From contig NZ_WIXO01000001.1 of NCBI RefSeq assembly GCF_009709575.1, positions 1,364,001-1,428,000 of the forward strand: a DNA stretch of 64,000 nucleotides, written 5' to 3'. The notes beneath the pieces were generated by a model. It did not search any database and had not been told where the DNA came from. It worked only from the letters and a program-made list of their open reading frames with translations. The DNA comes from Streptomyces taklimakanensis. Its GTDB lineage: Bacteria > Actinomycetota > Actinomycetes > Streptomycetales > Streptomycetaceae. Shown piece after piece: positions 1-64,000 of the stretch. The position numbers and the translations under genes were made by a program. The stretch's first letter is position 1, and each line of letters begins with the position of its first letter.

Positions 1-1040
1 GGGAAGATCATCAGCGGGATGAACACGCCCAGGTTGAGGGTGTAGCCGCCCGGCAGCACCATCTCCCAGCCCGGCATGGCGCGGATCAGGCCCTCGGAGA
101 AGCCCATGTACCAGTCGGGCTGCGCGTTGGTGGACACCTGGTCCGGCCGGTACGGGCCCAGCACCCAGACCGGGTTGATCGTCACCGTCGCCGCGATCAC
201 CGCGATGATGCCGAAGACCAGGAAGAAGAAGCCTCCCGCCTTGGCCATGTAGACCGGCAGCAGCGGCATGCCGACGACGTTCTTCTCCGTCCGGCCGGGA
301 CCGGCGAACTGGGTGTGCTTGTGGTAGAAGACCAGGATCAGGTGCGCCACCACCAGGCCGAGCATGATGCCGGGCAGCAGCAGCACGTGCGCCACGAAGA
401 ACCGCGGGATGATCTCCGTGCCCGGGAACTCGCCGCCGAACAGGAACATGGCGAGGTAGGTGCCCACCACCGGCACGGAGAGGATCGCGCCCTCCATGAA
501 CCGGATGCCGGTGCCCGACAGCAGGTCGTCCGGGAGCGAGTAGCCGGTGAAGCCGGTGAACATGCCCAGCACCAGCAGCAGGAAGCCGAACAGCCAGTTG
601 ATCTCGCGCGGCTTGCGGAACGCGCCGGTGTAGAAGACGCGCATCATGTGCACGAACATGCCGACCAGGAACACCAGCGCGGCCCAGTGGTGGATCTGCC
701 GCATGAGCAGACCGCCGCGGACGTCGAAGCTGATGTCCAGCGTCGAGGCGTACGCCTCCGACATGTGCACACCCTGCATCGGCACGTAGGCGCCGTGGTA
801 CTCCACCTCGGCCATGCTCGGGTGGAAGAACAGCGTCAGGTAGACACCGGTCAGGATGATGATGATGAAGCTGTAGAGGCAGACCTCTCCGAGCATGAAG
901 GACCAGTGGTCCGGAAAGATCTTGCGCATGTTGGCCTTGGCCAGGGTGTAGATCCCCAGCCGTCCGTCGGCCCAGTCCGCGACCCGCTCGCCGGCGGGCG
1001 CCTTGCCCCGGCGCTTCGGGGCGTCGCCTGCAGTACTCAT
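1..1040 (-). CDS. qcrB: Cytochrome bc1 complex cytochrome b subunit (partial)
   Basis: Membrane cytochrome b of the menaquinol:cytochrome c reductase (complex III), which passes electrons from menaquinol to the QcrA/QcrC branch. The window holds about 346 N-terminal residues; the C-terminus runs off the left edge. Hydrophobic helices alternate with short loops. Heme-ligand histidines are seen in the QIHHW segment and in the helix containing FFVAHVLLLPG and VVAHLI; the quinol-site PDW-Y motif (QPDWYMGF) is present. The ATG overlaps the qcrA stop as ATGA, so the two are translationally coupled. It is the last visible gene of a ctaE-qcrC-qcrA-qcrB operon. Actinobacterial QcrB is longer than mitochondrial cytochrome b, which fits the missing tail. 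Confidence 0.96.
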   Translation of the reverse strand, partial: MSTAGDAPKRRGKAPAGERVADWADGRLGIYTLAKANMRKIFPDHWSFMLGEVCLYSFIIIILTGVYLTLFFHPSMAEVEYHGAYVPMQGVHMSEAYASTLDISFDVRGGLLMRQIHHWAALVFLVGMFVHMMRVFYTGAFRKPREINWLFGFLLLVLGMFTGFTGYSLPDDLLSGTGIRFMEGAILSVPVVGTYLAMFLFGGEFPGTEIIPRFFVAHVLLLPGIMLGLVVAHLILVFYHKHTQFAGPGRTEKNVVGMPLLPVYMAKAGGFFFLVFGIIAVIAATVTINPVWVLGPYRPDQVSTNAQPDWYMGFSEGLIRAMPGWEMVLPGGYTLNLGVFIPLMIF

Positions 1041-2104
1041 CCGCGCTCCCAGAAGCTCGGGCCGACGGGCTCCGCGAAGTCGTCCTGCGCTTCGAGGAAG
1101 CCGTCGTCGTTGACACCGATCCGCAGCTGCGGCAGGGGGTGACCGGCCGGGCCGAAGATCACACGTGCTCCATCGGCCAGGTCGAACGTCGACTGGTGGC
1201 ACGGACACAGCACGTGGTGGGTCTGCTGCTCGTACAGGGTGACGGGGCAGCCGACGTGGGTGCAGATCCTGGAGAAGGCGACGATGCCCTCGTGGGACCA
1301 GTCCAGCTCCCGCTTGTCCTTGATGTCCTCGGGCTCCAGCCGGACGAGCATGACGGCGGCCTTGGCGATCTCCTTCTGGAAGTCGTGGCTGCCCTCCTCC
1401 AGCCCCTCGGGCTGGACCATGACCAGGGAGCCGACGGTGACGTCCTCGGGGCGCAGCGGCTCACCGGTGTTCTGGTTGACCAGCAGCTTGCCCCTGCTCC
1501 AGGCGGTGTGGCGGAGCTTGTCCTCGGGCAGGGGGCCGAGGTCGCGCAGCAGCACCACGCCGGAGAGCGGCACCACGGCCAGCGCGCCGAACATGGTGTT
1601 GCGGATCAGCTTGCGGCGGCCGATCTGCGACTCCTTGGCGCCCTGGTGGAAGTCGGCGAGGACCTTCTCCTTGGTGTCCTCGTCCGCCTCGACCGGGTGG
1701 CGCTCGCCGATCAGCTCGTGGTCCGACATCAGCGTGCGGGCCCAGTGGACCGCGCCGGCGCCGATGCAGAACAGGGCGATGCCCAGCGTCAGACCCAGCG
1801 AGAAGTTCAGGGCGCTGATCTCGCCGAGCGGCCAGATGTGGACGTACTGGTCGATCGGGAAGATCACGTACGAGGCGATGAAGCCGACGGTGGCCAGCAT
1901 CGAGACGGTGAACAGCAGGGCGACGGTGCGCTCGGAGCGCTTCGCGGCCCGCTGGTCGATGTCCTGGACGCGCGGCTCGTGGGGCGGCAGGCCGGGGTCG
2001 GCGAAGGGGTTCTCCTCCCTGGTCGCCGCCTCGCCGCGCGCCGTACGCTCGCCCGGCAGGTTCTCGTCTGGCACGTCTTCGTGGGATCCGGTGTGGCTAC
2101 TCAT
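1037..2104 (-). CDS. qcrA: Cytochrome bc1 complex Rieske iron-sulfur subunit
   Basis: Rieske 2Fe-2S protein of complex III, 355 aa. The N-terminal third is soluble and acidic, followed by three predicted membrane helices (the actinobacterial form has three, not one) and a C-terminal Rieske domain on the outer face. Cluster motifs are CTHVGCP and CPCHQSTFD, giving the usual Cys-His / Cys-His ligands. The ATG at 2104 (MSSHTGSHED) is chosen because it overlaps the qcrC stop as ATGA; the open frame continues further upstream only because it reads through qcrC. In Streptomyces and mycobacteria this protein is part of a bcc-aa3 supercomplex, and the neighbouring ctaE supports that here. Confidence 0.96.
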   Translation of the reverse strand: MSSHTGSHEDVPDENLPGERTARGEAATREENPFADPGLPPHEPRVQDIDQRAAKRSERTVALLFTVSMLATVGFIASYVIFPIDQYVHIWPLGEISALNFSLGLTLGIALFCIGAGAVHWARTLMSDHELIGERHPVEADEDTKEKVLADFHQGAKESQIGRRKLIRNTMFGALAVVPLSGVVLLRDLGPLPEDKLRHTAWSRGKLLVNQNTGEPLRPEDVTVGSLVMVQPEGLEEGSHDFQKEIAKAAVMLVRLEPEDIKDKRELDWSHEGIVAFSRICTHVGCPVTLYEQQTHHVLCPCHQSTFDLADGARVIFGPAGHPLPQLRIGVNDDGFLEAQDDFAEPVGPSFWERG

Positions 2105-2919
2105 GACTTCCTGGCCTTGGCGGTACGTGCCGCGACCCACACGGCGACGCCGATCAGAAGCGCGAGGACGATCGTCCACGCGAACATGCCCTCGGCGACC
2201 GGGCCGAAGCCGCCCAGCTTGAAGCCGCCGGGGGACTCGGCGTTCTCGCCCTGGACCTCGTTGACGTAGGCGATGATCTCCTTCTTCTCCTTCTCCGGCA
2301 TGATGCTGTCGGGGAAGGCGGGCATGTTCTGCGGGCCGGTCAGCATGGCCTCGTAGATGTGCTTGTCGGAGACGCCGTCGAGTTCGGGGGCGTACTTGCC
2401 GTGGGTCAGCGCGCCGCCCTCGCCGGTGAAGTTGTGGCACTGCGCGCAGTTGGTGCGGAACAGCTCGCCACCGGCGGCGACGTCGGCGCCGGCCGGGTCG
2501 TACTGCTCCTCGGTCGGGATGCTGGGACCGGGGCCGAGCGAGGCGACGTAGGCCGCGAGCTGGTCGATCTGTGCCTGGGTGTACACCTGCGGCTTCTTGG
2601 GCGCCTGGGCGCCCGGGGACTGGGCCGGCATGCGGCCGGTGCCCACCTGGAAGTCCACGGCGGCGGCGCCGACGCCCACCAGCGAGGGACCGTCACTGGT
2701 GCCCTGGCCCCCGGTGCCGTGGCAACTGGCGCAGCCGGTGGCGAAGAGCTTCTCGCCCTCCTCGATGGCGAGGGACTGCGAGGACGCTGCCGAGGTGTCG
2801 GCCTTCGCCTCGTCCGCTGGAGCGAACGCGGCGTACAGCCCCCCGGTTGCCGCCAGCGCGAAGAGTAGGACGACGAGCGCCGCCAGCGGATGGCGCCGTC
2901 GTGCGGAGAGCTTTTTCAC
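2101..2919 (-). CDS. qcrC: Diheme cytochrome c subunit of the bc1 complex
   Basis: Membrane-anchored diheme cytochrome c (272 aa) that replaces soluble cytochrome c in actinobacteria and hands electrons directly to the aa3 oxidase. An N-terminal uncleaved signal/anchor (MKKLSARRRHPLAALVV) is followed by two cytochrome c domains with CASCH (near residue 63) and CAQCH (near residue 158) heme-attachment motifs, and a C-terminal membrane helix (WTIVLALLIGVAVWVAA). It lies 54 bp after ctaE and overlaps qcrA by 4 bp. Length and architecture match the actinobacterial QcrC family. Confidence 0.96.
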   Translation of the reverse strand: MKKLSARRRHPLAALVVLLFALAATGGLYAAFAPADEAKADTSAASSQSLAIEEGEKLFATGCASCHGTGGQGTSDGPSLVGVGAAAVDFQVGTGRMPAQSPGAQAPKKPQVYTQAQIDQLAAYVASLGPGPSIPTEEQYDPAGADVAAGGELFRTNCAQCHNFTGEGGALTHGKYAPELDGVSDKHIYEAMLTGPQNMPAFPDSIMPEKEKKEIIAYVNEVQGENAESPGGFKLGGFGPVAEGMFAWTIVLALLIGVAVWVAARTAKARKS

Positions 2920-2973
2920 GGATTACCCCGGTGTCAGGATCTTCTGCGTCGATGCTGTGGCTGGACTACCGGA

Positions 2974-3582
2974 TCACTTGATCAGGTAAATGGTGGCGAA
3001 GAGGCCGATCCAGACGACATCGACGAAGTGCCAGTAATAGGACACCACGATGGCCGCGGTGGCCTGGTGGTGCGTGAACCGCCGTGCCATGTACGTCCGG
3101 CCGAGGACGAACAGGAACGCGATCAAACCGCCCGTCACGTGAAGGCCGTGGAAGCCGGTGGTCAGGTAGAACGCCGACCCGTAGGGCCCGGAGGAAATCG
3201 AGACCCCCTCGTGGACCAGCTCCGTGTACTCGAAGACCTGGCCGCCGATGAAGATCGCCCCCATGACGAAGGTGACCACGAACCACAGACGGAGCCTCTT
3301 CACGTCACCGCGCTCGGCGGCGAAGACACCCAGCTGGCAGGTGAGGGAGGAGAGCACCAGGATCGTGGTGTTCGTCGCCGCGAACGGAAGGTTCAGGATG
3401 TCGGCCCGTTCCCCCCAGTACTCGGCTCCCGTCACCGACCGCAGGGTGAAGTACATCGCGAAGAGGGCCGCGAAGAACATCAGCTCGGAACTCAGCCAGA
3501 TGATGGTTCCGACGCTGGTGAGGTTCGGCCGGTTGACCGACGGGTGCGCGTGCCCGGTATCTACTGCTGTTGCTGTCGCCAC
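2974..3582 (-). CDS. ctaE: Cytochrome c oxidase subunit III
   Basis: Subunit 3 of the aa3-type cytochrome c oxidase, 202 aa, with five to six membrane helices and no metal ligands of its own. The GTG at 3582 gives the family-typical beginning [15 protein letters not shown], after which [18 protein letters not shown] is strongly conserved; an upstream in-frame extension exists but looks non-coding. First gene of the ctaE-qcrCAB operon, so oxidase subunit III is co-expressed with complex III, consistent with a bcc-aa3 supercomplex. A 15-bp palindrome ends 1 bp before the start codon. Confidence 0.94.
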
Positions 3583-3583
3583 G

Positions 3584-3598
3584 CCGACATTATGTCGG
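3584..3598. promoter_or_regulatory. 15-bp palindrome immediately upstream of ctaE
   Basis: CCGACAT-T-ATGTCGG is a perfect 7-bp inverted repeat with a 1-nt centre, ending one base before the chosen ctaE GTG. It is a possible operator or a translation-blocking hairpin. No regulator was identified, and no clear Shine-Dalgarno sequence is visible at this start. Confidence 0.4.
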
Positions 3599-3810
3599 TC
3601 GCTTATCCCGCCCTCACCCCGGGGGGTGCCGTTCGGTGTGTCAGTGGCCCGTGTCCAGCTCAGATGGCCCATCCGAGGGGCTTGCCGGATCCCTGACGGG
3701 GGAGGGCGGGGAGGAGTAGCATCCGCCAACGACGGCTTGTTACGGCACATCCGGACCCATGGCCCCATGCCCTCGTGGACCCATGGGCCTTCCAAGGACA
3801 TGGAGGAACC

Positions 3811-4212
3811 ATGCAGCCGACCGCCACGGTGCTGGTCTACAGCGACGACGCCAACACCCGCGAGCAGGTGCGGCTGGCCGCCGGGCGCCGGCCGGCCGCC
3901 GACGTGCCGCCGGTGGAGTACGTCGAGTGCGCCACGCTCCCCGCGGTGCTCGCCGCCCTGGACGAGGGCGGGATCGACGTCTGCGTGCTGGACGGCGAGG
4001 CGGTGCCCGCCGGCGGGATGGGGGTGTGCCGCCAGATCAAGGACGAGATCTTCGCCTGCCCGCCCGTCCTGCTGTTGATCGGTCGCCCGCAGGACGCCTG
4101 GCTAGCCACCTGGAGCCGCGCGGAGGCTGCGGTTCCGCACCCGATCGACCCGGCGCTCCTGGCCGACTCCCTGGCCGGGCTGCTGCGCGGCGCACGGCGC
4201 ACGGCCGCCTGA
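3811..4212 (+). CDS. Receiver-like (response regulator-type) protein
   Basis: 133-aa protein resembling a stand-alone response-regulator receiver fold: a first beta strand ATVLVYSDD followed by alternating helices and strands, and a VCVLDGEA strand where the phospho-acceptor region would lie. No output domain is present. The ATG at 3811 is preceded by GGAGG at 3802-3806, which decides the start against an in-frame ATG further upstream. It is conserved at this position between the qcr and cta operons in Streptomyces (recalled, not checked). Whether it is phosphorylated is unknown; the usual acidic pair of a receiver is only partly recognisable. Confidence 0.75.
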
Positions 4213-4218
4213 GGACGC

Positions 4219-4276
4219 GAACGGACGGACGGCCGCCACGGGCACCGGAGGGTGTCCGCGGCGGCCGTCCGTCGTT
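4219..4276. terminator. Bidirectional terminator between receiver-like gene and L,D-transpeptidase
   Basis: Inverted repeat of about 18 bp (arms 4219-4236 and 4259-4276) rich in GGACGGCCGCC/GGCGGCCGTCC, between two convergent genes. No T-run, as is common in high-GC actinobacteria. Confidence 0.7.
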
Positions 4277-4330
4277 CCGTGTTCTCTTTCGAGTGACACC
4301 ACGGGGTCCGGGCGGGCCGCTCGGCCCCGC

Positions 4331-5533
4331 TCAGGCTCCGGTCCCGTGCAGGGCGCTGCCCTCGCGCCACTCCTTCCAGGAGAGGTTCCAGTCGCCCAGG
4401 CCGTTGCCGAAGACCGGCATCCTCTCCCCCTCCCCGCCCACGTACCGGACGATGTCGCCGGGACGGACGGTCTCGAAGAACCAGCGGGCGTTCTCGGTGC
4501 TCATGCCCGTGCAGCCGTGGCTGACGTTCTCCCGGCCGTGGTACTCGGCCGACCATGGCGCCGCGTGCACGAACTCACCGCTGTCGGTCAGCTGCGTCGC
4601 CCACTCGACGGGCAGGTCGTAGGACTCGGGGCTCCCCTCGGGGATGCCGATGCTGGTGCCGGTCATCCGCACCGCGGCCTGCTTGCCGAGGACGACCTTG
4701 ATGCCCTCGCGGGTGCGGAAACCGGGCTTCCCGGTGGTGACGGGGATGGTCCGCAGGACCTTGTCGTTCTTCCGGACCGTCATCCGGGTCTCCGCCACGT
4801 CGACGACGGCCTCGATCCGGTCGCCGGTGCGGATGCGCACCGGTTCCACGGCCGCACCGCGCAGTCCGTCCCGGATCCACAGGCCCTTCAGGGCGCCGCG
4901 CACCGTGATGGTGGCGTGCGCCGGCCAGTAGGTGCGCGGACGGTAGTGCAGCGTCCGGTCGTCCATCCACCGCCAGGAACCCTCGACCGCGGGAGTGGAC
5001 TCCACCTTCAGGGCGCGTTCCACGATCGCGCGCTGCTCCCTGCTCCTGATCGCCTGGTCGAGTTCGGCCGTGAGGGGCCGGCCGACGCCGTAGGTACCGT
5101 TCTCCGGCCCCAGGTCGACGGTGAGCTTCTTCCCCCCGGCCGGGCGGGTGGTGAACTCGGCCGTGCGTCGGCCGGGGGTGCCGTCGCCCCGTTCGGTGCC
5201 GACGACGACGGTGTAGCGGGTGGCTCCGGCCGGCGGTGTGGCGCTGCGCCAGCGGGTGCCGTCGGCGGAGAGCTCGCCGGTCAGCCGGCGGCCCGCCGCG
5301 TCGACCGCGCGGACGTCCGTGATGCGGTGGTCGTCGCGGGCGGTGATCTCCAGGGGCTTGTCGGGGTCGGCCGCGCGGCTCTCCTCGTCGATGCTCAGCA
5401 CCACGTGCGCGGTGGCGTCGTGAGGGGCCGCGTCCTGGGTCTTGTCGTCACTGCCGCAGGCGGCGGGTCCCACCGCGAGCGGCACGAGTATCAGGAAGCA
5501 GGTCATTGCCTTCCTGTGTGATCCACGACTCAT
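4331..5533 (-). CDS. L,D-transpeptidase lipoprotein
   Basis: Secreted peptidoglycan cross-linking enzyme that makes 3-3 bonds between stem peptides, 400 aa. An n-region MSRGSHRK, a hydrophobic stretch and the lipobox VGPAAC (Cys near residue 26) indicate a lipoprotein. Two Ig-like domains (about residues 40-250) precede a YkuD catalytic domain with the HxnSHGCxGM signature (SHGCTGM), where Cys is the nucleophile. The start at 5533 keeps the charged n-region; an internal ATG at 5506 has a better Shine-Dalgarno (AGGAAGG) and would shorten the protein by 9 residues, so the exact start is open. Located between two respiratory operons but transcribed after its own terminator-separated promoter region. 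Confidence 0.92.
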   Translation of the reverse strand: MSRGSHRKAMTCFLILVPLAVGPAACGSDDKTQDAAPHDATAHVVLSIDEESRAADPDKPLEITARDDHRITDVRAVDAAGRRLTGELSADGTRWRSATPPAGATRYTVVVGTERGDGTPGRRTAEFTTRPAGGKKLTVDLGPENGTYGVGRPLTAELDQAIRSREQRAIVERALKVESTPAVEGSWRWMDDRTLHYRPRTYWPAHATITVRGALKGLWIRDGLRGAAVEPVRIRTGDRIEAVVDVAETRMTVRKNDKVLRTIPVTTGKPGFRTREGIKVVLGKQAAVRMTGTSIGIPEGSPESYDLPVEWATQLTDSGEFVHAAPWSAEYHGRENVSHGCTGMSTENARWFFETVRPGDIVRYVGGEGERMPVFGNGLGDWNLSWKEWREGSALHGTGA

Positions 5534-5583
5534 GCTGTCACGGTAGGAACGCTGCGCGGAACGGACGAGTCGGATACGTACGA

Positions 5584-5620
5584 ACGGGTCACCTCCGGAG
5601 CGTTTCCGGAGGTGACCCGT
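5584..5620 (-). terminator. Terminator of the ctaCDF operon
   Basis: Perfect 16-bp stem (5584-5599 with 5605-5620; ACGGGTCACCTCCGGA) and 5-nt loop, directly after the ctaF stop and before the L,D-transpeptidase start. Confidence 0.8.
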
Positions 5621-5636
5621 GCGTAGTGGGGTAGTG

Positions 5637-6035
5637 CTACTGGTTCTGGCTCTCCCCGTGGTAGTACTCGAAGACCCAGCCGAAGAGGCCGACGAGCAGC
5701 AGCGGCGCGGAGATGTAGACCAGCCACCAGCCGACGGCCACGCCCAGGAAGGCGAACGCGGCACCCGCCGCCAGGGCGAGCGGCTGCCAGCTGTGCGGGC
5801 TGAAGAAGCCCAGCTCGCCGGCGTCGTCCGCGACGTCCGCGTCCTTGTTGTCCTGGGCCCCGGTGTCCACCCGGCGGGCCGTGAACACCAGGTAGTAGCC
5901 GACCATGATCGACAGGCCGAAGGACATGAACAGGGCGGTGGTGCCGACCGGCTCCTTGGCCCACACGCCGTAGACGACGGCGACGGCCAGGATGAAGACC
6001 GACAGCCAGATGAACATGCGTCCCTGGATCTTCAC
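5637..6035 (-). CDS. ctaF: Cytochrome c oxidase subunit IV (actinobacterial type)
   Basis: 132-aa small membrane subunit of the actinobacterial aa3 oxidase, with four hydrophobic helices (two near the N-terminus, two after residue 85). The GTG at 6035 overlaps the ctaD stop as GTGA, which fixes the start and indicates coupled translation. It ends with [11 protein letters not shown]. The family is restricted to actinobacteria and is the fourth gene product of the oxidase core. Confidence 0.94.
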
Positions 6036-7771
6036 TTGCCGCCCTCCTTGGCGCCGGAGAGGACCGGGCCCTCGGGGCCCTGGGCGTTCTCGAGCTGGTC
6101 GACTTCGGCGATCTCCGGGTGGTGCAGGTCGAACGCCGGGGCCTCGGAACGGATCCGCGGCAGCGAGACGAAGTTGTGCCGCGGCGGCGGGCAGGAGGTG
6201 GCCCACTCCAGCGAGCGGCCGTAGCCCCACGGGTCGTCGACCTCGATCTTCGGCGCGTACTTCGCCGTCTTCCAGACGTTGTAGAAGAACGGCAGCATCG
6301 ACATGCCGAGCAGGAACGAGCAGATCGTGGAGAACGTGTTCAGCGCGGTGTAGCCGTCGGCCGCCAGGTAGTCGGCGTACCGGCGCGGCATCCCCTCGGC
6401 ACCCAGCCAGTGCTGGACCAGGAAGGTGCCGTGGAAGCCGACGAACAGCGTCCAGAAGGTGATCTTGCCCAGCCGCTCGTCGAGCATCTTGCCGGTGAAC
6501 TTCGGCCACCAGAAGTGGAAGCCGGCGAACATCGCGAAGACCACGGTGCCGAAGACGACGTAGTGGAAGTGCGCCACCACGAAGTACGAGTCGGAGACGT
6601 GGAAGTCCAGCGGCGGGGAGGCCAGGATGACGCCGGTCAGACCACCGAAGAGGAAGGTGATCAGGAAGCCGATCGTCCAGAGCATCGGCGTCTCGAAGGA
6701 GAGCGACCCCTTCCACATGGTGCCGAGCCAGTTGAAGAACTTCACACCGGTGGGCACCGCGATCAGGAAGGTCATGAAGGAGAAGAACGGCAGCAGCACA
6801 CCGCCGGTGACGTACATGTGGTGCGCCCAGACGGTGACCGACAGACCCGCGATCGCGATCGTCGCGGCCACCAGACCGACGTAGCCGAAGATCGGCTTGC
6901 GGCTGAAGACCGGGACGATCTCGGAGACGATGCCGAAGAACGGCAGCGCGATGATGTAGACCTCGGGGTGGCCGAAGAACCAGAACAGGTGCTGCCACAG
7001 CAGCGCGCCGCCGTTGGACGGGTCGAAGATGTGCGAGCCGAACTTGCGGTCGGCCTCCAGCGCGAAGAGCGCGGCGGCCAGCACCGGGAAGGCCAGCAGC
7101 ACCAGCACACCGGTCAGCAGCACGTTCCAGGTGAAGATCGGCATGCGGAACATCGTCATGCCCGGGGCGCGCATGCAGATGATCGTGGTGATGAAGTTGA
7201 CCGCGCCCAGGATGGTGCCGAAGCCGGAGAGCGCCAGGCCCATGATCCACATGTCGCCGCCGACGCCCGGGCTGTGGACGGCGTCACTGAGCGGCGTGTA
7301 GGCGAACCAGCCGAAGCTGGCGGCGCCGCCCGGGGTGAGGAAGCCGCCGACCGCGATCAGCGAGCCGAAGGAGTACAGCCAGTAGGCGAGCATGTTCAGC
7401 CGCGGGAACGCCACGTCGGGCGCGCCGATCTGCAGCGGCATGATCCAGTTCGCGAAGCCGGCGAACAGCGGGGTGGCGAACATCAGCAGCATGATCGTGC
7501 CATGCATGGTGAACGCCTGGTTGAACTGCTCGTTCGACATGACCTGCAGGCCCGGCCGGGCCAACTCGGCGCGCATGAAGAGCGCCAGGACACCGCCGAT
7601 GCAGAAGAAGGCGAACGAGGTGACCAGGTAGAGCGTGCCGATCGTCTTGTGATCGGTGGTGGTCAGCCACTGGACCACTCGGTTGCCGCGCTCGTTCCGG
7701 CGCAGTGGGGCGGGAGTTGCCGCCGGCTGGTCGGTCGCGGCGGCACCCTGGGATTCGTTGAGGATGCTCAC
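6032..7771 (-). CDS. ctaD: Cytochrome c oxidase subunit I
   Basis: Catalytic heme-copper subunit (579 aa) that reduces O2 to water and pumps protons. Twelve membrane helices follow a soluble N-terminus ([14 protein letters not shown]). Visible active-site elements are the CuB/Tyr segment [11 protein letters not shown], the MYVTGG and AHHMYV loop region, and the heme a/a3 histidine segment [10 protein letters not shown]. The ctaC stop lies just upstream (about 3 bp), so ctaC-ctaD-ctaF form a tight operon. Full length for the family. Confidence 0.97.
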
Positions 7772-7774
7772 GGG

Positions 7775-8719
7775 TTACTGGCCTTCTCGTTCTTGGCGGG
7801 CTCCGCCCGCCGGGATGTAGCCGGTCTGGCCCTTCTCCGCCAGTTCCTCCAGGTGCTGCTGGTAGCGCTCGGGGGAGACGACCTTGACGTTGAACAGCAT
7901 CCGGGCGTGGTCGACACCGCACAGCTCGGCGCACTTGCCCAGGAAGGTGCCCTCCTTCTCGGGGGTCACCTCGAACTGGTTGGTGTGGCCGGGGATGACG
8001 TCCTGCTTGAACAGGAACGGCACGACCCAGAAGGAGTGGATGACGTCACGCGAGGTCAGGACGAACCGGACCTTCTCGCCCTTGGGCAGCCACAGCGTCG
8101 GGCCGGGGTTGCCGGTCTGCGGGTTCCTGTCGGCCGGCGTGCCCGCCACGTGGACGCCCTCGGCGCCCTCGGGGACGGCCTCCAGCATGGAGGCGGGGAT
8201 GCCTTCCAGCTCGTCGGCGTCCTTGTTGGACGTGGCGGGGTCACCGTCCACGTCCTCCAGGTAGTTGAAGCCCCAGCTCCACTGGTAGCCGACGACGTTG
8301 ATGACGTGGTCGGGCTTCTCGGAGAGTTCCAGGAGCTTCGACTCGTCCCGGGCGGTGAAGTAGAAGAGCACCGAGACGATGATGAGCGGGACCACCGTGT
8401 ACAGCGCCTCGATGGGCATGTTGTACCGGGTCTGCGGGGGTACCTCGACCTTGGTCCTGGTGCGCCGGTAGACGATGACACACCACAGGATCAGTCCCCA
8501 CACCAGGAAGCCCACCGCGAGCGCGGCCGCCCACGAGCCCTGCCACAGGGAGAGGATCCGCGGCGCCTCCTCCGTGACCGGGGTGGGCATACCGAGGCGG
8601 GGGAAGTCCTCGTATGTGCAACCGGTGGCGGTTGCCAGGACCAGGCCCGCGGCAAGCGCCTGCGGCAGCTTCCGCCGCATCGGGCGCCGCGACGAGCGGT
8701 CGGAGCCGTTGGGACTCAC
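7775..8719 (-). CDS. ctaC: Cytochrome c oxidase subunit II
   Basis: CuA-bearing subunit (314 aa) that accepts electrons from QcrC. A lipoprotein-like signal (LVLATATGC) leads into two membrane helices and a periplasmic-side cupredoxin domain. CuA ligands are visible in VIHSFWVVPF (His) and GKCAELCGVDHARM (two Cys, Glu, His, Met). An insertion of about 40 residues around SNKDADELEG is typical of actinobacteria. The GTG at 8719 is preceded by GGGAAGG. First gene of ctaCDF. Confidence 0.96.
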   Translation of the reverse strand: MSPNGSDRSSRRPMRRKLPQALAAGLVLATATGCTYEDFPRLGMPTPVTEEAPRILSLWQGSWAAALAVGFLVWGLILWCVIVYRRTRTKVEVPPQTRYNMPIEALYTVVPLIIVSVLFYFTARDESKLLELSEKPDHVINVVGYQWSWGFNYLEDVDGDPATSNKDADELEGIPASMLEAVPEGAEGVHVAGTPADRNPQTGNPGPTLWLPKGEKVRFVLTSRDVIHSFWVVPFLFKQDVIPGHTNQFEVTPEKEGTFLGKCAELCGVDHARMLFNVKVVSPERYQQHLEELAEKGQTGYIPAGGARQEREGQ

Positions 8720-8795
8720 GTAGCGCCTTCCCGAGAGTCTCGCCCGCTCGGCCCGGCTCGGCCTTGGTGGTCGGGCGCGGCCCTGGCGCGGGCAG

Positions 8796-8824
8796 GGGTT
8801 TGGATGTTTATGCGGACCAAACCC
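8796..8824. promoter_or_regulatory. Inverted repeat GGGTTTGG-N13-CCAAACCC upstream of ctaC
   Basis: Perfect 8-bp inverted repeat with a 13-bp AT-richer spacer in the ctaC / cysteine desulfurase divergent intergenic region, 77-105 bp upstream of the ctaC start. The spacing and AT-rich centre resemble a dimeric repressor or activator site overlapping a promoter. The cognate regulator is unknown. Confidence 0.5.
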
Positions 8825-8961
8825 TACTGGACGCCATTCCGGGTCGCGCGGGGAGGGTGCCCAACGCGCCGCGCCTCCCTCCGATGGGGTGGAACGGGCG
8901 CCTCCGGCCATGGTCGGGCGCTCTCCTCCCGGAGCCGCGCGAAGCGCGTTAGCGTGCCGGT

Positions 8962-10446
8962 ATGCCCTACTTCGACGCCGCCTCCTCCCTCCCCCTGCAC
9001 CCCGTCGCCCGCCAGGCCCTGCTCGCCTCGCTCGACGAGGGCTGGGCCGACCCCACCCGACTGCACCGGGAGGGCCGACGGGCCCGGCTGCTGTTGGACG
9101 CCGCGCGCGAGGCGGCCGCCGAGGCGGTGGGGTGCCGGCCGGACGAGCTGTCCTTCACCTCCTCGGGCACCCGGGCGCTGCACACCGGGATCGCCGGGAC
9201 GTTGACCGGACGGCGACGGGTCGGGCGGCGTCTGGTGGTCTCCGCGGTGGAGCACTCCGCCGTGCTGCACGCGGCCGAGGCCCACGAGTCGGGCGGCGGG
9301 ACGGTGGTGAGGGTGCCCGTGGACCGCACGGGCCGGGTGTCGGCCGAGGAGTTCGGCGCGGCGCTGCGGGAGGACGAGACCGGCGGCACGGCGCTGGCCT
9401 GCCTCCAGTCGGCCAACCACGAGGTGGGAACCGAGCAGCCGGTGGCGGAGGTCGCGGAGTCGTGCGCGGCGGCCGGGGTGCCGTTGCTGGTGGACGCCGC
9501 CCAGTCGCTGCCGTGGGGCCCGGTGGGCGGCGGCTGGTCGCTGCTGGCGGCCGGCGCGCACAAGTGGGGCGGTCCGGGCGGGGTCGGACTGCTGGTGGTG
9601 CGCAAGGGAACGCGGTTCGCCCCGCCGCCCCCGGCGGACGAGCGGGAGTCGGGACGGTCCCCCGGGTTCGCCGACCTCCCGGCGATCGTGGCGGCGGCGG
9701 CCTCGCTGCGGGCGGTGCACGCGGAGGCCGGCGCGGAGGCGGCGCGCCTGCGCGCCCTGGTGGACCACATCCGGGCGCGGGTGCCCGAACTGGTGCCGGA
9801 CGTGGAGGTGGTGGGCGACCCGGTGCGGCGGTTGCCGCACGTGGTGACGTTCTCCTGCCTGTACGTGGACGGCGAGGTGCTGCTCCACGCGCTGGACCGG
9901 GCGGGCTTCTCGGTCTCCTCGGGCTCCTCGTGCACCTCCGACACCCTGACGCCCAGTCACGTCCTGCGGGCGATGGGGGTGCTCTCGGAGGGCAACGTCC
10001 GCGTCTCGCTGCCGCCGGGGACGACCGAGGCGGACGTGGAGTCCTTCCTGGCGGTGCTGCCGGACGCGGTGCGGGGGGTGCGCGACCGGCTCGGCGCGCC
10101 CGCCGTCGCGCGGAGGGGCCCCGAGGGGAGGGCCACCGAGGAGGGGTCCGACGGGAGGGGGTTCACCCGCCCCCGGGCGGAGGAGCCGCGGGGGGCTTCC
10201 GGTGGGACGGCCGCCGAGGAGCCCCTTCCCGCCCCGGCGCTCACCGTCGACGCCAGGGGCCGGCGGTGCCCGGTCCCCGTCATCGAACTGGCGAAGGTGA
10301 TCGACCGGGTTCCGGTGGGCGGCACGGTGCTGCTGCTCGCCGACGACGAGGCGGCCCGGCTGGACGTTCCCGCCTGGTGCGGGATGCGCGGTCACGAGTA
10401 CCTGGGCTCGGACGGTCACGCCTACCGGGTGCGCCGGCTGGCGTGA
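8962..10446 (+). CDS. Cysteine desulfurase fused to a TusA-type sulfur carrier
   Basis: 494 aa with two parts. Residues 1 to about 375 are a class V aminotransferase / NifS-IscS fold: the PLP lysine is K201 in GAHKWGG, and the persulfide cysteine is C324 in the SSGSSCTSD loop. A low-complexity charged linker (about 380-425) leads to a TusA/SirA domain (426-494) with the CPxP motif at C436 (RRCPVPVIELAK). The desulfurase would release sulfur from cysteine and pass it directly to the tethered carrier, probably for tRNA thiolation or cofactor synthesis. Monocistronic and divergent from ctaC. The fusion is seen in other Streptomyces (recalled). Confidence 0.9.
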   Translation: MPYFDAASSLPLHPVARQALLASLDEGWADPTRLHREGRRARLLLDAAREAAAEAVGCRPDELSFTSSGTRALHTGIAGTLTGRRRVGRRLVVSAVEHSAVLHAAEAHESGGGTVVRVPVDRTGRVSAEEFGAALREDETGGTALACLQSANHEVGTEQPVAEVAESCAAAGVPLLVDAAQSLPWGPVGGGWSLLAAGAHKWGGPGGVGLLVVRKGTRFAPPPPADERESGRSPGFADLPAIVAAAASLRAVHAEAGAEAARLRALVDHIRARVPELVPDVEVVGDPVRRLPHVVTFSCLYVDGEVLLHALDRAGFSVSSGSSCTSDTLTPSHVLRAMGVLSEGNVRVSLPPGTTEADVESFLAVLPDAVRGVRDRLGAPAVARRGPEGRATEEGSDGRGFTRPRAEEPRGASGGTAAEEPLPAPALTVDARGRRCPVPVIELAKVIDRVPVGGTVLLLADDEAARLDVPAWCGMRGHEYLGSDGHAYRVRRLA

Positions 10447-10474
10447 CCGTGGCCCGGACGCCCGGCCGCGGGAC

Positions 10475-11449
10475 TCAGGACAGGGAGACGCGGACCTCGG
10501 CCGCCGCGTCCTCGCCGTAGGTCTTGGTGAAGCGCTCCAGGAAGTGGCTGCGCCGCAGCTCGTACTCCTGGGTGCCGAGCGTCTCGATCACCAGGGTGGC
10601 GAGCATGCAGCCGAGCTGGGCGGCCCGCTCCAGACCCAGCTCCCAGGCCAGACCGGAGAGGAAACCGGCGCGGAAGGCGTCGCCGACGCCGGTGGGGTCC
10701 ACCTTCTCCTCCTCCGGCGGGCAGGGCACGGTGATCGTCTCCTGCCCGGCGCGTTCGATGCGCACGCCGTTGGAGCCCAGCGTCGTGACGCGGGTGCCGA
10801 CCTTCGCCAGGATCTCCTCGGCGCTCCAGCCGGTCTTGGACTCCACCAGGCCGGCCTCGTACTCGTTGGTGAACAGGTAGGCGGCGCCCTCGGTCAGGCC
10901 GCGGATCTCCTCGCCCTCCATCCGCGCGAGCTGCTGGGAGTAGTCGGCGGCGAAGGGGATGCCGCGGGTACGGCACTCCTCGGTGTGGCGCATCATCGCC
11001 TCGGGGTCGTCCGCGCCGATGTGCACCAGGTCCAGGCCGCCCACCCGGTCGGCGACGGCCTTGAGCTCGATCAGCCGGGCCTCGCTCATCGCACCGGTGT
11101 AGAAGGAGCCGATCTGGTTGTGGTCGGCGTCGGTGGTGCACACGAAGCGGGCGGTGTGCAGCACCTCGGAGATGCGCACCGAGTCGGTGTCCACTCCGTG
11201 CCGCTCCAGCCAGGCGCGGTACTCCCCGAAGTCGGCGCCCGCCGCGCCGACGAGGATCGGGCGCACACCGAGCTGCCCCATGCCGAAGCTGATGTTCGCG
11301 CCGACCCCACCGCGCCGGACGTTGAGGGTGTCCACCAGGAACGACAGCGAGACCGTGTGGAGCCGGTCGCCGACGAGCTGGTCGGCGAAACGACCGGGGA
11401 AGGTCATCAGGTGGTCGGTGGCGATGGATCCGGTGACGGCGATGCGCAC
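10475..11449 (-). CDS. adoK: Adenosine kinase (PfkB family)
   Basis: 324-aa PfkB/ribokinase-type kinase that phosphorylates adenosine to AMP with ATP. It begins AVTGSIATDHLM-FPGRF and has GGVGANISFG (sugar-binding region) and the C-terminal PfkB signature DPTGVGDAFRAGF with the catalytic Asp. Length and sequence pattern (SIATDHL, SFLVD, GAMSEAR, ADYSQQLARM) match the Mycobacterium tuberculosis AdoK that I recall, which is also encoded near ctaC and qcr genes, so a specific call is made rather than generic sugar kinase. GTG start at 11449. Convergent with the desulfurase gene, 28 bp apart. Confidence 0.85.
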   Translation of the reverse strand: MRIAVTGSIATDHLMTFPGRFADQLVGDRLHTVSLSFLVDTLNVRRGGVGANISFGMGQLGVRPILVGAAGADFGEYRAWLERHGVDTDSVRISEVLHTARFVCTTDADHNQIGSFYTGAMSEARLIELKAVADRVGGLDLVHIGADDPEAMMRHTEECRTRGIPFAADYSQQLARMEGEEIRGLTEGAAYLFTNEYEAGLVESKTGWSAEEILAKVGTRVTTLGSNGVRIERAGQETITVPCPPEEEKVDPTGVGDAFRAGFLSGLAWELGLERAAQLGCMLATLVIETLGTQEYELRRSHFLERFTKTYGEDAAAEVRVSLS

Positions 11450-11690
11450 GGCGGGCTGCTCCTGGGAGAGGGTGGGAGGGAACGGGCGAGAAAACGCCAC
11501 CACGCTACTGCCCCTTCCACCCCGGCGTCGCGCCAGGGCACCGGGTCGGACGCGGCCGGGGAACCTCCCGCGTCCCGGCCACGTCACATCGGCGCACGGC
11601 TGGAAGAACACGCACGACGAACAGGCGAGTGCGCCCGAGTCCACCCGGACACGCGGTACGCGCGGCGCACGCCAGCGAAGGAGCGATGCG

Positions 11691-13160
11691 GTGAGTGCCG
11701 ACCACACCCCGGAACCCACCCGCCCCCGGCGGCGCGGACCGACGGCCGTCTCGGTGGCCCTGGCCGTCCTGCTGGCCGGCGGAGGCGGCGCCTACTGGGC
11801 CGCGAACGGCACCGGCGGCGCGGGAGCGGACGCGGCTCGGGACGGCTCCGCGAGCAGGCCGGCCGCCCTGGTCCTGGACGGCTACGGCGGACCGGCGACC
11901 ACCCCGGTCGAGCGCGGGATCGCCCCCGGCGAGCCCGCCCCGGACGGCGGTCCCGTCCACAGGGCGACCGGGCCGCTGCCGAAGGGGCCCGAGTCGGCTC
12001 CGGCCTACCGCTCGGTCGTCGACGTCGACCGCGAGGGCGTCGCCGCGTTGGCCGAGGCGCTGGAGGTGCCCGGCGAGGTCCGCGAGGAGGACGGCGCGTG
12101 GACGGTCGGCGGCGCCGACGAGGGGCAGGGCAGGACGCTGCGGGTGGATTCCGCCACGGGCGCCTGGACGTTCACCGCGCCGATCCCGCTGAAGGCCGGC
12201 GACGTCTCGCCCGAGGAGGCGAAGGAGGCCGCCCGGCCCGTGGTCGAGGCCCTCGGACTGGAGGGCGCCGAGGTGGACGCCGGGCGGGAGCGGGACGGAC
12301 TGCGGGTCGTCCGTGTCGATCCGCGGCGGGACGGGCTGCCCGTCCACGGGCGGACGACCGAGATCGGTGTCGGCCACGGGGGCGCGTTGGCCGACGGCGG
12401 TGGACGACTGACCGAGCCGGTGCGGATGGGCGGGGACGCCGAGTACCCGGTGATGAGCGCCGAGGAGACCCTGGCCGCGCTCAACGAGCGCAGTGGCCGG
12501 ATCGGGCCGGACGTCCTGTGCGCGGGGAGGCCCGGCACGGGGAGGCCCGGCGCGGACGGGCCGGGTGTCGTGCCGCCCGCGGACGGCGATCCCGACGCCC
12601 CCGGCGGGGCCGGGAGCCCGGAGCCCTGTGGTCCGGGCGGGAAACGCGCGGTCCTGAAGGTGACGGGGGCGGAGTTCGGACTGTCGGCGTACCGCTCGGA
12701 GGGACGCGACCTGCTGGTGCCGTCCTGGTTGTTCGAGGTGTCGGGGCCGGACGGGCGGGAACGCACGGTGGCCCACCCGGCGGTGGAGGAGGAGTACCTG
12801 GCGCCGTCTCCCGCGAACGGTGACGGTGATGGTGACGACCCCACGTCCTCCCCGGCCGATCCCGGTGACCCGGCGGGGGAGCATCCGGTGTCGACCGCGA
12901 CACACCTGGACGAGTACGACGCGGGGGACCGTACGCTCACCGTCCACTTCTGGGGCGGGGTCTGCGAGGAGTACACGGCGACCGCGGAGGAGAGCGCGGA
13001 GTCGGTGACGGTGCGGATAACCGGGGAGCCCGAGGAGCCGGGCCGGGCCTGCGCCGCGATCGCCGAGAAGACGACCGCCGAGGTGCGGCTGGAGGAGCCC
13101 GTCGGCGACCGGAGGGTTCTGGACGCGGAGGGCGAACCGCTGCCCGAGGGGCGGCCCTGA
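11691..13160 (+). CDS. Conserved membrane-anchored secreted protein of unknown function
   Basis: 489 aa. An N-terminal charged segment (TRPRRRGPT) and one membrane helix (AVSVALAVLLAGGGGAYWAA) are followed by a large extracytoplasmic region rich in Asp, Glu and Gly. No enzymatic motif is recognisable. The GTG at 11691 has AAGGAG seven bases upstream. The middle carries Pro/Gly-rich low-complexity linkers (about residues 280-320 and 365-400). It sits between the divergent adoK and the convergent erpA. Conserved hypothetical in Streptomyces; role unknown. Confidence 0.75.
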   Translation: MSADHTPEPTRPRRRGPTAVSVALAVLLAGGGGAYWAANGTGGAGADAARDGSASRPAALVLDGYGGPATTPVERGIAPGEPAPDGGPVHRATGPLPKGPESAPAYRSVVDVDREGVAALAEALEVPGEVREEDGAWTVGGADEGQGRTLRVDSATGAWTFTAPIPLKAGDVSPEEAKEAARPVVEALGLEGAEVDAGRERDGLRVVRVDPRRDGLPVHGRTTEIGVGHGGALADGGGRLTEPVRMGGDAEYPVMSAEETLAALNERSGRIGPDVLCAGRPGTGRPGADGPGVVPPADGDPDAPGGAGSPEPCGPGGKRAVLKVTGAEFGLSAYRSEGRDLLVPSWLFEVSGPDGRERTVAHPAVEEEYLAPSPANGDGDGDDPTSSPADPGDPAGEHPVSTATHLDEYDAGDRTLTVHFWGGVCEEYTATAEESAESVTVRITGEPEEPGRACAAIAEKTTAEVRLEEPVGDRRVLDAEGEPLPEGRP

Positions 13161-13265
13161 GGCGACTTCGACGACCGGCCCCCACCCGCCCCGGACCGGA
13201 GCGGCGGCGGGCGGGGCCGGACTCCTCCGGACGGCGCCTCCCTGGCGGTTCGCCGAAGCCCCCGG

Positions 13266-13312
13266 ACACGCCGAAGGCGGCGACCCGGTCCCGGGTCGCC
13301 GCCTTCGGCGTG
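13266..13312. terminator. Bidirectional terminator
   Basis: Near-perfect 22-23 bp stem (ACACGCCGAAGGCGGCGACC and its complement) with a 2-nt loop, between convergent genes ending at 13160 and 13351. Confidence 0.85.
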
Positions 13313-13350
13313 TCGCGGTGCGCGCCCTGCCCGCCGGGCGGGCGGACGGC

Positions 13351-13707
13351 TCAGCTGAAGGAGTCGCCGCAGGCGCAGGAGCCCGTGGCGTTCGGGTTGT
13401 CGATGGTGAAGCCCTGCTTCTCGATGGTGTCGACGAAGTCGATGGAGGCGCCGTTGAGGTACGGGGCGCTCATCCGGTCGGTGACGACGCGGACCCCGTC
13501 GAACTCCTTGACGACGTCGCCGTCGAGGGAGCGCTCGTCGAAGAAGAGCTGGTACCGCAGGCCGGAGCAGCCGCCGGGCTGAACGGCGACGCGCAGGGCC
13601 AGGTCCTCGCGGCCCTCCTGTTCGAGCAGGCTCTTGACCTTCGCCGCGGCGGCGTCGGACAGGATGATTCCGTCAGTCGTCACAGCGGTCTCGTCCGATA
13701 CGGACAT
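13351..13707 (-). CDS. erpA: HesB/IscA-type iron-sulfur cluster carrier
   Basis: 118-aa A-type carrier that receives Fe-S clusters and delivers them to apo-proteins. Three conserved cysteines are visible: one in PGGCSGLRY and two in the C-terminal GSCACGDSF. The ATG at 13707 starts MSVSDETAVT; family length (about 118) supports this over the longer open frame. It is divergent from nadA, whose product needs a 4Fe-4S cluster, so the shared promoter region may co-regulate carrier and client. Confidence 0.93.
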   Translation of the reverse strand: MSVSDETAVTTDGIILSDAAAAKVKSLLEQEGREDLALRVAVQPGGCSGLRYQLFFDERSLDGDVVKEFDGVRVVTDRMSAPYLNGASIDFVDTIEKQGFTIDNPNATGSCACGDSFS

Positions 13708-13866
13708 CTGCTTCTCTCCCGGGTTGTACGGACTGCTCTGCCGCCTGCTCAACAGACGGCTTCCCGGTTTCATTCCAGGCCGGGCACGTCTCCTTGCGGC
13801 TTTCATGCTCGCACACCGGGTGCCCCGCGGTCACTTCCCCGAACCTCCCGGCGGGGATGCGTCACA

Positions 13867-13920
13867 TTGACGCGATGGCCATCGTCAAACCGACACGGCG
13901 CGGTTATGATAGATAATGTC
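13867..13920. promoter_or_regulatory. erpA-nadA divergent regulatory region with TTGAC/GTCAA repeats
   Basis: An AT-rich patch upstream of nadA contains TTGAC (13867-13871) and GTCAA (13884-13888) as inverted repeats around a 12-bp palindrome CGATGGCCATCG, and a third GTCAA at 13918-13922. TATGAT (13905-13910) and GATAAT (13912-13917) are candidate -10 boxes for nadA. Repeat placement over the promoter suggests an operator; the regulator is not identified. Confidence 0.5.
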
Positions 13921-13964
13921 AATCCGACGAAAAGACCGTTGAGCCCCACGAAAGGGTGCGTGCC

Positions 13965-15182
13965 GTGAACACCGCCCCGCCCGCCACCCCGGCCACCCCC
14001 GGGGAGTCCCTGGATGTCCAGCCGACCCCGCTGGCCCTGCTCCTCCTCGGCCGCCAGGCCGACCCCGGCAGCGAGCGCGGCGTGGAGTGTCCCGGCGACC
14101 TGCCCGCCCCGTCGGACCCCGACCTGGTCGAACGCGCCCGCGCGGCGAAGGAGCGGCTGGGCGAGAAGGTCTTCGTGCTGGGCCACCACTACCAGCGCGA
14201 CGAGGTCATCCGGTTCGCCGACGTCACCGGTGACTCCTTCAAGCTGGCCCGGGACGCGGCCGCCCGTCCGGAGGCGGAGTACATCGTCTTCTGCGGCGTG
14301 CACTTCATGGCCGAGTCCGCCGACATCCTCACCTCCGACCGCCAGCAGGTCGTCCTGCCGGACCTGGCCGCCGGCTGCTCGATGGCGGACATGGCCACCG
14401 CCGAGCAGGTGGCCGAGTGCTGGGACGTGCTGACCGAGGCGGGCGTCGCCGATGTCACCGTCCCGGTCTCGTACATGAACTCCTCCGCCGACATCAAGGC
14501 CTTCACCGGGCGGCACGGCGGCACCATCTGCACCTCCTCCAACGCCAGGCGGGCGCTGGAGTGGGCGTTCTCGCAGGGGGACGGCCGGGAGAACAAGGTC
14601 CTCTTCCTGCCCGACCAGCACCTGGGCCGCAACACCGCGGTGCGGGACATGGGGATGTCCCTGGAGGAGTGCGTCGTCTACAACCCGCACAAGCCGAACG
14701 GCGGGCTGACCGTCGAGGAGCTGCGGGAGGCGAAGATGATCCTGTGGCGCGGGCACTGCTCGGTCCACGGCCGCTTCACGCTGGACTCGGTGAACGACGT
14801 GCGCGAGCGGGTCCCCGGCATCAACGTGCTGGTGCACCCCGAGTGCCGCCACGAGGTCGTCGCGGCGGCGGACCACGTGGGCTCCACCGAGTACATCATC
14901 AAGACCCTCCAGGCCGCCCCGGCCGGCTCGAAGTGGGCGATCGGCACCGAGCTCAACCTGGTGCGCCGTCTGGCGAACCGTTTCGCGCCCGAGGGCAAGG
15001 AGGTCGTCTTCCTCGACCGGACGGTCTGCTTCTGCTCCACCATGAACCGGATCGACCTGCCGCACCTGGTCTGGGCCCTGGAGTCGCTGGCCGACGGCAA
15101 GGTCGTCAACCGCATCCAGGTGGATCCGGAGACCGAGAAGTTCGCCCGGCTGGCCCTGGACCGGATGCTCGCCCTGCCCTGA
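13965..15182 (+). CDS. nadA: Quinolinate synthase
   Basis: 405-aa 4Fe-4S enzyme that condenses iminoaspartate with dihydroxyacetone phosphate to quinolinate, the first dedicated step of de novo NAD synthesis. Signature segments are LGHHYQRDEVIRFAD, YIVFCGVHFMAE, PDLAAGCSMADM, VHPECRHEVV and FLDRTVCFCS; the cysteines in GVHFM, HPEC and CFC regions are the cluster-ligand candidates. The GTG at 13965 is preferred over the GTG at 13956 because AAAGGG lies about 8 bases before it. No nadB or nadC follows within the window. Confidence 0.95.
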   Translation: MNTAPPATPATPGESLDVQPTPLALLLLGRQADPGSERGVECPGDLPAPSDPDLVERARAAKERLGEKVFVLGHHYQRDEVIRFADVTGDSFKLARDAAARPEAEYIVFCGVHFMAESADILTSDRQQVVLPDLAAGCSMADMATAEQVAECWDVLTEAGVADVTVPVSYMNSSADIKAFTGRHGGTICTSSNARRALEWAFSQGDGRENKVLFLPDQHLGRNTAVRDMGMSLEECVVYNPHKPNGGLTVEELREAKMILWRGHCSVHGRFTLDSVNDVRERVPGINVLVHPECRHEVVAAADHVGSTEYIIKTLQAAPAGSKWAIGTELNLVRRLANRFAPEGKEVVFLDRTVCFCSTMNRIDLPHLVWALESLADGKVVNRIQVDPETEKFARLALDRMLALP

Positions 15183-15195
15183 CGGGCCGGGGCGC

Positions 15196-15234
15196 GGGCG
15201 GCGGCGCGGATTTCGGGGGCACGCGCCGCCGCCC
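15196..15234. terminator. Putative terminator after nadA
   Basis: 13-bp perfect stem (GGGCGGCGGCGCG and complement, 15196-15208 with 15222-15234) between the convergent nadA and pspAA genes. Confidence 0.6.
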
Positions 15235-15273
15235 CCGCGGGGGCGGACGCGGGGGCCGGGTCAGGCGGCCGGG

Positions 15274-15576
15274 TCAGGCGGAGGCGCCCGGGGCGGCGTC
15301 GGTCGGGAAGAAGCCGTCCTCGCCCAGCAGTTCGCGCACCTCCTCCAAGGTGGCCCCGGGCGCGGGCAGGATCAGCTCCGAGGGCTCCAGCGAGTCGTCG
15401 GGCAGGGGCGTGCCCAGGGAACGCACGGCGTCCAGCAGGGCGGCCAACGTACGGCGGAACCCGGGCTCGTCCCCGTGCTCCATCTCGTCGAGCAGCTCGT
15501 CGTCCAACGCGTTCAGGCCGGGCAGGTGGCTGTCGTCCAGCCTGACCTGTCCCTCCCCCATGATCCGTACGATCAC
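15274..15576 (-). CDS. pspAA: PspA-associated protein PspAA
   Basis: 100-aa acidic protein beginning VIVRIMGEGQVRLDD, the hallmark start of the actinobacterial PspAA family that accompanies PspA. It contains the ALDDELLDEME and AVRSLGTPLPDDSLEPSELILP segments. The GTG at 15576 has AAGGAG seven bases upstream. It lies downstream of pspA on the same strand with a gap of about 200 bp. It is thought to be a PspA partner in envelope-stress response (family knowledge). Confidence 0.88.
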   Translation of the reverse strand: MIVRIMGEGQVRLDDSHLPGLNALDDELLDEMEHGDEPGFRRTLAALLDAVRSLGTPLPDDSLEPSELILPAPGATLEEVRELLGEDGFFPTDAAPGASA

Positions 15577-15772
15577 GTCGCTCTCCTTCTTCCCGTTCCC
15601 GTGCGGCCGACGGGACGGGTTCCCACCGAGTCGGGGGTGATGCTCGCGCGTACCGGTTCCGTCCTCCGCCCGCCGTGGTGAGGGAGCGCGCGGCGGAGGG
15701 ACGCGGGGAGACGCGGAAGGCGGCGGGGCCGCGGCCGGAACCGGGGACGGGGCCCCGCGGCCCACCGCGGGC

Positions 15773-16582
15773 CTACTGCTTGTCGAAGCGGGGCGCGTCC
15801 TGGGCCTGCTGCTGCCGGGCCTGCTCCTCCCGCGCCTGACCCTGGCCGCCTTCGATGGCCTGCCGGTCGCCGCCGGTGCCCCCCGCCAGCTCGGCCTTCA
15901 TCCGCTGGAGTTCCAGCTCCACGTCCGAGCCGCCGGAGAGGCGGTCCAGCTCGGCCGCGATGTCGTCCTTGGCCAACCCGCTGGGGTCGTCGAGCGCGCC
16001 GGAGGCCAGCAGCTCGTCGATCGCCCCGGCACGGGCCTGCAGTTGCGCGGTCTTGTCCTCGGCGCGCTGGATGGCCAGGCCGACGTCGCCCATCTCCTCG
16101 GAGATGCCGGAGAACGCCTCCCCGATGCGGGTCTGCGCCTGGGCGGCGGTGTAGGTGGCCTTGATGGTCTCCTTCTTGGTGCGGAAGGCGTCCACCTTCG
16201 CCTGGAGGCGCTGGGCGGCGAGGGTCAGCTTCTCCTCCTCGCCCTGGAGCGTCTGGTGCTGTTGCTGGAGGTCGGCCACCTGCTGCTGGAGGGCGGCGCG
16301 ACGGGACAGCGCCTCGCGCGCCAGGTCCTCACGGCCGAGGGCGAGCGCCTTGCGGCCCTGTTCCTCCAGCTTGGTCGACTGCGACTGGAGCTGGTTGAGC
16401 TGGAGCTCCAGGCGCTTGCGCGAAGTGGCCACGTCGGCGACGCCACGGCGCACCTTCTGCAGCAGTTCGAGTTGTTTCTGGTAGGAGTAGTCGAGCGTCT
16501 CGCGCGGGTCCTCGGCCCGGTCCAGGGCCTTGTTGGCCTTCGCGCGGAAGATCATCCCCATACGCTTCATGACACCGCTCAT
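15773..16582 (-). CDS. pspA: Phage-shock protein A / Vipp1-type membrane-stress protein
   Basis: 269-aa almost entirely helical coiled-coil protein of the PspA/IM30 (ESCRT-III-like) family that binds stressed membranes. It begins MSGVMKRMGMIFRAKANKALDRAEDP and continues with heptad-rich helices to about residue 215 and a Gln/Gly-rich disordered tail (GQGQAREEQARQQQAQ). Length is slightly above the usual 225 aa because of that tail. Upstream of pspAA on the same strand. Confidence 0.95.
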   Translation of the reverse strand: MSGVMKRMGMIFRAKANKALDRAEDPRETLDYSYQKQLELLQKVRRGVADVATSRKRLELQLNQLQSQSTKLEEQGRKALALGREDLAREALSRRAALQQQVADLQQQHQTLQGEEEKLTLAAQRLQAKVDAFRTKKETIKATYTAAQAQTRIGEAFSGISEEMGDVGLAIQRAEDKTAQLQARAGAIDELLASGALDDPSGLAKDDIAAELDRLSGGSDVELELQRMKAELAGGTGGDRQAIEGGQGQAREEQARQQQAQDAPRFDKQ

Positions 16583-16825
16583 GGGCTTCGCGCGCCCCCT
16601 TCGTGACGGACTGAGCCTCGCAACACACCGACAGGTCCCACACTACGGGCCCCGTCTCCATTACCGCACTGTCCGGCCCCCGATGTGCTCCTCCTTCAGG
16701 ACGATCGACGAACGGCCTCCTCCGGCCCAGGAAGTAGGTGGGCCCGCATTCCGCCGTTCCGCCGTTGCCGGATCGTTCCCCGTGGGGGTGGGGGCCACAC
16801 CTGGACGCCCCGTACTCTTGGCAGT

Positions 16826-17425
16826 GTGTTCCGAAGCCGTTCCCGTGATGAGCAGAGCACGGCTCCCCAGGAGACCGTGACGTCGGCCAACCGCCGTGAC
16901 CCGCAGGCCCCCAAGGGCCGGCCCACGCCCAAGCGCAGCGAGGCCGAGGCCCTGCGGCGCGCCGTGGTGAAGCCCCCCGCCGACCGCAGGGAGGCCGCCA
17001 AGCGCGCCCGCGAGGCCCGTCGGGCCGAACTGGCGAAGCAGCGCGAGGCCCTGGCCGGCGGTGACGAGCGCTACCTGCCGGCGCGCGACCGCGGCCCGGT
17101 GCGGCGCTACGCGCGTGACGTCGTGGACTCCAAGTGGCACGTGGCGGAGTTCTTCCTGCCGTTGGCCGTGCTCATCCTGATCATGAGCATGATGCCGTCG
17201 GTCCAGGTGAAGAATGCCTCGCTGCTGCTGTGGACGGGCGTCATCGTGATGATCCTCGTCGACTCCCTCCTCACCGGCTTCAGGCTGAAGAAGGCCCTGC
17301 GCGAGCGCTTCCCCGACGAGAACCGGCGGGGCGCCGTGGCGTACGCGCTGATGCGGACGCTCCAGATGCGCCGCATGCGGCTGCCCAAGCCGCAGATCGC
17401 CCGGGGCGAGGCCCCACGCCACTGA
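16826..17425 (+). CDS. DUF3043 membrane protein
   Basis: 199 aa. A basic, Lys/Arg-rich cytoplasmic N-terminus (MFRSRSRDEQS, then PKGRPTPKRSEAEA) precedes two membrane helices (FFLPLAVLILIMSMMP and ASLLLWTGVIVMILVDSLL) and a basic C-terminus (QMRRMRLPKPQ). This architecture and the PKGRPTPKR motif are characteristic of the actinobacterial DUF3043 family. The GTG at 16826 gives the family-typical beginning. Function unknown. Divergent from pspA, which may hint at a membrane-related role. Confidence 0.88.
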   Translation: MFRSRSRDEQSTAPQETVTSANRRDPQAPKGRPTPKRSEAEALRRAVVKPPADRREAAKRAREARRAELAKQREALAGGDERYLPARDRGPVRRYARDVVDSKWHVAEFFLPLAVLILIMSMMPSVQVKNASLLLWTGVIVMILVDSLLTGFRLKKALRERFPDENRRGAVAYALMRTLQMRRMRLPKPQIARGEAPRH

Positions 17426-17506
17426 ACCGGCCACCGACCGCCCCGGCGACCGCCGGGGCCCGGTGACGGAACCCCTGACGGATCGGATCCCGACGGACGA
17501 CCATCG

Positions 17507-18367
17507 ATGGACACCGCCGTACGACACGACGACGTGAACGGCGCGGGCGGCGCCGACGGCGCGACCGGCACGCGCGCCGCCGCCACGCCCCCGGTGGGCA
17601 TCCCGGCCCCCGCCCCGGTGCCCGCCGATCCCCCCGCCGCCGCGGCTCCGCGGGGCGCCCCGCGGAGCGAGGTCACCGTGCACCAGGCCCTGATCACCCG
17701 GCAGGTCGAGGAGCAGATCACCGCGCGCTTCCCGGTGGGCCGGCGGCTGCGCGTGCTGGACGTGGCGCTGCGCGACGGCCGGCAGGCCCTGCCGCTGGCG
17801 CGGGCCGGGCACGAGGTGACGGGCCTGGAGCCCGACCCGGCCCTGGCCGACGTGGTGCGCCGCGCCCTGGAGGCGGAGCCCGCCGGCATCCGGGAGCGCA
17901 CCCGGATCGTCGCCGGGGACAGCCGCAGCACCGGTGCCCACTTCCTGCCCGGCACCTTCGACGTGGTGCTCTGCCACGGAGTGCTCTCCCCCGGTGACGA
18001 GCCCGGACCGCTCCTCGCCGGTCTGGGCCGGGTGCTGGCCCCCGGCGGGATGTTGTCGCTGGTGGTGCCCAACGTCGAGGCGGCGGCCCTGCGCCCGGGG
18101 CTGGCCGGCGACTGGGAGGACGCCCTGGCCCGGCTCGTCCCCGATCCCGGGGAGCGTCCCCTGCGGCGCGAGGCCCTGTCGGCCGCCCTGACCGGAATGA
18201 GCACCCCGGTGCGGCAGTGGTACGGGGTGGGGGTCTTCTCCGACGACGTCCCCCTGCCCGCCGACGGGGAGGGCGAACGGCGGTTGGTCGTCGAGGAGCG
18301 GGCCGGGCGCACCGACCCCTACCGTTCGGTGGCGACGCTGCTGCACCTGTGCGCCGTGCGCGGCTGA
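17507..18367 (+). CDS. Class I SAM-dependent methyltransferase
   Basis: 286 aa. After a Pro/Ala-rich disordered N-terminus (about 60 residues) comes a Rossmann methyltransferase fold: motif I is RVLDVALRDGRQALPLA, where the usual GxGxG is degenerate, motif II GLEPDPAL, and a post-motif TFDVVLCHGVLSP. The degenerate glycine loop is typical for this Streptomyces subgroup. Substrate unknown. It lies 81 bp after the DUF3043 gene and may be co-transcribed. Confidence 0.8.
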   Translation: MDTAVRHDDVNGAGGADGATGTRAAATPPVGIPAPAPVPADPPAAAAPRGAPRSEVTVHQALITRQVEEQITARFPVGRRLRVLDVALRDGRQALPLARAGHEVTGLEPDPALADVVRRALEAEPAGIRERTRIVAGDSRSTGAHFLPGTFDVVLCHGVLSPGDEPGPLLAGLGRVLAPGGMLSLVVPNVEAAALRPGLAGDWEDALARLVPDPGERPLRREALSAALTGMSTPVRQWYGVGVFSDDVPLPADGEGERRLVVEERAGRTDPYRSVATLLHLCAVRG

Positions 18368-18413
18368 CCGGCCGGCCGCGGGGGCGCCCGCCGACCGTGC
18401 CGCGGTGACGGGC

Positions 18414-18449
18414 GGTGTGGGCGGTACGGGCGGTACGGGCGGTGCGGGC
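18414..18449. repeat. Four 9-bp tandem repeats (consensus GGTACGGGC)
   Basis: Four head-to-tail copies of GGTRYGGGC between the methyltransferase and the protease gene, with base changes in the first and fourth units. Simple tandem repeat; no promoter-like boxes within it. Confidence 0.8.
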
Positions 18450-18555
18450 GGTTTCCGACGCTCCCGGCGGGGAACGCGGACGCCTCACAGCCGTGACGTC
18501 CCGGTGGGGACGTCGCCTCGACCGTCACCGGCCGGCGAAGGGGGCCCGTACCGCC

Positions 18556-19617
18556 ATGACCCGTTCTCCCACGCGCGGTCCACGCCGCGCGACGGCCGCC
18601 GCGCTGTGCGCGGCGGCCGTCCTGTTCACCGGCTGCACCGGATCGGACTCCCCGGACGGCTCGCGGGACACCCCCTCCCCCGGCGGGTCCCTCGCCGTGC
18701 CCGACTCCGCCGGCGCCCTCCAGGAGTCCTTCCAGGAGGTGGTCGACCGGGTGCTGCCGTCCGTCGTCCAGATCACCACCGGCGAGGGGCTGGGCTCGGG
18801 CGTGGTCTACGACGAGGAGGGCCACATCGTCACCAACGCCCACGTGGTGGGCGACGCCGAGCGGTTCCGCGTCACCCTCGCCACCGACCGGGAGGACCGG
18901 GAGGCCGAGCTGGTCGCCGACCACCCGGACGAGGACCTGGCCGTCGTACGGCTCACCGATCCGCCCGACAACCTGCGCCCGGCGACGTTCGGCGACTCCG
19001 ACGAGGTGGAGGTCGGTCAGATCGTGTTGGCGATGGGCAACCCGCTGGGACTGTCCTCCAGCGTCACCGAGGGGATCGTCTCGGCCACCGACCGCTCCCT
19101 CGGCGAGGGCCCGGGAACCGCCATCGGCGGCCTGATCCAGACCTCGGCCCCCATCAACCCGGGCAACAGCGGGGGCGCGCTGGTCGATCTCTCCGGCCGG
19201 GTGATCGGCATCCCCACCCTGGCCGCCCGCTCACCCGGCGGGGACGGGGGCGCGGCACCGGGGCTGGGTTTCGCCATCCCCTCCGACACCGTCCGCGACC
19301 TGGCCGACCAGATGATCGAGCACGGCGAGGTGGTGGACTCCGACGAGGCGGCGATCGAGGCGACGGTGCGCACCGTGCTCGGCGACGACCTCCGGCCCGC
19401 GGGCGTGGCCGTGGTGGAGGCCGAGGAGGGCGGCGCGGCGGACGACGCCGGGCTGCGCGGCGGTGACGTGATCGTCCGGCTCGGCGGGGAGGAGACCCCG
19501 CACACCTCCGCCCTGGCCCGGGCGCTGGCCGCGCACGAGCCCGGCGACGAGGTGGAGATCGCCTACCGGCGCGGCGGCGAGGAACAAACCGCCCGGATCA
19601 CCCTCGGCGAACGCTGA
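18556..19617 (+). CDS. HtrA/DegP-like lipoprotein serine protease
   Basis: 353-aa trypsin-fold protease with one C-terminal PDZ domain, acting outside the membrane in envelope protein quality control. The N-terminus has a signal and lipobox (AAVLFTGC, Cys near residue 27). Catalytic triad: His in TNAHVVG, Asp in DEDLAVVRL and Ser in NPGNSGGAL. PDZ begins near residue 265 with a GLRGGDVIVRLGG loop. The ATG at 18556 yields a normal signal peptide; the longer frame upstream adds low-complexity sequence from tandem repeats. Confidence 0.92.
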   Translation: MTRSPTRGPRRATAAALCAAAVLFTGCTGSDSPDGSRDTPSPGGSLAVPDSAGALQESFQEVVDRVLPSVVQITTGEGLGSGVVYDEEGHIVTNAHVVGDAERFRVTLATDREDREAELVADHPDEDLAVVRLTDPPDNLRPATFGDSDEVEVGQIVLAMGNPLGLSSSVTEGIVSATDRSLGEGPGTAIGGLIQTSAPINPGNSGGALVDLSGRVIGIPTLAARSPGGDGGAAPGLGFAIPSDTVRDLADQMIEHGEVVDSDEAAIEATVRTVLGDDLRPAGVAVVEAEEGGAADDAGLRGGDVIVRLGGEETPHTSALARALAAHEPGDEVEIAYRRGGEEQTARITLGER

Positions 19618-19618
19618 G

Positions 19619-19662
19619 CCGTCCGGGTGCCGGGCCGTGTGCGCGGCCCGGCACCCGGACGG
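19619..19662. terminator. Terminator after the HtrA-like gene
   Basis: Perfect 19-bp stem (CCGTCCGGGTGCCGGGCCG with its complement) and 6-nt loop, 2 bp after the stop codon. Confidence 0.85.
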
Positions 19663-19736
19663 TACGGGCGGCACTACCGAGCCGGGCCGGGTCGGGCCGG
19701 ACCCGAGCCGACCCCGCCGGACGACACGACCGCCCG

Positions 19737-19949
19737 TCAGCCCTCCTCGGCGGCGCTCAGGCTCATCGGCCCGTACACCGTCGTGCCGTCCTCCAGCAGC
19801 GTCACCTGCTCGACGCCGCCCTCCAGCAGTTCGCGCCAGGTCTCGCCGATCCAGCTCTCGGCGTCCCCCTGGGTGGGGAACTCCTCCGGCTGGACGGCGG
19901 GTTCCGTCTCCGTGCCGTCGGCCTTCTCGAACCGCCACGTCCACGCCAT
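19737..19949 (-). CDS. Small conserved protein of unknown function
   Basis: 70 aa, acidic, beginning MAWTWRFEKADGTE, with SWIGETWRELLEGG and VYGPMSLS segments. The pattern is widely conserved as a single-domain protein in Streptomyces (recalled). No motif, signal or membrane segment is visible. Possible role unknown. Confidence 0.75.
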   Translation of the reverse strand: MAWTWRFEKADGTETEPAVQPEEFPTQGDAESWIGETWRELLEGGVEQVTLLEDGTTVYGPMSLSAAEEG

Positions 19950-20086
19950 GTGCGCCTCCCCTGTTCCCGGTGTTCCCGGATTGTTCCCTGTGGGCCGTCT
20001 CCGGCCGTGCGTCCGTGATCCTGTCCAGTCGAGCGCAGAGTAGTGCCCCTCGCGCGACCGGTTCCCGGACGCGAGACGATCGTGGC

Positions 20087-21352
20087 GTGGAACTCACTCT
20101 GCTCGGCACCGGCGCGCCCGCCGGCCTCCCCCGTCCCGGCTGCACCTGCGCCGGCTGCGCGACCGCCGTCGGCGCGGACGCGCGGGCCGCGACCGCGCTG
20201 CTCGTGGACGGTGTGCTGCTGCTCGACCTGACCCCCGGCCCCGCGCTGGCCGCCGCCCGCGCGGGCCGGACCCTGCACGGGGTGCGACAGGTGCTGTTGT
20301 CGCACCCGCACGACGGCCCCGCCCGGGAGGTCCCCGCCGGACTGCCCGCCCCGGTGCGGGTGCCCGACGGCCGGGAACTGGCCCTCCTCGACGGCCACCG
20401 GGTGCGCGCGGTGGCCCTGGACACGCCCGGCACCGGGTACGAGATCACCGGGCCGGACGGCGAGCGCCTGCTCTACCTGCCGCCGGGCGCGGCCCCGGCG
20501 GGCCTCGTCGGTCCCTTTGGGGGGACCGCCCGCGAGACCGGTTCGGGGCGGGGCACCGCGGCGTCCCCCGCGCCGTACGCCCCCTACGCGCTGGTGGTGC
20601 TGGACGTCCTGGGCCGCCCCGACGCGCTCGCCCGGCTGCGGGCGGCCGGGGCCGTCGGCCCGACCACGGACGTGCTGGCCGTCCACGTCGACCACGACGT
20701 GCCGCCCGGTTCGGAGCTGCGCCGCCGGCTGGCCGCCGCGGGGGCGCGCACCGTGCCGGACGGCACCACGCTGCTGGTCGGCGACTACCGGGCGGTTCCC
20801 GACCTGCCCCGACGCACCCTGGTGCTGGGCGGCGCCCGGTCGGGGAAGTCCGTCGAGGCCGAGCGGCGGCTGGCCGCCTTCCCCGACGTGCTGTACGTGG
20901 CCACGGGCGGCACCCGGGACGGCGACGCGGAGTGGGCGTCGCGGGTGGCGGCCCACCGGGAACGCCGCCCGGCGTCCTGGCGCACGGTCGAGACCCGCGA
21001 CCTGGCTCCGCTGCTCACCGAGCCCGACGCGCCGCCGATCCTGATCGACTGCCTGTCCCTGTGGCTGACCGACGCGATGGACCGGGTCGGGGCCTGGGAC
21101 GACGAGCGCTGGCGGTCCGGCACGGCCCGGCGCGCGCTGGCCGACCGGGTCGGGGAACTGGTCGCGGCCTTCCGGGCCGCCACCCGCACGGTGGTCGCGG
21201 TCGGCAACGAGGTGGGCTCGGGCGTCGTGCCCGCCACCGCCTCCGGCCGGCGCTTCCGTGACGAGTTGGGACGGTTGAACGCGGCGGTGGCCGCCGAGTG
21301 CGAGCACGTCCTGCTGGTCACGGCGGGCACGGCCCTGCCCCTGCGCGGTTGA
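20087..21352 (+). CDS. cobU: CobU-type adenosylcobinamide kinase/guanylyltransferase with N-terminal metallo-beta-lactamase-like domain
   Basis: 421 aa. Residues 1 to about 235 have a metallo-beta-lactamase fold start (ELTLLGTGAPAGLPRPGC), but the metal motif HxHxDH appears as HPHDGP (H73, H75), so the site is degraded. Residues 240-421 are a CobU domain with the P-loop GGARSGKS (248-255), which phosphorylates adenosylcobinamide and transfers GMP. GTG start at 20087. It precedes cobT and cobS on the same strand, so the three complete the nucleotide loop of cobalamin. The role of the decayed N-terminal domain is unknown. Confidence 0.9.
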   Translation: MELTLLGTGAPAGLPRPGCTCAGCATAVGADARAATALLVDGVLLLDLTPGPALAAARAGRTLHGVRQVLLSHPHDGPAREVPAGLPAPVRVPDGRELALLDGHRVRAVALDTPGTGYEITGPDGERLLYLPPGAAPAGLVGPFGGTARETGSGRGTAASPAPYAPYALVVLDVLGRPDALARLRAAGAVGPTTDVLAVHVDHDVPPGSELRRRLAAAGARTVPDGTTLLVGDYRAVPDLPRRTLVLGGARSGKSVEAERRLAAFPDVLYVATGGTRDGDAEWASRVAAHRERRPASWRTVETRDLAPLLTEPDAPPILIDCLSLWLTDAMDRVGAWDDERWRSGTARRALADRVGELVAAFRAATRTVVAVGNEVGSGVVPATASGRRFRDELGRLNAAVAAECEHVLLVTAGTALPLRG

Positions 21353-21598
21353 CGCGGCCGGGGGCGGGAGCGGGGCCGGAGTCGGGGAACGTCCGCCTCG
21401 CGTACGCGGTCGGTACGGCCCACTCGTTAGCATGCCTGCCTGTGACCATCTGCGGGCCGTGCCCGGCGGACGGCGGATCATCCGGCACCGATCGCCCCGA
21501 TCCGTCGCTCACCACGCCGCTGTGCGGCGGTTTCGCTTCTCCCCACGAGCGGGAGGTACCCCACCCCGGCCGAGACCGGGACCCGCGAAAGGATTCCG

Positions 21599-22723
21599 AT
21601 GAGCGACGGCAGCCTGAACCTCGACGACTTCGGTGACCTCATCGAGCGCCCCGACAGCGGCGTCCGGCGGGACGCCGAGGAGCGGCGGGCCCGGACCGGA
21701 CTGCCGACCGGGGCCCTGGGGAGGCTGGACGAGTTGGGCGAGTGGCTGGCCGCGGCGCGGGGCCGCGTCCCCGTCGAACCCCTCTCGCGCCCCAAGGTCG
21801 TGCTGTTCGCCGGGGACCACAAAGTGGCCGAACTCGGCGTCTCCGCCCGGCCCGCGGGCGGCGCGCACACCCTGGTGCGGGCCGTGTTGGAGGGCAACAG
21901 CCCGGTGGCGGTGCTGGCCCGGCACCAGGGAGTCCCGCTGCGGGTCGTCGACATGTCGCTGGACTGTGATCCGGAGGAGCTGCCGGAGGAGGTCACCCGG
22001 CACCGGGTGCGGCGCTCCGGCGGCCGGTTGGACATCGAGGACAGCCTGACCGCCGAGGAGGCCGAGCGCGCCTTCCGGGCGGGGATGGCCGTCGCCGACG
22101 AGGAGGCCGACTCCGGTACGGACCTGGTGGTCCTGGGCGACCTCTCGGTGGGCGGCACCACCGCCGCCGGAGTCCTGATCGCCGCCCTGTGCGGCACCGA
22201 CGCCTCGGTGGTCACCGGCCGTGGCGGCGGGCACATCGACGACCTGGCCTGGATGCGCAAGTGCGCGGCCATCCGCGACGGCCTGCGCCGGGCCCGTCCC
22301 GCGCTCGGCGACCAACTGGGACTGCTGAGGACGGTGGCCGGGGCGGACCTGACCGCCATCACCGGCTTCCTGCTCCAGTCGGCCGTGCGACGCACCCCGG
22401 TGATCCTCGACGGCGTGGTCTCCGCCGCCTGCGCGCTGGTCGCCCAGCGGGTGGCCTTCCGGGCACCGGACTGGTGGCTGGCCGGGCAGGCGGCCGGCGA
22501 ACCCGCGCAGGCCAAGGCGTTGGACCGGATGGCGCTCGACCCGCTGCTGGACCACGGCGTCACCGCGGGCGAGGGCACCGGCGCGCTGCTCGCCCTGCCC
22601 CTGGTCCGAGCGGCCGCGGCGGTGGCCGCCGAACTCCCGGTGCGGGACGCGGAGGAGCCCGGCGGGGCGGACGAGCCGGGGGCGGGCCGCGCGGACGGCG
22701 CCGAGGTGCTCGACGCGACCTGA
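21599..22723 (+). CDS. cobT: Nicotinate-nucleotide-dimethylbenzimidazole phosphoribosyltransferase
   Basis: 374-aa cytoplasmic enzyme that makes alpha-ribazole phosphate from nicotinate mononucleotide and dimethylbenzimidazole. Recognisable segments are LFAGDHKVAELGVSARP, VDMSLDCDPEELP, LGDLSVGGTTAAGVLIAAL, GVVSAACALVAQR and a C-terminal DHGVTAGEGTGALLALPLV, where Glu of the GEGTGA motif is the catalytic base in the family. AAAGGA lies 7 bases before the ATG. An Ala/Glu-rich tail follows. Located between cobU and cobS. Confidence 0.94.
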   Translation: MSDGSLNLDDFGDLIERPDSGVRRDAEERRARTGLPTGALGRLDELGEWLAAARGRVPVEPLSRPKVVLFAGDHKVAELGVSARPAGGAHTLVRAVLEGNSPVAVLARHQGVPLRVVDMSLDCDPEELPEEVTRHRVRRSGGRLDIEDSLTAEEAERAFRAGMAVADEEADSGTDLVVLGDLSVGGTTAAGVLIAALCGTDASVVTGRGGGHIDDLAWMRKCAAIRDGLRRARPALGDQLGLLRTVAGADLTAITGFLLQSAVRRTPVILDGVVSAACALVAQRVAFRAPDWWLAGQAAGEPAQAKALDRMALDPLLDHGVTAGEGTGALLALPLVRAAAAVAAELPVRDAEEPGGADEPGAGRADGAEVLDAT

Positions 22724-22762
22724 CCCGGCCGGCCCCCGCTCCGGCCGGTAGCCTGCCGCGCC

Positions 22763-23593
22763 ATGGACACCACCGCGCGACCGCCGTCCGACCCGCCGCC
22801 CCCCGGGTCCGCGCCGCCCGCCCGGGTGGTCGACGGGGTGCGCTTCGCCTTCGGGACGCTCACCGTGCTGCCGGTGCGGGTGCCCCGCTGGGACCGGGCC
22901 GCCGCCCGGTACGGCATGGCGTGCGCGCCGTCGGCCGGGTTGGTGGTCGGGATGTGCGCGGCGGCGGTCGGTGCGTCGGCCCTGGCGCTCGGCGCCTCCC
23001 CGCTGCTCGCCGCCGTCGCCACCGTCGCGGTGCCCGCCGTCCTGACCAGGGGACTGCACCTGGACGGACTCGCGGACGTCGCCGACGGGCTGGGCAGCGG
23101 GCGTCCCGCCGAGGGGGCGCTGGAGGTCATGAGGCGCTCCGACATCGGGCCGTTCGGGGTGGTCGTCCTGGTGTTGGCGTTGTTGGGGCAGGTGGCGGCC
23201 GTCGCCGAGCTGTACGCCGACGGGTGGGCGCACGGCGCCGTGGCGGTGGTCGTCTCCGCGGTGGTCGCGCGTGCGGCGCTGACGCTCGCCACCCGCGAGG
23301 GCGTCCCGGCGGCCCGTCCCGAGGGGCTGGGCGCGGCGGTCGCCGGTGTGGTGCCGGTCCGGGTCGCGGCCGCGACGGGCACGGCGGTGGTGTTGGCGGC
23401 GGGCGGCGCGGGCGCGCCGTGGGGAGCGTACGCCTCGGTGCGGTGCGCCGCCGCGGCGGTACTGGGCCTGTGCGCGGCACAGTGGTTGCTGGCCCGTTGC
23501 CGCCGTCGGCTGGGCGGGGTGACCGGCGATGTCCTCGGCGCCCTGGCCGAAGCCGCCCTCACCACGTCCCTGCTGGTGCTTGCGCTGGGTTAG
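22763..23593 (+). CDS. cobS: Adenosylcobinamide-GDP ribazoletransferase (cobalamin synthase)
   Basis: 276-aa polytopic membrane enzyme joining adenosylcobinamide-GDP and alpha-ribazole. About six to seven hydrophobic helices are visible. The conserved cytoplasmic motif TRGLHLDGLADVADGLGSG (acidic, Mg-binding) is intact, as is RRSDIGPFGV. It starts 39 bp after cobT and is probably co-transcribed. Length matches the family (about 250-270). Confidence 0.94.
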   Translation: MDTTARPPSDPPPPGSAPPARVVDGVRFAFGTLTVLPVRVPRWDRAAARYGMACAPSAGLVVGMCAAAVGASALALGASPLLAAVATVAVPAVLTRGLHLDGLADVADGLGSGRPAEGALEVMRRSDIGPFGVVVLVLALLGQVAAVAELYADGWAHGAVAVVVSAVVARAALTLATREGVPAARPEGLGAAVAGVVPVRVAAATGTAVVLAAGGAGAPWGAYASVRCAAAAVLGLCAAQWLLARCRRRLGGVTGDVLGALAEAALTTSLLVLALG

Positions 23594-23788
23594 CGCCCCT
23601 CGGAGAATTCCGAACGGACGGTCCGGCGTGGCTCCGCGCTCCCACCGCTCCCCGCTCCGCCCGGCGGGCCCCGCTCGTGCCGCCGGAGCCGCCACCGGGG
23701 CCGTCCGGGCCGCGACGTAGGCTCGGCCCGTGCTCGAAGCCGTGCACATCCACACGGCTTGCCAACCGGAAGAGGGATTCCCACCACC

Positions 23789-25360
23789 GTGTCTGCTCTC
23801 ACTCTCAGTTCCTCGTCCGCCGCGACGCTGCGCGCGGACGCCGTCGTCGTCGGTGTCGTCAAGGGGCCGGACGGCCCCGTCGTCGCTCCGGGCGGCGAGA
23901 CCGTGGACCAGGCGTTCGGCGGCTCCCTGGCCGCCACCCTGGAGACCCTCGGCGCCTCGGGCGGCGAGGGCGAGGTCACCAAGCTGCCGGCGCCGGACGG
24001 GGTGAAGGCGGACCTGGTGCTGGCGGTCGGACTCGGCGACGCCCCGCCGCAGGGCGCCTCCCACGACCCGGAGGCGCTGCGCCGCGCCGCCGGTGCGGCG
24101 GCCCGCGCGCTGTCCGGCAAGAAGAAGGCGGGCTTCGCGCTGCCGGCCGAGGACGAGGCGTCGGTGGCGGCCGTCGCCGAGGGGGCGCTGCTGGGCGCGT
24201 ACGCCTTCACCGCGTACCGCGGCAAGGAGGACAAGGCCAAGGACGCGAAGGCCGGGAAGAAGTCCAAGGCCCGGGGGAAGGACGGGGACGCCGACCGCGG
24301 CGCCCCGCTCGCCGAGGCCGTCCTGCTCGGCACCAAGCCGCGCGACAAGGGCCACAAGGCCGCGGCCGAGCGCGCCCAGGTGGTGGCCGCCGAGGTCAAC
24401 CGGGCCCGCGACCTGGTCAACACCCCCTCCAACGACCTGTTCCCGAAGTCCTTCGCCACCACCGTCCAGGCCGCCGCCAAGGAGCACGGGCTGACGGTGG
24501 AGGTGCTGGACGAGAAGGCCCTCGCCAAGGGCGGCTTCGGCGGCATCCTCGGCGTGGGCCAGGGCTCGGCCAACCCGCCCCGTCTGGTGCGCCTGGCCTA
24601 CACGCACTCCAAGGCGAAGAAGACCCTGGCCCTGGTCGGCAAGGGCATCACCTACGACTCGGGCGGCATCTCGCTCAAGCCGGCCGGCCACAACGAGACC
24701 ATGAAGTGCGACATGAGCGGCGCGGCGGCCGTCTTCGCCACCGTGGTCGCCGCCGCCCGGCTCGGTCTGCGGGTGAACGTCACCGGCTGGCTGGCGCTGG
24801 CGGAGAACATGCCGTCGGGCAGCGCGACCCGGCCGGGCGACGTGCTCACCATGTACAGCGGCAAGACGGTCGAGGTGCTCAACACCGACGCCGAGGGACG
24901 CCTGGTGATGGCCGACGCCCTGACCCGGGCGTGCGAGGAGAAGCCCGACGCGATCGTGGACGTCGCCACCCTGACCGGCGCGATGATGGTGGCGCTGGGC
25001 AGCCGCACCTTCGGCGTCATGTCGAACGACGACGCCTTCCGCACCACCGTGCACGAACTGGCCGAGGAGGTGGGCGAGCCGTCCTGGCCGATGCCGCTCC
25101 CCGCGCACCTGCGCAAGGGCATGGACTCGCCCGTCGCCGACATCGCCAACATGGGCGACCGGATGGGCGGCGGGCTGGTCGCCGGCCTGTTCCTGAAGGA
25201 GTTCGTCACCGACGGCACCCCCTGGGCCCACCTGGACATCGCCGGCCCGGCCTTCAACGACTCCGGTCCCTTCGGCTACACGCCCAAGGGCGGCACCGGT
25301 TCCGCGGTGCGCACCCTGGTCCGTCTCGCCGAGCGCGCCGCCTCGGGCGACGTGCTCTGA
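23789..25360 (+). CDS. pepA: Leucyl aminopeptidase
   Basis: 523-aa M17 dimetal aminopeptidase of the cytosol (PepA family). The catalytic C-terminal half contains VGKGITYDSGGISLKP, NTDAEGRLVMADAL (the M17 signature NTDAEGRL) and GSGATRPGDV-like metal-binding loops; metal ligands are K, D, D, D and E within these. An insertion of Lys-rich residues (about 143-170, KEDKAKDAKAGKKSKARGK) is a charged low-complexity loop in the N-terminal domain. The GTG at 23789 matches the start of Streptomyces homologues; no strong Shine-Dalgarno is present at ideal spacing. Confidence 0.94.
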   Translation: MSALTLSSSSAATLRADAVVVGVVKGPDGPVVAPGGETVDQAFGGSLAATLETLGASGGEGEVTKLPAPDGVKADLVLAVGLGDAPPQGASHDPEALRRAAGAAARALSGKKKAGFALPAEDEASVAAVAEGALLGAYAFTAYRGKEDKAKDAKAGKKSKARGKDGDADRGAPLAEAVLLGTKPRDKGHKAAAERAQVVAAEVNRARDLVNTPSNDLFPKSFATTVQAAAKEHGLTVEVLDEKALAKGGFGGILGVGQGSANPPRLVRLAYTHSKAKKTLALVGKGITYDSGGISLKPAGHNETMKCDMSGAAAVFATVVAAARLGLRVNVTGWLALAENMPSGSATRPGDVLTMYSGKTVEVLNTDAEGRLVMADALTRACEEKPDAIVDVATLTGAMMVALGSRTFGVMSNDDAFRTTVHELAEEVGEPSWPMPLPAHLRKGMDSPVADIANMGDRMGGGLVAGLFLKEFVTDGTPWAHLDIAGPAFNDSGPFGYTPKGGTGSAVRTLVRLAERAASGDVL

Positions 25361-25380
25361 GATCCGGGCCTTCGGCCTCC

Positions 25381-25418
25381 GCGGTGGTCCGGGCGCACGG
25401 GGGCGCCCGGACCGCCGC
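25381..25418. terminator. Terminator after pepA
   Basis: 16-bp stem with one mismatch (GTCCGGGCGC core, arms 25381-25396 and 25403-25418), 20 bp after the pepA stop. Confidence 0.7.
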
Positions 25419-25762
25419 CCTCGGCGCGGTCCGCCCCGTCCCGGGCCGGAGCGGGGTCGCGCGCCCCTCCCGTTCGCCCGCTCCCGCCCCTCCCGACGCG
25501 TTCCCCGGTGTTCGCTCTGGGCGATCCCTGCCGACCTACCCACCGGTAGACACGCGTGGCCGTCGACAACCTTCCTGTTCATGAGGGTATGCGCGGTTCG
25601 GACGCCGGCCCCGCGTCCCGCCGCCCGCCGACAAGTGCAAAGATGTTGTCTCGGCAGGACAGGGCCCGCTCAACCCACAGGGCCGAGCAAGAAGCGGCCG
25701 AAAGACAGCCGCCCGGTCCCCGACGGACCGGCTCCGGCGCACCCATGCATGGAGGACGTGAC
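25419..25762 (+). other. Leader region of the lpdA gene, no gene seen
   Basis: 344 bp of lower coding character between the pepA terminator and lpdA. Short AT-richer patches (around 25556-25580 and 25633-25650) may hold the lpdA promoter, but no clear -35/-10 pair or operator palindrome was recognised. It ends with the GGAGG ribosome-binding site at 25751-25755. Confidence 0.5.
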
Positions 25763-27151
25763 GTGGCGAACGACGCCAGCACCGTTTTCGACCTAGTGAT
25801 CCTCGGAGGCGGTAGCGGCGGTTATGCCGCTGCCCTGCGCGCTTCGCAGCTGGGTTTGGACGTCGCCCTGATCGAGAAGGACAAGGTCGGCGGTACCTGC
25901 CTGCACTACGGCTGCATTCCGACGAAGGCCCTGCTGCACGCCGGCGAGGTCGCGGACTCGGCGCGCGACAGCGCCGAGTTCGGCGTCAAGGCCAGCTTCG
26001 AGGGCATCGACATGCCCGCCGTCCACAAGTACAAGGACGGCGTGGTCTCCGGCCTGTACAAGGGTCTGCAGGGGCTCATCGCCTCCCGCAAGATCACCTA
26101 CGTGGAGGGCGAGGGCCGGCTGTCCTCCCCGACCTCGGTGGACGTGAACGGGCAGCGCTACGAGGGCCGGCACATCCTGTTGGCCACCGGCTCGGTGCCC
26201 AAGTCGATCCCCGGCCTGGAGATCGACGGCAACCGGATCATCAACTCCAACCACGCGCTGACGCTGGATCGCGTGCCGCGGTCGGTCATCATCCTGGGCG
26301 GCGGCGTCATCGGCTGCGAGTTCGCCTCCGCCTGGAAGTCCTTCGGCACCGACGTCACCATCGTCGAGGGTCTGCCGCACCTGGTGCCGGCCGAGGACGA
26401 GAACAGCTCCAAGCTGCTGGAGCGCGCCTTCCGCCGGCGCGGCATCAAGTTCTCCCTGGGCTCCTTCTTCGAGAAGGCCGAGTACACCGAGAACGGCGTC
26501 AAGGTCTCCCTGGCCAACGGCAAGGAGCACGAGGCCGAGCTGCTGCTCGTCGCCATCGGCCGCGGCCCGGTCTCGCAGGGCCTGGGCTACGAGGAGGCCG
26601 GGGTCGCCATGGACCGCGGCTACGTCCTGGTGGACGAGTACTGCCGCACCAACGTGCCGACCATCTCCGCCGTCGGCGACCTCATTCCGACCCTCCAGCT
26701 CGCGCACGTCGGCTTCGCCGAGGGCATCCTGGTGGCCGAGCGGCTCGCCGGGCTGAACGTGGTGCCGATCGACTACGACGGTGTGCCGCGCGTGACGTAC
26801 AGCCACCCGGAGGTCGCCTCCGTGGGCCTCACCGAGGCCAAGGCCAAGGAGAAGTACGGCGCGGACAAGGTCGTGACGCTGAAGTACAACCTCGGCGGCA
26901 ACGGCAGGAGCAAGATCCTCAAGACGCAGGGCGAGATCAAGCTGGTCCAGGTCCGCGACGGGGCCGTGGTCGGCGTCCACATGGTCGGCGACCGGATCGG
27001 CGAGCAGGTCGGCGAGGCCCAGCTCGTCTACAACTGGGAGGCCCTTCCCGCCGAGGTCGCGCAGCTCGTTCACGCGCACCCGACGCAGAACGAGGCCCTC
27101 GGCGAGGCCCACCTGGCGCTGGCCGGCAAGCCGCTGCACGCTCACGACTGA
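25763..27151 (+). CDS. lpdA: Dihydrolipoyl dehydrogenase (E3)
   Basis: 462-aa FAD-dependent disulfide oxidoreductase that re-oxidises dihydrolipoyl groups of E2 with NAD+. FAD site [17 protein letters not shown], redox disulfide [13 protein letters not shown] (two Cys), NAD site [14 protein letters not shown], and the C-terminal active-site [13 protein letters not shown] with catalytic His-Glu. The GTG at 25763 has GGAGG seven bases upstream. It is followed 59 bp later by the E2 gene, so E3 and E2 are likely one transcript. Confidence 0.97.
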
Positions 27152-27210
27152 CACTCCCGGGCGCGACCGCACCACGACACTCGCACATTTCGTTAGGAGC
27201 AACCGAAACC

Positions 27211-29052
27211 ATGGCGGTTTCCGTAACCCTGCCGGCGCTCGGTGAGAGCGTCACCGAGGGCACCGTCACCCGCTGGCTGAAGGCCGAGGGTGAGCGCGTC
27301 GAAGCCGACGAGCCCCTGCTGGAGGTGTCGACCGACAAGGTCGACACCGAGATCCCCGCCCCCGCGTCCGGTGTCCTGTCCTCCATCAAGGTGGCCGAGG
27401 ACGAGACGGTCGAGGTCGGCGCCGAGCTGGCCGTGATCGACGACGGCAGCGGCGCCCCCGCCGAGGCTCCCGCCCAGGCGGAGGCTCCGGCCGCCGCCGA
27501 GGCCGCCCCGGCTCCGGCTCCGCAGCCCGAGCCCGCGCAGCAGCCCGAGCCCGCCCCGGCTCCGGCGCAGCAGGCCCAGCCGCAGCCCGAGCCCGCCCAG
27601 CAGGCCCCGTCGGGTGGCGCCGAAGGCACCGACGTGGTCCTGCCGGCCCTGGGCGAGTCCGTCACCGAGGGCACCGTCACCCGCTGGCTGAAGTCGGTGG
27701 GCGACGAGGTCGAGGCGGACGAGCCCCTGCTGGAGGTCTCCACCGACAAGGTCGACACCGAGATCCCCGCCCCCACGTCCGGCACCCTGCTGGAGATCGT
27801 GGTGGGCGAGGACGAGACCGCGGAGGTCGGCGCCAAGCTGGCCGTGATCGGTGCCGCCGGTGCCGCTCCGGCTCCCCGGGCCGAGGCTCCCGCTCCCGCT
27901 CCGGCCCAGCAGCCCGAGCCCGAGCCCGCGCCGCAGCCCGCTCCGGCCCAGCAGCCCGAGCCGCAGCCCGCGCCGCAGCCCGAGCCCGCTCCGCAGGCGC
28001 CGACCACGCCGGCCCCGCAGCAGCGGGAGACCCCGGCGCCCACGCCGACCCCGTCGGCCCCGGCCCCGGCCCCGGCCCCGGCCCCGGCCCCGGCCCGGCA
28101 GGCCCAGCCCGCCCCAGCGGGCGGCGAGGGCGCCTACGTGACCCCGCTGGTGCGCAAGCTCGCCGCCGAGAACGGCGTCGACCTGTCCACCGTCAAGGGC
28201 ACCGGCGTCGGCGGCCGTATCCGCAAGCAGGACGTGGTGGAGGCGGCCGACCGGGCCGCGGCCGCCAAGGCCCAGGCTCCGGCCGCCGCCCCGTCGGCCG
28301 GCCGCGGCCCGGCTCCGGCCGAGCCGTCGCCGCTGCGCGGCCAGACGGTTCCGATGACCCGGATCCGCAAGGTCATCGCCGAGAACATGATGAAGGCGCT
28401 GCACAACCAGGCGCAGCTCTCCTCCGTGGTCGAGGTGGACGTCACGCGGATCATGCGGCTGCGGGCCCGGGCCAAGGAGGACTTCCTGGCCCGCGAGGGC
28501 GTCAAGCTCTCCCCGATGCCGTTCTTCGTCAAGGCCGCCGCCGAGGCCCTGAAGGCCCACCCGTCGATCAACGCCAAGATCAACGACGACGGCACCGTGA
28601 CCTACCACGACGTCGAGAACATCGGCATCGCGGTGGACTCGGAGAAGGGCCTGATGGTCCCGGTCATCAAGGGCGCGGGCGACCTGAGCCTCGCCGGCAT
28701 CGCCAAGAAGACCGCGGAGCTGGCGGGCAAGGTCCGCACCGGCAAGCTCAGCCCGGACGACATGTCCGGCGGTACGTTCACGATCAGCAACACCGGTTCG
28801 CGCGGTGCGCTGTTCGACACGATCATCGTGAACTACCCGCAGGTGGCCGAGCTGGGCATCGGTGCCACCGTGCGTCGCCCGGTCGTGGTCGACCACCCGG
28901 AGCTGGGCGAGACCATCGCCATCCGGGACATGGTCTACCTGACCCTGTCCTACGACCACCAGCTGGTCGACGGCGCGGACGCCGCCCGCTACCTGACGGA
29001 CGTCAAGGCCCGTCTGGAGGCCGGGGAGTTCGAGGGCGAGCTGGGTCTGTGA
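27211..29052 (+). CDS. sucB: Dihydrolipoamide acyltransferase (E2) with two lipoyl domains
   Basis: 613-aa core of the 2-oxo acid dehydrogenase complex. Two near-identical lipoyl domains carry K43 and K180 in [12 protein letters not shown]. They are joined by long Ala-Pro-Gln-Glu linkers (about 78-137 and 215-303). An E3/E1-binding domain (about 305-345, [15 protein letters not shown]) and the catalytic acyltransferase domain follow, with active-site H583 and D587 (YDHQLVDG). TAGGAG precedes the ATG. Usually annotated sucB, but with lpdA and aceE as neighbours it most likely serves pyruvate dehydrogenase; actinobacterial 2-oxoglutarate dehydrogenase carries its own E2-like domain (family knowledge). 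Confidence 0.93.
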
Positions 29053-29079
29053 CCCGGCTCTGACCGGCCCGCGACAGCC

Positions 29080-29119
29080 GGCGGCGCCCCCGTCCGGGAC
29101 TCCGGACGGGGGCGCCGCC
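29080..29119. terminator. Terminator after the E2 gene
   Basis: Perfect 18-bp stem (GGCGGCGCCCCCGTCCGG with complement) and 4-nt loop, 28 bp after the stop. Confidence 0.88.
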
Positions 29120-29204
29120 GTACCGGTCACCGTGTCGGCCGCCGTATCGTCGGTGGTCCCGGCCCGTTTCCGGCCCGTCACCGTCCCCCCGGCAAGGAGC
29201 GTCC

Positions 29205-29828
29205 ATGACCCCTCCCGTCGTCCACTCCCTGCGCGAGCAGATCCGCGAGCACATCGTGGAGGGCATCGTCCAGGGGCGTTGGAAGCCGGGCGAGCGCATC
29301 GTGGAGCGGCGGATCGCGGTGGAGCTGGAGGTCAGTCAGACGCCCGTGCGGGAGGCGCTGCGCGAGTTGGAGGCGCTGCGGCTGATCGAGTCGGCGCCGA
29401 ACAAGGGCGTGCGGGTGCGGAACCTGACCGCGGCCGATCTGGAGGAGATCTACCCGGTGCGCGCCGGTCTGGAGCAGATGGCCGCCGAGTTGGCGGCCGA
29501 CCGGCTGGCGCGGGACGCCTCGGCGCTCGTCGAGCACGTGGCGCTGTTGTACGAGGCCGACCGCGCCGGGGACGGCGAGGCACAGGTACGGCACACCGTC
29601 GCCTTCCACCGGGAGCTGGTGCGCGCGGCCGGGAACAGCGTGCTGCTGCACACCTGGGAGTCACTGGGCATCGGGGTGTGGACCACGCTCGCCATCCGTT
29701 GGCTCGGCACCCGGCAGCAGTCCTACGCCGAGGAGCACGAGGCGGTCGTCGAGGCGTTCCGCGCCCGCGATCCGCGCATCGGCGAGCTGGTCAAGGAGCA
29801 CGTCCTCGGCTGTGCACCGCGTGCCTGA
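29205..29828 (+). CDS. GntR/FadR-family transcriptional regulator
   Basis: 207 aa. An N-terminal winged helix (about 1-70) has the GntR signature: LREQIREHIVEGIVQGRWKPG, then the VSQTPVREALRELEALRLIE recognition region. The C-terminal FCD-type all-helical domain carries metal/effector-site residues (E...HTVAFHRELVRAAGN and H near RDPRIGELVKEH). GntR proteins of this type respond to organic acids. It is encoded 143 bp before aceE on the same strand, with a 15-bp palindrome in between, so it is a good candidate PdhR-like regulator of pyruvate dehydrogenase (inference). Confidence 0.9.
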   Translation: MTPPVVHSLREQIREHIVEGIVQGRWKPGERIVERRIAVELEVSQTPVREALRELEALRLIESAPNKGVRVRNLTAADLEEIYPVRAGLEQMAAELAADRLARDASALVEHVALLYEADRAGDGEAQVRHTVAFHRELVRAAGNSVLLHTWESLGIGVWTTLAIRWLGTRQQSYAEEHEAVVEAFRARDPRIGELVKEHVLGCAPRA

Positions 29829-29883
29829 TAAGCGGCACTGAATGCCAATTTCGGCTTCGGGGCGTTTTCTCTTCTCCGACCCT

Positions 29884-29913
29884 TTGATCGATCATCGATC
29901 GTGGGCGTACAGT
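29884..29913 (+). promoter_or_regulatory. aceE promoter overlapped by a palindromic operator
   Basis: GATCGAT-C-ATCGATC (29886-29900) is a perfect 7-bp inverted repeat. It begins inside a candidate -35 TTGATC (29884-29889); TACAGT (29908-29913) lies 18 bp further as a candidate -10. The site is 57 bp after the GntR gene stop and about 70 bp before the aceE start. Binding there would block the promoter. The GntR protein just upstream is the obvious candidate, not shown. Confidence 0.6.
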
Positions 29914-29970
29914 CCGAACATGGGTGTGACACCCCCACCCCCGTTCCGTCCTGTCCGGAAGGCGGCCACC

Positions 29971-32652
29971 ATGCCCGACGCCGAACGCATCCCCAGCGAG
30001 CTGGACCAGCTCGTCGACCGCGACCCCGAGGAGACCGCCGAGTGGGCCGCGTCCCTCGACGCCGTCGCCCGCGAGGCCGGTCCGCACCGGGCCGCGTACC
30101 TGATGCGGCGCACCCTGGAGCACGCCGGGCGCACGGGGCTCGCCCTCCCTCCGCTGCCGGAGACGGACTACGTCAACTCCATCCCCACCGCCGCCGAACC
30201 GGAGTTCCCCGGCGACGAGGAGATGGAGCGGCGGATCACCGCCTGGAACCGTTGGAACGCCGCCGCCATGGTCACCCGCGGCAGCCGGCTGGGCGTGGGC
30301 GGTCACATCGCCACCTACGCCTCGGCGGCCTGGCTGTACGAGGTCGGCTTCCAGCACTTCTTCCGGGGCAAGGAATCCGCCGAGGCCCCCGGCTCCGGCG
30401 ACCAGCTCTACCTCCAGGGGCACGCCTCCCCCGGCATCTACGCCCGCGCCTTCCTGGAGGGCCGGCTGACCGAGGCCCACCTGGACAACTTCCGCCGGGA
30501 GGCCGGCGGCGACGGCCTGCCCTCCTACCCCCACCCGCGCCGGCTGCCCTGGCTGTGGGAGTTCCCGACCGTCTCCATGGGGCTGGGGCCGCTCTCCGCG
30601 ATCTACCAGGCCCGCTTCAACCGCTACCTGGCCGGCCGCGGCATCAAGGACACCTCCGGCTCCCACGTGTGGGCCTTCCTCGGCGACGGCGAGATGGACG
30701 AGCCGGAGTCCACCGCCGCGCTCACCCTCGCCGCGCGCGAGGGGCTGGACAACCTGACCTTCGTCGTCAACTGCAACCTCCAGCGCCTCGACGGACCGGT
30801 CCGCGCCAACTTCAAGATCGTGCAGGAGCTGGAGGCCCAGTTCCGCGCCGCCGGCTGGAACGTCGTCAAGACGCTGTGGGGCTCGGCCTGGGACGAGCTG
30901 TTCGCCCTGGACACCACGGGCGCGCTGGTCAGGCGGCTGCGCGAGGTGCCCGACGCGCAGTTCCAGACGTACGCCGCCCGCGACGCCGCCTACGTCCGCG
31001 AGCACTTCTTCGGCGCCGACCCCGCCCTGGTCGAGATGGCGAAGCTGCTGACCGACGCGAAGATCACCGAGTGCTTCGGCGTCTCGCGCGGCGGCCACGA
31101 GCCCCGCAAGGTGTACGCCGCGTACCGGGCCGCCCTCGCGCACCGGGGCGCGCCGACCGTGATCCTCGCGCAGACCGTCAAGGGACACACCCTCGGCAAG
31201 GGCTTCGAGTCCAAGAACGCCAACCACCAGATGAAGAAGCTGACGGTCGACGAGTTCAAGGACATGCGCGACCTGCTCGACCTCCCGATCCCCGACCGCG
31301 CCTTCGACGACGGCCCGGTGCCCTACGGCCACCCGGGCGCCGACTCCCCCGAGGTCCGCTACCTCGTCGAGCGCCGCGCCGCCCTGGGCGGTCCCGCCCC
31401 GGCCCGCCGCACGCACCCCGTCCCCGCCCTGCCCGAACCCTCCGAACGCGCCTTCCAGGCCCTGGCGAAGGGCTCCGGCAAGCAGGAGCTGGCCACGACC
31501 ATGGCCCTGGTGCGCCTGGTCAAGGACCTGATGCGGGACAAGGAGACGGGGAGGCGGTGGGTGCCGATCGTCCCCGACGAGGCCCGCACCTTCGGCATGG
31601 AGTCGCTGTTCCCCTCGGCCGGCATCTACTCGCCCAAGGGCCAGACGTACGAGCCGGTCGACCGCGACCAGTTGATGTACTACAAGGAGGCCGACGACGG
31701 TCAGATCCTCAACGAGGGGATCACCGAGGCCGGCGCCATGGCCGACTTCATCGCCGCCGCCACCTCCTACGCCACGCACGGCGAGCCGATGATCCCGCTC
31801 TACATCTTCTACTCGATGTTCGGCTGGCAGCGCACCGGCGACCAGTTGTGGCAGCTCGCCGACCAGCTCGGCCGCGGCTTCGTCGTCGGCGCCACCGCCG
31901 GTCGCACCACGCTCACCGGCGAGGGCCTCCAGCACGCCGACGGGCACTCCCACCTGATCGCGTCCACCAATCCGGCCTCGCTCAACTACGACCCGGCGTT
32001 CGCCTACGAGATCGCGGTGATCGTGCGCGACGGCCTGCGTCGGATGTACGGGCCCGAGCCGGAGGACGTCTTCTACTACCTGACCGTCTACAACGAGCCC
32101 AAGGTCCAGCCGGCGATGCCCGAGGGGGTCGAGGAGGGCATCCTGCGGGGCCTGTACCGCTTCCGCGAGGGCGTCCCCGCCGCGCCCGACTCCCCCCGGA
32201 TCCAGTTGCTGGCCTCGGGCACCGCGATCCACTGGGCGCTGGACGCCCAGCGGCTCCTCGCCGACGACTGGGGTGTGATCGCCGACGTGTGGTCCGCCAC
32301 CTCCTGGAGCGAGCTGCGCCGTGATGCCCTGTCCTGCGACACGGCGCAGCTTCGGGGCGAGGACCGGGTCCCGTACGTCACCCGCGCGCTGCGTGGCGCG
32401 CCCGGCCCGGTCCTCGCCGTCAGCGACTGGATGCGGGCGGTCCCGGACCAGATCGCCCCGTGGGTGGAGCAGGACTGGTCCTCGCTGGGCACCGACGGCT
32501 TCGGCCTGTCGGACACCCGTGAGGCGGCCCGCCGCCACTTCGGGGTGGACGCCGAGTCGGTGACGGTGGCGGCCCTGGACCGGTTGGCCCGGCGCGGCGA
32601 GGTCAAGCGGGAGACGGTGCGGGAGGCCGCGCGGCGCTACGGTTCGGCCTGA
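29971..32652 (+). CDS. aceE: Pyruvate dehydrogenase E1 component (AceE, homodimeric type)
   Basis: 893-aa thiamine-diphosphate enzyme that decarboxylates pyruvate and acetylates the E2 lipoyl arms. The TPP/Mg motif is [13 protein letters not shown] (GDG ... NCNLQ), an active-site His lies in [10 protein letters not shown], and the transketolase-like central and C-terminal domains are complete. The ATG at 29971 has GGAAGG nine bases upstream; an in-frame ATG at about 29920 lacks this. The gene follows a GntR regulator and a palindromic operator. Together with lpdA and the two-lipoyl E2 it makes a full PDH set. Confidence 0.96.
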
Positions 32653-32657
32653 CGGCC

Positions 32658-32683
32658 GAGGGGCCCCGCACGGGGCGCCCCTC
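32658..32683. terminator. Imperfect terminator after aceE
   Basis: GAGGGGC...GCCCCTC hairpin with an inner CCCG/CGGG extension, 6 bp after the aceE stop. Three tandem copies of CCTTCGGT follow at 32683-32705. Confidence 0.6.
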
Positions 32684-32832
32684 CTTCGGTCCTTCGGTCC
32701 TTCGGCGTCGCGCCGGGTGCGCCCGCCCCCACGGGGGTGGGCGCACCCGGTCGTCGTGCCGGCGCCTTCGTCGCCGGCCGACCCGGGGCGGTCCCCCGGG
32801 TCGGCCCTCCTCCCCTGCGGCTCCGGTTCCCG

Positions 32833-32934
32833 CTACTCGTCCGGGTGGCCGCGGAGCTTGAGGATGGCGGCCAGCAGTCCGCCCCACACCACCAGCATGG
32901 CGACGATCATCATCACGACGGCTCCAGCCGACAT
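32833..32934 (-). CDS. Small subunit of an NSS-family (MetS-like) importer
   Basis: 33-aa single-helix membrane peptide MSAGAVVMMIVAMLVVWGG followed by a short basic tail (LKLRGHPDE). Its start overlaps the transporter stop as TGATG, so it is translated by termination-reinitiation. It matches the methionine/alanine importer small-subunit family (MetS type), which is required by the large subunit for transport. Too short for routine gene calling. Confidence 0.88.
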   Translation of the reverse strand: MSAGAVVMMIVAMLVVWGGLLAAILKLRGHPDE

Positions 32935-34541
32935 CACGGCCTCCCTTCCACCGGGCCGTGCCCGTCCGACTGCCCGTTCGACTGCCCGCCCGGCGGCCCG
33001 TCCGGCTCCGTGCCCACGGTGGCCTCCTTCGGTTCCGTTCCCGCCGGCTCCCCGCGCCACGGAAGCAGGGACGCCAGGACGGCGAGGAGCACGGCGCCCA
33101 GGGCGACCGCCCAACCGGCCCAGAACAGGAAGTCGCTCGGGTAGCCGCCGTAGTTCTCGTCGAATTCCGCCCGCAGGCTGTCGATCATCATCCAGATCAG
33201 CACCAGGGGCGTGATCACGCCCAGCGCGATGCGCCACCACACGCCCAGCCGGACCGCCGAGGTGGCGTCCGCGTCCTTCTGGAGCACCGGCAGACGGCGC
33301 AGCACCCAGGCGACGGTGACCACCGCGACCAGGGCCGCCAGCACGATGCCGTACTGGTTGATGAAGTGGTCGGCGGCGTCCAGCAGGTACAGCCCGCTGT
33401 CGGTCGGGAAGAGCAGCACGGAGACCGCCGCCAGCAGCCCGCCGACGCCCAGGACGGCCGGGAGGCGTCCGATGCCGGTCCGGTCCTGCACCGCGGCGAC
33501 CACCACCTCCACGATGCTGATCAGCGAGGTCAGGCCGGCGATCACCAGGGAGGCGAAGAACAGGAACCCGAACAGGACGCCCAGCGGCATGTTGGAGATG
33601 ATCGTCGGGAAGGCGACGAACGCCAGCCCGATGCCGCTGGTGACGGTCTCGTCCACCGGCGTGCCGCTGCCGGCGGAGAGGAAGCCGAGCGTGGCGAAGA
33701 CGCCGATGCCCGCCAGCACCTCGAAGGAGCTGTTGGCGAAGCCGGCGACCAGCGCGGAACCGGTCAGGTCGGCGCGGCGCCGCAGGTAGGAGGCGTAGGT
33801 GATCATGATGCCGAAGCCGACCGAGAGGGAGAAGAAGATCTGCCCGTAGGCCGCCACCCAGACGCTGCCCTTGGTCAGGGCGTCCCAGTCGGGCGAGAAG
33901 AGCGCGTTCAGACCGGTGGCGGCTCCGTCCAGGGTGACCGCCCGGACCACCAGGACGATGAAGAAGACCACCAGCAGGGGGATGAAGATCTTGTTCGCCC
34001 GCTCGATGCCGCGCCGCACGCCCAGGGCCAGGATGGCCAGCACCACGACCCACACCGCCAACAGCGGCCAGAAGACCCCGCCGATGTAGGAGGAGATCCA
34101 CCCCGGCTGCTCGGCGGTGCGCAGGAACTCGCCGAAGAAGAAGGCGTCCGCGTCGTCCCCCCAGCTCTCGGTGAGGGAGAAGCCGACGTAGCGGACGGCC
34201 CAGGCGAGGATGACGGCGTAGTAGGCGGCGATGACGAACGAGATCGCCACCTGCCACCAGCCGATCACCTGTGCCGGACGTGCCATGCGGCGGAACGCCG
34301 CGGGCGGTGACTTCCGGTAGCGGCGGCCGACGGTGTATTCGAGGATCAGCATCGGGATGCCCGCCGTCAGCAGGGCGATCAGGTAGGGCAACATGAACGC
34401 GCCGCCGCCGTTCTTGTACGCCTCGGACGGGAAGCGCCAGATGTTGCCCAGTCCGACGGCCGAGCCGATCGCCGCCAGCAGGAAGCCCGTGCGGGATCCC
34501 CACTGCGCGCGAGGTGGGGCGCCGCTGGTTTCAGTAGCCAT
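32934..34541 (-). CDS. Sodium-dependent (NSS/SNF family) amino acid transporter
   Basis: 535-aa polytopic protein with 11-12 helices. The NSS start signature GFLLAAIGSAVGLGNIWRFP and the Na+-site helix 1 are intact, as is the ASLVIAGLTSLISIVE helix. The cytoplasmic C-terminal tail is Gly/Pro/Glu-rich. The ATG at 34541 is chosen because AAGGA lies 9 bases upstream; an ATG 9 bp earlier would touch it. With the 33-aa partner downstream it resembles MetP-MetS, a methionine and alanine uptake system (family inference); substrate not proven. Confidence 0.92.
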   Translation of the reverse strand: MATETSGAPPRAQWGSRTGFLLAAIGSAVGLGNIWRFPSEAYKNGGGAFMLPYLIALLTAGIPMLILEYTVGRRYRKSPPAAFRRMARPAQVIGWWQVAISFVIAAYYAVILAWAVRYVGFSLTESWGDDADAFFFGEFLRTAEQPGWISSYIGGVFWPLLAVWVVVLAILALGVRRGIERANKIFIPLLVVFFIVLVVRAVTLDGAATGLNALFSPDWDALTKGSVWVAAYGQIFFSLSVGFGIMITYASYLRRRADLTGSALVAGFANSSFEVLAGIGVFATLGFLSAGSGTPVDETVTSGIGLAFVAFPTIISNMPLGVLFGFLFFASLVIAGLTSLISIVEVVVAAVQDRTGIGRLPAVLGVGGLLAAVSVLLFPTDSGLYLLDAADHFINQYGIVLAALVAVVTVAWVLRRLPVLQKDADATSAVRLGVWWRIALGVITPLVLIWMMIDSLRAEFDENYGGYPSDFLFWAGWAVALGAVLLAVLASLLPWRGEPAGTEPKEATVGTEPDGPPGGQSNGQSDGHGPVEGRP

Positions 34542-34687
34542 GTACGACATTCCTTGGCGTGTGAGCCTGTGAGTTGACAGCACGCTAACAGCGCACGGGG
34601 CGCCGCGCGCCCCCGTGGGCTCCTCGGAATGCGCCCCGGGGCGCTCCGGCGTGTGTTTCGCGGGGTCCACGGCGGGATGATGGCCCC

Positions 34688-35710
34688 ATGCGCGCTGCCC
34701 GGCTGATCAAGATGGTGCTGCTGCTCCAGACCCGGCGGTCGATGACCGCCGCCGAACTGGCGGACCGCCTGGAGGTCTCCGAACGGACCGTGGCCCGCGA
34801 CGCGCTGGCACTGTCGGAGGCGGGCATCCCCGTCTACGCGGACCGGGGCCGGACGGGCGGCTACCGGCTGGTGGGCGGCTACCGGACCCGGCTGACGGGG
34901 CTGGGGCGCGACGAGGCGGAAGCGCTGTTCCTGTCCGGGGTGCCCACCGCGCTGCGGGACATGGGACTGGCGGACGCGGCCTCGGCGGCCCGGTTGAAGG
35001 TGGCGGCGGCGCTCACGCCCGAGCTGGCCGACGCCCCGCACAGCGCGGCGCAGCGGTTCCACCTGGACGCCCCCGCCTGGTGGCGGCCGCCCGAGACGCC
35101 CGACGGGCTGCCGGCGGTCGCCGGGGCGGTGTGGGAGGACCGGCGGCTGGCGGTGCGCTACCGGCGTCGGGACGGCGAGGAGGTGGAGCGGGACCTGGAG
35201 CCGTACGGCCTGGTGCTCAAGGCCGGTGTCTGGTACCTGGTCGCTCGGGTCACCGGCGGGGCCGGGGCGGCGTGGGACGGCCGGGACCCGGGCGGCGAGC
35301 ACCGCGTCTACCGGGTGGACCGCCTGGTCCGCGCCGAGCCGCTGACCGAACGGTTCGAACGGGACGAGGAGTTCGACCTGTCCGCCTTCTGGGAGGAGCG
35401 CGCCGCCGCCTTCGTCCGCTCGATCCTGCGGGAGACCGTCGTGGTGCGACTGACCGACGAGGGCGTACGGGCCCTGCGGCACGCCGTCGACCGGACGGTG
35501 GCCGAGGAGGCGCTGGAGCGGGGGGAGACCCACGGGCGGGCGGACGCCGACGGGCGGCGGCTGACCACCGTCACCCTGCCCGTGGAGTCCCTGGACGTCG
35601 CCTACACCCAGCTCCTCGCCCTGGGTCCGGAGTGCGAGGTACTGGAGCCGCCCGCGCTGCGCGAGCGCATGGCGCGGGCGGCCGAGCGGGCGGCGGCGCT
35701 CTACCGGTAG
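34688..35710 (+). CDS. WYL-domain transcriptional regulator with N-terminal HTH
   Basis: 340 aa. Residues 1-60 are a HTH_11/DeoR-like winged helix (MTAAELADRLEVSERTVARDALALSEAGIPVYADRG), then a WYL domain (about 140-240) with LEPYGLVLKAGVWYLVAR containing the WYL residues, and a C-terminal WCX extension. WYL proteins sense nucleic-acid or small ligands. Divergent from the NSS transporter, so it may regulate that operon (inference from position). Confidence 0.9.
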   Translation: MRAARLIKMVLLLQTRRSMTAAELADRLEVSERTVARDALALSEAGIPVYADRGRTGGYRLVGGYRTRLTGLGRDEAEALFLSGVPTALRDMGLADAASAARLKVAAALTPELADAPHSAAQRFHLDAPAWWRPPETPDGLPAVAGAVWEDRRLAVRYRRRDGEEVERDLEPYGLVLKAGVWYLVARVTGGAGAAWDGRDPGGEHRVYRVDRLVRAEPLTERFERDEEFDLSAFWEERAAAFVRSILRETVVVRLTDEGVRALRHAVDRTVAEEALERGETHGRADADGRRLTTVTLPVESLDVAYTQLLALGPECEVLEPPALRERMARAAERAAALYR

Positions 35711-35722
35711 CCCGCTCGCGTC

Positions 35723-36673
35723 CTACCGGTAGTCCTCGACGCTCGCGTCCCTGCCGCCGTGGACGACCTCGATGATGTACCGCCAGCCGTCCGGTCGCGA
35801 GCCGTCGGCGTCGGTGAAGCCGTACTCGCGCGCGAGCCGCCCGCTGTCCAGCGACCGGCCGTTCCAGCGCGCCACGTCGGGGTCGCACGCCAGCGCCGCG
35901 ACGGCCCGACCGATGTAGACGGGCGACTCGGCGATGGCGAAGTGCGGCTCCTTGGCGACGGCGTCGCGCCAGTTCTCCTCCGTCACTCCCAGGGCGTCGA
36001 GCATCTCCTCCGAGCGCAGGAAGCCCGGCGAGAGGCACACCGCCGTGCAGCCGTGCTCCCTCAGCTCCTCGCCGAGGCCGAACGCCGCCCGGATCGGGGC
36101 GTTCTTGGCGAGGTCGAAGAAGAGGTTGCCGCGGTACCGGGGCCCGTTGTACTCGGCGGTGCCGTCGGTGACCTCCACCACCAGGCCGCCGGGCCGCCGG
36201 ACCAGCAACGGCAGCGCGAAGTGGCTGGTGATCAGGTGGCTCTCCACTCCGAGCCGGAGCATCCGCAGCCCCTTCTCCAGTTCGACCTCCCACACCCGGG
36301 TGTCGAAGTCGAGCAGGTGGTCGCCGCCCCACACGCCGTTGACCAGGACGTCCAGCCGCCCGTGGTCCCGGTCGATCCGCTCCACCAGGGCGCGTACCCG
36401 CTCCGGTTCGAGGTGGTCGGTCGGCACGACGATGCCGGTGCCCCCGGCCGCCGAGACCAGCTCGGCGGTCCCCTCGATCGTCTCGGTGGGGCGTCCCACC
36501 TCGCTGACGTGCTCCCGGGTGGTGCGGCCGGTGACGTACACCGTGGCGCCGGCCCGGCCCAGCTCCACGGCCATCGCCCGGCCCGCGCCCCGCGTCGCCC
36601 CCGCCACCAGGGCCACCCTGCCCCTGAGGTCCCTCGGGGTCTTCGGGTCCTCGGAAACCGCTGCCGTGCTCAT
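35723..36673 (-). CDS. SDR-family oxidoreductase with altered catalytic Tyr
   Basis: 316-aa short-chain dehydrogenase-like protein. The NAD(P) glycine motif AGATRGAGRAMAVELG and the VNGVWGGDH (NNAG-equivalent) segment are present. The usual YxxxK pair appears as FFDLAK: the Tyr position is Phe, while Lys remains. The conserved post-catalytic CLSPGFLRSEEM is intact. Function and substrate unknown. Convergent with the WYL regulator gene (12 bp apart). Confidence 0.85.
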   Translation of the reverse strand: MSTAAVSEDPKTPRDLRGRVALVAGATRGAGRAMAVELGRAGATVYVTGRTTREHVSEVGRPTETIEGTAELVSAAGGTGIVVPTDHLEPERVRALVERIDRDHGRLDVLVNGVWGGDHLLDFDTRVWEVELEKGLRMLRLGVESHLITSHFALPLLVRRPGGLVVEVTDGTAEYNGPRYRGNLFFDLAKNAPIRAAFGLGEELREHGCTAVCLSPGFLRSEEMLDALGVTEENWRDAVAKEPHFAIAESPVYIGRAVAALACDPDVARWNGRSLDSGRLAREYGFTDADGSRPDGWRYIIEVVHGGRDASVEDYR

Positions 36674-36828
36674 GCGCGCGTCCTCCCGCGAATGCGTGCG
36701 TCGATGTGTGCGTCGATCACGCTGCCACCGATACCGGACACCTTCTGTCGGGTTTTCCGTTCGATGGGCCGGGTTCCGGTGTCGCGCGTGCGCCTCGGGC
36801 GATCGGGGCGGATGCTGGAGCCGTGACG

Positions 36829-37359
36829 ATGCACGAGGCGGAGTTCTGGGAGCTGGTCGACGGCACCCGCGAGGCGTCCGGAGGCGACCCGGAGGACCAC
36901 GCCGACCTGCTCGCCGAGCAGCTGTCGGCGCTCGACCCGGAGACGGTCGTGGACTTCGCCCACCACTTCGAGACCCGGGTGAACCGGGCCTGGCGCTGGG
37001 ACCTGTGGGGCGCGGCCTGGGTGCTGCTGGACGGGGCGAGCGACGACGCCTTCGACTCCTTCCGCTGCTGGCTCGTCGGCCGGGGCCGGAAGGTGTTCGA
37101 GGGCGCCCTCCACGACCCGGAGTCGCTCGCCGACCTGCTGGAGGACTTCGACCCGGAGACCGACGGCGAGGGCGCGGACCTGGGCTGCGCCCCGTACGAG
37201 GCGTACGAGCGGCTCACCGGCACGGAGCTGCCCGACCCCGGCGTGCCCGAGCCGCCCCCGGAGCCGGAGGGCACCCCGCCGCCCTTCGAGGACGACCGCG
37301 CCCTGGCGGCCCGCTACCCCCGGCTGTGGGAGCGGTTCGGGGAGCCGGGGAGGGAGTGA
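36829..37359 (+). CDS. DUF4240 domain protein
   Basis: 176-aa acidic protein. It begins MHEAEFWELVDGTREAS and contains FDSFRCWLVGRGRKVFEGALHDPESLADLL, the signature of the DUF4240 family of actinobacterial and other bacterial proteins of unknown role. A Pro/Glu-rich tail follows. The ATG at 36829 has GGAG eight bases upstream; the GTG 6 bp earlier is too close to it. Convergent with the GNAT gene. Confidence 0.88.
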   Translation: MHEAEFWELVDGTREASGGDPEDHADLLAEQLSALDPETVVDFAHHFETRVNRAWRWDLWGAAWVLLDGASDDAFDSFRCWLVGRGRKVFEGALHDPESLADLLEDFDPETDGEGADLGCAPYEAYERLTGTELPDPGVPEPPPEPEGTPPPFEDDRALAARYPRLWERFGEPGRE

Positions 37360-37370
37360 GGAGGCTTCGT

Positions 37371-37414
37371 CACCCGGCGGTCATCCGGCGGTCATCCGGC
37401 GGTCACCCGGCGCT
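37371..37414. repeat. Four 11-bp tandem repeats (CAYCCGGCGGT)
   Basis: Four head-to-tail units of CAYCCGGCGGT at the convergent end of the DUF4240 and GNAT genes. Each unit carries TGA on the minus strand, and since 11 is not a multiple of 3 the stops cover all three frames; the GNAT stop codon lies in this repeat. Confidence 0.85.
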
Positions 37415-37960
37415 CCCGGTGCCTCGGGGCGCGTCCCCCTCGGGGCCCAGCGGGCGTCCCATCAGCACGTCGTCCGCGTAACCGGTCTCCAGCAGGAACT
37501 CGCCGGGCAGCACGCCCTCCACCACGAACCCCTCGGACTCGTACAGCGCCCGCGCCGGCGCGTTGTGGCCCAGCACCCGCAGGGTGATCCGTGCGGCGCC
37601 CTGCCGCCGCGCCTCGTCCATCGCCGCCCGCAGCAGCGCCCGTCCCACTCCCCTGCCGCGCGCCCGGCCGTCCACCGCCAGTCCCTGGATCCGGCGGACG
37701 TGGGCGTTGCAGACCAGTGCGGTGGGCCGGGCCACCTTGACGTAGCCGACGAGCACGCCGCCCAGTTCGGCGACGAGGAACTCCCGGGGGCGGTCGACGG
37801 AGTCGAAGAACGGGGCGTAGGGCGGCTGCGGTCGGGCGGTGACCGCGTGCACCGGCGACCAGACCCGCCGGTCCAGCTCTCCCAGCGCGTCGCCGTCCTC
37901 GACGAGCGCGGGCCGTATGACGGGGGGTTCGCGGCGTGCGGGGCGCGAGGGCGTCGACAT
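37403..37960 (-). CDS. GNAT-family N-acetyltransferase
   Basis: 185 aa. A GNAT fold (about 20-165) shows the acetyl-CoA loop RGRGVGRALLRAAMDEARRQG (Q/RxxGxG/A motif) and the C-terminal FVVEGVLPGEF strand. Substrate unknown. The ATG at 37960 is used; a GTG at 37969 would add three residues, and neither has a strong Shine-Dalgarno. Its stop falls in the 11-bp tandem repeats. Divergent from the epimerase-like gene 50 bp away. Confidence 0.85.
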   Translation of the reverse strand: MSTPSRPARREPPVIRPALVEDGDALGELDRRVWSPVHAVTARPQPPYAPFFDSVDRPREFLVAELGGVLVGYVKVARPTALVCNAHVRRIQGLAVDGRARGRGVGRALLRAAMDEARRQGAARITLRVLGHNAPARALYESEGFVVEGVLPGEFLLETGYADDVLMGRPLGPEGDAPRGTGSAG

Positions 37961-38010
37961 GTCGATCACTCTGCCTGGCCTTCGGCGGCCCCGTCCAGCA
38001 GGATGGGGCC

Positions 38011-38901
38011 ATGCGCATCGCTGTCACCGGCTCGTCCGGACTCATCGGCCGCGCCCTCGTCTCCTCCCTGCGCGCGGAAGGCCACGAGGTGCTGCGCCTG
38101 GTCCGGCGCCCGGCCCGCTCCGGCGACGAGGTGCGGTGGGACCCCAAGGGGCGGTACGTGGACGCCGCCGGGCTCGTCGGCGTCGAGGCCGTGGTGCACC
38201 TGGCCGGCGCGGGCGTGGGAGACCACCGCTGGACGAAGGCGTACAAGCGGGAGATCCGGGACAGCCGGGTGATCGGCACGTCCACCATCGCCGAGGCCCT
38301 CGCCTCGCTCGACGCCCCGCCGCGCGTCCTGGTGGTCGGCACCGGCATCGCGTACTACGGCGACACCGGCGACCGGGCCGTGGACGAGGACGCGCCGCCC
38401 GGCACCGGCTTCCTCGCCGACGTCTGCCGGGACTGGGAGGCGGCCGCGGCGCCCGCCGAGGAGGCGGGCATCAGGACGGTGTACGCCCGCACCGGTCCGG
38501 TGGTGGCCCGGCACGGCGGCGCCTGGGGGCGGCTGTTCCCGATCGTCAGGGCCGGACTGGGCGGCCCGTTGGGCAGCGGCCGACAGTACTGGAGCCCCAT
38601 CGCGCTGCACGACCACATCGCCGCCCTGCGGCACCTGCTGGAGACGGAGGGGCTGTCCGGGCCCGTCAACCTCACCGGCCCCGAACCGGTCCCCCAGCGG
38701 GAGGTGGCCGCCGCGATGGGACGGGTGCTGCACCGGCCCGCCGTCCTGCCCGTGCCCGCGCCGGTGCTGCGCCTGGTGCTCGGCGAACTCTCCGAGGACG
38801 TGCTGAGCAGTCAGCGGATCCTGCCCCGACGGTTGTCGGAGTCCGGGTTCGTGTTCGCCTTCCCCCGGATCGAGGACGCCATCAGGGCGGCGCTGCGCTG
38901 A
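38011..38901 (+). CDS. TIGR01777-type NAD-dependent epimerase/SDR protein
   Basis: 296 aa. NAD-binding start MRIAVTGSSGLIGRALVSSL (TGxxGxxG), central GIAYYGDTGD (TIGR01777 signature), DWEAAA and a C-terminal SQRILPRRLSESGF-F-FP motif typical of the family (YfcH-like in E. coli). Function is not known; the family is linked to plastid/bacterial division-associated SDRs by homology only. The ATG at 38011 follows GGGATGGGGCC; no classical Shine-Dalgarno. Confidence 0.9.
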   Translation: MRIAVTGSSGLIGRALVSSLRAEGHEVLRLVRRPARSGDEVRWDPKGRYVDAAGLVGVEAVVHLAGAGVGDHRWTKAYKREIRDSRVIGTSTIAEALASLDAPPRVLVVGTGIAYYGDTGDRAVDEDAPPGTGFLADVCRDWEAAAAPAEEAGIRTVYARTGPVVARHGGAWGRLFPIVRAGLGGPLGSGRQYWSPIALHDHIAALRHLLETEGLSGPVNLTGPEPVPQREVAAAMGRVLHRPAVLPVPAPVLRLVLGELSEDVLSSQRILPRRLSESGFVFAFPRIEDAIRAALR

Positions 38902-39125
38902 CCTCGGGGCTCCGCCCGACGCCACCGGACTCCACGAATCTGTGCGACCTCCGTACACCCGTGCGCGACCCACCCGTGCGACCGTGCCCCCGTCCGTACG
39001 CCACTGGCCGTGCTCCGGCGCTTCTCTAGGGTCGTTCGAGAGCGCGAGTCGAACGCCTCGTCGGCGAACCGGACCCCTTTGGGCCTCTCCCCCCTCGCGC
39101 CGCAGTGTCGACCACGGGAGGGCAC

Positions 39126-40538
39126 ATGCTCGGCAGCGCGCCCCGTCCGAACCCCGGCACCGACCGGGACACCACCGACGTCGTCGTCATCGGCGCGGGC
39201 CTGGCGGGCCTGGCCGCCGCACGACACCTGACCACGGCCGGGCTGCGGGTCACCGTCCTGGAGGCCGCCGAGGAGATCGGGGGCCGAATGGCCACCGAGG
39301 AGGTGGACGGCTACCGGCTGGACCACTCCGTGCGCCCGCTGTCGGCCGACTGGCCGGAGCTGAGTCGCTGCCCCGGCCTGGAGGAACTGGTGCTGCGCCC
39401 CTTCTCCTCGGGGGTGCTGGTCCGCGCCGGGGACCGGACCCTGCGCGTCGTCCCGCCCCGCGCCCCCCGGCCCCTCATGGGCGCCGAGGGCGCGTACGCG
39501 GCGGTCGGCGCCCTGACCGGCGCCCGACGTCCGACGAACGTCGGCGCCGTGGGCGGCACGTTGGGCACCACCCTGGGCGGAACGCTGGACCTGGCCCGAC
39601 TGCGCGCCCAACTCGCCCGGCTCGCCACGACCTCCACCCGGCGGCTGCGGGCCCGCCCCGAGCTGCCCGCCTCCCGGGCTCCGGTCCTCCGCGGGCTGCC
39701 GCCCCGCACCGTCGAGGGCGTGCTGCGGCCCCTGCTGGGCGCGCTGCTGTGCGACCCGGAGCTGACGACCTCCAGCCGCGTCGGCGACCTGGCGCTGCGC
39801 GGCTTCGCCCGCGGCGGACTGTGCCTGCCCCGGGGCGGCGCCTCGGCACTGCCCCGGGCCCTGGCGGCCGGACTGCCGGCCGGCACCGTCCACACCGGCG
39901 TGCGGGTGACCTCCGTGGCCGTCAACGCGGTCGTCACGCGTGAGCTGGGCACCCTGCGCTGCCGCGCGGTGCTCATCGCCACCGGGGCGCGCGACGCGGC
40001 GGAGCTGCTGCCGGGGCTGCGGGTTCCGGGCTTCCACCCCGTCACCGTGCTGCACCACGCGGTGGAGGACGCGGCGGCGGACGCGGTGCCCGCGACCGGC
40101 CCGGCGCTGGTGCTGGACGCCGGACGGAGCGGCCCGGTCGCGTACTCCACCGTCGCCAGCGCCGTCGACCCCTCCCGCGCCCGTCCGGGCCGGGCGTTGG
40201 TCACCTCGGTGGTGCTCGGTCCCGCCGCGGCGCGGCCCCCCGCCGGGCTGGAGCGGACGGCCCGCGCCCAACTGGCCCGGTTGTACGGCGTCCCGACCGG
40301 CCGCTGGCGGCTGCTGGCCGCCCGGCACGACCCGTGGGCCGTTCCCGCCGCGCCCCCTCCGCACGACCCACGGCGCTCCGTCCGGGTGCTGTACGGGCTG
40401 TACGTCTGCGGCGACCACCGCGACTTCCCCGACGCCCAGGGCGCCCTGCGCTCGGCCCGCCGTGCCGCGGAGGCGATCCGCCGCGACTTCGGCATCCGGA
40501 CGTGTCCACAGGGCCCGCCGCTGTCCGCCGCCGCGTGA
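39126..40538 (+). CDS. FAD-dependent amine oxidase-type oxidoreductase
   Basis: 470 aa. The N-terminal Rossmann motif VVVIGAGLAGLAAARHLTTAG and VTVLEAAEEIGGRMAT show the NAD(P)-binding-8/amine oxidase fold, and the C-terminal GxxxSx-like FAD loop appears as LYVCGDHRDFPDAQGA. It resembles protoporphyrinogen-oxidase-like and carotenoid-desaturase-like proteins of unknown substrate. GGGAGGGC precedes the ATG at 39126, decisive against an upstream GTG. Monocistronic; 132 bp before the NsdA-like gene stop, convergent. Confidence 0.88.
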   Translation: MLGSAPRPNPGTDRDTTDVVVIGAGLAGLAAARHLTTAGLRVTVLEAAEEIGGRMATEEVDGYRLDHSVRPLSADWPELSRCPGLEELVLRPFSSGVLVRAGDRTLRVVPPRAPRPLMGAEGAYAAVGALTGARRPTNVGAVGGTLGTTLGGTLDLARLRAQLARLATTSTRRLRARPELPASRAPVLRGLPPRTVEGVLRPLLGALLCDPELTTSSRVGDLALRGFARGGLCLPRGGASALPRALAAGLPAGTVHTGVRVTSVAVNAVVTRELGTLRCRAVLIATGARDAAELLPGLRVPGFHPVTVLHHAVEDAAADAVPATGPALVLDAGRSGPVAYSTVASAVDPSRARPGRALVTSVVLGPAAARPPAGLERTARAQLARLYGVPTGRWRLLAARHDPWAVPAAPPPHDPRRSVRVLYGLYVCGDHRDFPDAQGALRSARRAAEAIRRDFGIRTCPQGPPLSAAA

Positions 40539-40670
40539 CGGCTCCGGGCCCGCGCGGACACGCCCCGGCAGGACGCGCCCTCCGACCGGCTCCCCGACCT
40601 CCTCCACCCGGACGGGCGGGGAGGCGGAGGACCGGGGGACGGAACGGCCGGGAAGGCGTCGGGAAGAGCG

Positions 40671-42167
40671 TCAGACCATGGCGGCGACGCGCTCGCGGTA
40701 GGCACGCACCGGAGTGGCGTCCCGGTACGGCTCCAGGCGGCGCTCGAAGTCCTTGACGTACTCGTGCGCCCGCACCGACCGCATCTCCGACGCCTGGTGC
40801 GCCGCCTCGGCGGCCAGCGCGCACGCCTGCTCCACGTCGCCCAGCCCCAGCCGGGCCGTGGCCAGCACCACCTTGCAGAACAGCCTGCTGCGGACGTAGC
40901 CCGCACCCCGCAGCTGGAGGGAGCGCTCGGCGTGCTGGGCCGCCGCCCGGTACTGCTGGAGATCCCGGTGGCAGTGGCCGAACTCGTCGGCCAGCTGCGC
41001 CTCGTCGAAGAACCGCGCCCAGTGCGGCACCTCGTCGCCCGGCCGCGCCTGCTCCAGCGCCCGCTCGGCCCTGGCCAACGACGCCGCGCAGGCCCGCACC
41101 TCCCCCAGCACCCCGTGCCCGCGCGCCTCCACCGCGTGCAGCAGCGACTGGACGACCGGCGGCACCGAGGAGCCCACCCCCTGCTGGGCGACCCGCGCCA
41201 GTTGCACCGCCTCCCGACCGTGCCCGAGGTAGACGGCCTGTCGGCTCATCGTCACCAGGACGTAGCTGCCGTACGCCCGGTCCCCGGCGGCCTGTGCCAG
41301 GCGCAGCGCCTGGACGAAGTAGCGCTGCGCCAGACCGTGGGCGGCGATGTCGTAGGCCGTCCAGCCCGCCAGGCGGGTCAGGTCGGCCGCGGCGCCGAAC
41401 AGCCGGCGGCCGATCTGCTCCCCGTAGGCGCCGCGCAGCATCGGCTCGGCCTCGTGTTCCAGGTAGCGCACCAGGGCCTGCCGGGCGTGGCCGCCGCCGT
41501 AGGCGTGGTCGAGGCCGCGGAACAGCTCGCCGACCGAGCGCAGCGCCGCCACGTCCCCGGCGGTGACCCGTTGGCCCGGACCGCGTTCGACCCGCTCGAC
41601 GCGGACGGTCTGGGCCGCGCGGGGCGGTGGTACGGCGGCTGGCGTGTGCCCGGGCCCCCGGCCCTGCGCGGGCACCCGCGGGACCTCCGGGGCAAGCTCG
41701 CCGCGCGCGACGCGTTCGTCGGGGCGTCCGATCAGCCAGTCCCGGCTGGGCACCACCAGCCCGGCAGGAGTGAAGGCGATCTTCCGCAGTTCGGCGTGGC
41801 TGCCGGTGTCCTTGCGCCACAGCCCGCCGACGATGTCCACCGCCTCGCTGGGCGTGGCCGCGAACTCCAGGCCCGCGTAGACCGGCGCGCAGGCGTCCAG
41901 CCCCAGGTCCTGCGCGGTGAGCCTGCGGCCCAGGCGGCGGGTGAAGACCTCGGCGATCAGGGCCGGTGTCGTGCCGCGCGGCTGCTGGCCGCGCAACCAG
42001 CGGGTCACCGAGGTCTTGTCGTACCTCAGGTCCAACCCGTGCTCCAACCCGAGTTGGTCGACCCGCCGGGCGAGTCCGGCGTTGGAGAACCCGGCCTCGG
42101 CGATGAGTGCGGCGAGCTGGCGGTTGGGGGTGCGCTGGGAAGACTTCCCAGGTCGTTCCGTCGTCAT
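40671..42167 (-). CDS. NsdA-like regulatory protein with TPR-type repeats
   Basis: 498 aa. An N-terminal segment ([39 protein letters not shown]) resembles the HTH region of the Streptomyces NsdA/BldD-regulated family, and the C-terminal two-thirds are tetratricopeptide-like helical repeats (for example [22 protein letters not shown]). NsdA proteins repress development and antibiotic production (family knowledge); whether this paralogue does so is unknown. The ATG at 42167 has no ideal Shine-Dalgarno; a GTG at 42191 is an alternative. Faces lipB divergently. Confidence 0.85.
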
Positions 42168-42453
42168 CGGCTTTGCGGTCTCCTGCCTCACGGCTTGGGT
42201 ACGACAGACGCCGGGGCGCCCTGCTGGAACGGCGCGAATGTAGCGGTCCCGCGCGGCGTGTCGGGGGCATGCGCCCAGCTTTCATCCATACGTGTGAGTG
42301 GGGGTTTCCCACGGGCCCCGGGCCGCACGGTCCCTCCCGGCGGCCACCTCCCGGCGCCCTTCCCCACCCGGCGCCGTACAGTGGCAGCCGGGGACGCGCC
42401 AGGTCCCGGGACGGCCCGGACCTCGGCCCGAGGACCGCGAGGAGGATCCCGTC

Positions 42454-43233
42454 GTGAGCGAGCTGCGCTTTGTGCATCTGGGTTTCGGTGCGGACGCCGT
42501 GGAGTACCGCGAGGCGTGGCAGCGGCAGCGGGAGGTCCACGCGGCCCGCTTCGCCGACGAGATCCCCGACACCTGCCTGCTCCTGGAGCACCAGCCGGTC
42601 TACACCGCCGGCCGCCGCACCGCGGACAGCGAGCGGCCGCTGGACGGCACCCCGGTGGTGGACGTCGACCGCGGCGGCAAGATCACCTGGCACGGTCCCG
42701 GCCAGCTCGTCGGCTACCCGATCCTCAAGCTGCCGCGTCCGGTGGACGTGGTGGCCCACGTGCGGCGGCTGGAGGAGGCGCTGATCCGCACCTGCGCGGA
42801 GTTCGGCCTGGAGACCACCCGGATCGAGGGCCGCAGCGGGGTGTGGGTGCTGGGAGAACCGGCGGAGCGGCCCGAGCTGGGCGGACTGGAGCTGGACCTC
42901 GCCCCCCCGACGGACGAGGAGGAGTACGACCCCCGCCTGAGGGGCCCGGAGTACGCGCCCTCCAACGCGGGCCGGCGCGGCGAGGACCGCAAGCTCGCGG
43001 CGATCGGCGTCCGCGTCGCCAAGGGCGTCACCATGCACGGCTTCGCCCTCACCTGCGACTCGGACACCACCTGGTTCGACCGCATCGTGCCGTGCGGCAT
43101 CCGGGACGCCGGTGTCACCTCCCTCTCCCGGGAGTTGGGCAGGGAGGTGACCGTCGCCGAGGTGCTGCCCGTGGTGGAGAAGCACCTGCGCGCGGTGCTG
43201 GAGTCGACGGAACCGATGCCCCGCGCCGTCTGA
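42454..43233 (+). CDS. lipB: Octanoyl-[acyl carrier protein] transferase
   Basis: 259-aa lipoate biosynthesis enzyme transferring octanoyl from ACP to E2 and GcvH lipoyl domains. The [19 protein letters not shown] signature carries active-site features; the catalytic Lys lies in [12 protein letters not shown] and the Cys in [14 protein letters not shown]. The Streptomyces form has an acidic insertion of about 25 residues near 150 ([13 protein letters not shown]). GAGGAGG precedes the GTG. lipA follows 62 bp later. Confidence 0.97.
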
Positions 43234-43295
43234 CCCGAACAAGCCGAGGCGTACCCTGGGGATCGCCGAAGAATCGAAGTCGTAGGGAGCCGGAC

Positions 43296-44234
43296 GTGTC
43301 CGCTGTCGCACCCGACGGTAGGAAGCTGCTGCGCCTGGAGGTCCGGAACAGCCAGACCCCCATCGAGCGCAAGCCCGAGTGGATCAAGACCCGGGCGAAG
43401 ATGGGCCCCGAGTACAACGCGCTGCAGTCCCTGGTCAAGCGCGAGGGCCTGCACACGGTCTGCCAGGAGGCGGGCTGTCCCAACATCTTCGAGTGTTGGG
43501 AGGACCGCGAGGCGACCTTCCTCATCGGTGGTGAGCAGTGCACCCGGCGCTGCGACTTCTGCCAGATCGACACGGGGAAGCCCGCCGAGTTCGACCGGGA
43601 CGAGCCCCGCCGGGTCGCGGAGTCCGTGCGGCAGATGGAGCTGCGGTACGCCACGGTCACCGGCGTCGCCCGCGACGACCTGCCCGACGGCGGCGCCTGG
43701 CTGTACGCCGAGACCGTCCGCCAGATCCACGCGCTGATGCCGGACACCGGCGTCGAGCTGCTGATCCCCGACTTCAACGCCGTCCCCGAGCAGCTCGCCG
43801 AGGTCTTCTCCTCGCGCCCCGAGGTGCTGGCGCACAACGTGGAGACGGTGCCGCGGATCTTCAAGCGCATCCGTCCGGCCTTCCGCTACGAGCGGTCGCT
43901 GGAGGTGATCACCCGGGCCCGCGCGGAGGGACTGGTCACCAAGTCCAACCTGATCCTGGGCATGGGCGAGACCCGCGAGGAGGTCTCCCAGGCCCTGCGC
44001 GACCTGCACGGAGCCGGTTGCGAGCTGATCACCATCACCCAGTACCTGCGGCCCTCGCCGCGGCACCACCCCGTGGAGCGCTGGGTGAAGCCGCAGGAGT
44101 TCGTGGAGCTGAAGGAGGAGGCGGAGGAGATCGGCTTCGCCGGTGTCATGTCCGGCCCGCTGGTCCGCTCCTCCTACCGCGCCGGGCGGCTGTACCAGCA
44201 GGCGATCGACCGGCGGGGCGCCACCGCGGCCTGA
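43296..44234 (+). CDS. lipA: Lipoyl synthase
   Basis: 312-aa radical SAM enzyme inserting sulfur into octanoyl-E2. The auxiliary cluster motif [12 protein letters not shown] and the radical [11 protein letters not shown] motif are intact; a C-terminal SSYRAGRL carries the conserved Ser that ligates the auxiliary cluster. GGGAG precedes the GTG at 43296. With lipB it serves the pyruvate dehydrogenase E2 encoded about 15 kb upstream. Confidence 0.97.
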
Positions 44235-44303
44235 CGCGGTCCCGCCCGGCCGGGCGGAGTCCTTCCGGCTCCTTCCGAGTCCCCTCGACGCTCCGCCCCC
44301 TTC

Positions 44304-44348
44304 GCCGCCGTCGCCCCTCCCGGCACCGTCGGGAGGGGCGACGGTGGC
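44304..44348. terminator. Terminator between lipA and DUF4191 gene
   Basis: 18-bp stem with one G-U pair (CCGTCGCCCCTCCC core, arms 44304-44321 and 44331-44348), 70 bp after the lipA stop. Confidence 0.75.
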
Positions 44349-44487
44349 ACTCCGGAGGGGCCCGGGGGAATCCGGAGGAGGCCCCCGACGCGCGCCGCGC
44401 CGCGGACTCCGACGGGGCGGTGCGCCGGCCGGCGGGCGGTGGCCACCCGCACGAGGCGACCGGCACGGACGACGTAGACTTCGCCAT

Positions 44488-45177
44488 ATGGCGAGGAAGG
44501 AAACATCCGAGAATCCGGGGCGGCTCAAGCAGATCGCCCTGACGTACAAGATGACGCGGCGCGTCGACAGGTGGATCGGCTTCGTCATCGCGGGCGTAGG
44601 TGTCGTCACCTTCGGTGTTCTCCTCGCGATCGGCTTCTGGCTCGGTCACCCGGTCTACCTGGGCATCCTCGGCTTCCTGCTGGCCTTCCTGGCGATGGCG
44701 ATCGTCTTCGGCCGACGGGCCGAGCGGGCGGCCTTCAGCCAGATGGAGGGCCAGCCGGGCGCCGCGGCGGCGGTACTGGACAACATCGGCCGGGGCTGGA
44801 CGGTCACTCCGGCGGTGGCGGTCAACCGCCAGCAGGACGTCGTCCACCGCGCGGTCGGCAAGGCCGGCATCGTCCTGGTCGGCGAGGGCAACCCCAACCG
44901 GGTGCGGAACCTGCTCGCCTCCGAGAAGAAGCGCATGGCCCGCATCGTCGGCACCGTCCCCGTCCACGACGTGGTGGTGGGCACCGGAGAGGGCCAGACG
45001 GAGTTGAAGAAGCTCCGCACCAAGCTGCTCAAACTCCCCCGGACGCTTCCGGGGCACCAGGTCACCGAGGTCAACGACCGTCTGCGGGCGATGGGCGACC
45101 TGATGAACAACCTGCCGCTGCCCAAGGGACCGATGCCGCGCGGCATGCGGATGCCGAAGGGGCCGACCCGCCGCTGA
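44488..45177 (+). CDS. DUF4191 membrane protein
   Basis: 229 aa with a short cytoplasmic N-terminus (MARKETSENPGRLKQIALTYKMT), two closely spaced membrane helices (about 27-75) and a cytoplasmic C-terminal domain with NVTVxP... (DNIGRGWTVTPAVAVNRQQDVVHR) and a basic Pro/Gly/Met tail (GPMPRGMRMPKGP). This is the actinobacterial DUF4191 family, regularly found between lipA and glnA. Function unknown. Confidence 0.9.
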   Translation: MARKETSENPGRLKQIALTYKMTRRVDRWIGFVIAGVGVVTFGVLLAIGFWLGHPVYLGILGFLLAFLAMAIVFGRRAERAAFSQMEGQPGAAAAVLDNIGRGWTVTPAVAVNRQQDVVHRAVGKAGIVLVGEGNPNRVRNLLASEKKRMARIVGTVPVHDVVVGTGEGQTELKKLRTKLLKLPRTLPGHQVTEVNDRLRAMGDLMNNLPLPKGPMPRGMRMPKGPTRR

Positions 45178-45224
45178 GCCGGGAGGCCGGCGACCGCACG
45201 GCGCGGCGGTGGCAAGACGGGAAC

Positions 45225-45274
45225 CGACACGGCGGAGGGCCCGGAACGCTCGTTCCGGGCCCTCCGCCGTGTCG
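45225..45274. terminator. Strong bidirectional terminator
   Basis: Perfect 23-bp stem (arms 45225-45247 and 45252-45274, CGACACGGCGGAGGGCCC core) with a 4-nt loop between convergent genes. Confidence 0.92.
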
Positions 45275-45334
45275 GGGCGCCGTGTCGGTCGGCCTCTCCG
45301 CCGAGGCGTCCGCCTCGTCGGAGGCGGACAGGGC

Positions 45335-45802
45335 TCAGATCCGCACCTGGACGGCGCCGGAGAGCCGGTCGTGCAGCCCCCGCGTGTCGCGGTCCCAGAC
45401 CAGCGCCGGGACGGCGAGCACCAACAGGACCGTGCGCAGCACGGTGCGGGGCAACGAGAGCCGTCCGCCGCCCACCGAGACCACCCGCAGGCCCATCAGC
45501 CGCTTGCCGGGGGTGGAGCCGACCGTGCCGACGGTGAGGACGGAGAGCACCGCGAGGACCGACAGCGCCCAGTTCCCCGCCGACCGGAAGTCACCGCCCG
45601 TGATCAGACCGTATGCGATCAACAGGCACAGGCCCCAGTCGACGAGGATCGCCACGACCCGTCGCCCGACCGGTGCGACCGACCCCGGCCCGTCCTGGGG
45701 CAGGCCCAGCCGCTCGCCCCGGTAGCCGAAGTCCGCGCCCATCTCCTCGGCCGCCGCACGGGGGCCGGAGAGCCACGATCCGATGACTTGCCTGTTGTCC
45801 AC
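45335..45802 (-). CDS. RDD-family membrane protein
   Basis: 155 aa with an RDD domain: VVAILVDWGLCLLIAYGLI starts helix 1 with the conserved Arg-Asp neighbourhood, and TPGKRLMGLRVVSVGG and WDRDTRGLHDRLSG are the RDD signatures. Three hydrophobic helices. The GTG at 45802 (MDNRQVIGSWLSGP) is chosen by family start. Divergent from glnA and may share its regulatory region. Possibly a small transporter; unknown. Confidence 0.9.
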   Translation of the reverse strand: MDNRQVIGSWLSGPRAAAEEMGADFGYRGERLGLPQDGPGSVAPVGRRVVAILVDWGLCLLIAYGLITGGDFRSAGNWALSVLAVLSVLTVGTVGSTPGKRLMGLRVVSVGGGRLSLPRTVLRTVLLVLAVPALVWDRDTRGLHDRLSGAVQVRI

Positions 45803-45907
45803 GCACCAACGGTAACGCGCGGCGCTTCGGGGTACCCGACGGGGCTGTACACCGAACACACGGGCCGCGCGGGGACGTCACGAGCGCCTTTCCGCCTGTC
45901 CACCCGG

Positions 45908-45945
45908 TTAACATCGCCGAAACGAACGAGTCATGCCCGAGAAAT
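45908..45945 (+). promoter_or_regulatory. GlnR-type operator upstream of glnA
   Basis: TTAAC-N6-GAAAC-N6-GTCAT-N6-GAAAT matches the actinobacterial GlnR consensus of alternating a/b boxes (gTnAC-n6-GaAAc) with exact 6-nt spacers, placing two adjacent dimer sites about 96-133 bp before the glnA start. This implies nitrogen control of glnA by GlnR (family knowledge plus sequence). Confidence 0.82.
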
Positions 45946-46040
45946 CCCGCAAATCTAAGGTCGGGCGCAGCAGGACGCCACACTGGACTGCCACTCGAGC
46001 TGCCACCCCGTCCCCTCGCGGCGGGACTAGGAGGACTTGG

Positions 46041-47450
46041 ATGTTCCAGAACGCCGACGAGGCAAGGAAATACATCGCGGACAACGACGTCAAGTTCATC
46101 GACGTCCGATTCTGCGACCTGCCGGGCATCATGCAGCACTTCACCATTCCGGTCGAGGTCTTCGACCCGACGGAGCAGCTGATGTTCGACGGCTCGTCGA
46201 TCCGCGGATTCCAGGCCATCCACGAGTCCGACATGGCCCTGGTGCCGGACCTGTCCACCGCGCGCCTCGACCCGTTCCGCAAGGACGCCACGCTCAACGT
46301 CAACTTCTTCATCCACGACCCGATCACCGGCGAGCAGTACAGCCGTGACCCGCGGAACGTGGCGAAGAAGGCCGAGGCGTACCTCGCCTCCTCCGGCATC
46401 GCCGACACCGCGTTCTTCGGTCCGGAGGCCGAGTTCTACGTCTTCGACAGCGTCCGCTTCCAGACCAGCGCGAACGAGTCGTTCTACCACATCGACTCCG
46501 AGGCCGGCGCCTGGAACACCGGCGCCCTGGAGGACAACCGCGGCTACAAGGTCCGCTACAAGGGCGGTTACTTCCCGGCCCCGCCGGTCGACCACTTCGC
46601 CGACCTGCGCGCCGAGATCTCCCTGGAGCTGGCCAAGGCCGGTCTGCAGGTCGAGCGCCAGCACCACGAGGTGGGCACCGCCGGCCAGGCCGAGATCAAC
46701 TACAAGTTCAACACGCTGCTGGCCGCCGCCGACGACCTGATGCTCTTCAAGTACATCGTGAAGAACGTCGCCTGGCGCAACGGCAAGACCGCGACCTTCA
46801 TGCCGAAGCCGATCTTCGGCGACAACGGTTCGGGCATGCACGTCCACCAGTCGCTGTGGTCCGGCGGTGAGCCGCTCTTCTACGACGAGCAGGGGTACGC
46901 GGGTCTGTCGGACACCGCCCGGTACTACATCGGCGGCATCCTCAAGCACGCCCCGTCGCTGCTGGCCTTCACCAACCCGACGGTGAACTCCTACCACCGT
47001 CTGGTGCCCGGCTTCGAGGCCCCGGTGAACCTGGTCTACTCGCAGCGCAACCGCTCCGCCGCGATGCGCATCCCGATCACCGGCTCGAACCCGAAGGCCA
47101 AGCGCGTCGAGTTCCGCGCCCCGGACCCGTCCTCCAACCCGTACCTGGCCTTCTCGGCCCTGCTGCTGGCCGGACTGGACGGCGTCAAGAACAAGATCGA
47201 GCCGGCCGAGCCGATCGACAAGGACCTCTACGAGCTGGCCCCGGAGGAGCACGCGAACGTCCCGCAGGTCCCGACCGACCTGGGCGCCGTCCTGAACGCC
47301 CTGGAGGAGGACAACGAGTACCTGCAGGCGGGCGGCGTGTTCACCTCGGACCTGATCGAGACCTGGATCGACTACAAGCGCACCAACGAGATCGCCCCGA
47401 TCCAGCTCCGTCCGCACCCGCACGAGTTCGAGATGTACTTCGACATCTAA
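46041..47450 (+). CDS. glnA: Glutamine synthetase type I (GSI-beta)
   Basis: 469-aa dodecameric enzyme making glutamine from glutamate, ammonia and ATP. Signatures: [17 protein letters not shown], the ATP site [18 protein letters not shown] and the [13 protein letters not shown] stretch. The adenylylation Tyr is Y397 ([10 protein letters not shown]), so activity is likely controlled by GlnE. A GSI-beta type insertion is present. AGGAGGA precedes the ATG. The upstream GlnR boxes set transcription; a strong terminator follows the stop. Confidence 0.98.
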
Positions 47451-47497
47451 GATCACCGCAGGTCAGAGCGGGCTCCCGCTCTCCTGGGCCGTCTGTG

Positions 47498-47540
47498 GGC
47501 CGTCGGCCGCGCCTTTGGGGGGAAGGCGCGGCCGACGGCC
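47498..47540 (+). terminator. Terminator after glnA
   Basis: Perfect 18-bp stem (GGCCGTCGGCCGCGCCTT with complement) and 7-nt loop, followed by GTTTCT. If the 12-bp repeat at 47458 is attL it lies between glnA and this hairpin. Confidence 0.85.
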
Positions 47541-47586
47541 GTTTCTGTGGGCGCTCCGTTCAGCCGCGACCGAGGCCGTTCCCTCA

Positions 47587-48798
47587 TCACCACCACTGGC
47601 CGCGCCCACGCCGAATGCTGCGTCGATGGCCTTCCGGGCACGGTCCCGGCTGTTCGGCAATCAGGTGCGTGTACACACGCAGCGTGAAGCCCGGGTCCGA
47701 GTGGCCGAGGTACTCGGCGAGAGCCCTGATGTTCTCTCCGGCGTCCAGCAGCACCGACGCGTAGTAGTGGCGCAGTGCATGAACGCCGTGTTCCCGCGAC
47801 TCCTTGAACCGCTCTCCCGGCGCGCGCTCGGGGATGACCCCGGCGGAGACGAGAGCAGGCTTCCACAGGTACGCGTTGAAGTAGTTCCAGTTCAGCGCCT
47901 TCCGCTCCCACGAGTAGAACAGCAGCGCGGCCGTGACGGGCGGCCCGGCCGGCGTCTTCCACGGCAGCGTTATCTCAAGAGGCGGTCGCCGGGTGATGTG
48001 CTCGTCCACCGCCTGGGCCACCACATCGGGCAGCGGCACGTCACGCAACTTGCCGCCCTTGGGCGGGGCGAAGACCAAGCGTGAGTCGACCATCTTGACC
48101 TGCCGGACGACGTGGACGACCCCTCCGAGGAAATCGACCTCATCGACCGCCAGCCCGAAAATCTCCCCTTGCCGCAGACCACAACCGGCACCCACATCCA
48201 CGATCGCGGCGTACTGAGCGGGAAGACCGTGCCGGACCGCATGGACACGCTCACGGGTCCACGACTTGAGCTTCCTCGCGTCCAGCTTAGGTGCCTTCAC
48301 CGAACCGGCACGGCAGGGGTTACGGGCGATGATGCCGTCGTCGACGGCCGCGGCGAGCACGGCGGAGACGTTGGCGAACATGACGTGCTGGTAAGACGAC
48401 GTGATGCCGGAGTCTTTCAGCTCGCGGGCCCACGTGCGGATGTGGCCGGGCTGGAAGGCGCTGAGGGAGCGTGAGTCGATGTGCGGGAAGGCGTGCAACC
48501 GGAACCGCAACTCCATGGCTCCCAGGGTGGACGGGGCGGTCGTCCGCGATGCGAGCCACTGCGCGGCGAACTGCTGGAATGTGACTCTTCCCGCCAACGG
48601 GTCGACGTACTACCCACGGGCCATGTCGGCAGCGATCTGCGTCAACCATATTTCGGCGAGGCGCTTTTACTTGTCGGGGAACGACTTGCTGCGCTCGGTG
48701 CTGTCCGGCGCGACGTAACGGTCGCGGTAGCGCATGCCGGTGCCGTAGCGGTCGGTCCTGACGCGGCACGGCTTGCCGTCGAGGCCGGGCTCAGTCAT
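47587..48798 (-). pseudogene. Tyrosine-type site-specific integrase, two in-frame stops
   Basis: Phage/AICE-type tyrosine recombinase of about 403 codons. From the ATG at 48798 (MTEPGLDGKPCR) the frame meets TAA at codon 44 (48667-48669) and TAG at codon 63 (48610-48612), both at positions where homologues usually have Gln (DKQKR and ARGQYVDP), i.e. consistent with C-to-T changes. The rest, including the SAM-like core-binding domain and catalytic R (CGLRQGE), HALRHYY, LGHSD and the nucleophile Tyr (RVYTHL), is intact. The downstream fragment could still be translated from an internal TTG at 48597. It ends 47 bp after the glnA terminator. Confidence 0.85.
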
Positions 48799-49111
48799 GT
48801 ATCAGCGGTCTTGAATGTGGTCTGCCATGCGGTGCGTGATCTCCTCTGGAAGCGCCACAGGACAGGACCGGTGTGGTCCCGCCCTGCGGCGTTGTGCTCG
48901 GTTGGTGGTGGCTAGCGGCCATGTCTGTGGCCATGCGTTCAGCGGCCCAGCGCCGGACGGCTGCGGGGTCGTAGCGCAGGTGCTTACCGACGCAGAATCC
49001 GGGCGGTCTGGTGTGCTTCTTGCGCCAGGCGTAGACGGTCTCCAGGGGGGCGCCGAACAGGTCGGCGATGTCGTCGGGAGTGAGGTAGCGGTCCGGAAGC
49101 CCGGCCCGCAA
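48791..49111 (-). CDS. Excisionase-like HTH protein (start uncertain)
   Basis: C-terminal part of a longer open frame that encodes YLTPDDIADLFGAPLETVYAWRKKH followed by CVGKHLRYDPAAVRRWAAE, the winged HTH pattern of actinomycete excisionases (Xis/MerR-like). The stop overlaps the integrase start by 8 bp, the usual xis-int arrangement. A TTG at 49111 gives 106 aa; no ribosome-binding site is clear, and the frame runs on without a stop into the DUF3631 remnant, so an original start may have been lost. Tail rich in Gly/Pro/His. Confidence 0.55.
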   Translation of the reverse strand: MRAGLPDRYLTPDDIADLFGAPLETVYAWRKKHTRPPGFCVGKHLRYDPAAVRRWAAERMATDMAASHHQPSTTPQGGTTPVLSCGASRGDHAPHGRPHSRPLIHD

Positions 49112-49915
49112 CGTGGTCGTGGCGAATGCCCTGCGGCGGTATCTCCTCCGTGACGCCGATAAAGGCGGAAGCGTCCCTTCTCTGGGGCCCACTACATCCG
49201 CACCGTCGGTGACCTGCGGTGTAACAGCTACAGCGGACTTCGGCGGGGACGGGCAGTACCGCTCCCAGGCGCTGGCTAGGTTCTCGGCGTAGTAACCCCG
49301 CGGCACCCCGGCGGTGGTGCGGACGGGGTGCGGCTTGATGGGCTTGTTGTCCGCAGTGACGTACTCGCCGAGCATCCGCGACAGGCCCCGGGGGGTGAGT
49401 GGCTTGTCGCCCACGTCGCCCCAGGACGCTTCTTCCGTCGCGTTGAGGATGTCGAGGATGACGGCGGTGGGCATCTGGCCGACCTCTTGAAGCGCCTGAT
49501 CACGCAGGCCGGTCAGTAGCCGGATACCCAGCGATGCCTTGTTGTCGTCCTGGACGGCGGTGACCAGCTCCACACACGCAACCCGGGCCCGCTCAACCAG
49601 GCACCTCCGGCCATGTCGGCAACCGCCGAGAGGGGTTCTCAGACGTCGGCGGGCCGTTCGGTGATGCCCTCCGGCATGCAAGCCGCGTCCCCTCCACAGC
49701 CGGGCGGACGGCGGCCCAGGGGCGGTCAGCCGGTCGCGCAGCGCGTGATCCCCCTTCTCGTGAATGCGCCGCCAGAACGCTCGACCTTCTCGTTAGGGGC
49801 GCGGCGGCGCATCCGGATGATGACTGAGCGGGTCAGGGTCGTGTCCGGCAGACTACCGAGGCCAGCGGCGGCCATCGCGCAGTAGGACAAGAGCGCCTGC
49901 ACCGACTGGGTGGCC
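49112..49915 (-). pseudogene. Shattered DUF3631 (primase/helicase-like) gene
   Basis: Pieces of a DUF3631 protein, common in actinobacterial integrative elements, are recognisable in three frames. From upstream (right) to left: AAAGLGSLPDTTLTRSVIIRMRRRAPNE; FWRRIHEKGDHALRDRL after a lost base; ITERPADV-stop-EPLSAVADMAGGAW, where TGG has become TGA; then ERARVACVELV and SLGIRLLTGLRD to AENLASAWERYCPS. At least three frameshifts and one nonsense codon. The 5' part of the gene is missing beyond about 49915. Confidence 0.8.
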
Positions 49916-49989
49916 TTGAGGAAAGCTGCCTGGCTGACGAGCGACCACCTAGCGTTGACACTCTGCCCGCCACCTAGCTCTCGCTACGG

Positions 49990-50001
49990 GTGCCCCAGAA
50001 G
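49990..50001 (+). repeat. 12-bp repeat GTGCCCCAGAAG, copy 1
   Basis: Same orientation as copy 2 at 52972-52983; both are followed within a few bases by AATC and CTG. Flanks the segment that carries the Cys ORF, OLD and KTSC genes. Confidence 0.6.
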
Positions 50002-50193
50002 TAATCTCTGCCATCGTGTTGGTGTGAAGGATGTCACCAGGGGAATAGAAGCAGGATACCTACACTCACATCAAGGCTACAGAATGTGACGCTGACTACT
50101 TTAAGTTATTGTCAGTGCCATCTGTCAGCCTATCTGTACTGGCGCTGAACGAGAGCTAGTGTGAGGGGTCAACGAACCGAGGAGTGGTACGCC

Positions 50194-50412
50194 ATGACCA
50201 GCGGCCGCAAGACTCGCATACATCACTCAGACATCCCCAGCCCAAATGGATGTCGGTGGTGTGGGGATTCCCAATATCATCATGGATACCAATGGGTTGC
50301 CTCGGTTGGCCTTCATCTCTGGGAAGCTCCCACACCCGCGCAGCGACTCAAGCGCATGCAGGCGCGGCGTGCGGCACGAGGAGATGTGAAGCGAAATCAA
50401 GCATCCCAGTAG
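50194..50412 (+). CDS. Small putative zinc-binding protein of integrative elements
   Basis: 72 aa starting MTSGRKTRIHHSDIPSP, with CRWCGDSQYHHG (Cys-x2-Cys and two His, likely Zn site) and a C-terminal TPAQRLKRMQARRAAR helix. This short C-x2-C protein pattern is common in Streptomyces mobile elements (recalled). GGAG lies 9 bases before the ATG at 50194. It overlaps the 3' end of the OLD gene by 16 bp, convergently. Function unknown. Confidence 0.6.
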   Translation: MTSGRKTRIHHSDIPSPNGCRWCGDSQYHHGYQWVASVGLHLWEAPTPAQRLKRMQARRAARGDVKRNQASQ

Positions 50413-52262
50413 TGCGGACCAGCGTCTTGAGCTTTACTAACGAGGATGTCAAAGGTTTCAGTAAGGGCAGGGGGGATCCTATCTTTGGTGATTACTGTGG
50501 CAATGCCAGTCATCATGACATCCTTCCCCTTCGGCCCGTAATCAGAGCCTTTTTTGAGCATGTCCAAAACGGCAGAGCTGAACTTCTTCCCACGATGGGC
50601 AGCAAAGTCGTCCGGCGTCCAATACTCATGCCCCCCCTTACGTTTCCAAAGTTCATTGGCAGCATGCGCCCAGTCTTCATCATCGAACAGGTCTTCCAGT
50701 TCATTAGGGAGACCAATGTAGTGACACTCGCGCTGCAGGTCGAACCCGTATTCCTTAAGCTTGTCATCCCGGAATGTCTTTTTGTTGTTGGTGCGACTAT
50801 CCTTGTCGACCACGAAGGCGACGTTCCTTTTGTGAGATTTCAAAAACCGTGCGAATTTAAGCGCCCCTTCGTTGTTCCCTCCATCCCAGAGGCAGATTCC
50901 CACAGACTGAATAGGGACGCCAGCGTATTTCTTGAAAAGGATTGGGAAGGCCGCCATCTCGGAAGGGCCCTCCACGGCAACAAAGAACCGTTCATGCAAA
51001 AGCACGCTGTTCCTGAAGCCTAGCGCTGTAGCGATGGTCGAGAGGTGCCTTCGTACTTCCTCGTCTTTACTCTCATCGGAGAGCAGCTCAGCGTAAGTTC
51101 CTTCCTCCGACACGCGAAGATGCACCACGTTGGCAATGTCAACTCCATCAATCAAGTTCATAGAATGCGTTGCTACGACCACCCGGGCATTGGGCCGTGC
51201 GGACTGTTCATGAATGAGGTTCATGACACGCCGCTGATGCTCATAATCGAGATGAGTATCCGGCTCATCATAAACAAATACTACATCTGTATCCCTGCTC
51301 TCTCCGCCACTGCCCTCATCGTCTTTATTGCTGCCGAGTACCTGACTGCTACTTTCCCAAAGCGCCAGCGAGATCCTACGCGACCTCCCTGTACCAGCGG
51401 CAGATAGTGGCACCTCATGGCCGTTCCTGTTTGCCACCCTGACTTCGACCCCGGCCAGAGAAGGACGAACCTGTACCTGAGGGTTGAGCCGAAGGGCAGA
51501 AAACCCGCACCTCTTCATAACATGCTTACGGATGTGGTCAATATCGGCGACCAGCGAATCCGCCAGATGATCTTCTAGTTCAGTAATCCTTTTCTGTGAG
51601 GACTCACTTTTGCTGTACTCCCTCAGCTTCGAATTGAGGATGCTTTGCACAACAATTTCAGGCGCTTGCACAGCATCACCTTTGAAGTACACCACCACAG
51701 GCAAGCGCCCTGCTAGGGCGTTAGAAACAGGTACCCATTCCTCCACGGTCGGCATTCCTTCAGCTAGTCGAGCTAGAGGAGTCGTCCAACTTTCCCGGGC
51801 GTTTGCACGTCCAACCGGCTGGATGTTGTACTTGGCTGCGACTTCCTTAAGGCGGGCTATTTTTTCTGATTCGATATTGCGCAATTCTTCGACTTCGCAG
51901 ACACTCATCCTTACTTCAAGATGAGAGCCTTCATCAGGGCTGTAACGTCTGCGAATTTTGACAAGTTCCGAAAGGCCGAGTTCCACACGTTCCGACTGGC
52001 TAAGTTGAAAAGTCCCGGTTACTACGATCTGCTTTACAGTCACCGCAGGCTGCTGGTCATCACTATCGGAAGGTGCCGCCGACAGTTGCGACAGATCATG
52101 CTCGGACGGCTCTTTCCCTGAAATCAAGAAATTAAGAGCATCCAACAGTGCACTCTTTCCACCGTCATTCTGCCCGGTAATGATTGTCTGGTTTTTGATG
52201 GGCACGAATGAAACATTGAAGAGGGAGCGAAATCCCTCAACAGAAATGTCGCAGATCTGCAT
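50397..52262 (-). CDS. OLD-family ATPase-TOPRIM endonuclease
   Basis: 621 aa, single polypeptide. N-terminal ABC/SMC-like ATPase: Walker A GQNDGGKS (30-37), signature-like AAGTGRSRR (288-296), Walker B VFVYDEPD (328-335) and H-loop His366 (VATHSMN). C-terminal TOPRIM nuclease: E431 (AVEGPSE), the acidic pair D486/D488 (VVDKDS) and GLPNELEDLF. This is overcoming-lysogenization-defect (OLD) architecture, relatives of which (OLD, GajA of Gabija) act as anti-phage nucleases. No UvrD-like helicase (Gabija partner) lies next to it. GAGG precedes the ATG by 7 bases. Upstream by 89 bp is a KTSC-domain gene on the same strand. Lower-GC codon use than the flanking core genes indicates acquisition. Confidence 0.9.
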   Translation of the reverse strand: MQICDISVEGFRSLFNVSFVPIKNQTIITGQNDGGKSALLDALNFLISGKEPSEHDLSQLSAAPSDSDDQQPAVTVKQIVVTGTFQLSQSERVELGLSELVKIRRRYSPDEGSHLEVRMSVCEVEELRNIESEKIARLKEVAAKYNIQPVGRANARESWTTPLARLAEGMPTVEEWVPVSNALAGRLPVVVYFKGDAVQAPEIVVQSILNSKLREYSKSESSQKRITELEDHLADSLVADIDHIRKHVMKRCGFSALRLNPQVQVRPSLAGVEVRVANRNGHEVPLSAAGTGRSRRISLALWESSSQVLGSNKDDEGSGGESRDTDVVFVYDEPDTHLDYEHQRRVMNLIHEQSARPNARVVVATHSMNLIDGVDIANVVHLRVSEEGTYAELLSDESKDEEVRRHLSTIATALGFRNSVLLHERFFVAVEGPSEMAAFPILFKKYAGVPIQSVGICLWDGGNNEGALKFARFLKSHKRNVAFVVDKDSRTNNKKTFRDDKLKEYGFDLQRECHYIGLPNELEDLFDDEDWAHAANELWKRKGGHEYWTPDDFAAHRGKKFSSAVLDMLKKGSDYGPKGKDVMMTGIATVITKDRIPPALTETFDILVSKAQDAGPHYWDA

Positions 52263-52351
52263 TTACTACCTCGATCATCCCTATATAAAGATTCCCGTTT
52301 ACGTGCGGCCGGAATCGCCCGCATGGGGATTCACCCTAAGCTGCCCCTGCG

Positions 52352-52801
52352 TTAAACTTCCCCTTGGGTTGACGGATGCACTTTTTGGTATGGATACTTT
52401 CCCTTTACGAATTGATGAAAGTACTTTCCCTTGCTGCCTGCAGCCATCAACTCCGCGTACAGATGATTCGGGACTCCGCGATACTGGTAGACCGCGCCGC
52501 TTTGAAAGCGAATTTCAAGGAGATCTTCGCCAGGGTCATACCCAACCGAAGACAGATGTGACGAGATAACGACCTGATGCAACATCAACCCCCCTGGGCT
52601 TGTGAGTAGTTCACCAGCCAACAAGGGAACGATGGTAGCACCGGAACGGCTAGCCCCAAGAGCCTCAAAGGTTCCAAGGTCGATGCCATTCCCACTCGCG
52701 GGAGCCTGAATACCCGAATTCGAACAAACAATCGCACTGAGGGTCTTCGCCGCCTTCATGTCAGTCTGGGGCGCGAAACCATAGACAACACGGGCCACCA
52801 T
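52352..52801 (-). CDS. KTSC-domain protein, probable partner of the OLD nuclease
   Basis: 149 aa. Residues about 75-140 are a KTSC domain: VISSHLSSVGYDPGEDLLEIRF, the central YxY motif VYQYRGVP, and the SKGKYFHQFVKGKYPYQKV end. The family is predicted to bind RNA or nucleic acid (it is named for a lysyl-tRNA synthetase C-terminal domain). The N-terminal 70 residues match nothing I recognise. The ATG at 52801 has TTGGAG eight bases upstream; an internal ATG at 52585 with AGGGGGG would give only the 77-aa KTSC domain. It precedes the OLD gene on the same strand by 89 bp and is likely co-transcribed. Confidence 0.72.
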   Translation of the reverse strand: MVARVVYGFAPQTDMKAAKTLSAIVCSNSGIQAPASGNGIDLGTFEALGASRSGATIVPLLAGELLTSPGGLMLHQVVISSHLSSVGYDPGEDLLEIRFQSGAVYQYRGVPNHLYAELMAAGSKGKYFHQFVKGKYPYQKVHPSTQGEV

Positions 52802-52971
52802 CAGCCTGGCTCCAAAGCATCTGCCAAGGCTTTTCCTGCAGGTCAGAGCCAACCTCTGTCCTGCCGTGCACAACGCTCCCTGTCCCTAGGGCACGGGTTT
52901 GCTTCTCGGCACGTAGCTGTCCCCACACCGGAGATCGCAAACAACCCGGAACCCTGACCAGGCCAGTAGTA

Positions 52972-52983
52972 GTGCCCCAGAAG
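52972..52983 (+). repeat. 12-bp repeat GTGCCCCAGAAG, copy 2
   Basis: Direct-repeat partner of 49990-50001; see the mobile element entry for an alternative pair of boundary repeats. Confidence 0.6.
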
Positions 52984-53278
52984 ACAATCCTGATCATGTC
53001 GTAGAAGTCCGGGAAGCCCAATTTTTGCTTCAGCAGAGGGGACGTGGTCCGACTGCTGGCGACGAGGCGAGGCCGAACTGGTAAAGCGGTGGTCAGGTGA
53101 CCTTGTGGATGTTGACTGAGCCGTCGGAAAGCCCCAGGGACGACCAGCAACAACCGTCAAAGGCCGTGTCCCACTGGTCAGCGAGGTGCGGGAACATGGT
53201 CCCCGAGGTAGCAGGTTCGGCACATCAGTTCTTCGACAACTGATCGGGACCGGGACGCCGCTCCCCGGCACCCGGGAA

Positions 53279-53316
53279 CGCCGTCGGCCCCGCACTCCGG
53301 TGCGGGGCCGACGGCG
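53279..53316. terminator. Hairpin terminator at the island/core border
   Basis: Perfect 16-bp stem (CGCCGTCGGCCCCGCA with complement) and 6-nt loop. Confidence 0.75.
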
Positions 53317-53511
53317 TCGCGCCTCCTGCGGGCCTCGGACCCAGGGCAGGATTCGGAGACTCCCGCGGAAGGTGGTGCCCGTCGCTCTCCTCCGTCGTCT
53401 GCCGTCGACGCCCGGTGGGCGGCCGAGGCCGGGAGCACCACGTCCCCCCCGGTGTGCTGCCGGGCGGGGACACACCTCCCGTGCGGGACCGGCCGTGGGG
53501 TCGTGGGCCGG

Positions 53512-54864
53512 TCAGCGCAGCAGGTGGAGGGGGACGGCGCCGGCCATCGCCTTCGCTCCGGCGTCGTTGGGGTGGAGGTGGTCGCCGCTGTCGTAGCGGG
53601 AGTTCAGCCGCAGCGGGTCGGACGGGTCGCGCAGGGCCCGGTCGAAGTCGACGACCCCGTCGTACTCGCCGCTGGTGCGGATCCAGCGGTTGACGGCCTG
53701 GCGGGCGGCCTCGTTCTCCTCGCTGTGGAAGCCGAGGGTGTCGCCCTTGAACGGCAGGATCGTGCCGCCGTGGGCCTTCAGTCCCCGCTCGTGGGCACGG
53801 GCGATGATCTGGCGGTGGGCGTCGATGAGGTCCTGGGCGGTGACCTTCTCGGACGCGGGGGCGGTGGTGCCCGGATGCCCGAGGTCGTTGACGCCGAGCA
53901 GGACGATGACGTGTTCGGCGCCGGGCTGGGCGGCCACGTCGCGGTCGAAGCGGCGCAGGGCGCTCTGTCCGAAGTAGGCCGCGTAGTTCTCGGCGTCGGA
54001 GCCGGCCGGTGGGTTGGGGTCGTGCAGCAGGCGGTTGCCGCTGACGCCCTGGTTGAGCACGCCGCGGGCGTGGGGGCCGTGGGCGGAGCGCAGCCGCCGG
54101 GCGAGGATGTCGGGCCACCGGTGGTTGGCGTTGACGTCGGTGTCGGAGCCGTCGGTGATGGAGTCGCCGAACGCGACGACGGCCGAGGCCCCGCGGTGGG
54201 TGCTCACGCTGACGCCGGTCAGGAAGTACCAGCGGTCGAAGGTGGCGGTGGGTTCGATGTCCGCCGCGCCGGTGACGTTGCCGGGGGCGGCGTGGTTGTG
54301 CTGGAAGGCGAACGCGTGGACCGTCGAGCCGGGGGTGCGCTCGGGCAGGTGGACGCTGATCACCAGGTCGGAGCCGGCGGGCACCGCCAGGTCGACGGGG
54401 TCGCTGAGGGCGGGCGCGCCGGCGGGGACGGTGGTGGCGGCGCGTCCGCCGAAGGTGAGGGCCCGGTCGGTGCGCGGGTCGATGCGGGTGGTGGATCCGT
54501 CGCCGCTCCGGCGGGCGATGCGGGCCTCGCCGATGACCAGGGGCCGGTCGCCGAACTCGTTGGAGAACCGGACGCGGACCCGGTTGCCTCCGACGCTGGT
54601 GTGGACGGTCTGCCGGACGGTCTGGTCCTCGAAGACGGTGCCGTCCGAGGCGGGCACGGCCGTGGGCGTGGTGGACCAGGTGCCCACCCAGGTCCGTCCG
54701 CCCCGATCGGCGGTGTGCCGCCCCTGGCCGGGCTCGCTCCCGGTACCGGACGCGGCGGGCGTGGACTGGGCCGTGAGCAGGAGCAGGGCGCCGATGAGCA
54801 GGGTCACGACGCGGTTCGCCGCGCTCCCGGTGCGGCGTCCGCGGCGCGCGCGGTCGTCGGACAT
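53512..54864 (-). CDS. Secreted SGNH/GDSL-family hydrolase
   Basis: 450 aa. Signal/membrane segment NRVVTLLIGALLLLTAQSTPAAS (about 18-42), an N-terminal carbohydrate-binding-like domain (about 65-210) and an SGNH hydrolase domain with block I FGDSITDG, block II GVSGNRL, block III LGVNDLG and the C-terminal DHLHPND catalytic Asp-His. Likely an extracellular esterase or rhamnogalacturonan-acetylesterase-like enzyme. The ATG at 54864 has GGGAG upstream at good spacing. Same strand as the polysaccharide deacetylase, 40 bp downstream of it; they could be one transcript. Confidence 0.9.
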   Translation of the reverse strand: MSDDRARRGRRTGSAANRVVTLLIGALLLLTAQSTPAASGTGSEPGQGRHTADRGGRTWVGTWSTTPTAVPASDGTVFEDQTVRQTVHTSVGGNRVRVRFSNEFGDRPLVIGEARIARRSGDGSTTRIDPRTDRALTFGGRAATTVPAGAPALSDPVDLAVPAGSDLVISVHLPERTPGSTVHAFAFQHNHAAPGNVTGAADIEPTATFDRWYFLTGVSVSTHRGASAVVAFGDSITDGSDTDVNANHRWPDILARRLRSAHGPHARGVLNQGVSGNRLLHDPNPPAGSDAENYAAYFGQSALRRFDRDVAAQPGAEHVIVLLGVNDLGHPGTTAPASEKVTAQDLIDAHRQIIARAHERGLKAHGGTILPFKGDTLGFHSEENEAARQAVNRWIRTSGEYDGVVDFDRALRDPSDPLRLNSRYDSGDHLHPNDAGAKAMAGAVPLHLLR

Positions 54865-54904
54865 GCGGTTCTCCCGGAGGTGCCGGTGGTGTGGACGGGG
54901 CGGT

Positions 54905-55705
54905 TCAGGCACGGCGGGCGGGGCGGTCGAAGCGCCAGCCCTCGGCGCGCAGGAGGGGAACGATCCGGTCGACGGCCGCGACGGTCTGGTCGCGGTCGCC
55001 GCCGCCGTCGTGCATCAGGACGACGGCCCCCGGCGTGACGCCCTCGACGACGCGGCGGACCAGTTCGTCGGTGCCCGGCGGTTCCCAGTCGCCGACGGCC
55101 AGCCGCCAGCCCAGCGGCTGCATCCCCAACTCCGCCGCCACCTGCGGGGTTCGGCCCCAACTGCCGTAGGGGGCGCGGAAGTAGCGGACCGGCACACCGG
55201 GAACGGCCTGGTGGATCTCGGCGTTGGTCGCTTCCAGGTCGGCGCGGACCTCCTCGGGCGACCAGGTGCCCATGTCGTCGTGGCTCATGGTGTGGTTGCA
55301 CAGGGTGTGGCCGCCCCGGACGATGGCGCGCACCAGTTCGGGGTGCTGCCGCACGTGGTCGCCCCACAGGCAGAAGACCGCCTTGACGTGGTGCTTGCGC
55401 AGCACCTTCAGCAGCCGCGGGGTGTCGGTGGGGTCGGGGCCGTCGTCGAAGGTGAGGGCGAGGGTGCGGCCGCCGTGTCGGGTGGAGTCGACGACGGTCG
55501 CGGTCGCCTCGCCCTTCGCCCGGCCGGTCTCCTGCCCGGCCTGGGCGGGGCCCGCCAGGGTCAGGGTGCTCAGGCACAGTCCGGCGGAGAGCAGCAGGGG
55601 CGTCGCCACACGGCGCAGGCGGCGGGGCCGACGAGGGCGCGGCGGGCGCGGCCCGGTGGCCGGAACGGTCTCGGCGGATTCGGTGGTCTCGGTGGTCTCG
55701 GTCAA
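54905..55705 (-). CDS. Secreted polysaccharide deacetylase (NodB domain), copy 1
   Basis: 266 aa. Arg-rich n-region, hydrophobic signal RRVATPLLLSAGLCLSTLTLAGPAQA, then a NodB fold with TFDDGPD, HTMSH, RAPYGSWG, DWEPPG and LMHDGGG motifs, all active-site elements intact (metal Asp-His-His, catalytic Asp and His). Probably deacetylates chitin oligosaccharides or peptidoglycan GlcNAc. The TTG at 55705 is chosen because GAAGGGA lies 9 bases upstream; no ATG is well placed. Its promoter and protein resemble copy 2 at 59193. GDSL hydrolase gene follows. Confidence 0.9.
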   Translation of the reverse strand: MTETTETTESAETVPATGPRPPRPRRPRRLRRVATPLLLSAGLCLSTLTLAGPAQAGQETGRAKGEATATVVDSTRHGGRTLALTFDDGPDPTDTPRLLKVLRKHHVKAVFCLWGDHVRQHPELVRAIVRGGHTLCNHTMSHDDMGTWSPEEVRADLEATNAEIHQAVPGVPVRYFRAPYGSWGRTPQVAAELGMQPLGWRLAVGDWEPPGTDELVRRVVEGVTPGAVVLMHDGGGDRDQTVAAVDRIVPLLRAEGWRFDRPARRA

Positions 55706-55866
55706 CGCTGGTGGTCCCTTCGGGTGCCTCGCCACGAGGCGGCGGGGCGGTGGGGCGGACGCGCAGTGGGCGCGGACGGCACACGCGTGCGGGGCGGCCG
55801 GCGGTCCCCGGCGCGCCGCACGGGCGCGGCCGGGACCTTCCGGAGGCGTTCCGGCCGGGCGGGGAG

Positions 55867-55895
55867 ACCATAGGGAGACCCCCACATGGCGTCAA
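55867..55895 (-). promoter_or_regulatory. HrdB-type promoter of deacetylase copy 1
   Basis: On the minus strand TTGACG (55890-55895) is followed after 17 bp by TATGGT (55867-55872), close to the vegetative consensus. It lies about 160 bp upstream of the TTG start. The same boxes and flanks recur at the promoter of copy 2. Confidence 0.72.
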
Positions 55896-56175
55896 GCACG
55901 GCTCACCGTCCGCCCGGTGGGGCGTTTCCGCTGTTCACCGTGGTGTTCGGGGGTCCTGACAGGGCCGTCGGCCACCGGCCGCGCCGGAAAGGCCGCACAT
56001 GTGTCGGTCCGGGGCGGCCGGACTCCCGACACCCGTCTGATGATCCGGGAGGAAGCCCGTGACACCGTCTTCTCACGGCGGCGCGCCACGTTCCGCCGGC
56101 CGCCCCGGAGCCACCGAGCCCCTTCTCCCTCCCGCCCCCGCCCCCACCCCGTGCGCAGACGACCGGAGGACACCG

Positions 56176-57126
56176 ATGCGTCACCGGTTCGACCCGGAAC
56201 TGGCCGCGGCGCTGCCGATGATGCCCGAGGTGGACATCCTCGACCTGGAGGCGGCCCGGGCCGCACAGGCCGAGCAGTTGGCCGCCGCGGTCGCGGCGGC
56301 GGACACCACGGGGGTGGAGATCGAGGAGGTGCTCGTGCCCGGACCGGCGGGCGCGCCGAAGGTGCGGCTGCGTCTCCACCGGCCGGTGGGGGTCGCCGGT
56401 CCGCTGCCCGTCGTCTACGGCATCCACGGGGGCGGGTTCGTCCTGGGTTCGCCGGACGTCGACCACGACTGGAACCTGATGCTGTGCCGGGAGCTCGGGG
56501 CGCTGGTGGTCTCGGTCGACTACCGGTTGGCGCCCGAGCACCCCTTCCCCGCCCCGTTGGAGGACTGCTACGCCGGGCTGTGCCGGCTGGTGGCGAACGC
56601 CGGGGAGCTGGGCGCGGACCCCGACCGGATCGTCCTGTGGGGCGACAGCGCGGGAGCCGGGTTGGCCGCCGGGTTGACCCTGCTCGCCCGTGACCGCGGC
56701 GGGCCGCCGATCCGTTTCCAGCACCTGTGCAGTCCGGCGCTCGACGACCGGCTCGACACGCCCAGCGCGCGGCTGTTCACCGACACACCCGTGTGGAACC
56801 GGCGCAACGCCCGGCTGAGTTGGGAGGCGTACCTGGGGCACGGGGTGCCGGGCACGGCCGACGTGTCCCCGTACGCCGCGCCCGCCCGCGCCGAGGTGGT
56901 CGCCCTGTCGGGGCTGCCTCCCGCGTACGTGTCGGTGATGGAGTTCGATCCGCTGCGGGACGAGGGCGTCGACTACGCGCGCGCCCTGTCGGCCGCCGGG
57001 GTGCCCGTCGAGCTGCACCTGCTGCCCGGCACCTTCCACGGCGCGTGGGCCGTGGAGCACGCCGCCGTGATACGCCGCGCGACCGCCGAGGCGGTGGCGG
57101 TGCTGCGCGGGGCGCTGGGGCGGTGA
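56176..57126 (+). CDS. Alpha/beta hydrolase, HSL-type esterase
   Basis: 316-aa hydrolase of the hormone-sensitive lipase family. The oxyanion HGGG motif (GIHGGGFVLG), the nucleophile GDSAG (WGDSAGAGLAAG), catalytic Asp in EFDPLRDEG and His in GTFHGAW form a complete triad. GGAGGA precedes the ATG at 56176. Divergent from the deacetylase. The PucR-like gene following on the other strand may regulate it (position only). Confidence 0.92.
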   Translation: MRHRFDPELAAALPMMPEVDILDLEAARAAQAEQLAAAVAAADTTGVEIEEVLVPGPAGAPKVRLRLHRPVGVAGPLPVVYGIHGGGFVLGSPDVDHDWNLMLCRELGALVVSVDYRLAPEHPFPAPLEDCYAGLCRLVANAGELGADPDRIVLWGDSAGAGLAAGLTLLARDRGGPPIRFQHLCSPALDDRLDTPSARLFTDTPVWNRRNARLSWEAYLGHGVPGTADVSPYAAPARAEVVALSGLPPAYVSVMEFDPLRDEGVDYARALSAAGVPVELHLLPGTFHGAWAVEHAAVIRRATAEAVAVLRGALGR

Positions 57127-57174
57127 GCCGGTGCGTCCCCGGCCGGCCGTCCCCCTCCCGCCGTGCCGGTCGCC

Positions 57175-58446
57175 TCAGCCGGTCCCGGTGCCCGCGCCGA
57201 CGGCGTCCCCGGTGTCGGTGCCGGTGTCGATCAGCCGCAGGGCGTACAGCGCCAGATGGGCGCGGAACCGGTCCTGCGGATCGCGCAGCCGCCACCCCGT
57301 CCCCTTCTCGACGTGGGCCAGGCGCGCGGCCACCGAGCTGTGGTGCAGATGGAGCCCGGCGGCGGCCTGACGCAGCGAACCGGTGCGGCAGAACGCCGCC
57401 AGGGCGGCCAGCAGGTCGGCGCCCTGGCCTCCCCCGCCGCCGGCGCCGCGGGCCAGTTCCGCCAGTCGCCGCACGTCGGCCTGCCCGCGCAGCCGTGTGA
57501 CGGGGATGTCGGCCAGCAGTGCCACGGGGCCGAGTTCGTCGTGGTCGGCCACCGCCTCCTCCGGGGTGCCGGGAGCGGTGAACCGCAGGGCGGCACGGGC
57601 CTGCCTCCAGGAGGCGCAGGCGTCCAGCGGGTCGGTGGCGCCTCCGACGCCGACCCGCACCCCGCGTCCGGGGGACGGTCCGTCCCCGAGCCCGTGGGCG
57701 CGGCCCGCGCTCCGGTCGCGGGCGCGTTCGCGGACGGCCGCCCGCAGCTCCGCGGTCGGCGACGCGGCGCGGGTGGTGGGGCCGGCGTCGGCACCTTTGG
57801 CGCCGGCGGGGTCCTCGGGCGCGCCGTCCGGCCGCTGTACCAGTACCGCGCCCAGCGCCCCGACGCGGGCGACCCGCACGGCGCCCCGCACGGCTCCGCG
57901 ACCGAGCAGGGCCACCGCCTCCACGCCCGGGTCCGCGCCCGGGCCCCCGGTCACCGCGACCACCCGCAGCGGCACCGCGGGGTCCAGGCCCAGCAGGCGC
58001 AGCGCGCGGGCCCGGTCCGCGGCGTCCTCGCGCCCGGACAGCACCAGCTCGACCAACGCGGGGTCGGCGGCCCGGGGCGGGCGGGTCTGCCGGGGACGCC
58101 CGGCCAGCACCCGGGCGGCGATGGCCATCCACTCCAGGACCAGTTCGTCGAACGGGCCGGGCACCCCGGGCCGTTCCAGCCAGACACGGCCGGCCGGCTC
58201 CAGCCCCACCCGGCCCGAGACGTGCGCGGGGGCGCCGGGCAGGGCGGCGCCGTCCGGTCCGAACCGCGCCGCGCGGCCGTCGGGCAGCTCCAGCCCCGCC
58301 GGACAACCGGCCAGTCCGGCGGTGGACCGCGCCAGGGTGGCCGGGTCCGGACCGCCGCCGAGCAGCGCCTCGAAGTGGGCGATCACACGTACGGCGGTGG
58401 CGGCGTCCGCGTCCAGCGCCGACAGCCGCAGCAGCAGTCCCTTCAC
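57175..58446 (-). CDS. PucR-like transcriptional regulator
   Basis: 423 aa. A long N-terminal part with GGDEF-like/PucR sensory helices and Ala/Gly-rich linkers, ending in a HTH_30 domain: LLAALAAFCRTGSLRQAAAGLHLHHSSVAARLAHVEKGTGWRLRDPQDRFRAHLALYALRL is the PucR/CdaR C-terminal helix-turn-helix. GTG start at 58446. Convergent with the alpha/beta hydrolase gene. Ligand unknown. Confidence 0.85.
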   Translation of the reverse strand: MKGLLLRLSALDADAATAVRVIAHFEALLGGGPDPATLARSTAGLAGCPAGLELPDGRAARFGPDGAALPGAPAHVSGRVGLEPAGRVWLERPGVPGPFDELVLEWMAIAARVLAGRPRQTRPPRAADPALVELVLSGREDAADRARALRLLGLDPAVPLRVVAVTGGPGADPGVEAVALLGRGAVRGAVRVARVGALGAVLVQRPDGAPEDPAGAKGADAGPTTRAASPTAELRAAVRERARDRSAGRAHGLGDGPSPGRGVRVGVGGATDPLDACASWRQARAALRFTAPGTPEEAVADHDELGPVALLADIPVTRLRGQADVRRLAELARGAGGGGGQGADLLAALAAFCRTGSLRQAAAGLHLHHSSVAARLAHVEKGTGWRLRDPQDRFRAHLALYALRLIDTGTDTGDAVGAGTGTG

Positions 58447-58525
58447 GTTCCGCAGTCTAGGAAGGACGAGCACACGACCGACAGATCCGCGCACCCGGCG
58501 GAGGAGAAAACCGGAAGGGATCCCA

Positions 58526-59120
58526 TCGGGTTACGGACCGCGGCGCTTCCGAGCGGTGTCCCGGCCCTGGTGGTGACGTTCCTGCCGGCGCTCGGCGCGC
58601 AGCCCGCCTCGGCGGCCTCGCCGACCGAGGTGACGAACTTCGGCGCCGACCCCGGCAACCCGCGGATGCTCCCGTACGTGCCCGACAGCGTCCGGGCGCC
58701 GATCGCGAAGGACCTGCGTCACCGGCGCCTCCTCGGGCGCGATGACGACCAACGTCCTGGTGGGCGACCACCCGGACGTGTTCGAGGCGGGCGCGGCCTT
58801 CATGGGCGTGCCGCACTCCCGCTTCGCCACCACCGACGGTTCGGGCCGGAACGGAACGGCTCCTGCGCGAACGGCACGCCGAACAGGACACCGCGGCAGT
58901 GGGGCGACCTGGTGCGCGGCGCGCAACCCCGCTGGGGCGGCCCCTGGCCCCGGACGCAGATCCGGCACGGCACCGAGGACGACACCCTGCGCCACCCGGA
59001 CTTCACCGGGCGGATCGAGCAGTGGACCGACGTCCACGGGGTGAGCCGGACGCCCGAGTACACCGACCGTCCGCGGTCGAACTGGACGCGCACCCGCTAC
59101 GGCGGTACCGGGGAGCGGAC
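58526..59120 (+). pseudogene. PHB-depolymerase/feruloyl-esterase-like secreted esterase, broken
   Basis: Reading frame pieces match the esterase PHB-depolymerase family (LpqC-like). A signal-like VPALVVTFLPALGAQPASA leads into TEVTNFGADPGNPRMLPYVPD. Then about 100 residues are missing (junction near 58720). The nucleophile region VTGASSGAMTTNVLVGD follows in another frame and FMGVPHSRFATTDGS continues; after a second shift the frame gives ANGTPNRTPRQWGDLVRGA and HGTEDDTLRHPDFTGRIEQW. The C-terminal catalytic His region is absent. At least two frameshifts, an internal deletion and no start codon: a decayed gene. Confidence 0.82.
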
Positions 59121-59158
59121 GCCGACCCCCGGCGGGGAGGCCCCCGCCGGGGGTCGGC
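59121..59158. terminator. Terminator between the broken esterase and deacetylase copy 2
   Basis: Perfect 17-bp stem (GCCGACCCCCGGCGGGG with complement, arms 59121-59137 and 59142-59158). Confidence 0.85.
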
Positions 59159-59192
59159 GGCGTGCGCGTGGACGGACGGGTCGGCGCGCGGG

Positions 59193-59939
59193 TCAGCGGA
59201 CGGCGGGCTGGTCGAACGTGTAGCCCTGGGACTTGAGCTGCGGGATGGTCTGGTCGACGGCCGCGACCGTCTGGCTGCGGTCACCGCCCCCGTCGTGCAT
59301 CAGCACCACGGCTCCGGGCGTGACGCCCTGTGTGATCCGGCGGACCAGCTCGGCCGTGCCCGGGGGCTGCCAGTCGCCGATGTCCATCCGCCAGCCCAGC
59401 GGTTGCATCCCCATCGAGGCCGCCACCTGCGGGGACTGGCCCCAACTGCCGTAGGGAGCACGGAAGTAGGTGATCCGCGCGCCCGGGGCGGCCTGGCGGA
59501 TCACGTTGTCGGTCTGTTCCAGGTTCTGCCGAACCTGCCACTGCGACCAGCCGCCCAGATCCTGGTGGGACATGGTGTGGTTGCACAGTCGGTGGCCGTC
59601 CGCGGCGATCTGGCGCACCAGGTGGGGGTACTGCCGCACGCGGTCGCCCCACAGGCAGAAGGTCGCCTTGACGTTGTGCTTGCGGAGGACGGCCAGCAGG
59701 TTCGGGGTGTGGGTCGGGTCCGGGCCGTCGTCGAAGGTGAACGAGACGGTCCTGCCGCCACTCTGGGTGGAGGTGACGACGGTGCTGTCGACGGCCTGGG
59801 CCGTGCCCGCCGTGCCCGCCGTGCCCAGGCACAGCCCGGCGCAGAGCAGCAGGGGCGTCACCAGGCGGCGCAGGCGGCGGCCCGCGCGTCGGGGGCGCGG
59901 ACGGCTCCCGGTGGCCCTCTGGGTCTTCCTCGCGGTCAT
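59193..59939 (-). CDS. Secreted polysaccharide deacetylase (NodB domain), copy 2
   Basis: 248 aa with a signal peptide (RRLVTPLLLCAGLCLGTAG...AQA) and a NodB domain with SFTFDDGPD, HTMSHQDLG, RAPYGSWG, DWQPPG and LMHDGGGD intact. Sequence runs closely parallel to copy 1 (54905-55705), including the order of conserved residues in the whole catalytic domain. The ATG at 59939 has GGAG six bases upstream. Uses a duplicate promoter. Probably remodels cell-wall or chitin polymers. Confidence 0.92.
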   Translation of the reverse strand: MTARKTQRATGSRPRPRRAGRRLRRLVTPLLLCAGLCLGTAGTAGTAQAVDSTVVTSTQSGGRTVSFTFDDGPDPTHTPNLLAVLRKHNVKATFCLWGDRVRQYPHLVRQIAADGHRLCNHTMSHQDLGGWSQWQVRQNLEQTDNVIRQAAPGARITYFRAPYGSWGQSPQVAASMGMQPLGWRMDIGDWQPPGTAELVRRITQGVTPGAVVLMHDGGGDRSQTVAAVDQTIPQLKSQGYTFDQPAVR

Positions 59940-60058
59940 GGTCAACTCCGGTTCCTTCCTGGCGTGCGGCCGGGGCCGGGGCTCACGTCGGCGCGCACGG
60001 GCCCGGGGCACGGATGTGGGGGTGAGGGTTTTCGGAACCTTTCCGGACGAACGGGGAG

Positions 60059-60087
60059 ACCATAGGAGGGCCCCTCCGCGGCGTCAA
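60059..60087 (-). promoter_or_regulatory. HrdB-type promoter of deacetylase copy 2
   Basis: On the minus strand TTGACG (60082-60087), 17-bp spacer, TATGGT (60059-60064). Identical boxes and spacing to copy 1, with shared flanking CGGGGAGACC. The 334-bp gap 59940-60273 holds this promoter and no gene. Confidence 0.75.
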
Positions 60088-60273
60088 CCGTCGCCCGTCG
60101 CCGCTCCGTATCGCGTTTTCGCAGCTCAGGGAGGGGGTGGACCACTTTTCAAGCGAGCGGTGGGGCTTGAGAAACGGACAGTCGTCGGACCCGGGCCGCC
60201 GCCCCTCCGCCAAGTGTCCGAGACGGGTGGGTCTTCCGTCCCCGGGGGGTCCGCCCGGTCGGACGGCGGGTGC

Positions 60274-61614
60274 TCAGTCGGGTTGGAGGACCCACTCGTG
60301 CCCCCCCAGGGGGTGGCCGTACAACGGACGGCCCTCCAGGGCCGCGGTGCGCAGGGGTCTCCCGCCGGCGTCGACGAGCAGGGTGCCGTGGCGGTCGCCG
60401 CTGGACCACTCCAGCTCCAGTTGCCAGGAGACATCGTGGGCGGCGGTGCGGCCGGTGACGTACAGCACCAGGGGTTCGGACTCGCTCACTTTGTACGGGA
60501 AGTCCCGCCTGCCCGACACCGGCCGGGCCCGGGGACGGTCGGCGTCCAGGTCGACGTCGAAGGACCCGGTCGAGACGTTGCCGCCACAGCCGACGCCCAT
60601 GACGTAGGCGTTCCAGGCCGGCGGAGCGCCGCGCTCGACCACGCGGACGTGCAGGTCCTTCAACACCACGGTCTCCTCGCCGGTGCCCTGAACGGTGAGC
60701 TCGACGAGGTGGTCGCCGGCGGGGACGGCCCCCAGCGCGCTCGCCCAGCCGGGGGCGTCCTGCTCGGTGGGCGGTGGGGGCACCTGCCCCGGAGGGCGGT
60801 CGACCAGGTAGCGCTCCTGACAAGGATGCCTCCAGGCGTACGGCCGCACGCCGACCGTCAGCGGCTCGGCGTGCGCCCGGGGCGTGGGCTCCTCACGGCG
60901 CGTGTCGCGCGGGGCGGAGGGGGCGTTCCCCTCCGCCGAGGCGGTGGAAGGGCGGCGTGTGGTGGGGCGGGCGGAGGAGGGGGAAGCGGAGGGGGAAGCG
61001 GAGGGGGAGGAGGGCGCTGCTCGGAGGTGCGGCGTCCTCCTGGCGGCGGCCTCGGTGGGCGTGGCCGCCGGCGGCGTCTCCCGCTCAAAGTCGCCGCCCG
61101 CCGTGTTCAGGGCGAGCACGGCGGAGGCCAGAACCGCGGCGGCGGCCACCGCGGAGAGCCACGCCGTGCGCCGCCTGCCCACGGTCGGGACGCCTCCGAC
61201 GGGTACGGGGGCGGGAGCGGCGTCGGGAACGGGAGCGGCGTCGGCCGGGCCGGTGTGGCCTCCGTCCGCCGGGCCGGCGGCTTCCCCGCCGGTCCCGGCC
61301 GGGTCCGGCCGGATGGTGGCGGCGGTGGACGACCGGCCCTCGGCGGCGGCCCGTCGCTCCCGTAGCCGCACGGTGTCCGCCGACAGCCACCGTCGGTGCA
61401 GGTCGGAGAGTTCCTCCGGCGTCGCCCCGCAGATCCTGGCCAAGCGCTCCACCGGCGCGTAGTCCGTCGGCAGCGCGTCGCCGTTGCAGTAGCGGTGCAG
61501 CGTCGACGAACTCATGTGCAACCGCTTGGCCAGCACGCCGTAACTCAGCCCCGAGCGCTCCTTCAGAAGCCGTAACAGCTCCGCGAACTCCGCTCTCTCT
61601 TCAGCCGCAGCCAT
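60274..61614 (-). CDS. Membrane-anchored XRE-type HTH protein with extracytoplasmic domain
   Basis: 446 aa. Residues 10-70 are an XRE helix-turn-helix (LLKERSGLSYGVLAKRLHMSSSTLHRYCNGDALP). A Pro/Ala-rich linker leads to one membrane helix (TAWLSAVAAAAVLASAVLAL, about 147-167), then a Ser/Pro-rich stalk and a beta-rich C-terminal domain of about 180 residues (from HPCQERYLVDRPPGQ to the end) facing outside. The topology suggests a one-component sensor that transmits an external signal to DNA (inference). Divergent from a DUF4232 lipoprotein. Confidence 0.85.
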   Translation of the reverse strand: MAAAEERAEFAELLRLLKERSGLSYGVLAKRLHMSSSTLHRYCNGDALPTDYAPVERLARICGATPEELSDLHRRWLSADTVRLRERRAAAEGRSSTAATIRPDPAGTGGEAAGPADGGHTGPADAAPVPDAAPAPVPVGGVPTVGRRRTAWLSAVAAAAVLASAVLALNTAGGDFERETPPAATPTEAAARRTPHLRAAPSSPSASPSASPSSARPTTRRPSTASAEGNAPSAPRDTRREEPTPRAHAEPLTVGVRPYAWRHPCQERYLVDRPPGQVPPPPTEQDAPGWASALGAVPAGDHLVELTVQGTGEETVVLKDLHVRVVERGAPPAWNAYVMGVGCGGNVSTGSFDVDLDADRPRARPVSGRRDFPYKVSESEPLVLYVTGRTAAHDVSWQLELEWSSGDRHGTLLVDAGGRPLRTAALEGRPLYGHPLGGHEWVLQPD

Positions 61615-61818
61615 CTCTTCTCATCCCGTTCGGTCATTCGAGACAAGGGACATTCCCCCAGGTCGGTGCCGACGCGAACGTCCCACCTTCCCGAATCCCC
61701 CGGGTTCCGTGGCGGGTGGGACGGGGCCGGACACAGACTGTCGCCATCCAAGCACGCCGCCTCCCGACGACCGAACGGGGCGCCGTGCCAATCCGGCCTT
61801 TCTCTCAGGGGGATCACC

Positions 61819-62550
61819 ATGTCCGCTTACCACACCCGCTCCCGTGTCCGTGTCCTTCTCACCGCCGCCGGCGCGGCCCTCGCCGCCCTCTCCCTGACCG
61901 CCTGCGGGGACGAGGGCGGTGTGAAGGCGGGGAATGCCCCCGACCCGGCCCTCTCCTCCCCGGTCGGGAACGCCGAATCGCGACCGACCCCCGCGGGGAC
62001 CGACGAGCACGGCGAGCACGGCGAGTCCGAAGACCCCGGAGGCCGGGAGACCGCCACCGCGGAGCGCGTCACCGCGCGCGACAGCTCCGTGAAGGGCGGC
62101 ACCGCAGGCAGCTCACGGGCCGGCGACGACGGGCCGGTCACCTGCACCGCAGCCAACACCGAGGTCACCGTCACCAAGGTCACCCGCCCCATCAACCACC
62201 TGCTGCTGACCGCCACCAACACCGGCACCGGGACCTGCTTCGCCTACGGCGCCCCGTTCCTGCGCTTCGACGAGGGACACTCCGCCGTCCGGATCGCCGA
62301 GGACAGCGCGCCGCAGGCGGTCGTCACGCTCGCGCCCGGGGAGTCCGCGTACGCGGGCATCGGCACCTGGACTCCCGACGGGGACCACGAGTACACCGCC
62401 CGCACCCTGAGCCTGCTGTTCGCGGACCGGGACGGGAACTCCACCGGCGTCCGGGCGAAGCCGGCCCTCCCCGCGGGAGGCGTCGTGATCAACAGCAGTG
62501 CCTGGGTCGGCCACTGGCACTCGACCGCGGCCGACGCGCTCGTCTGGTAA
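61819..62550 (+). CDS. DUF4232 lipoprotein
   Basis: 243 aa. Signal and lipobox LSLTAC (Cys near 28), then a disordered Gly/Thr/Glu-rich spacer (about 30-105) and a DUF4232 beta-sandwich (about 110-243) with TCTAANTEVTVTKV, LLLTATNTGTGTC and AYGAPFLRF features. GGGGGA lies upstream of the ATG. The family is secreted and of unknown role in Streptomyces. Shares the intergenic region with the membrane HTH gene, which could regulate it. Confidence 0.9.
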   Translation: MSAYHTRSRVRVLLTAAGAALAALSLTACGDEGGVKAGNAPDPALSSPVGNAESRPTPAGTDEHGEHGESEDPGGRETATAERVTARDSSVKGGTAGSSRAGDDGPVTCTAANTEVTVTKVTRPINHLLLTATNTGTGTCFAYGAPFLRFDEGHSAVRIAEDSAPQAVVTLAPGESAYAGIGTWTPDGDHEYTARTLSLLFADRDGNSTGVRAKPALPAGGVVINSSAWVGHWHSTAADALVW

Positions 62551-62563
62551 CCCACCGCACCTT

Positions 62564-62617
62564 CGACCGCACCGTCCCCCGTGCGACCCACGCGCCGCAC
62601 GGGGGACGGTGCGGTCG
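62564..62617. terminator. Terminator between DUF4232 gene and oxidoreductase
   Basis: Perfect 22-bp stem (CGACCGCACCGTCCCCCGTG core, arms 62564-62585 and 62596-62617) with a 10-nt loop between convergent genes. Confidence 0.9.
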
Positions 62618-62798
62618 GTCGGGACCGGCACGGCGGCCACGGCGGCCGGCAGGGATCCACCGCCCCGGCCCGAACGCCCGTGGCGAGCGCCGTGAACCGG
62701 CCGGCTCCCGGCCGTGCCCGACGGGGCGTCACGTCCCGCCGCGCCCGCGCCGGAGTCCGCCGGTCGTGGCCCGCGAACCGTGGAACGCGTAGGTCCGC

Positions 62799-63698
62799 TC
62801 AGCGCCCGTCGAGTCGGGCCTGGGCCGCCGCCAGGATCTCCGTCACGCGCACCCCGAACCGTATGTCGCACGGGTGCGGCCGCCCGGTCCGGGCCGACTC
62901 CAGCAGCGCGTCGACGGCACGGCCGAGGGCGGTCACCGCGTCGGTGTCCCCCTCCGGGGGAGCCGTCACGCCCGCCGCTCCCCGCAGCTCCACCGCGGTC
63001 ACGGCCGCCGCCGGGGCCACGGCGAGACTGAGCGCGCACGTGCTGGAGGCGCCCGAGACGTGGCGCATGGCCAGGTGCACCGTGCCGGCGGCGCCGGAGA
63101 CGGCGGCCAGGGAACCGTCCAGGTCCGCCACGTCGCCCAGCACCGGCAGCAGCACCGACAGGGCGTGCGGACCGACGTCCCACAGCCCGCCCTTCTCCCG
63201 CCGCCAGGGCGAGTTCGCGAACGGGCTGTGCTCGGCGCCCTCGCCGAAGATCCCGCCGAGCCAGTCGGCGCGCCCCACCTGCCAGCCGGCCACCGCCCGC
63301 TGCTCCTCGATCCACGCCGCCGTCTCCGGACGGAACCGCATGGTGAAGAAGACCACCGAGGCCACGCCCGCCTCCTCGACCGCCGCGGCGATCTCGCGCG
63401 CGGCCGCCACGTCGGTGGCCACCGGCTTGTCCAGCAGCAGGTGGCGTCCCGCCCTGGCGGCGCGCGCGGCCAAGGGCGCCTGCACGTCCGGGGGCAGCGC
63501 CACGGCGATCGCGTCGCAGTCGGCGATCAGGGCGTCCACGTCCCGGTAGGGGCGGGTGCCGAAGCGTCCGGCGATGTCCGCCGCCGCCTCGGGCCTGCGG
63601 CCCCACACCCCCGTCAGTTCGACGTCGGGGTGGGCGCCGAGGGCGGGCCCGTAGGCGAGTTCCGCCCAGGGGCCGGTGCCGAGCAGGCCGATTCTCAT
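62799..63698 (-). CDS. Gfo/Idh/MocA-family oxidoreductase
   Basis: 299 aa. N-terminal NAD(P) Rossmann domain MRIGLLGTGPWAELAYGPAL with GVWGRRPEAAADIA and the conserved HLLLDKPVATD (EKP-like motif, here DKP with catalytic Lys), followed by a C-terminal alpha/beta substrate domain. GAGGAG is about 9 bases before the ATG at 63698. Substrate (sugar or myo-inositol derivative) cannot be inferred. Slightly short for the family. Confidence 0.9.
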   Translation of the reverse strand: MRIGLLGTGPWAELAYGPALGAHPDVELTGVWGRRPEAAADIAGRFGTRPYRDVDALIADCDAIAVALPPDVQAPLAARAARAGRHLLLDKPVATDVAAAREIAAAVEEAGVASVVFFTMRFRPETAAWIEEQRAVAGWQVGRADWLGGIFGEGAEHSPFANSPWRREKGGLWDVGPHALSVLLPVLGDVADLDGSLAAVSGAAGTVHLAMRHVSGASSTCALSLAVAPAAAVTAVELRGAAGVTAPPEGDTDAVTALGRAVDALLESARTGRPHPCDIRFGVRVTEILAAAQARLDGR

Positions 63699-63911
63699 GC
63701 CGTCTCTCTCCTCTCGGGTACGGCTCCCGGCGGGCCGGGCACGCCGCGGGGTGGTCCCACCACCATGCCCGAGGCCCCCCGGCCGGCGCGGACCGGGTCC
63801 CGGCCGCGGTGGCGCCGGCCGCCGCGGCCGGCGCCGTGGGGGACTCGCCCGTAAGGGGGTCGGGGGCTCCCCGGGTGCGGTGCATCGGGGAAAAGCGGGT
63901 ACCCGGCCCGC

Positions 63912-64000
63912 ATGGCAGTGCGACACGTGTGGGTGAACAGGAAGCCCGACCAGGTGTGGAACGTCCTCGGCGACGCGGAGCAGTACCAGAGGTGGGTCGT
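63912..64000 (+). CDS. SRPBCC-family protein (partial, 5' end)
   Basis: First 29 codons of a protein starting MAVRHVWVNRKPDQVWNVLGDAEQYQRWV, the N-terminal strand and helix of a polyketide-cyclase/SRPBCC (START-like) ligand-binding fold. It runs off the right edge. Function cannot be assigned. Confidence 0.7.
   Translation, partial: MAVRHVWVNRKPDQVWNVLGDAEQYQRWV

Follow-up and report, generated by a model that had tools for sequence, protein, structure and literature searches.

OLD nucleases and their companions

So far, work on nucleases of the OLD family has dealt with lone genes, with Gabija or with retrons. As far as the review's treatment of Class 1 goes, these OLDs are single genes that do not lie near other candidate defense genes; whether they associate with other proteins is left open there, and two of them, P2 Old and Thermus scotoductus (Ts) OLD, are described as 5'-3' exonucleases (PMC10568477). 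Induced expression of the lone E. coli OLD, YbjD, is reported to give anti-phage phenotypes (PMC13261556), and the archaeal OLD Cran1 is described as having a role in the cell cycle, apparently not one in antiviral defense (PMC12796447). Companions are a matter of class, too: GajA, the Class 2 OLD of Gabija, goes with GajB, which is of UvrD type; Class 3 OLDs, such as the effector of Retron-Eco8, go with a reverse transcriptase and a non-coding RNA; and in PARIS (Class 4) the ATPase and DUF4435 are encoded by separate genes. KTSC proteins enter by another route, in HerA-KTSC-endoDNase systems, introduced as unpublished observations, where the KTSC protein is called DNA-binding and has an ATPase and a nuclease as partners (PMC9503650).

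The locus described here lies in a stretch of 64,000 nucleotides of Streptomyces taklimakanensis—'the window'—and consists of a gene for a KTSC protein, an OLD gene on the same strand, and a small gene that meets the OLD gene tail-to-tail. We give even chances to the reading that the three form an anti-invader module in which OLD cuts, the small protein controls and KTSC adapts; what we observe in its favor is gene content, recurrence, selection, and the repeated company that KTSC keeps with ATPase defense genes. Neither a KTSC-OLD pairing nor a convergent OLD partner was found in the parts of the literature searched, which mostly did not extend to subscription papers and preprints.

The OLD gene and the familiar classes

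The OLD gene (50397..52262, minus strand) is a single uninterrupted frame of 621 aa that matches Pfam AAA_15 (1.6e-20) and OLD-like_TOPRIM (6e-7), and which PADLOC labels mad3/GajA/AriA/Old. Its TOPRIM stretch, residues 428–488 (50799..50981, minus strand, placed by Pfam and alignment), displays VAVEGxxE and DKD. Across 40 aligned sequences G35/K36, D332/E333 and H366 are invariant, and so, on the TOPRIM side, are E431, E435, D486, D488, E521, E523 and K560; the motif and the catalytic role that belong to each are our assumption. With an ABC-type ATPase at the N-terminus and a TOPRIM domain with acidic metal-binding residues at the C-terminus, the protein is a member of the OLD family, as the original prediction of an intact frame with the expected motifs had it, and it is presumably an active nuclease. 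The AF2 model (mean pLDDT 76.6) finds GajA, Ts OLD and the retron-Eco8 effector as neighbors in the PDB, at whole-chain TM values of only 0.30–0.38. GajA is the top structural match (8x5i, E 3.6e-16); 6p74 is closest by sequence and among the best by fold.

Resemblance of the chain does not extend to its company. Like P2 Old and Ts OLD, the window OLD combines an ABC ATPase and TOPRIM in one polypeptide, but unlike Class 1 it belongs to a family in which a convergent partner is nearly always present, joined in one clade by KTSC. GajA is its best structural match, but a Pfam scan of 16 window ORFs shows no UvrD-type GajB. The effector architecture of Retron-Eco8 (9lpa) is similar, but these 16 ORFs include no reverse transcriptase, and Rfam has no match in 45500–58500, bearing in mind that Rfam does not cover all retron RNAs. 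DUF4435 is missing from the same ORFs, and ATPase and TOPRIM share one frame, which is not the arrangement of PARIS. The absence of UvrD, reverse transcriptase and DUF4435 partners, claimed at the outset, thus stands for the ORFs scanned, and neither SIR2 nor HerA is among them.

A small gene at the tail of OLD

The constant companion of this OLD turned out to be a gene that the original prediction, which had 'just these two genes' surviving as a two-gene module, overlooked. It is intact (50194..50412, plus strand) and encodes 72 aa, NGCRWCG...H...H.W..PT..QR..RM.ARR, a CxxC...H...H pattern predicted to be zinc-ribbon-like, with a match to phrog_20506 (2.5e-16). The protein may bind zinc. Its AF2 model has a mean pLDDT of 80.6, and no PDB entry matches at E 0.001 or better, leaving the fold unmatched. 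The 3' ends of this gene and OLD overlap by 16 bp (50397..50412).

Of 78 genome loci, which include some near-copies, 77 show the same tail-to-tail arrangement. The exception, L094, is a MAG in which OLD is split over two frames, and is the sole locus of L022–L099 without a small-gene match; L100 was left out of the OLD loci, not being a true relative. The two 3' ends overlap in 72 of the 76 usable loci, a count that excludes L098, whose value of 889 is spurious because its OLD frame is broken, and in which the value for L093 is rough for the same reason. The small gene sits at the tail of OLD in all 11 plasmid loci, and also in one phage-labeled record. When 19 candidates per genome were scored in the 295-genome draws, the 17 best small-protein matches were the 17 OLD loci; weaker relatives, away from this OLD, account for 25 of the 42 matches, and the wider family occurs in mobile-element-like contexts. 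Because the gene is there in 77 of 78 loci, the window OLD is not of the stand-alone, single-gene kind that defines Class 1. And because it points at OLD, the transcripts of the two probably overlap at their ends.

Near-constant one-to-one pairing, 3' overlap in most loci, and residence on plasmids and islands might also describe an addiction device of the toxin-antitoxin sort: OLD would be the toxin, the convergent protein or its overlapping transcript the antidote, and phages would not come into it. We consider this quite improbable. OLD is large for a toxin, toxin-antitoxin genes are usually co-directional rather than convergent, and the defense company of KTSC would be left unexplained.

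The KTSC gene and its start

That a KTSC domain is encoded on the strand of OLD, by a gene that ends 89 bp ahead of the OLD start, was correctly foreseen; membership of PF13619 is clear (8.7e-23; 80.3 bits against a cut-off of 25). The 149-aa frame from 52801 in which it was placed has fared less well, and we reject it, since its upstream half is not conserved and relatives start at the equivalent of 52585. Used as a query, that frame retrieved a single protein, which matched 48% of the frame, in a search that skips proteins shorter than about 82 aa. In 11 relatives KTSC is 71 aa long and begins at the codon aligned with ATG 52585, with a GGAGG-like site ahead of it; the frame is closed by a stop five codons upstream of this aligned start in G019, L024 and L188. 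Five relatives have some 20 extra shared codons upstream, to which the window has no match. On the strength of the alignment with relatives and of a ribosome-binding-like site conserved there (AGGGGGG, 52589–52595, in the window), we have re-annotated the gene as 77 codons plus stop at 52352..52585, minus strand. The 5' part of the earlier frame (52586..52801, minus strand) is judged non-coding by search, by alignment and by eye, and very likely the gene does not begin at 52801. Within that part, TACCAT (52632–52637), where relatives have TATTAT/TATCAT/TACTAT-like hexamers (by eye), may be a promoter element. Since KTSC leads, both genes share a strand and the gap between them is short, the two are probably one transcript.

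Recurrence and descent of the pair

Adjacency of KTSC and OLD in other genomes had been set beforehand as the test by which the pairing would stand or fall, and the pairing recurs. KTSC lies directly upstream in all 13 loci, window included, in which OLD is at least 57% identical, on the same strand and at a distance of 47–53 bp in 11 relatives against 89 bp in the window. Within the genus KTSC is present in only 7 of 295 genomes, and so the likelihood of the adjacency repeating by chance is negligible. Evolutionary distances of the two genes correlate at 0.96 (12 loci), which speaks for their co-inheritance. Median dN/dS is 0.25 for KTSC and 0.12 for the other member of the pair, purifying values that agree with the selection originally proposed; the convergent gene, like KTSC, is under purifying selection. 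The nine rows of this clade in the OLD tree have support of 100/99. The tree is midpoint-rooted, with some long branches flagged; it omits six loci interrupted by in-frame stops (L027, L031, L042, L043, L082 and L093), and L050 (a copy of L049), L090, L094 and L098 were not entered.

KTSC also occurs downstream of relatives of the window OLD, in three Pseudonocardiaceae-type loci (L052, L081 and L086), and it overlaps the stop of a quite different, distant OLD in G222 and G379 (2 of 19 genomes); for these reasons the link probably has more than one origin. In 67 of the 78 OLD loci no KTSC was seen, although in six of these the sequence stops no more than 0.4 kb from OLD on one side; KTSC is also absent from the clade of 44%-identity OLDs, searched at full sensitivity. 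OLD, then, can do without KTSC, which is an optional add-on. Among 17 pattern matches in IMG/VR contigs no OLD was confirmed.

It could be argued from this that OLD suffices by itself, in the manner of Class 1, with KTSC and the small gene carried along as passengers that share its means of mobility. The lone YbjD, anti-phage when induced (PMC13261556), offers a precedent, and the mobile-element-like settings of the wider small-protein family fit. But passengers would hardly be expected to keep to a tail-to-tail arrangement so nearly without exception, in many genera and beside OLDs only ~35–60% identical, to be under purifying selection, both of them, or, in the case of KTSC, to adjoin OLDs of two distinct families. 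We regard this explanation as unlikely.

KTSC in other settings

On plasmids, KTSC does lie beside known defense genes: in 7 of the 16 loci viewed (of 44 records) it is the third gene of a SIR2-HerA system, of the type named Nezha. An E. coli example scores 1.7e-160 for SIR2 and 1.7e-163 for HerA in PADLOC; a near-match search of 5426 E. coli genomes found the trio once, on the query's own plasmid. In these systems KTSC follows the ATPase gene, whereas in the window it precedes it. HerA-KTSC-endoDNase systems share KTSC, an ATPase and a nuclease with the window set, but have HerA and a separate nuclease where the window has OLD, and the passage describing them mentions no small zinc-ribbon gene (PMC9503650). 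PDB 8wiv is a HerA with a C-terminal KTSC; we found no publication for it, and the paper on HerA-DUF4297 does not contain the word KTSC. The ATPase defense partners of KTSC are thus OLDs of two families, SIR2-HerA, and the HerA fusion.

KTSC is not confined to defense. The context of 4 of the 16 plasmid loci is unclear. A class-wide draw of 296 gave 32 genomes with KTSC, 19 from one family, whose neighbors looked ordinary by eye; 3 of the 7 cases in the genus are in phage-like runs, again by eye; and 53 phage records carry the domain.

How the module might work

The set likely serves in immunity to phages or other DNA that invades the cell. OLD, gated by ATP, would be the nuclease that cuts; the predicted zinc-ribbon protein would attach to DNA, or to OLD itself, and restrain the nuclease; and KTSC would be an adaptor that lets the ATPase recognize a trigger, presumably by contacting the ATPase, the part common to most of its defense partners. 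We infer, too, which component controls which and what the module attacks.

The chief alternative places the module at the ends of linear replicons, where OLD and nearby SbcCD or helicases would process or protect DNA ends close to telomeres, or have a part in the conflict of linear plasmids with chromosomes, phage defense being secondary. The 11 plasmids on which this OLD was found are all linear, and in 9 of them it lies less than 20 kb from an end (1.6 expected, P 2e-7, against uniform placement and with no other gene family as control). This crowding near telomeres is what suggests another possible role. The cell-cycle role of the archaeal Cran1 (PMC12796447) likewise counts against defense as the function. 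Among 89 OLD loci, 19 have SbcD and 22 an HA-domain helicase within the flanks that were fetched; helicase genes of the ttrA kind are said to mark many replicon ends (PMC8743542), and the 5'-3' exonuclease activity of P2 Old and Ts OLD (PMC10568477) would suit work on ends. However, the window copy is 1.41 Mb inside its contig, those of G083 and G311 are mid-contig, relatives of this OLD are found across many genera with replicons not necessarily linear, and Streptomyces ends gather mobile DNA of many kinds. On balance we find a role at replicon ends improbable.

If the anti-invader reading holds, the set could represent a new class of multi-gene OLD immunity, KTSC-OLD-zinc ribbon. KTSC would be a swappable trigger-recognition subunit of different ATPase defense systems—two OLD families, SIR2-HerA, the HerA fusion, possibly E1-E2 and STAND—and the convergent protein a control subunit that the OLD branch cannot do without. 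We offer this broader scheme tentatively, and at less than even chances. An OLD family with a near-constant convergent partner and an optional KTSC allows a direct test of whether OLDs have partners. Were KTSC truly a module common to OLD and SIR2-HerA, its ligand would partly explain how several unrelated systems sense invaders.

The surrounding island

The island was thought to be decayed but for the pair, and decay is partly borne out, the intact third gene at 50194–50412 apart. A tyrosine-integrase remnant (47587..48597, minus strand; PF00589 1.7e-16) has its tail in another frame, where we take the motif that identifies it to be the integrase's own. A DUF3631 fragment, followed by an HTH_17/excisionase-like part (48791..49681, minus strand, by profile matches), is truncated: the match begins only after position 73 of the 182 in the profile. 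ARAGORN finds no tRNA in the window that could have served as an anchor, and an attachment repeat at the 3' end of glutamine synthetase was considered and dropped, there being no exact 16-mer repeat and two weak repeats elsewhere. Beyond OLD come the small gene, the DUF3631 fragment, the integrase remnant and glutamine synthetase.

Organization of the module

The OLD gene of the window (50397–52262, minus strand) is an uninterrupted frame of 621 aa. Its product matches the Pfam families AAA_15, AAA_21, SMC_N and OLD-like_TOPRIM, and the PADLOC models mad3, GajA, AriA and Old. An AlphaFold2 model of the protein (mean pLDDT 76.6, pTM 0.55) finds its nearest PDB folds in GajA, the Thermus scotoductus OLD and the retron-Eco8 effector (best E 3.6e-16, with a whole-chain TM of only 0.30–0.38). 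The acidic residues of the ATPase and TOPRIM parts do not vary in an alignment of 40 OLD sequences; we take these invariant residues to belong to the ATPase and TOPRIM motifs.

The original prediction was of a two-gene module, KTSC and OLD, and it overlooked a third gene. This lies at 50194–50412 on the plus strand, tail-to-tail with OLD, and encodes 72 aa. Its profile matches antisense at the 3′ end of OLD in 77 of the 78 loci with relatives of the window OLD (near-copies among them). The 3′ ends overlap in 72 of 76 loci, by a median of 22 bp, and are separated by gaps of ≤17 bp in the other four; one locus, L098, is omitted here because its value is an artefact. The gene also accompanies OLD in 11/11 plasmid loci and in one phage-labelled record. 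For the small-protein alignment, the 17 top matches in the 295-genome draws are the 17 OLD loci. Among 25 weaker matches elsewhere, the 15 viewed occupy, by eye, mobile-element-like settings without evident OLD. That OLD and the small gene form a toxin–antitoxin-like addiction pair is, in our estimate, quite unlikely. The window's own genome carries a weaker second relative of the small protein (C1:3318317–3318460, minus strand; 1.4e-10), distant from its only OLD of the window family. A contig labelled Vibrio cholerae (L065) has an actinobacterial-type OLD with the small gene, and is probably contamination or mislabelling.

Fourteen columns of the small protein are invariant among 28 sequences, including C20, C23, H30, H41, W43, P46 and T47, and from this C-x2-C…H…H pattern the protein is predicted to bind zinc. 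Its model (pLDDT 80.6) shows a beta-hairpin and a long, arginine-rich helix.

KTSC is encoded on the same strand as OLD, and its stop is 89 bp ahead of the OLD start, as originally described. The recurrence of the pair, proposed as a check, is borne out: KTSC (PF13619) is directly upstream in 13/13 loci of the window OLD's clade. In a profile scan of 100 loci, these are all eight genome-contig loci of the 57–60% identity clade, Streptomyces genome G019 and the window; three linear Streptomyces plasmids complete the set, which includes near-copies from different strains (L024, L188 and G019). The gap is 47–53 bp in 11 relatives, leaving out L029, where the KTSC frame is shifted close to its end. 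Nine rows with upstream KTSC were entered in a 70-OLD tree, where they form one clade (support 100/99). Damage is seen among relatives: an IS630 element lies between parts of OLD in L228, and a stop within OLD in L027.

The 149-aa KTSC frame first proposed very probably does not hold. It matched one database protein, with 48% of the frame covered, in a search that skips proteins shorter than about 82 aa. Relatives start, instead, at a codon aligned with ATG 52585 (minus strand), following a GGAGG-like site, and counted from there KTSC is 71 aa in 11 of them. In G019, L024 and L188 the frame is closed five codons upstream of this start; about 20 extra upstream codons are common to five relatives, and the window sequence does not match them. 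By eye, a TATTAT-like hexamer stands ~44–46 nt ahead of the start in most relatives (TACCAT, 52632–52637, in the window), and because it is kept, the upstream part of the longer frame is more likely a putative promoter and leader.

Median dN/dS is 0.12 for OLD (26/36 pairs computable), 0.25 for KTSC (37/45) and 0.26 for the small gene (11/15; the search pattern caught only 6/10 sequences). That OLD acts alone, with KTSC and the small gene as passengers, we hold to be improbable. Across 12 loci, distance matrices correlate with those of OLD at 0.96 for KTSC and 0.82 for the small protein; since shared ancestry alone could produce this, it shows common inheritance, not contact.

KTSC in other settings

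KTSC is also found downstream of OLD, past the small gene, in L052 and L081 (labelled Lentzea) and L086 (labelled Nocardia). These occupy two positions within one weakly supported 13-row group of the OLD tree (93/77), so a single gain followed by losses may explain them. The KTSC of L081 is split by an insertion element. Two genomes, G222 and G379, have KTSC overlapping the stop of a very different OLD, which scores 21–23 bits against the window-OLD profile (AAA_15 5e-35 and TOPRIM 7e-16 in G222); this distant OLD occurs in 19 of 384 genomes searched, with KTSC at its stop in 2/19.

Within Streptomyces, KTSC is rare (7/295 genomes): two are at window-type OLDs, one at the distant OLD just described, one at a PDC-M48B-like gene and three, by eye, in phage-like gene runs. 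In a class-wide draw of 296 genomes, 19 of the 32 with KTSC belong to one family and have neighbors that look ordinary by eye, which counts against a tie to defense; no window-family OLD was found within the 1.5-kb flanks of the 28 new KTSC loci from this draw. Of 44 plasmid records with KTSC, 16 loci were viewed: seven are SIR2–HerA–KTSC, three KTSC–OLD, one follows E2 and ThiF, one precedes nSTAND3 and four are unclear, among them L187, where KTSC is ~1.5 kb from a UvrD and AAA pair. This sample leans towards defense, because the query was a defense-linked KTSC and plasmids are mobile. In the SIR2–HerA operons, from five proteobacterial orders, KTSC is the third gene, overlapping HerA or at most about 30 bases off (L190, L191, L193, L195–L198); PADLOC confirms SIR2 and HerA in both runs tested. 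In PDB entry 8wiv, a HerA protein ends in a C-terminal KTSC. In earlier papers, an association of HerA with an endoDNase and a KTSC called DNA-binding is given as unpublished (PMC9503650), a jumbo-phage KTSC is called RNA-binding (PMC7824862), and KTSC function is called unknown, possibly RNA-binding (PMC8541194).

KTSC is downstream of a metallo-beta-lactamase-looking protein at L108:6734–7889 (PADLOC PDC-M48B, 1.8e-18), and adjoins a Vsr-type mismatch endonuclease gene (L164:937–1707). On a Halorubrum plasmid (L186) it overlaps the tail of a ThiF-type E1 gene that follows a prokaryotic E2 gene, and haloarchaeal matches H5 and H8 likewise list KTSC with ThiF.

Proposed mechanism and relation to known systems

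We infer that OLD is an ATP-gated nuclease, activity and target alike. The small protein would be its near-constant control protein, with both contact and direction of control presumed. In the window OLD's clade KTSC may serve as an adaptor, placed on the ATPase side because the ATPase, not the effector, is common to its OLD and HerA partners; the ThiF case fits this less well.

By the definition in PMC10568477, a Class 1 OLD is a single gene, and the window OLD family falls outside this. On the features tested, the locus also differs from Gabija, retrons, PARIS and SIR2-HerA. The locus appears to be an OLD system whose partners are absent from the literature searched.

Genomic location

On one side of the module lie remnants of DUF3631 and of an integrase, together with a glutamine synthetase gene (45933–47450); the other side has ordinary metabolic genes. 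Glutamine synthetase adjoins the module in two relatives as well (L027 and L028), which suggests a shared insertion spot; an attachment repeat was sought at this site in the window, and none was found.

The Streptomyces plasmids found with window-family OLDs (L188, L189, L194, L221–L228) are linear, 11/11. On nine of these OLD is within 20 kb of a telomere, where 1.6 are expected under uniform placement (P 2e-7). OLD is near contig ends, too, in G019, G108 (both ends), G136 and G355, and not so in G000 (the window's genome), G083 and G311. A role in the biology of replicon ends strikes us as unlikely. SbcD is within the fetched flanks of 19/89 OLD loci (L041, L042, L062, L064, L223, L225 and others), followed in L223 and L225 by SbcC-type ATPases, and an HA-domain helicase is in those of 22/89. 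Judged by predicted gene content, this is a DNA-end-processing neighborhood.
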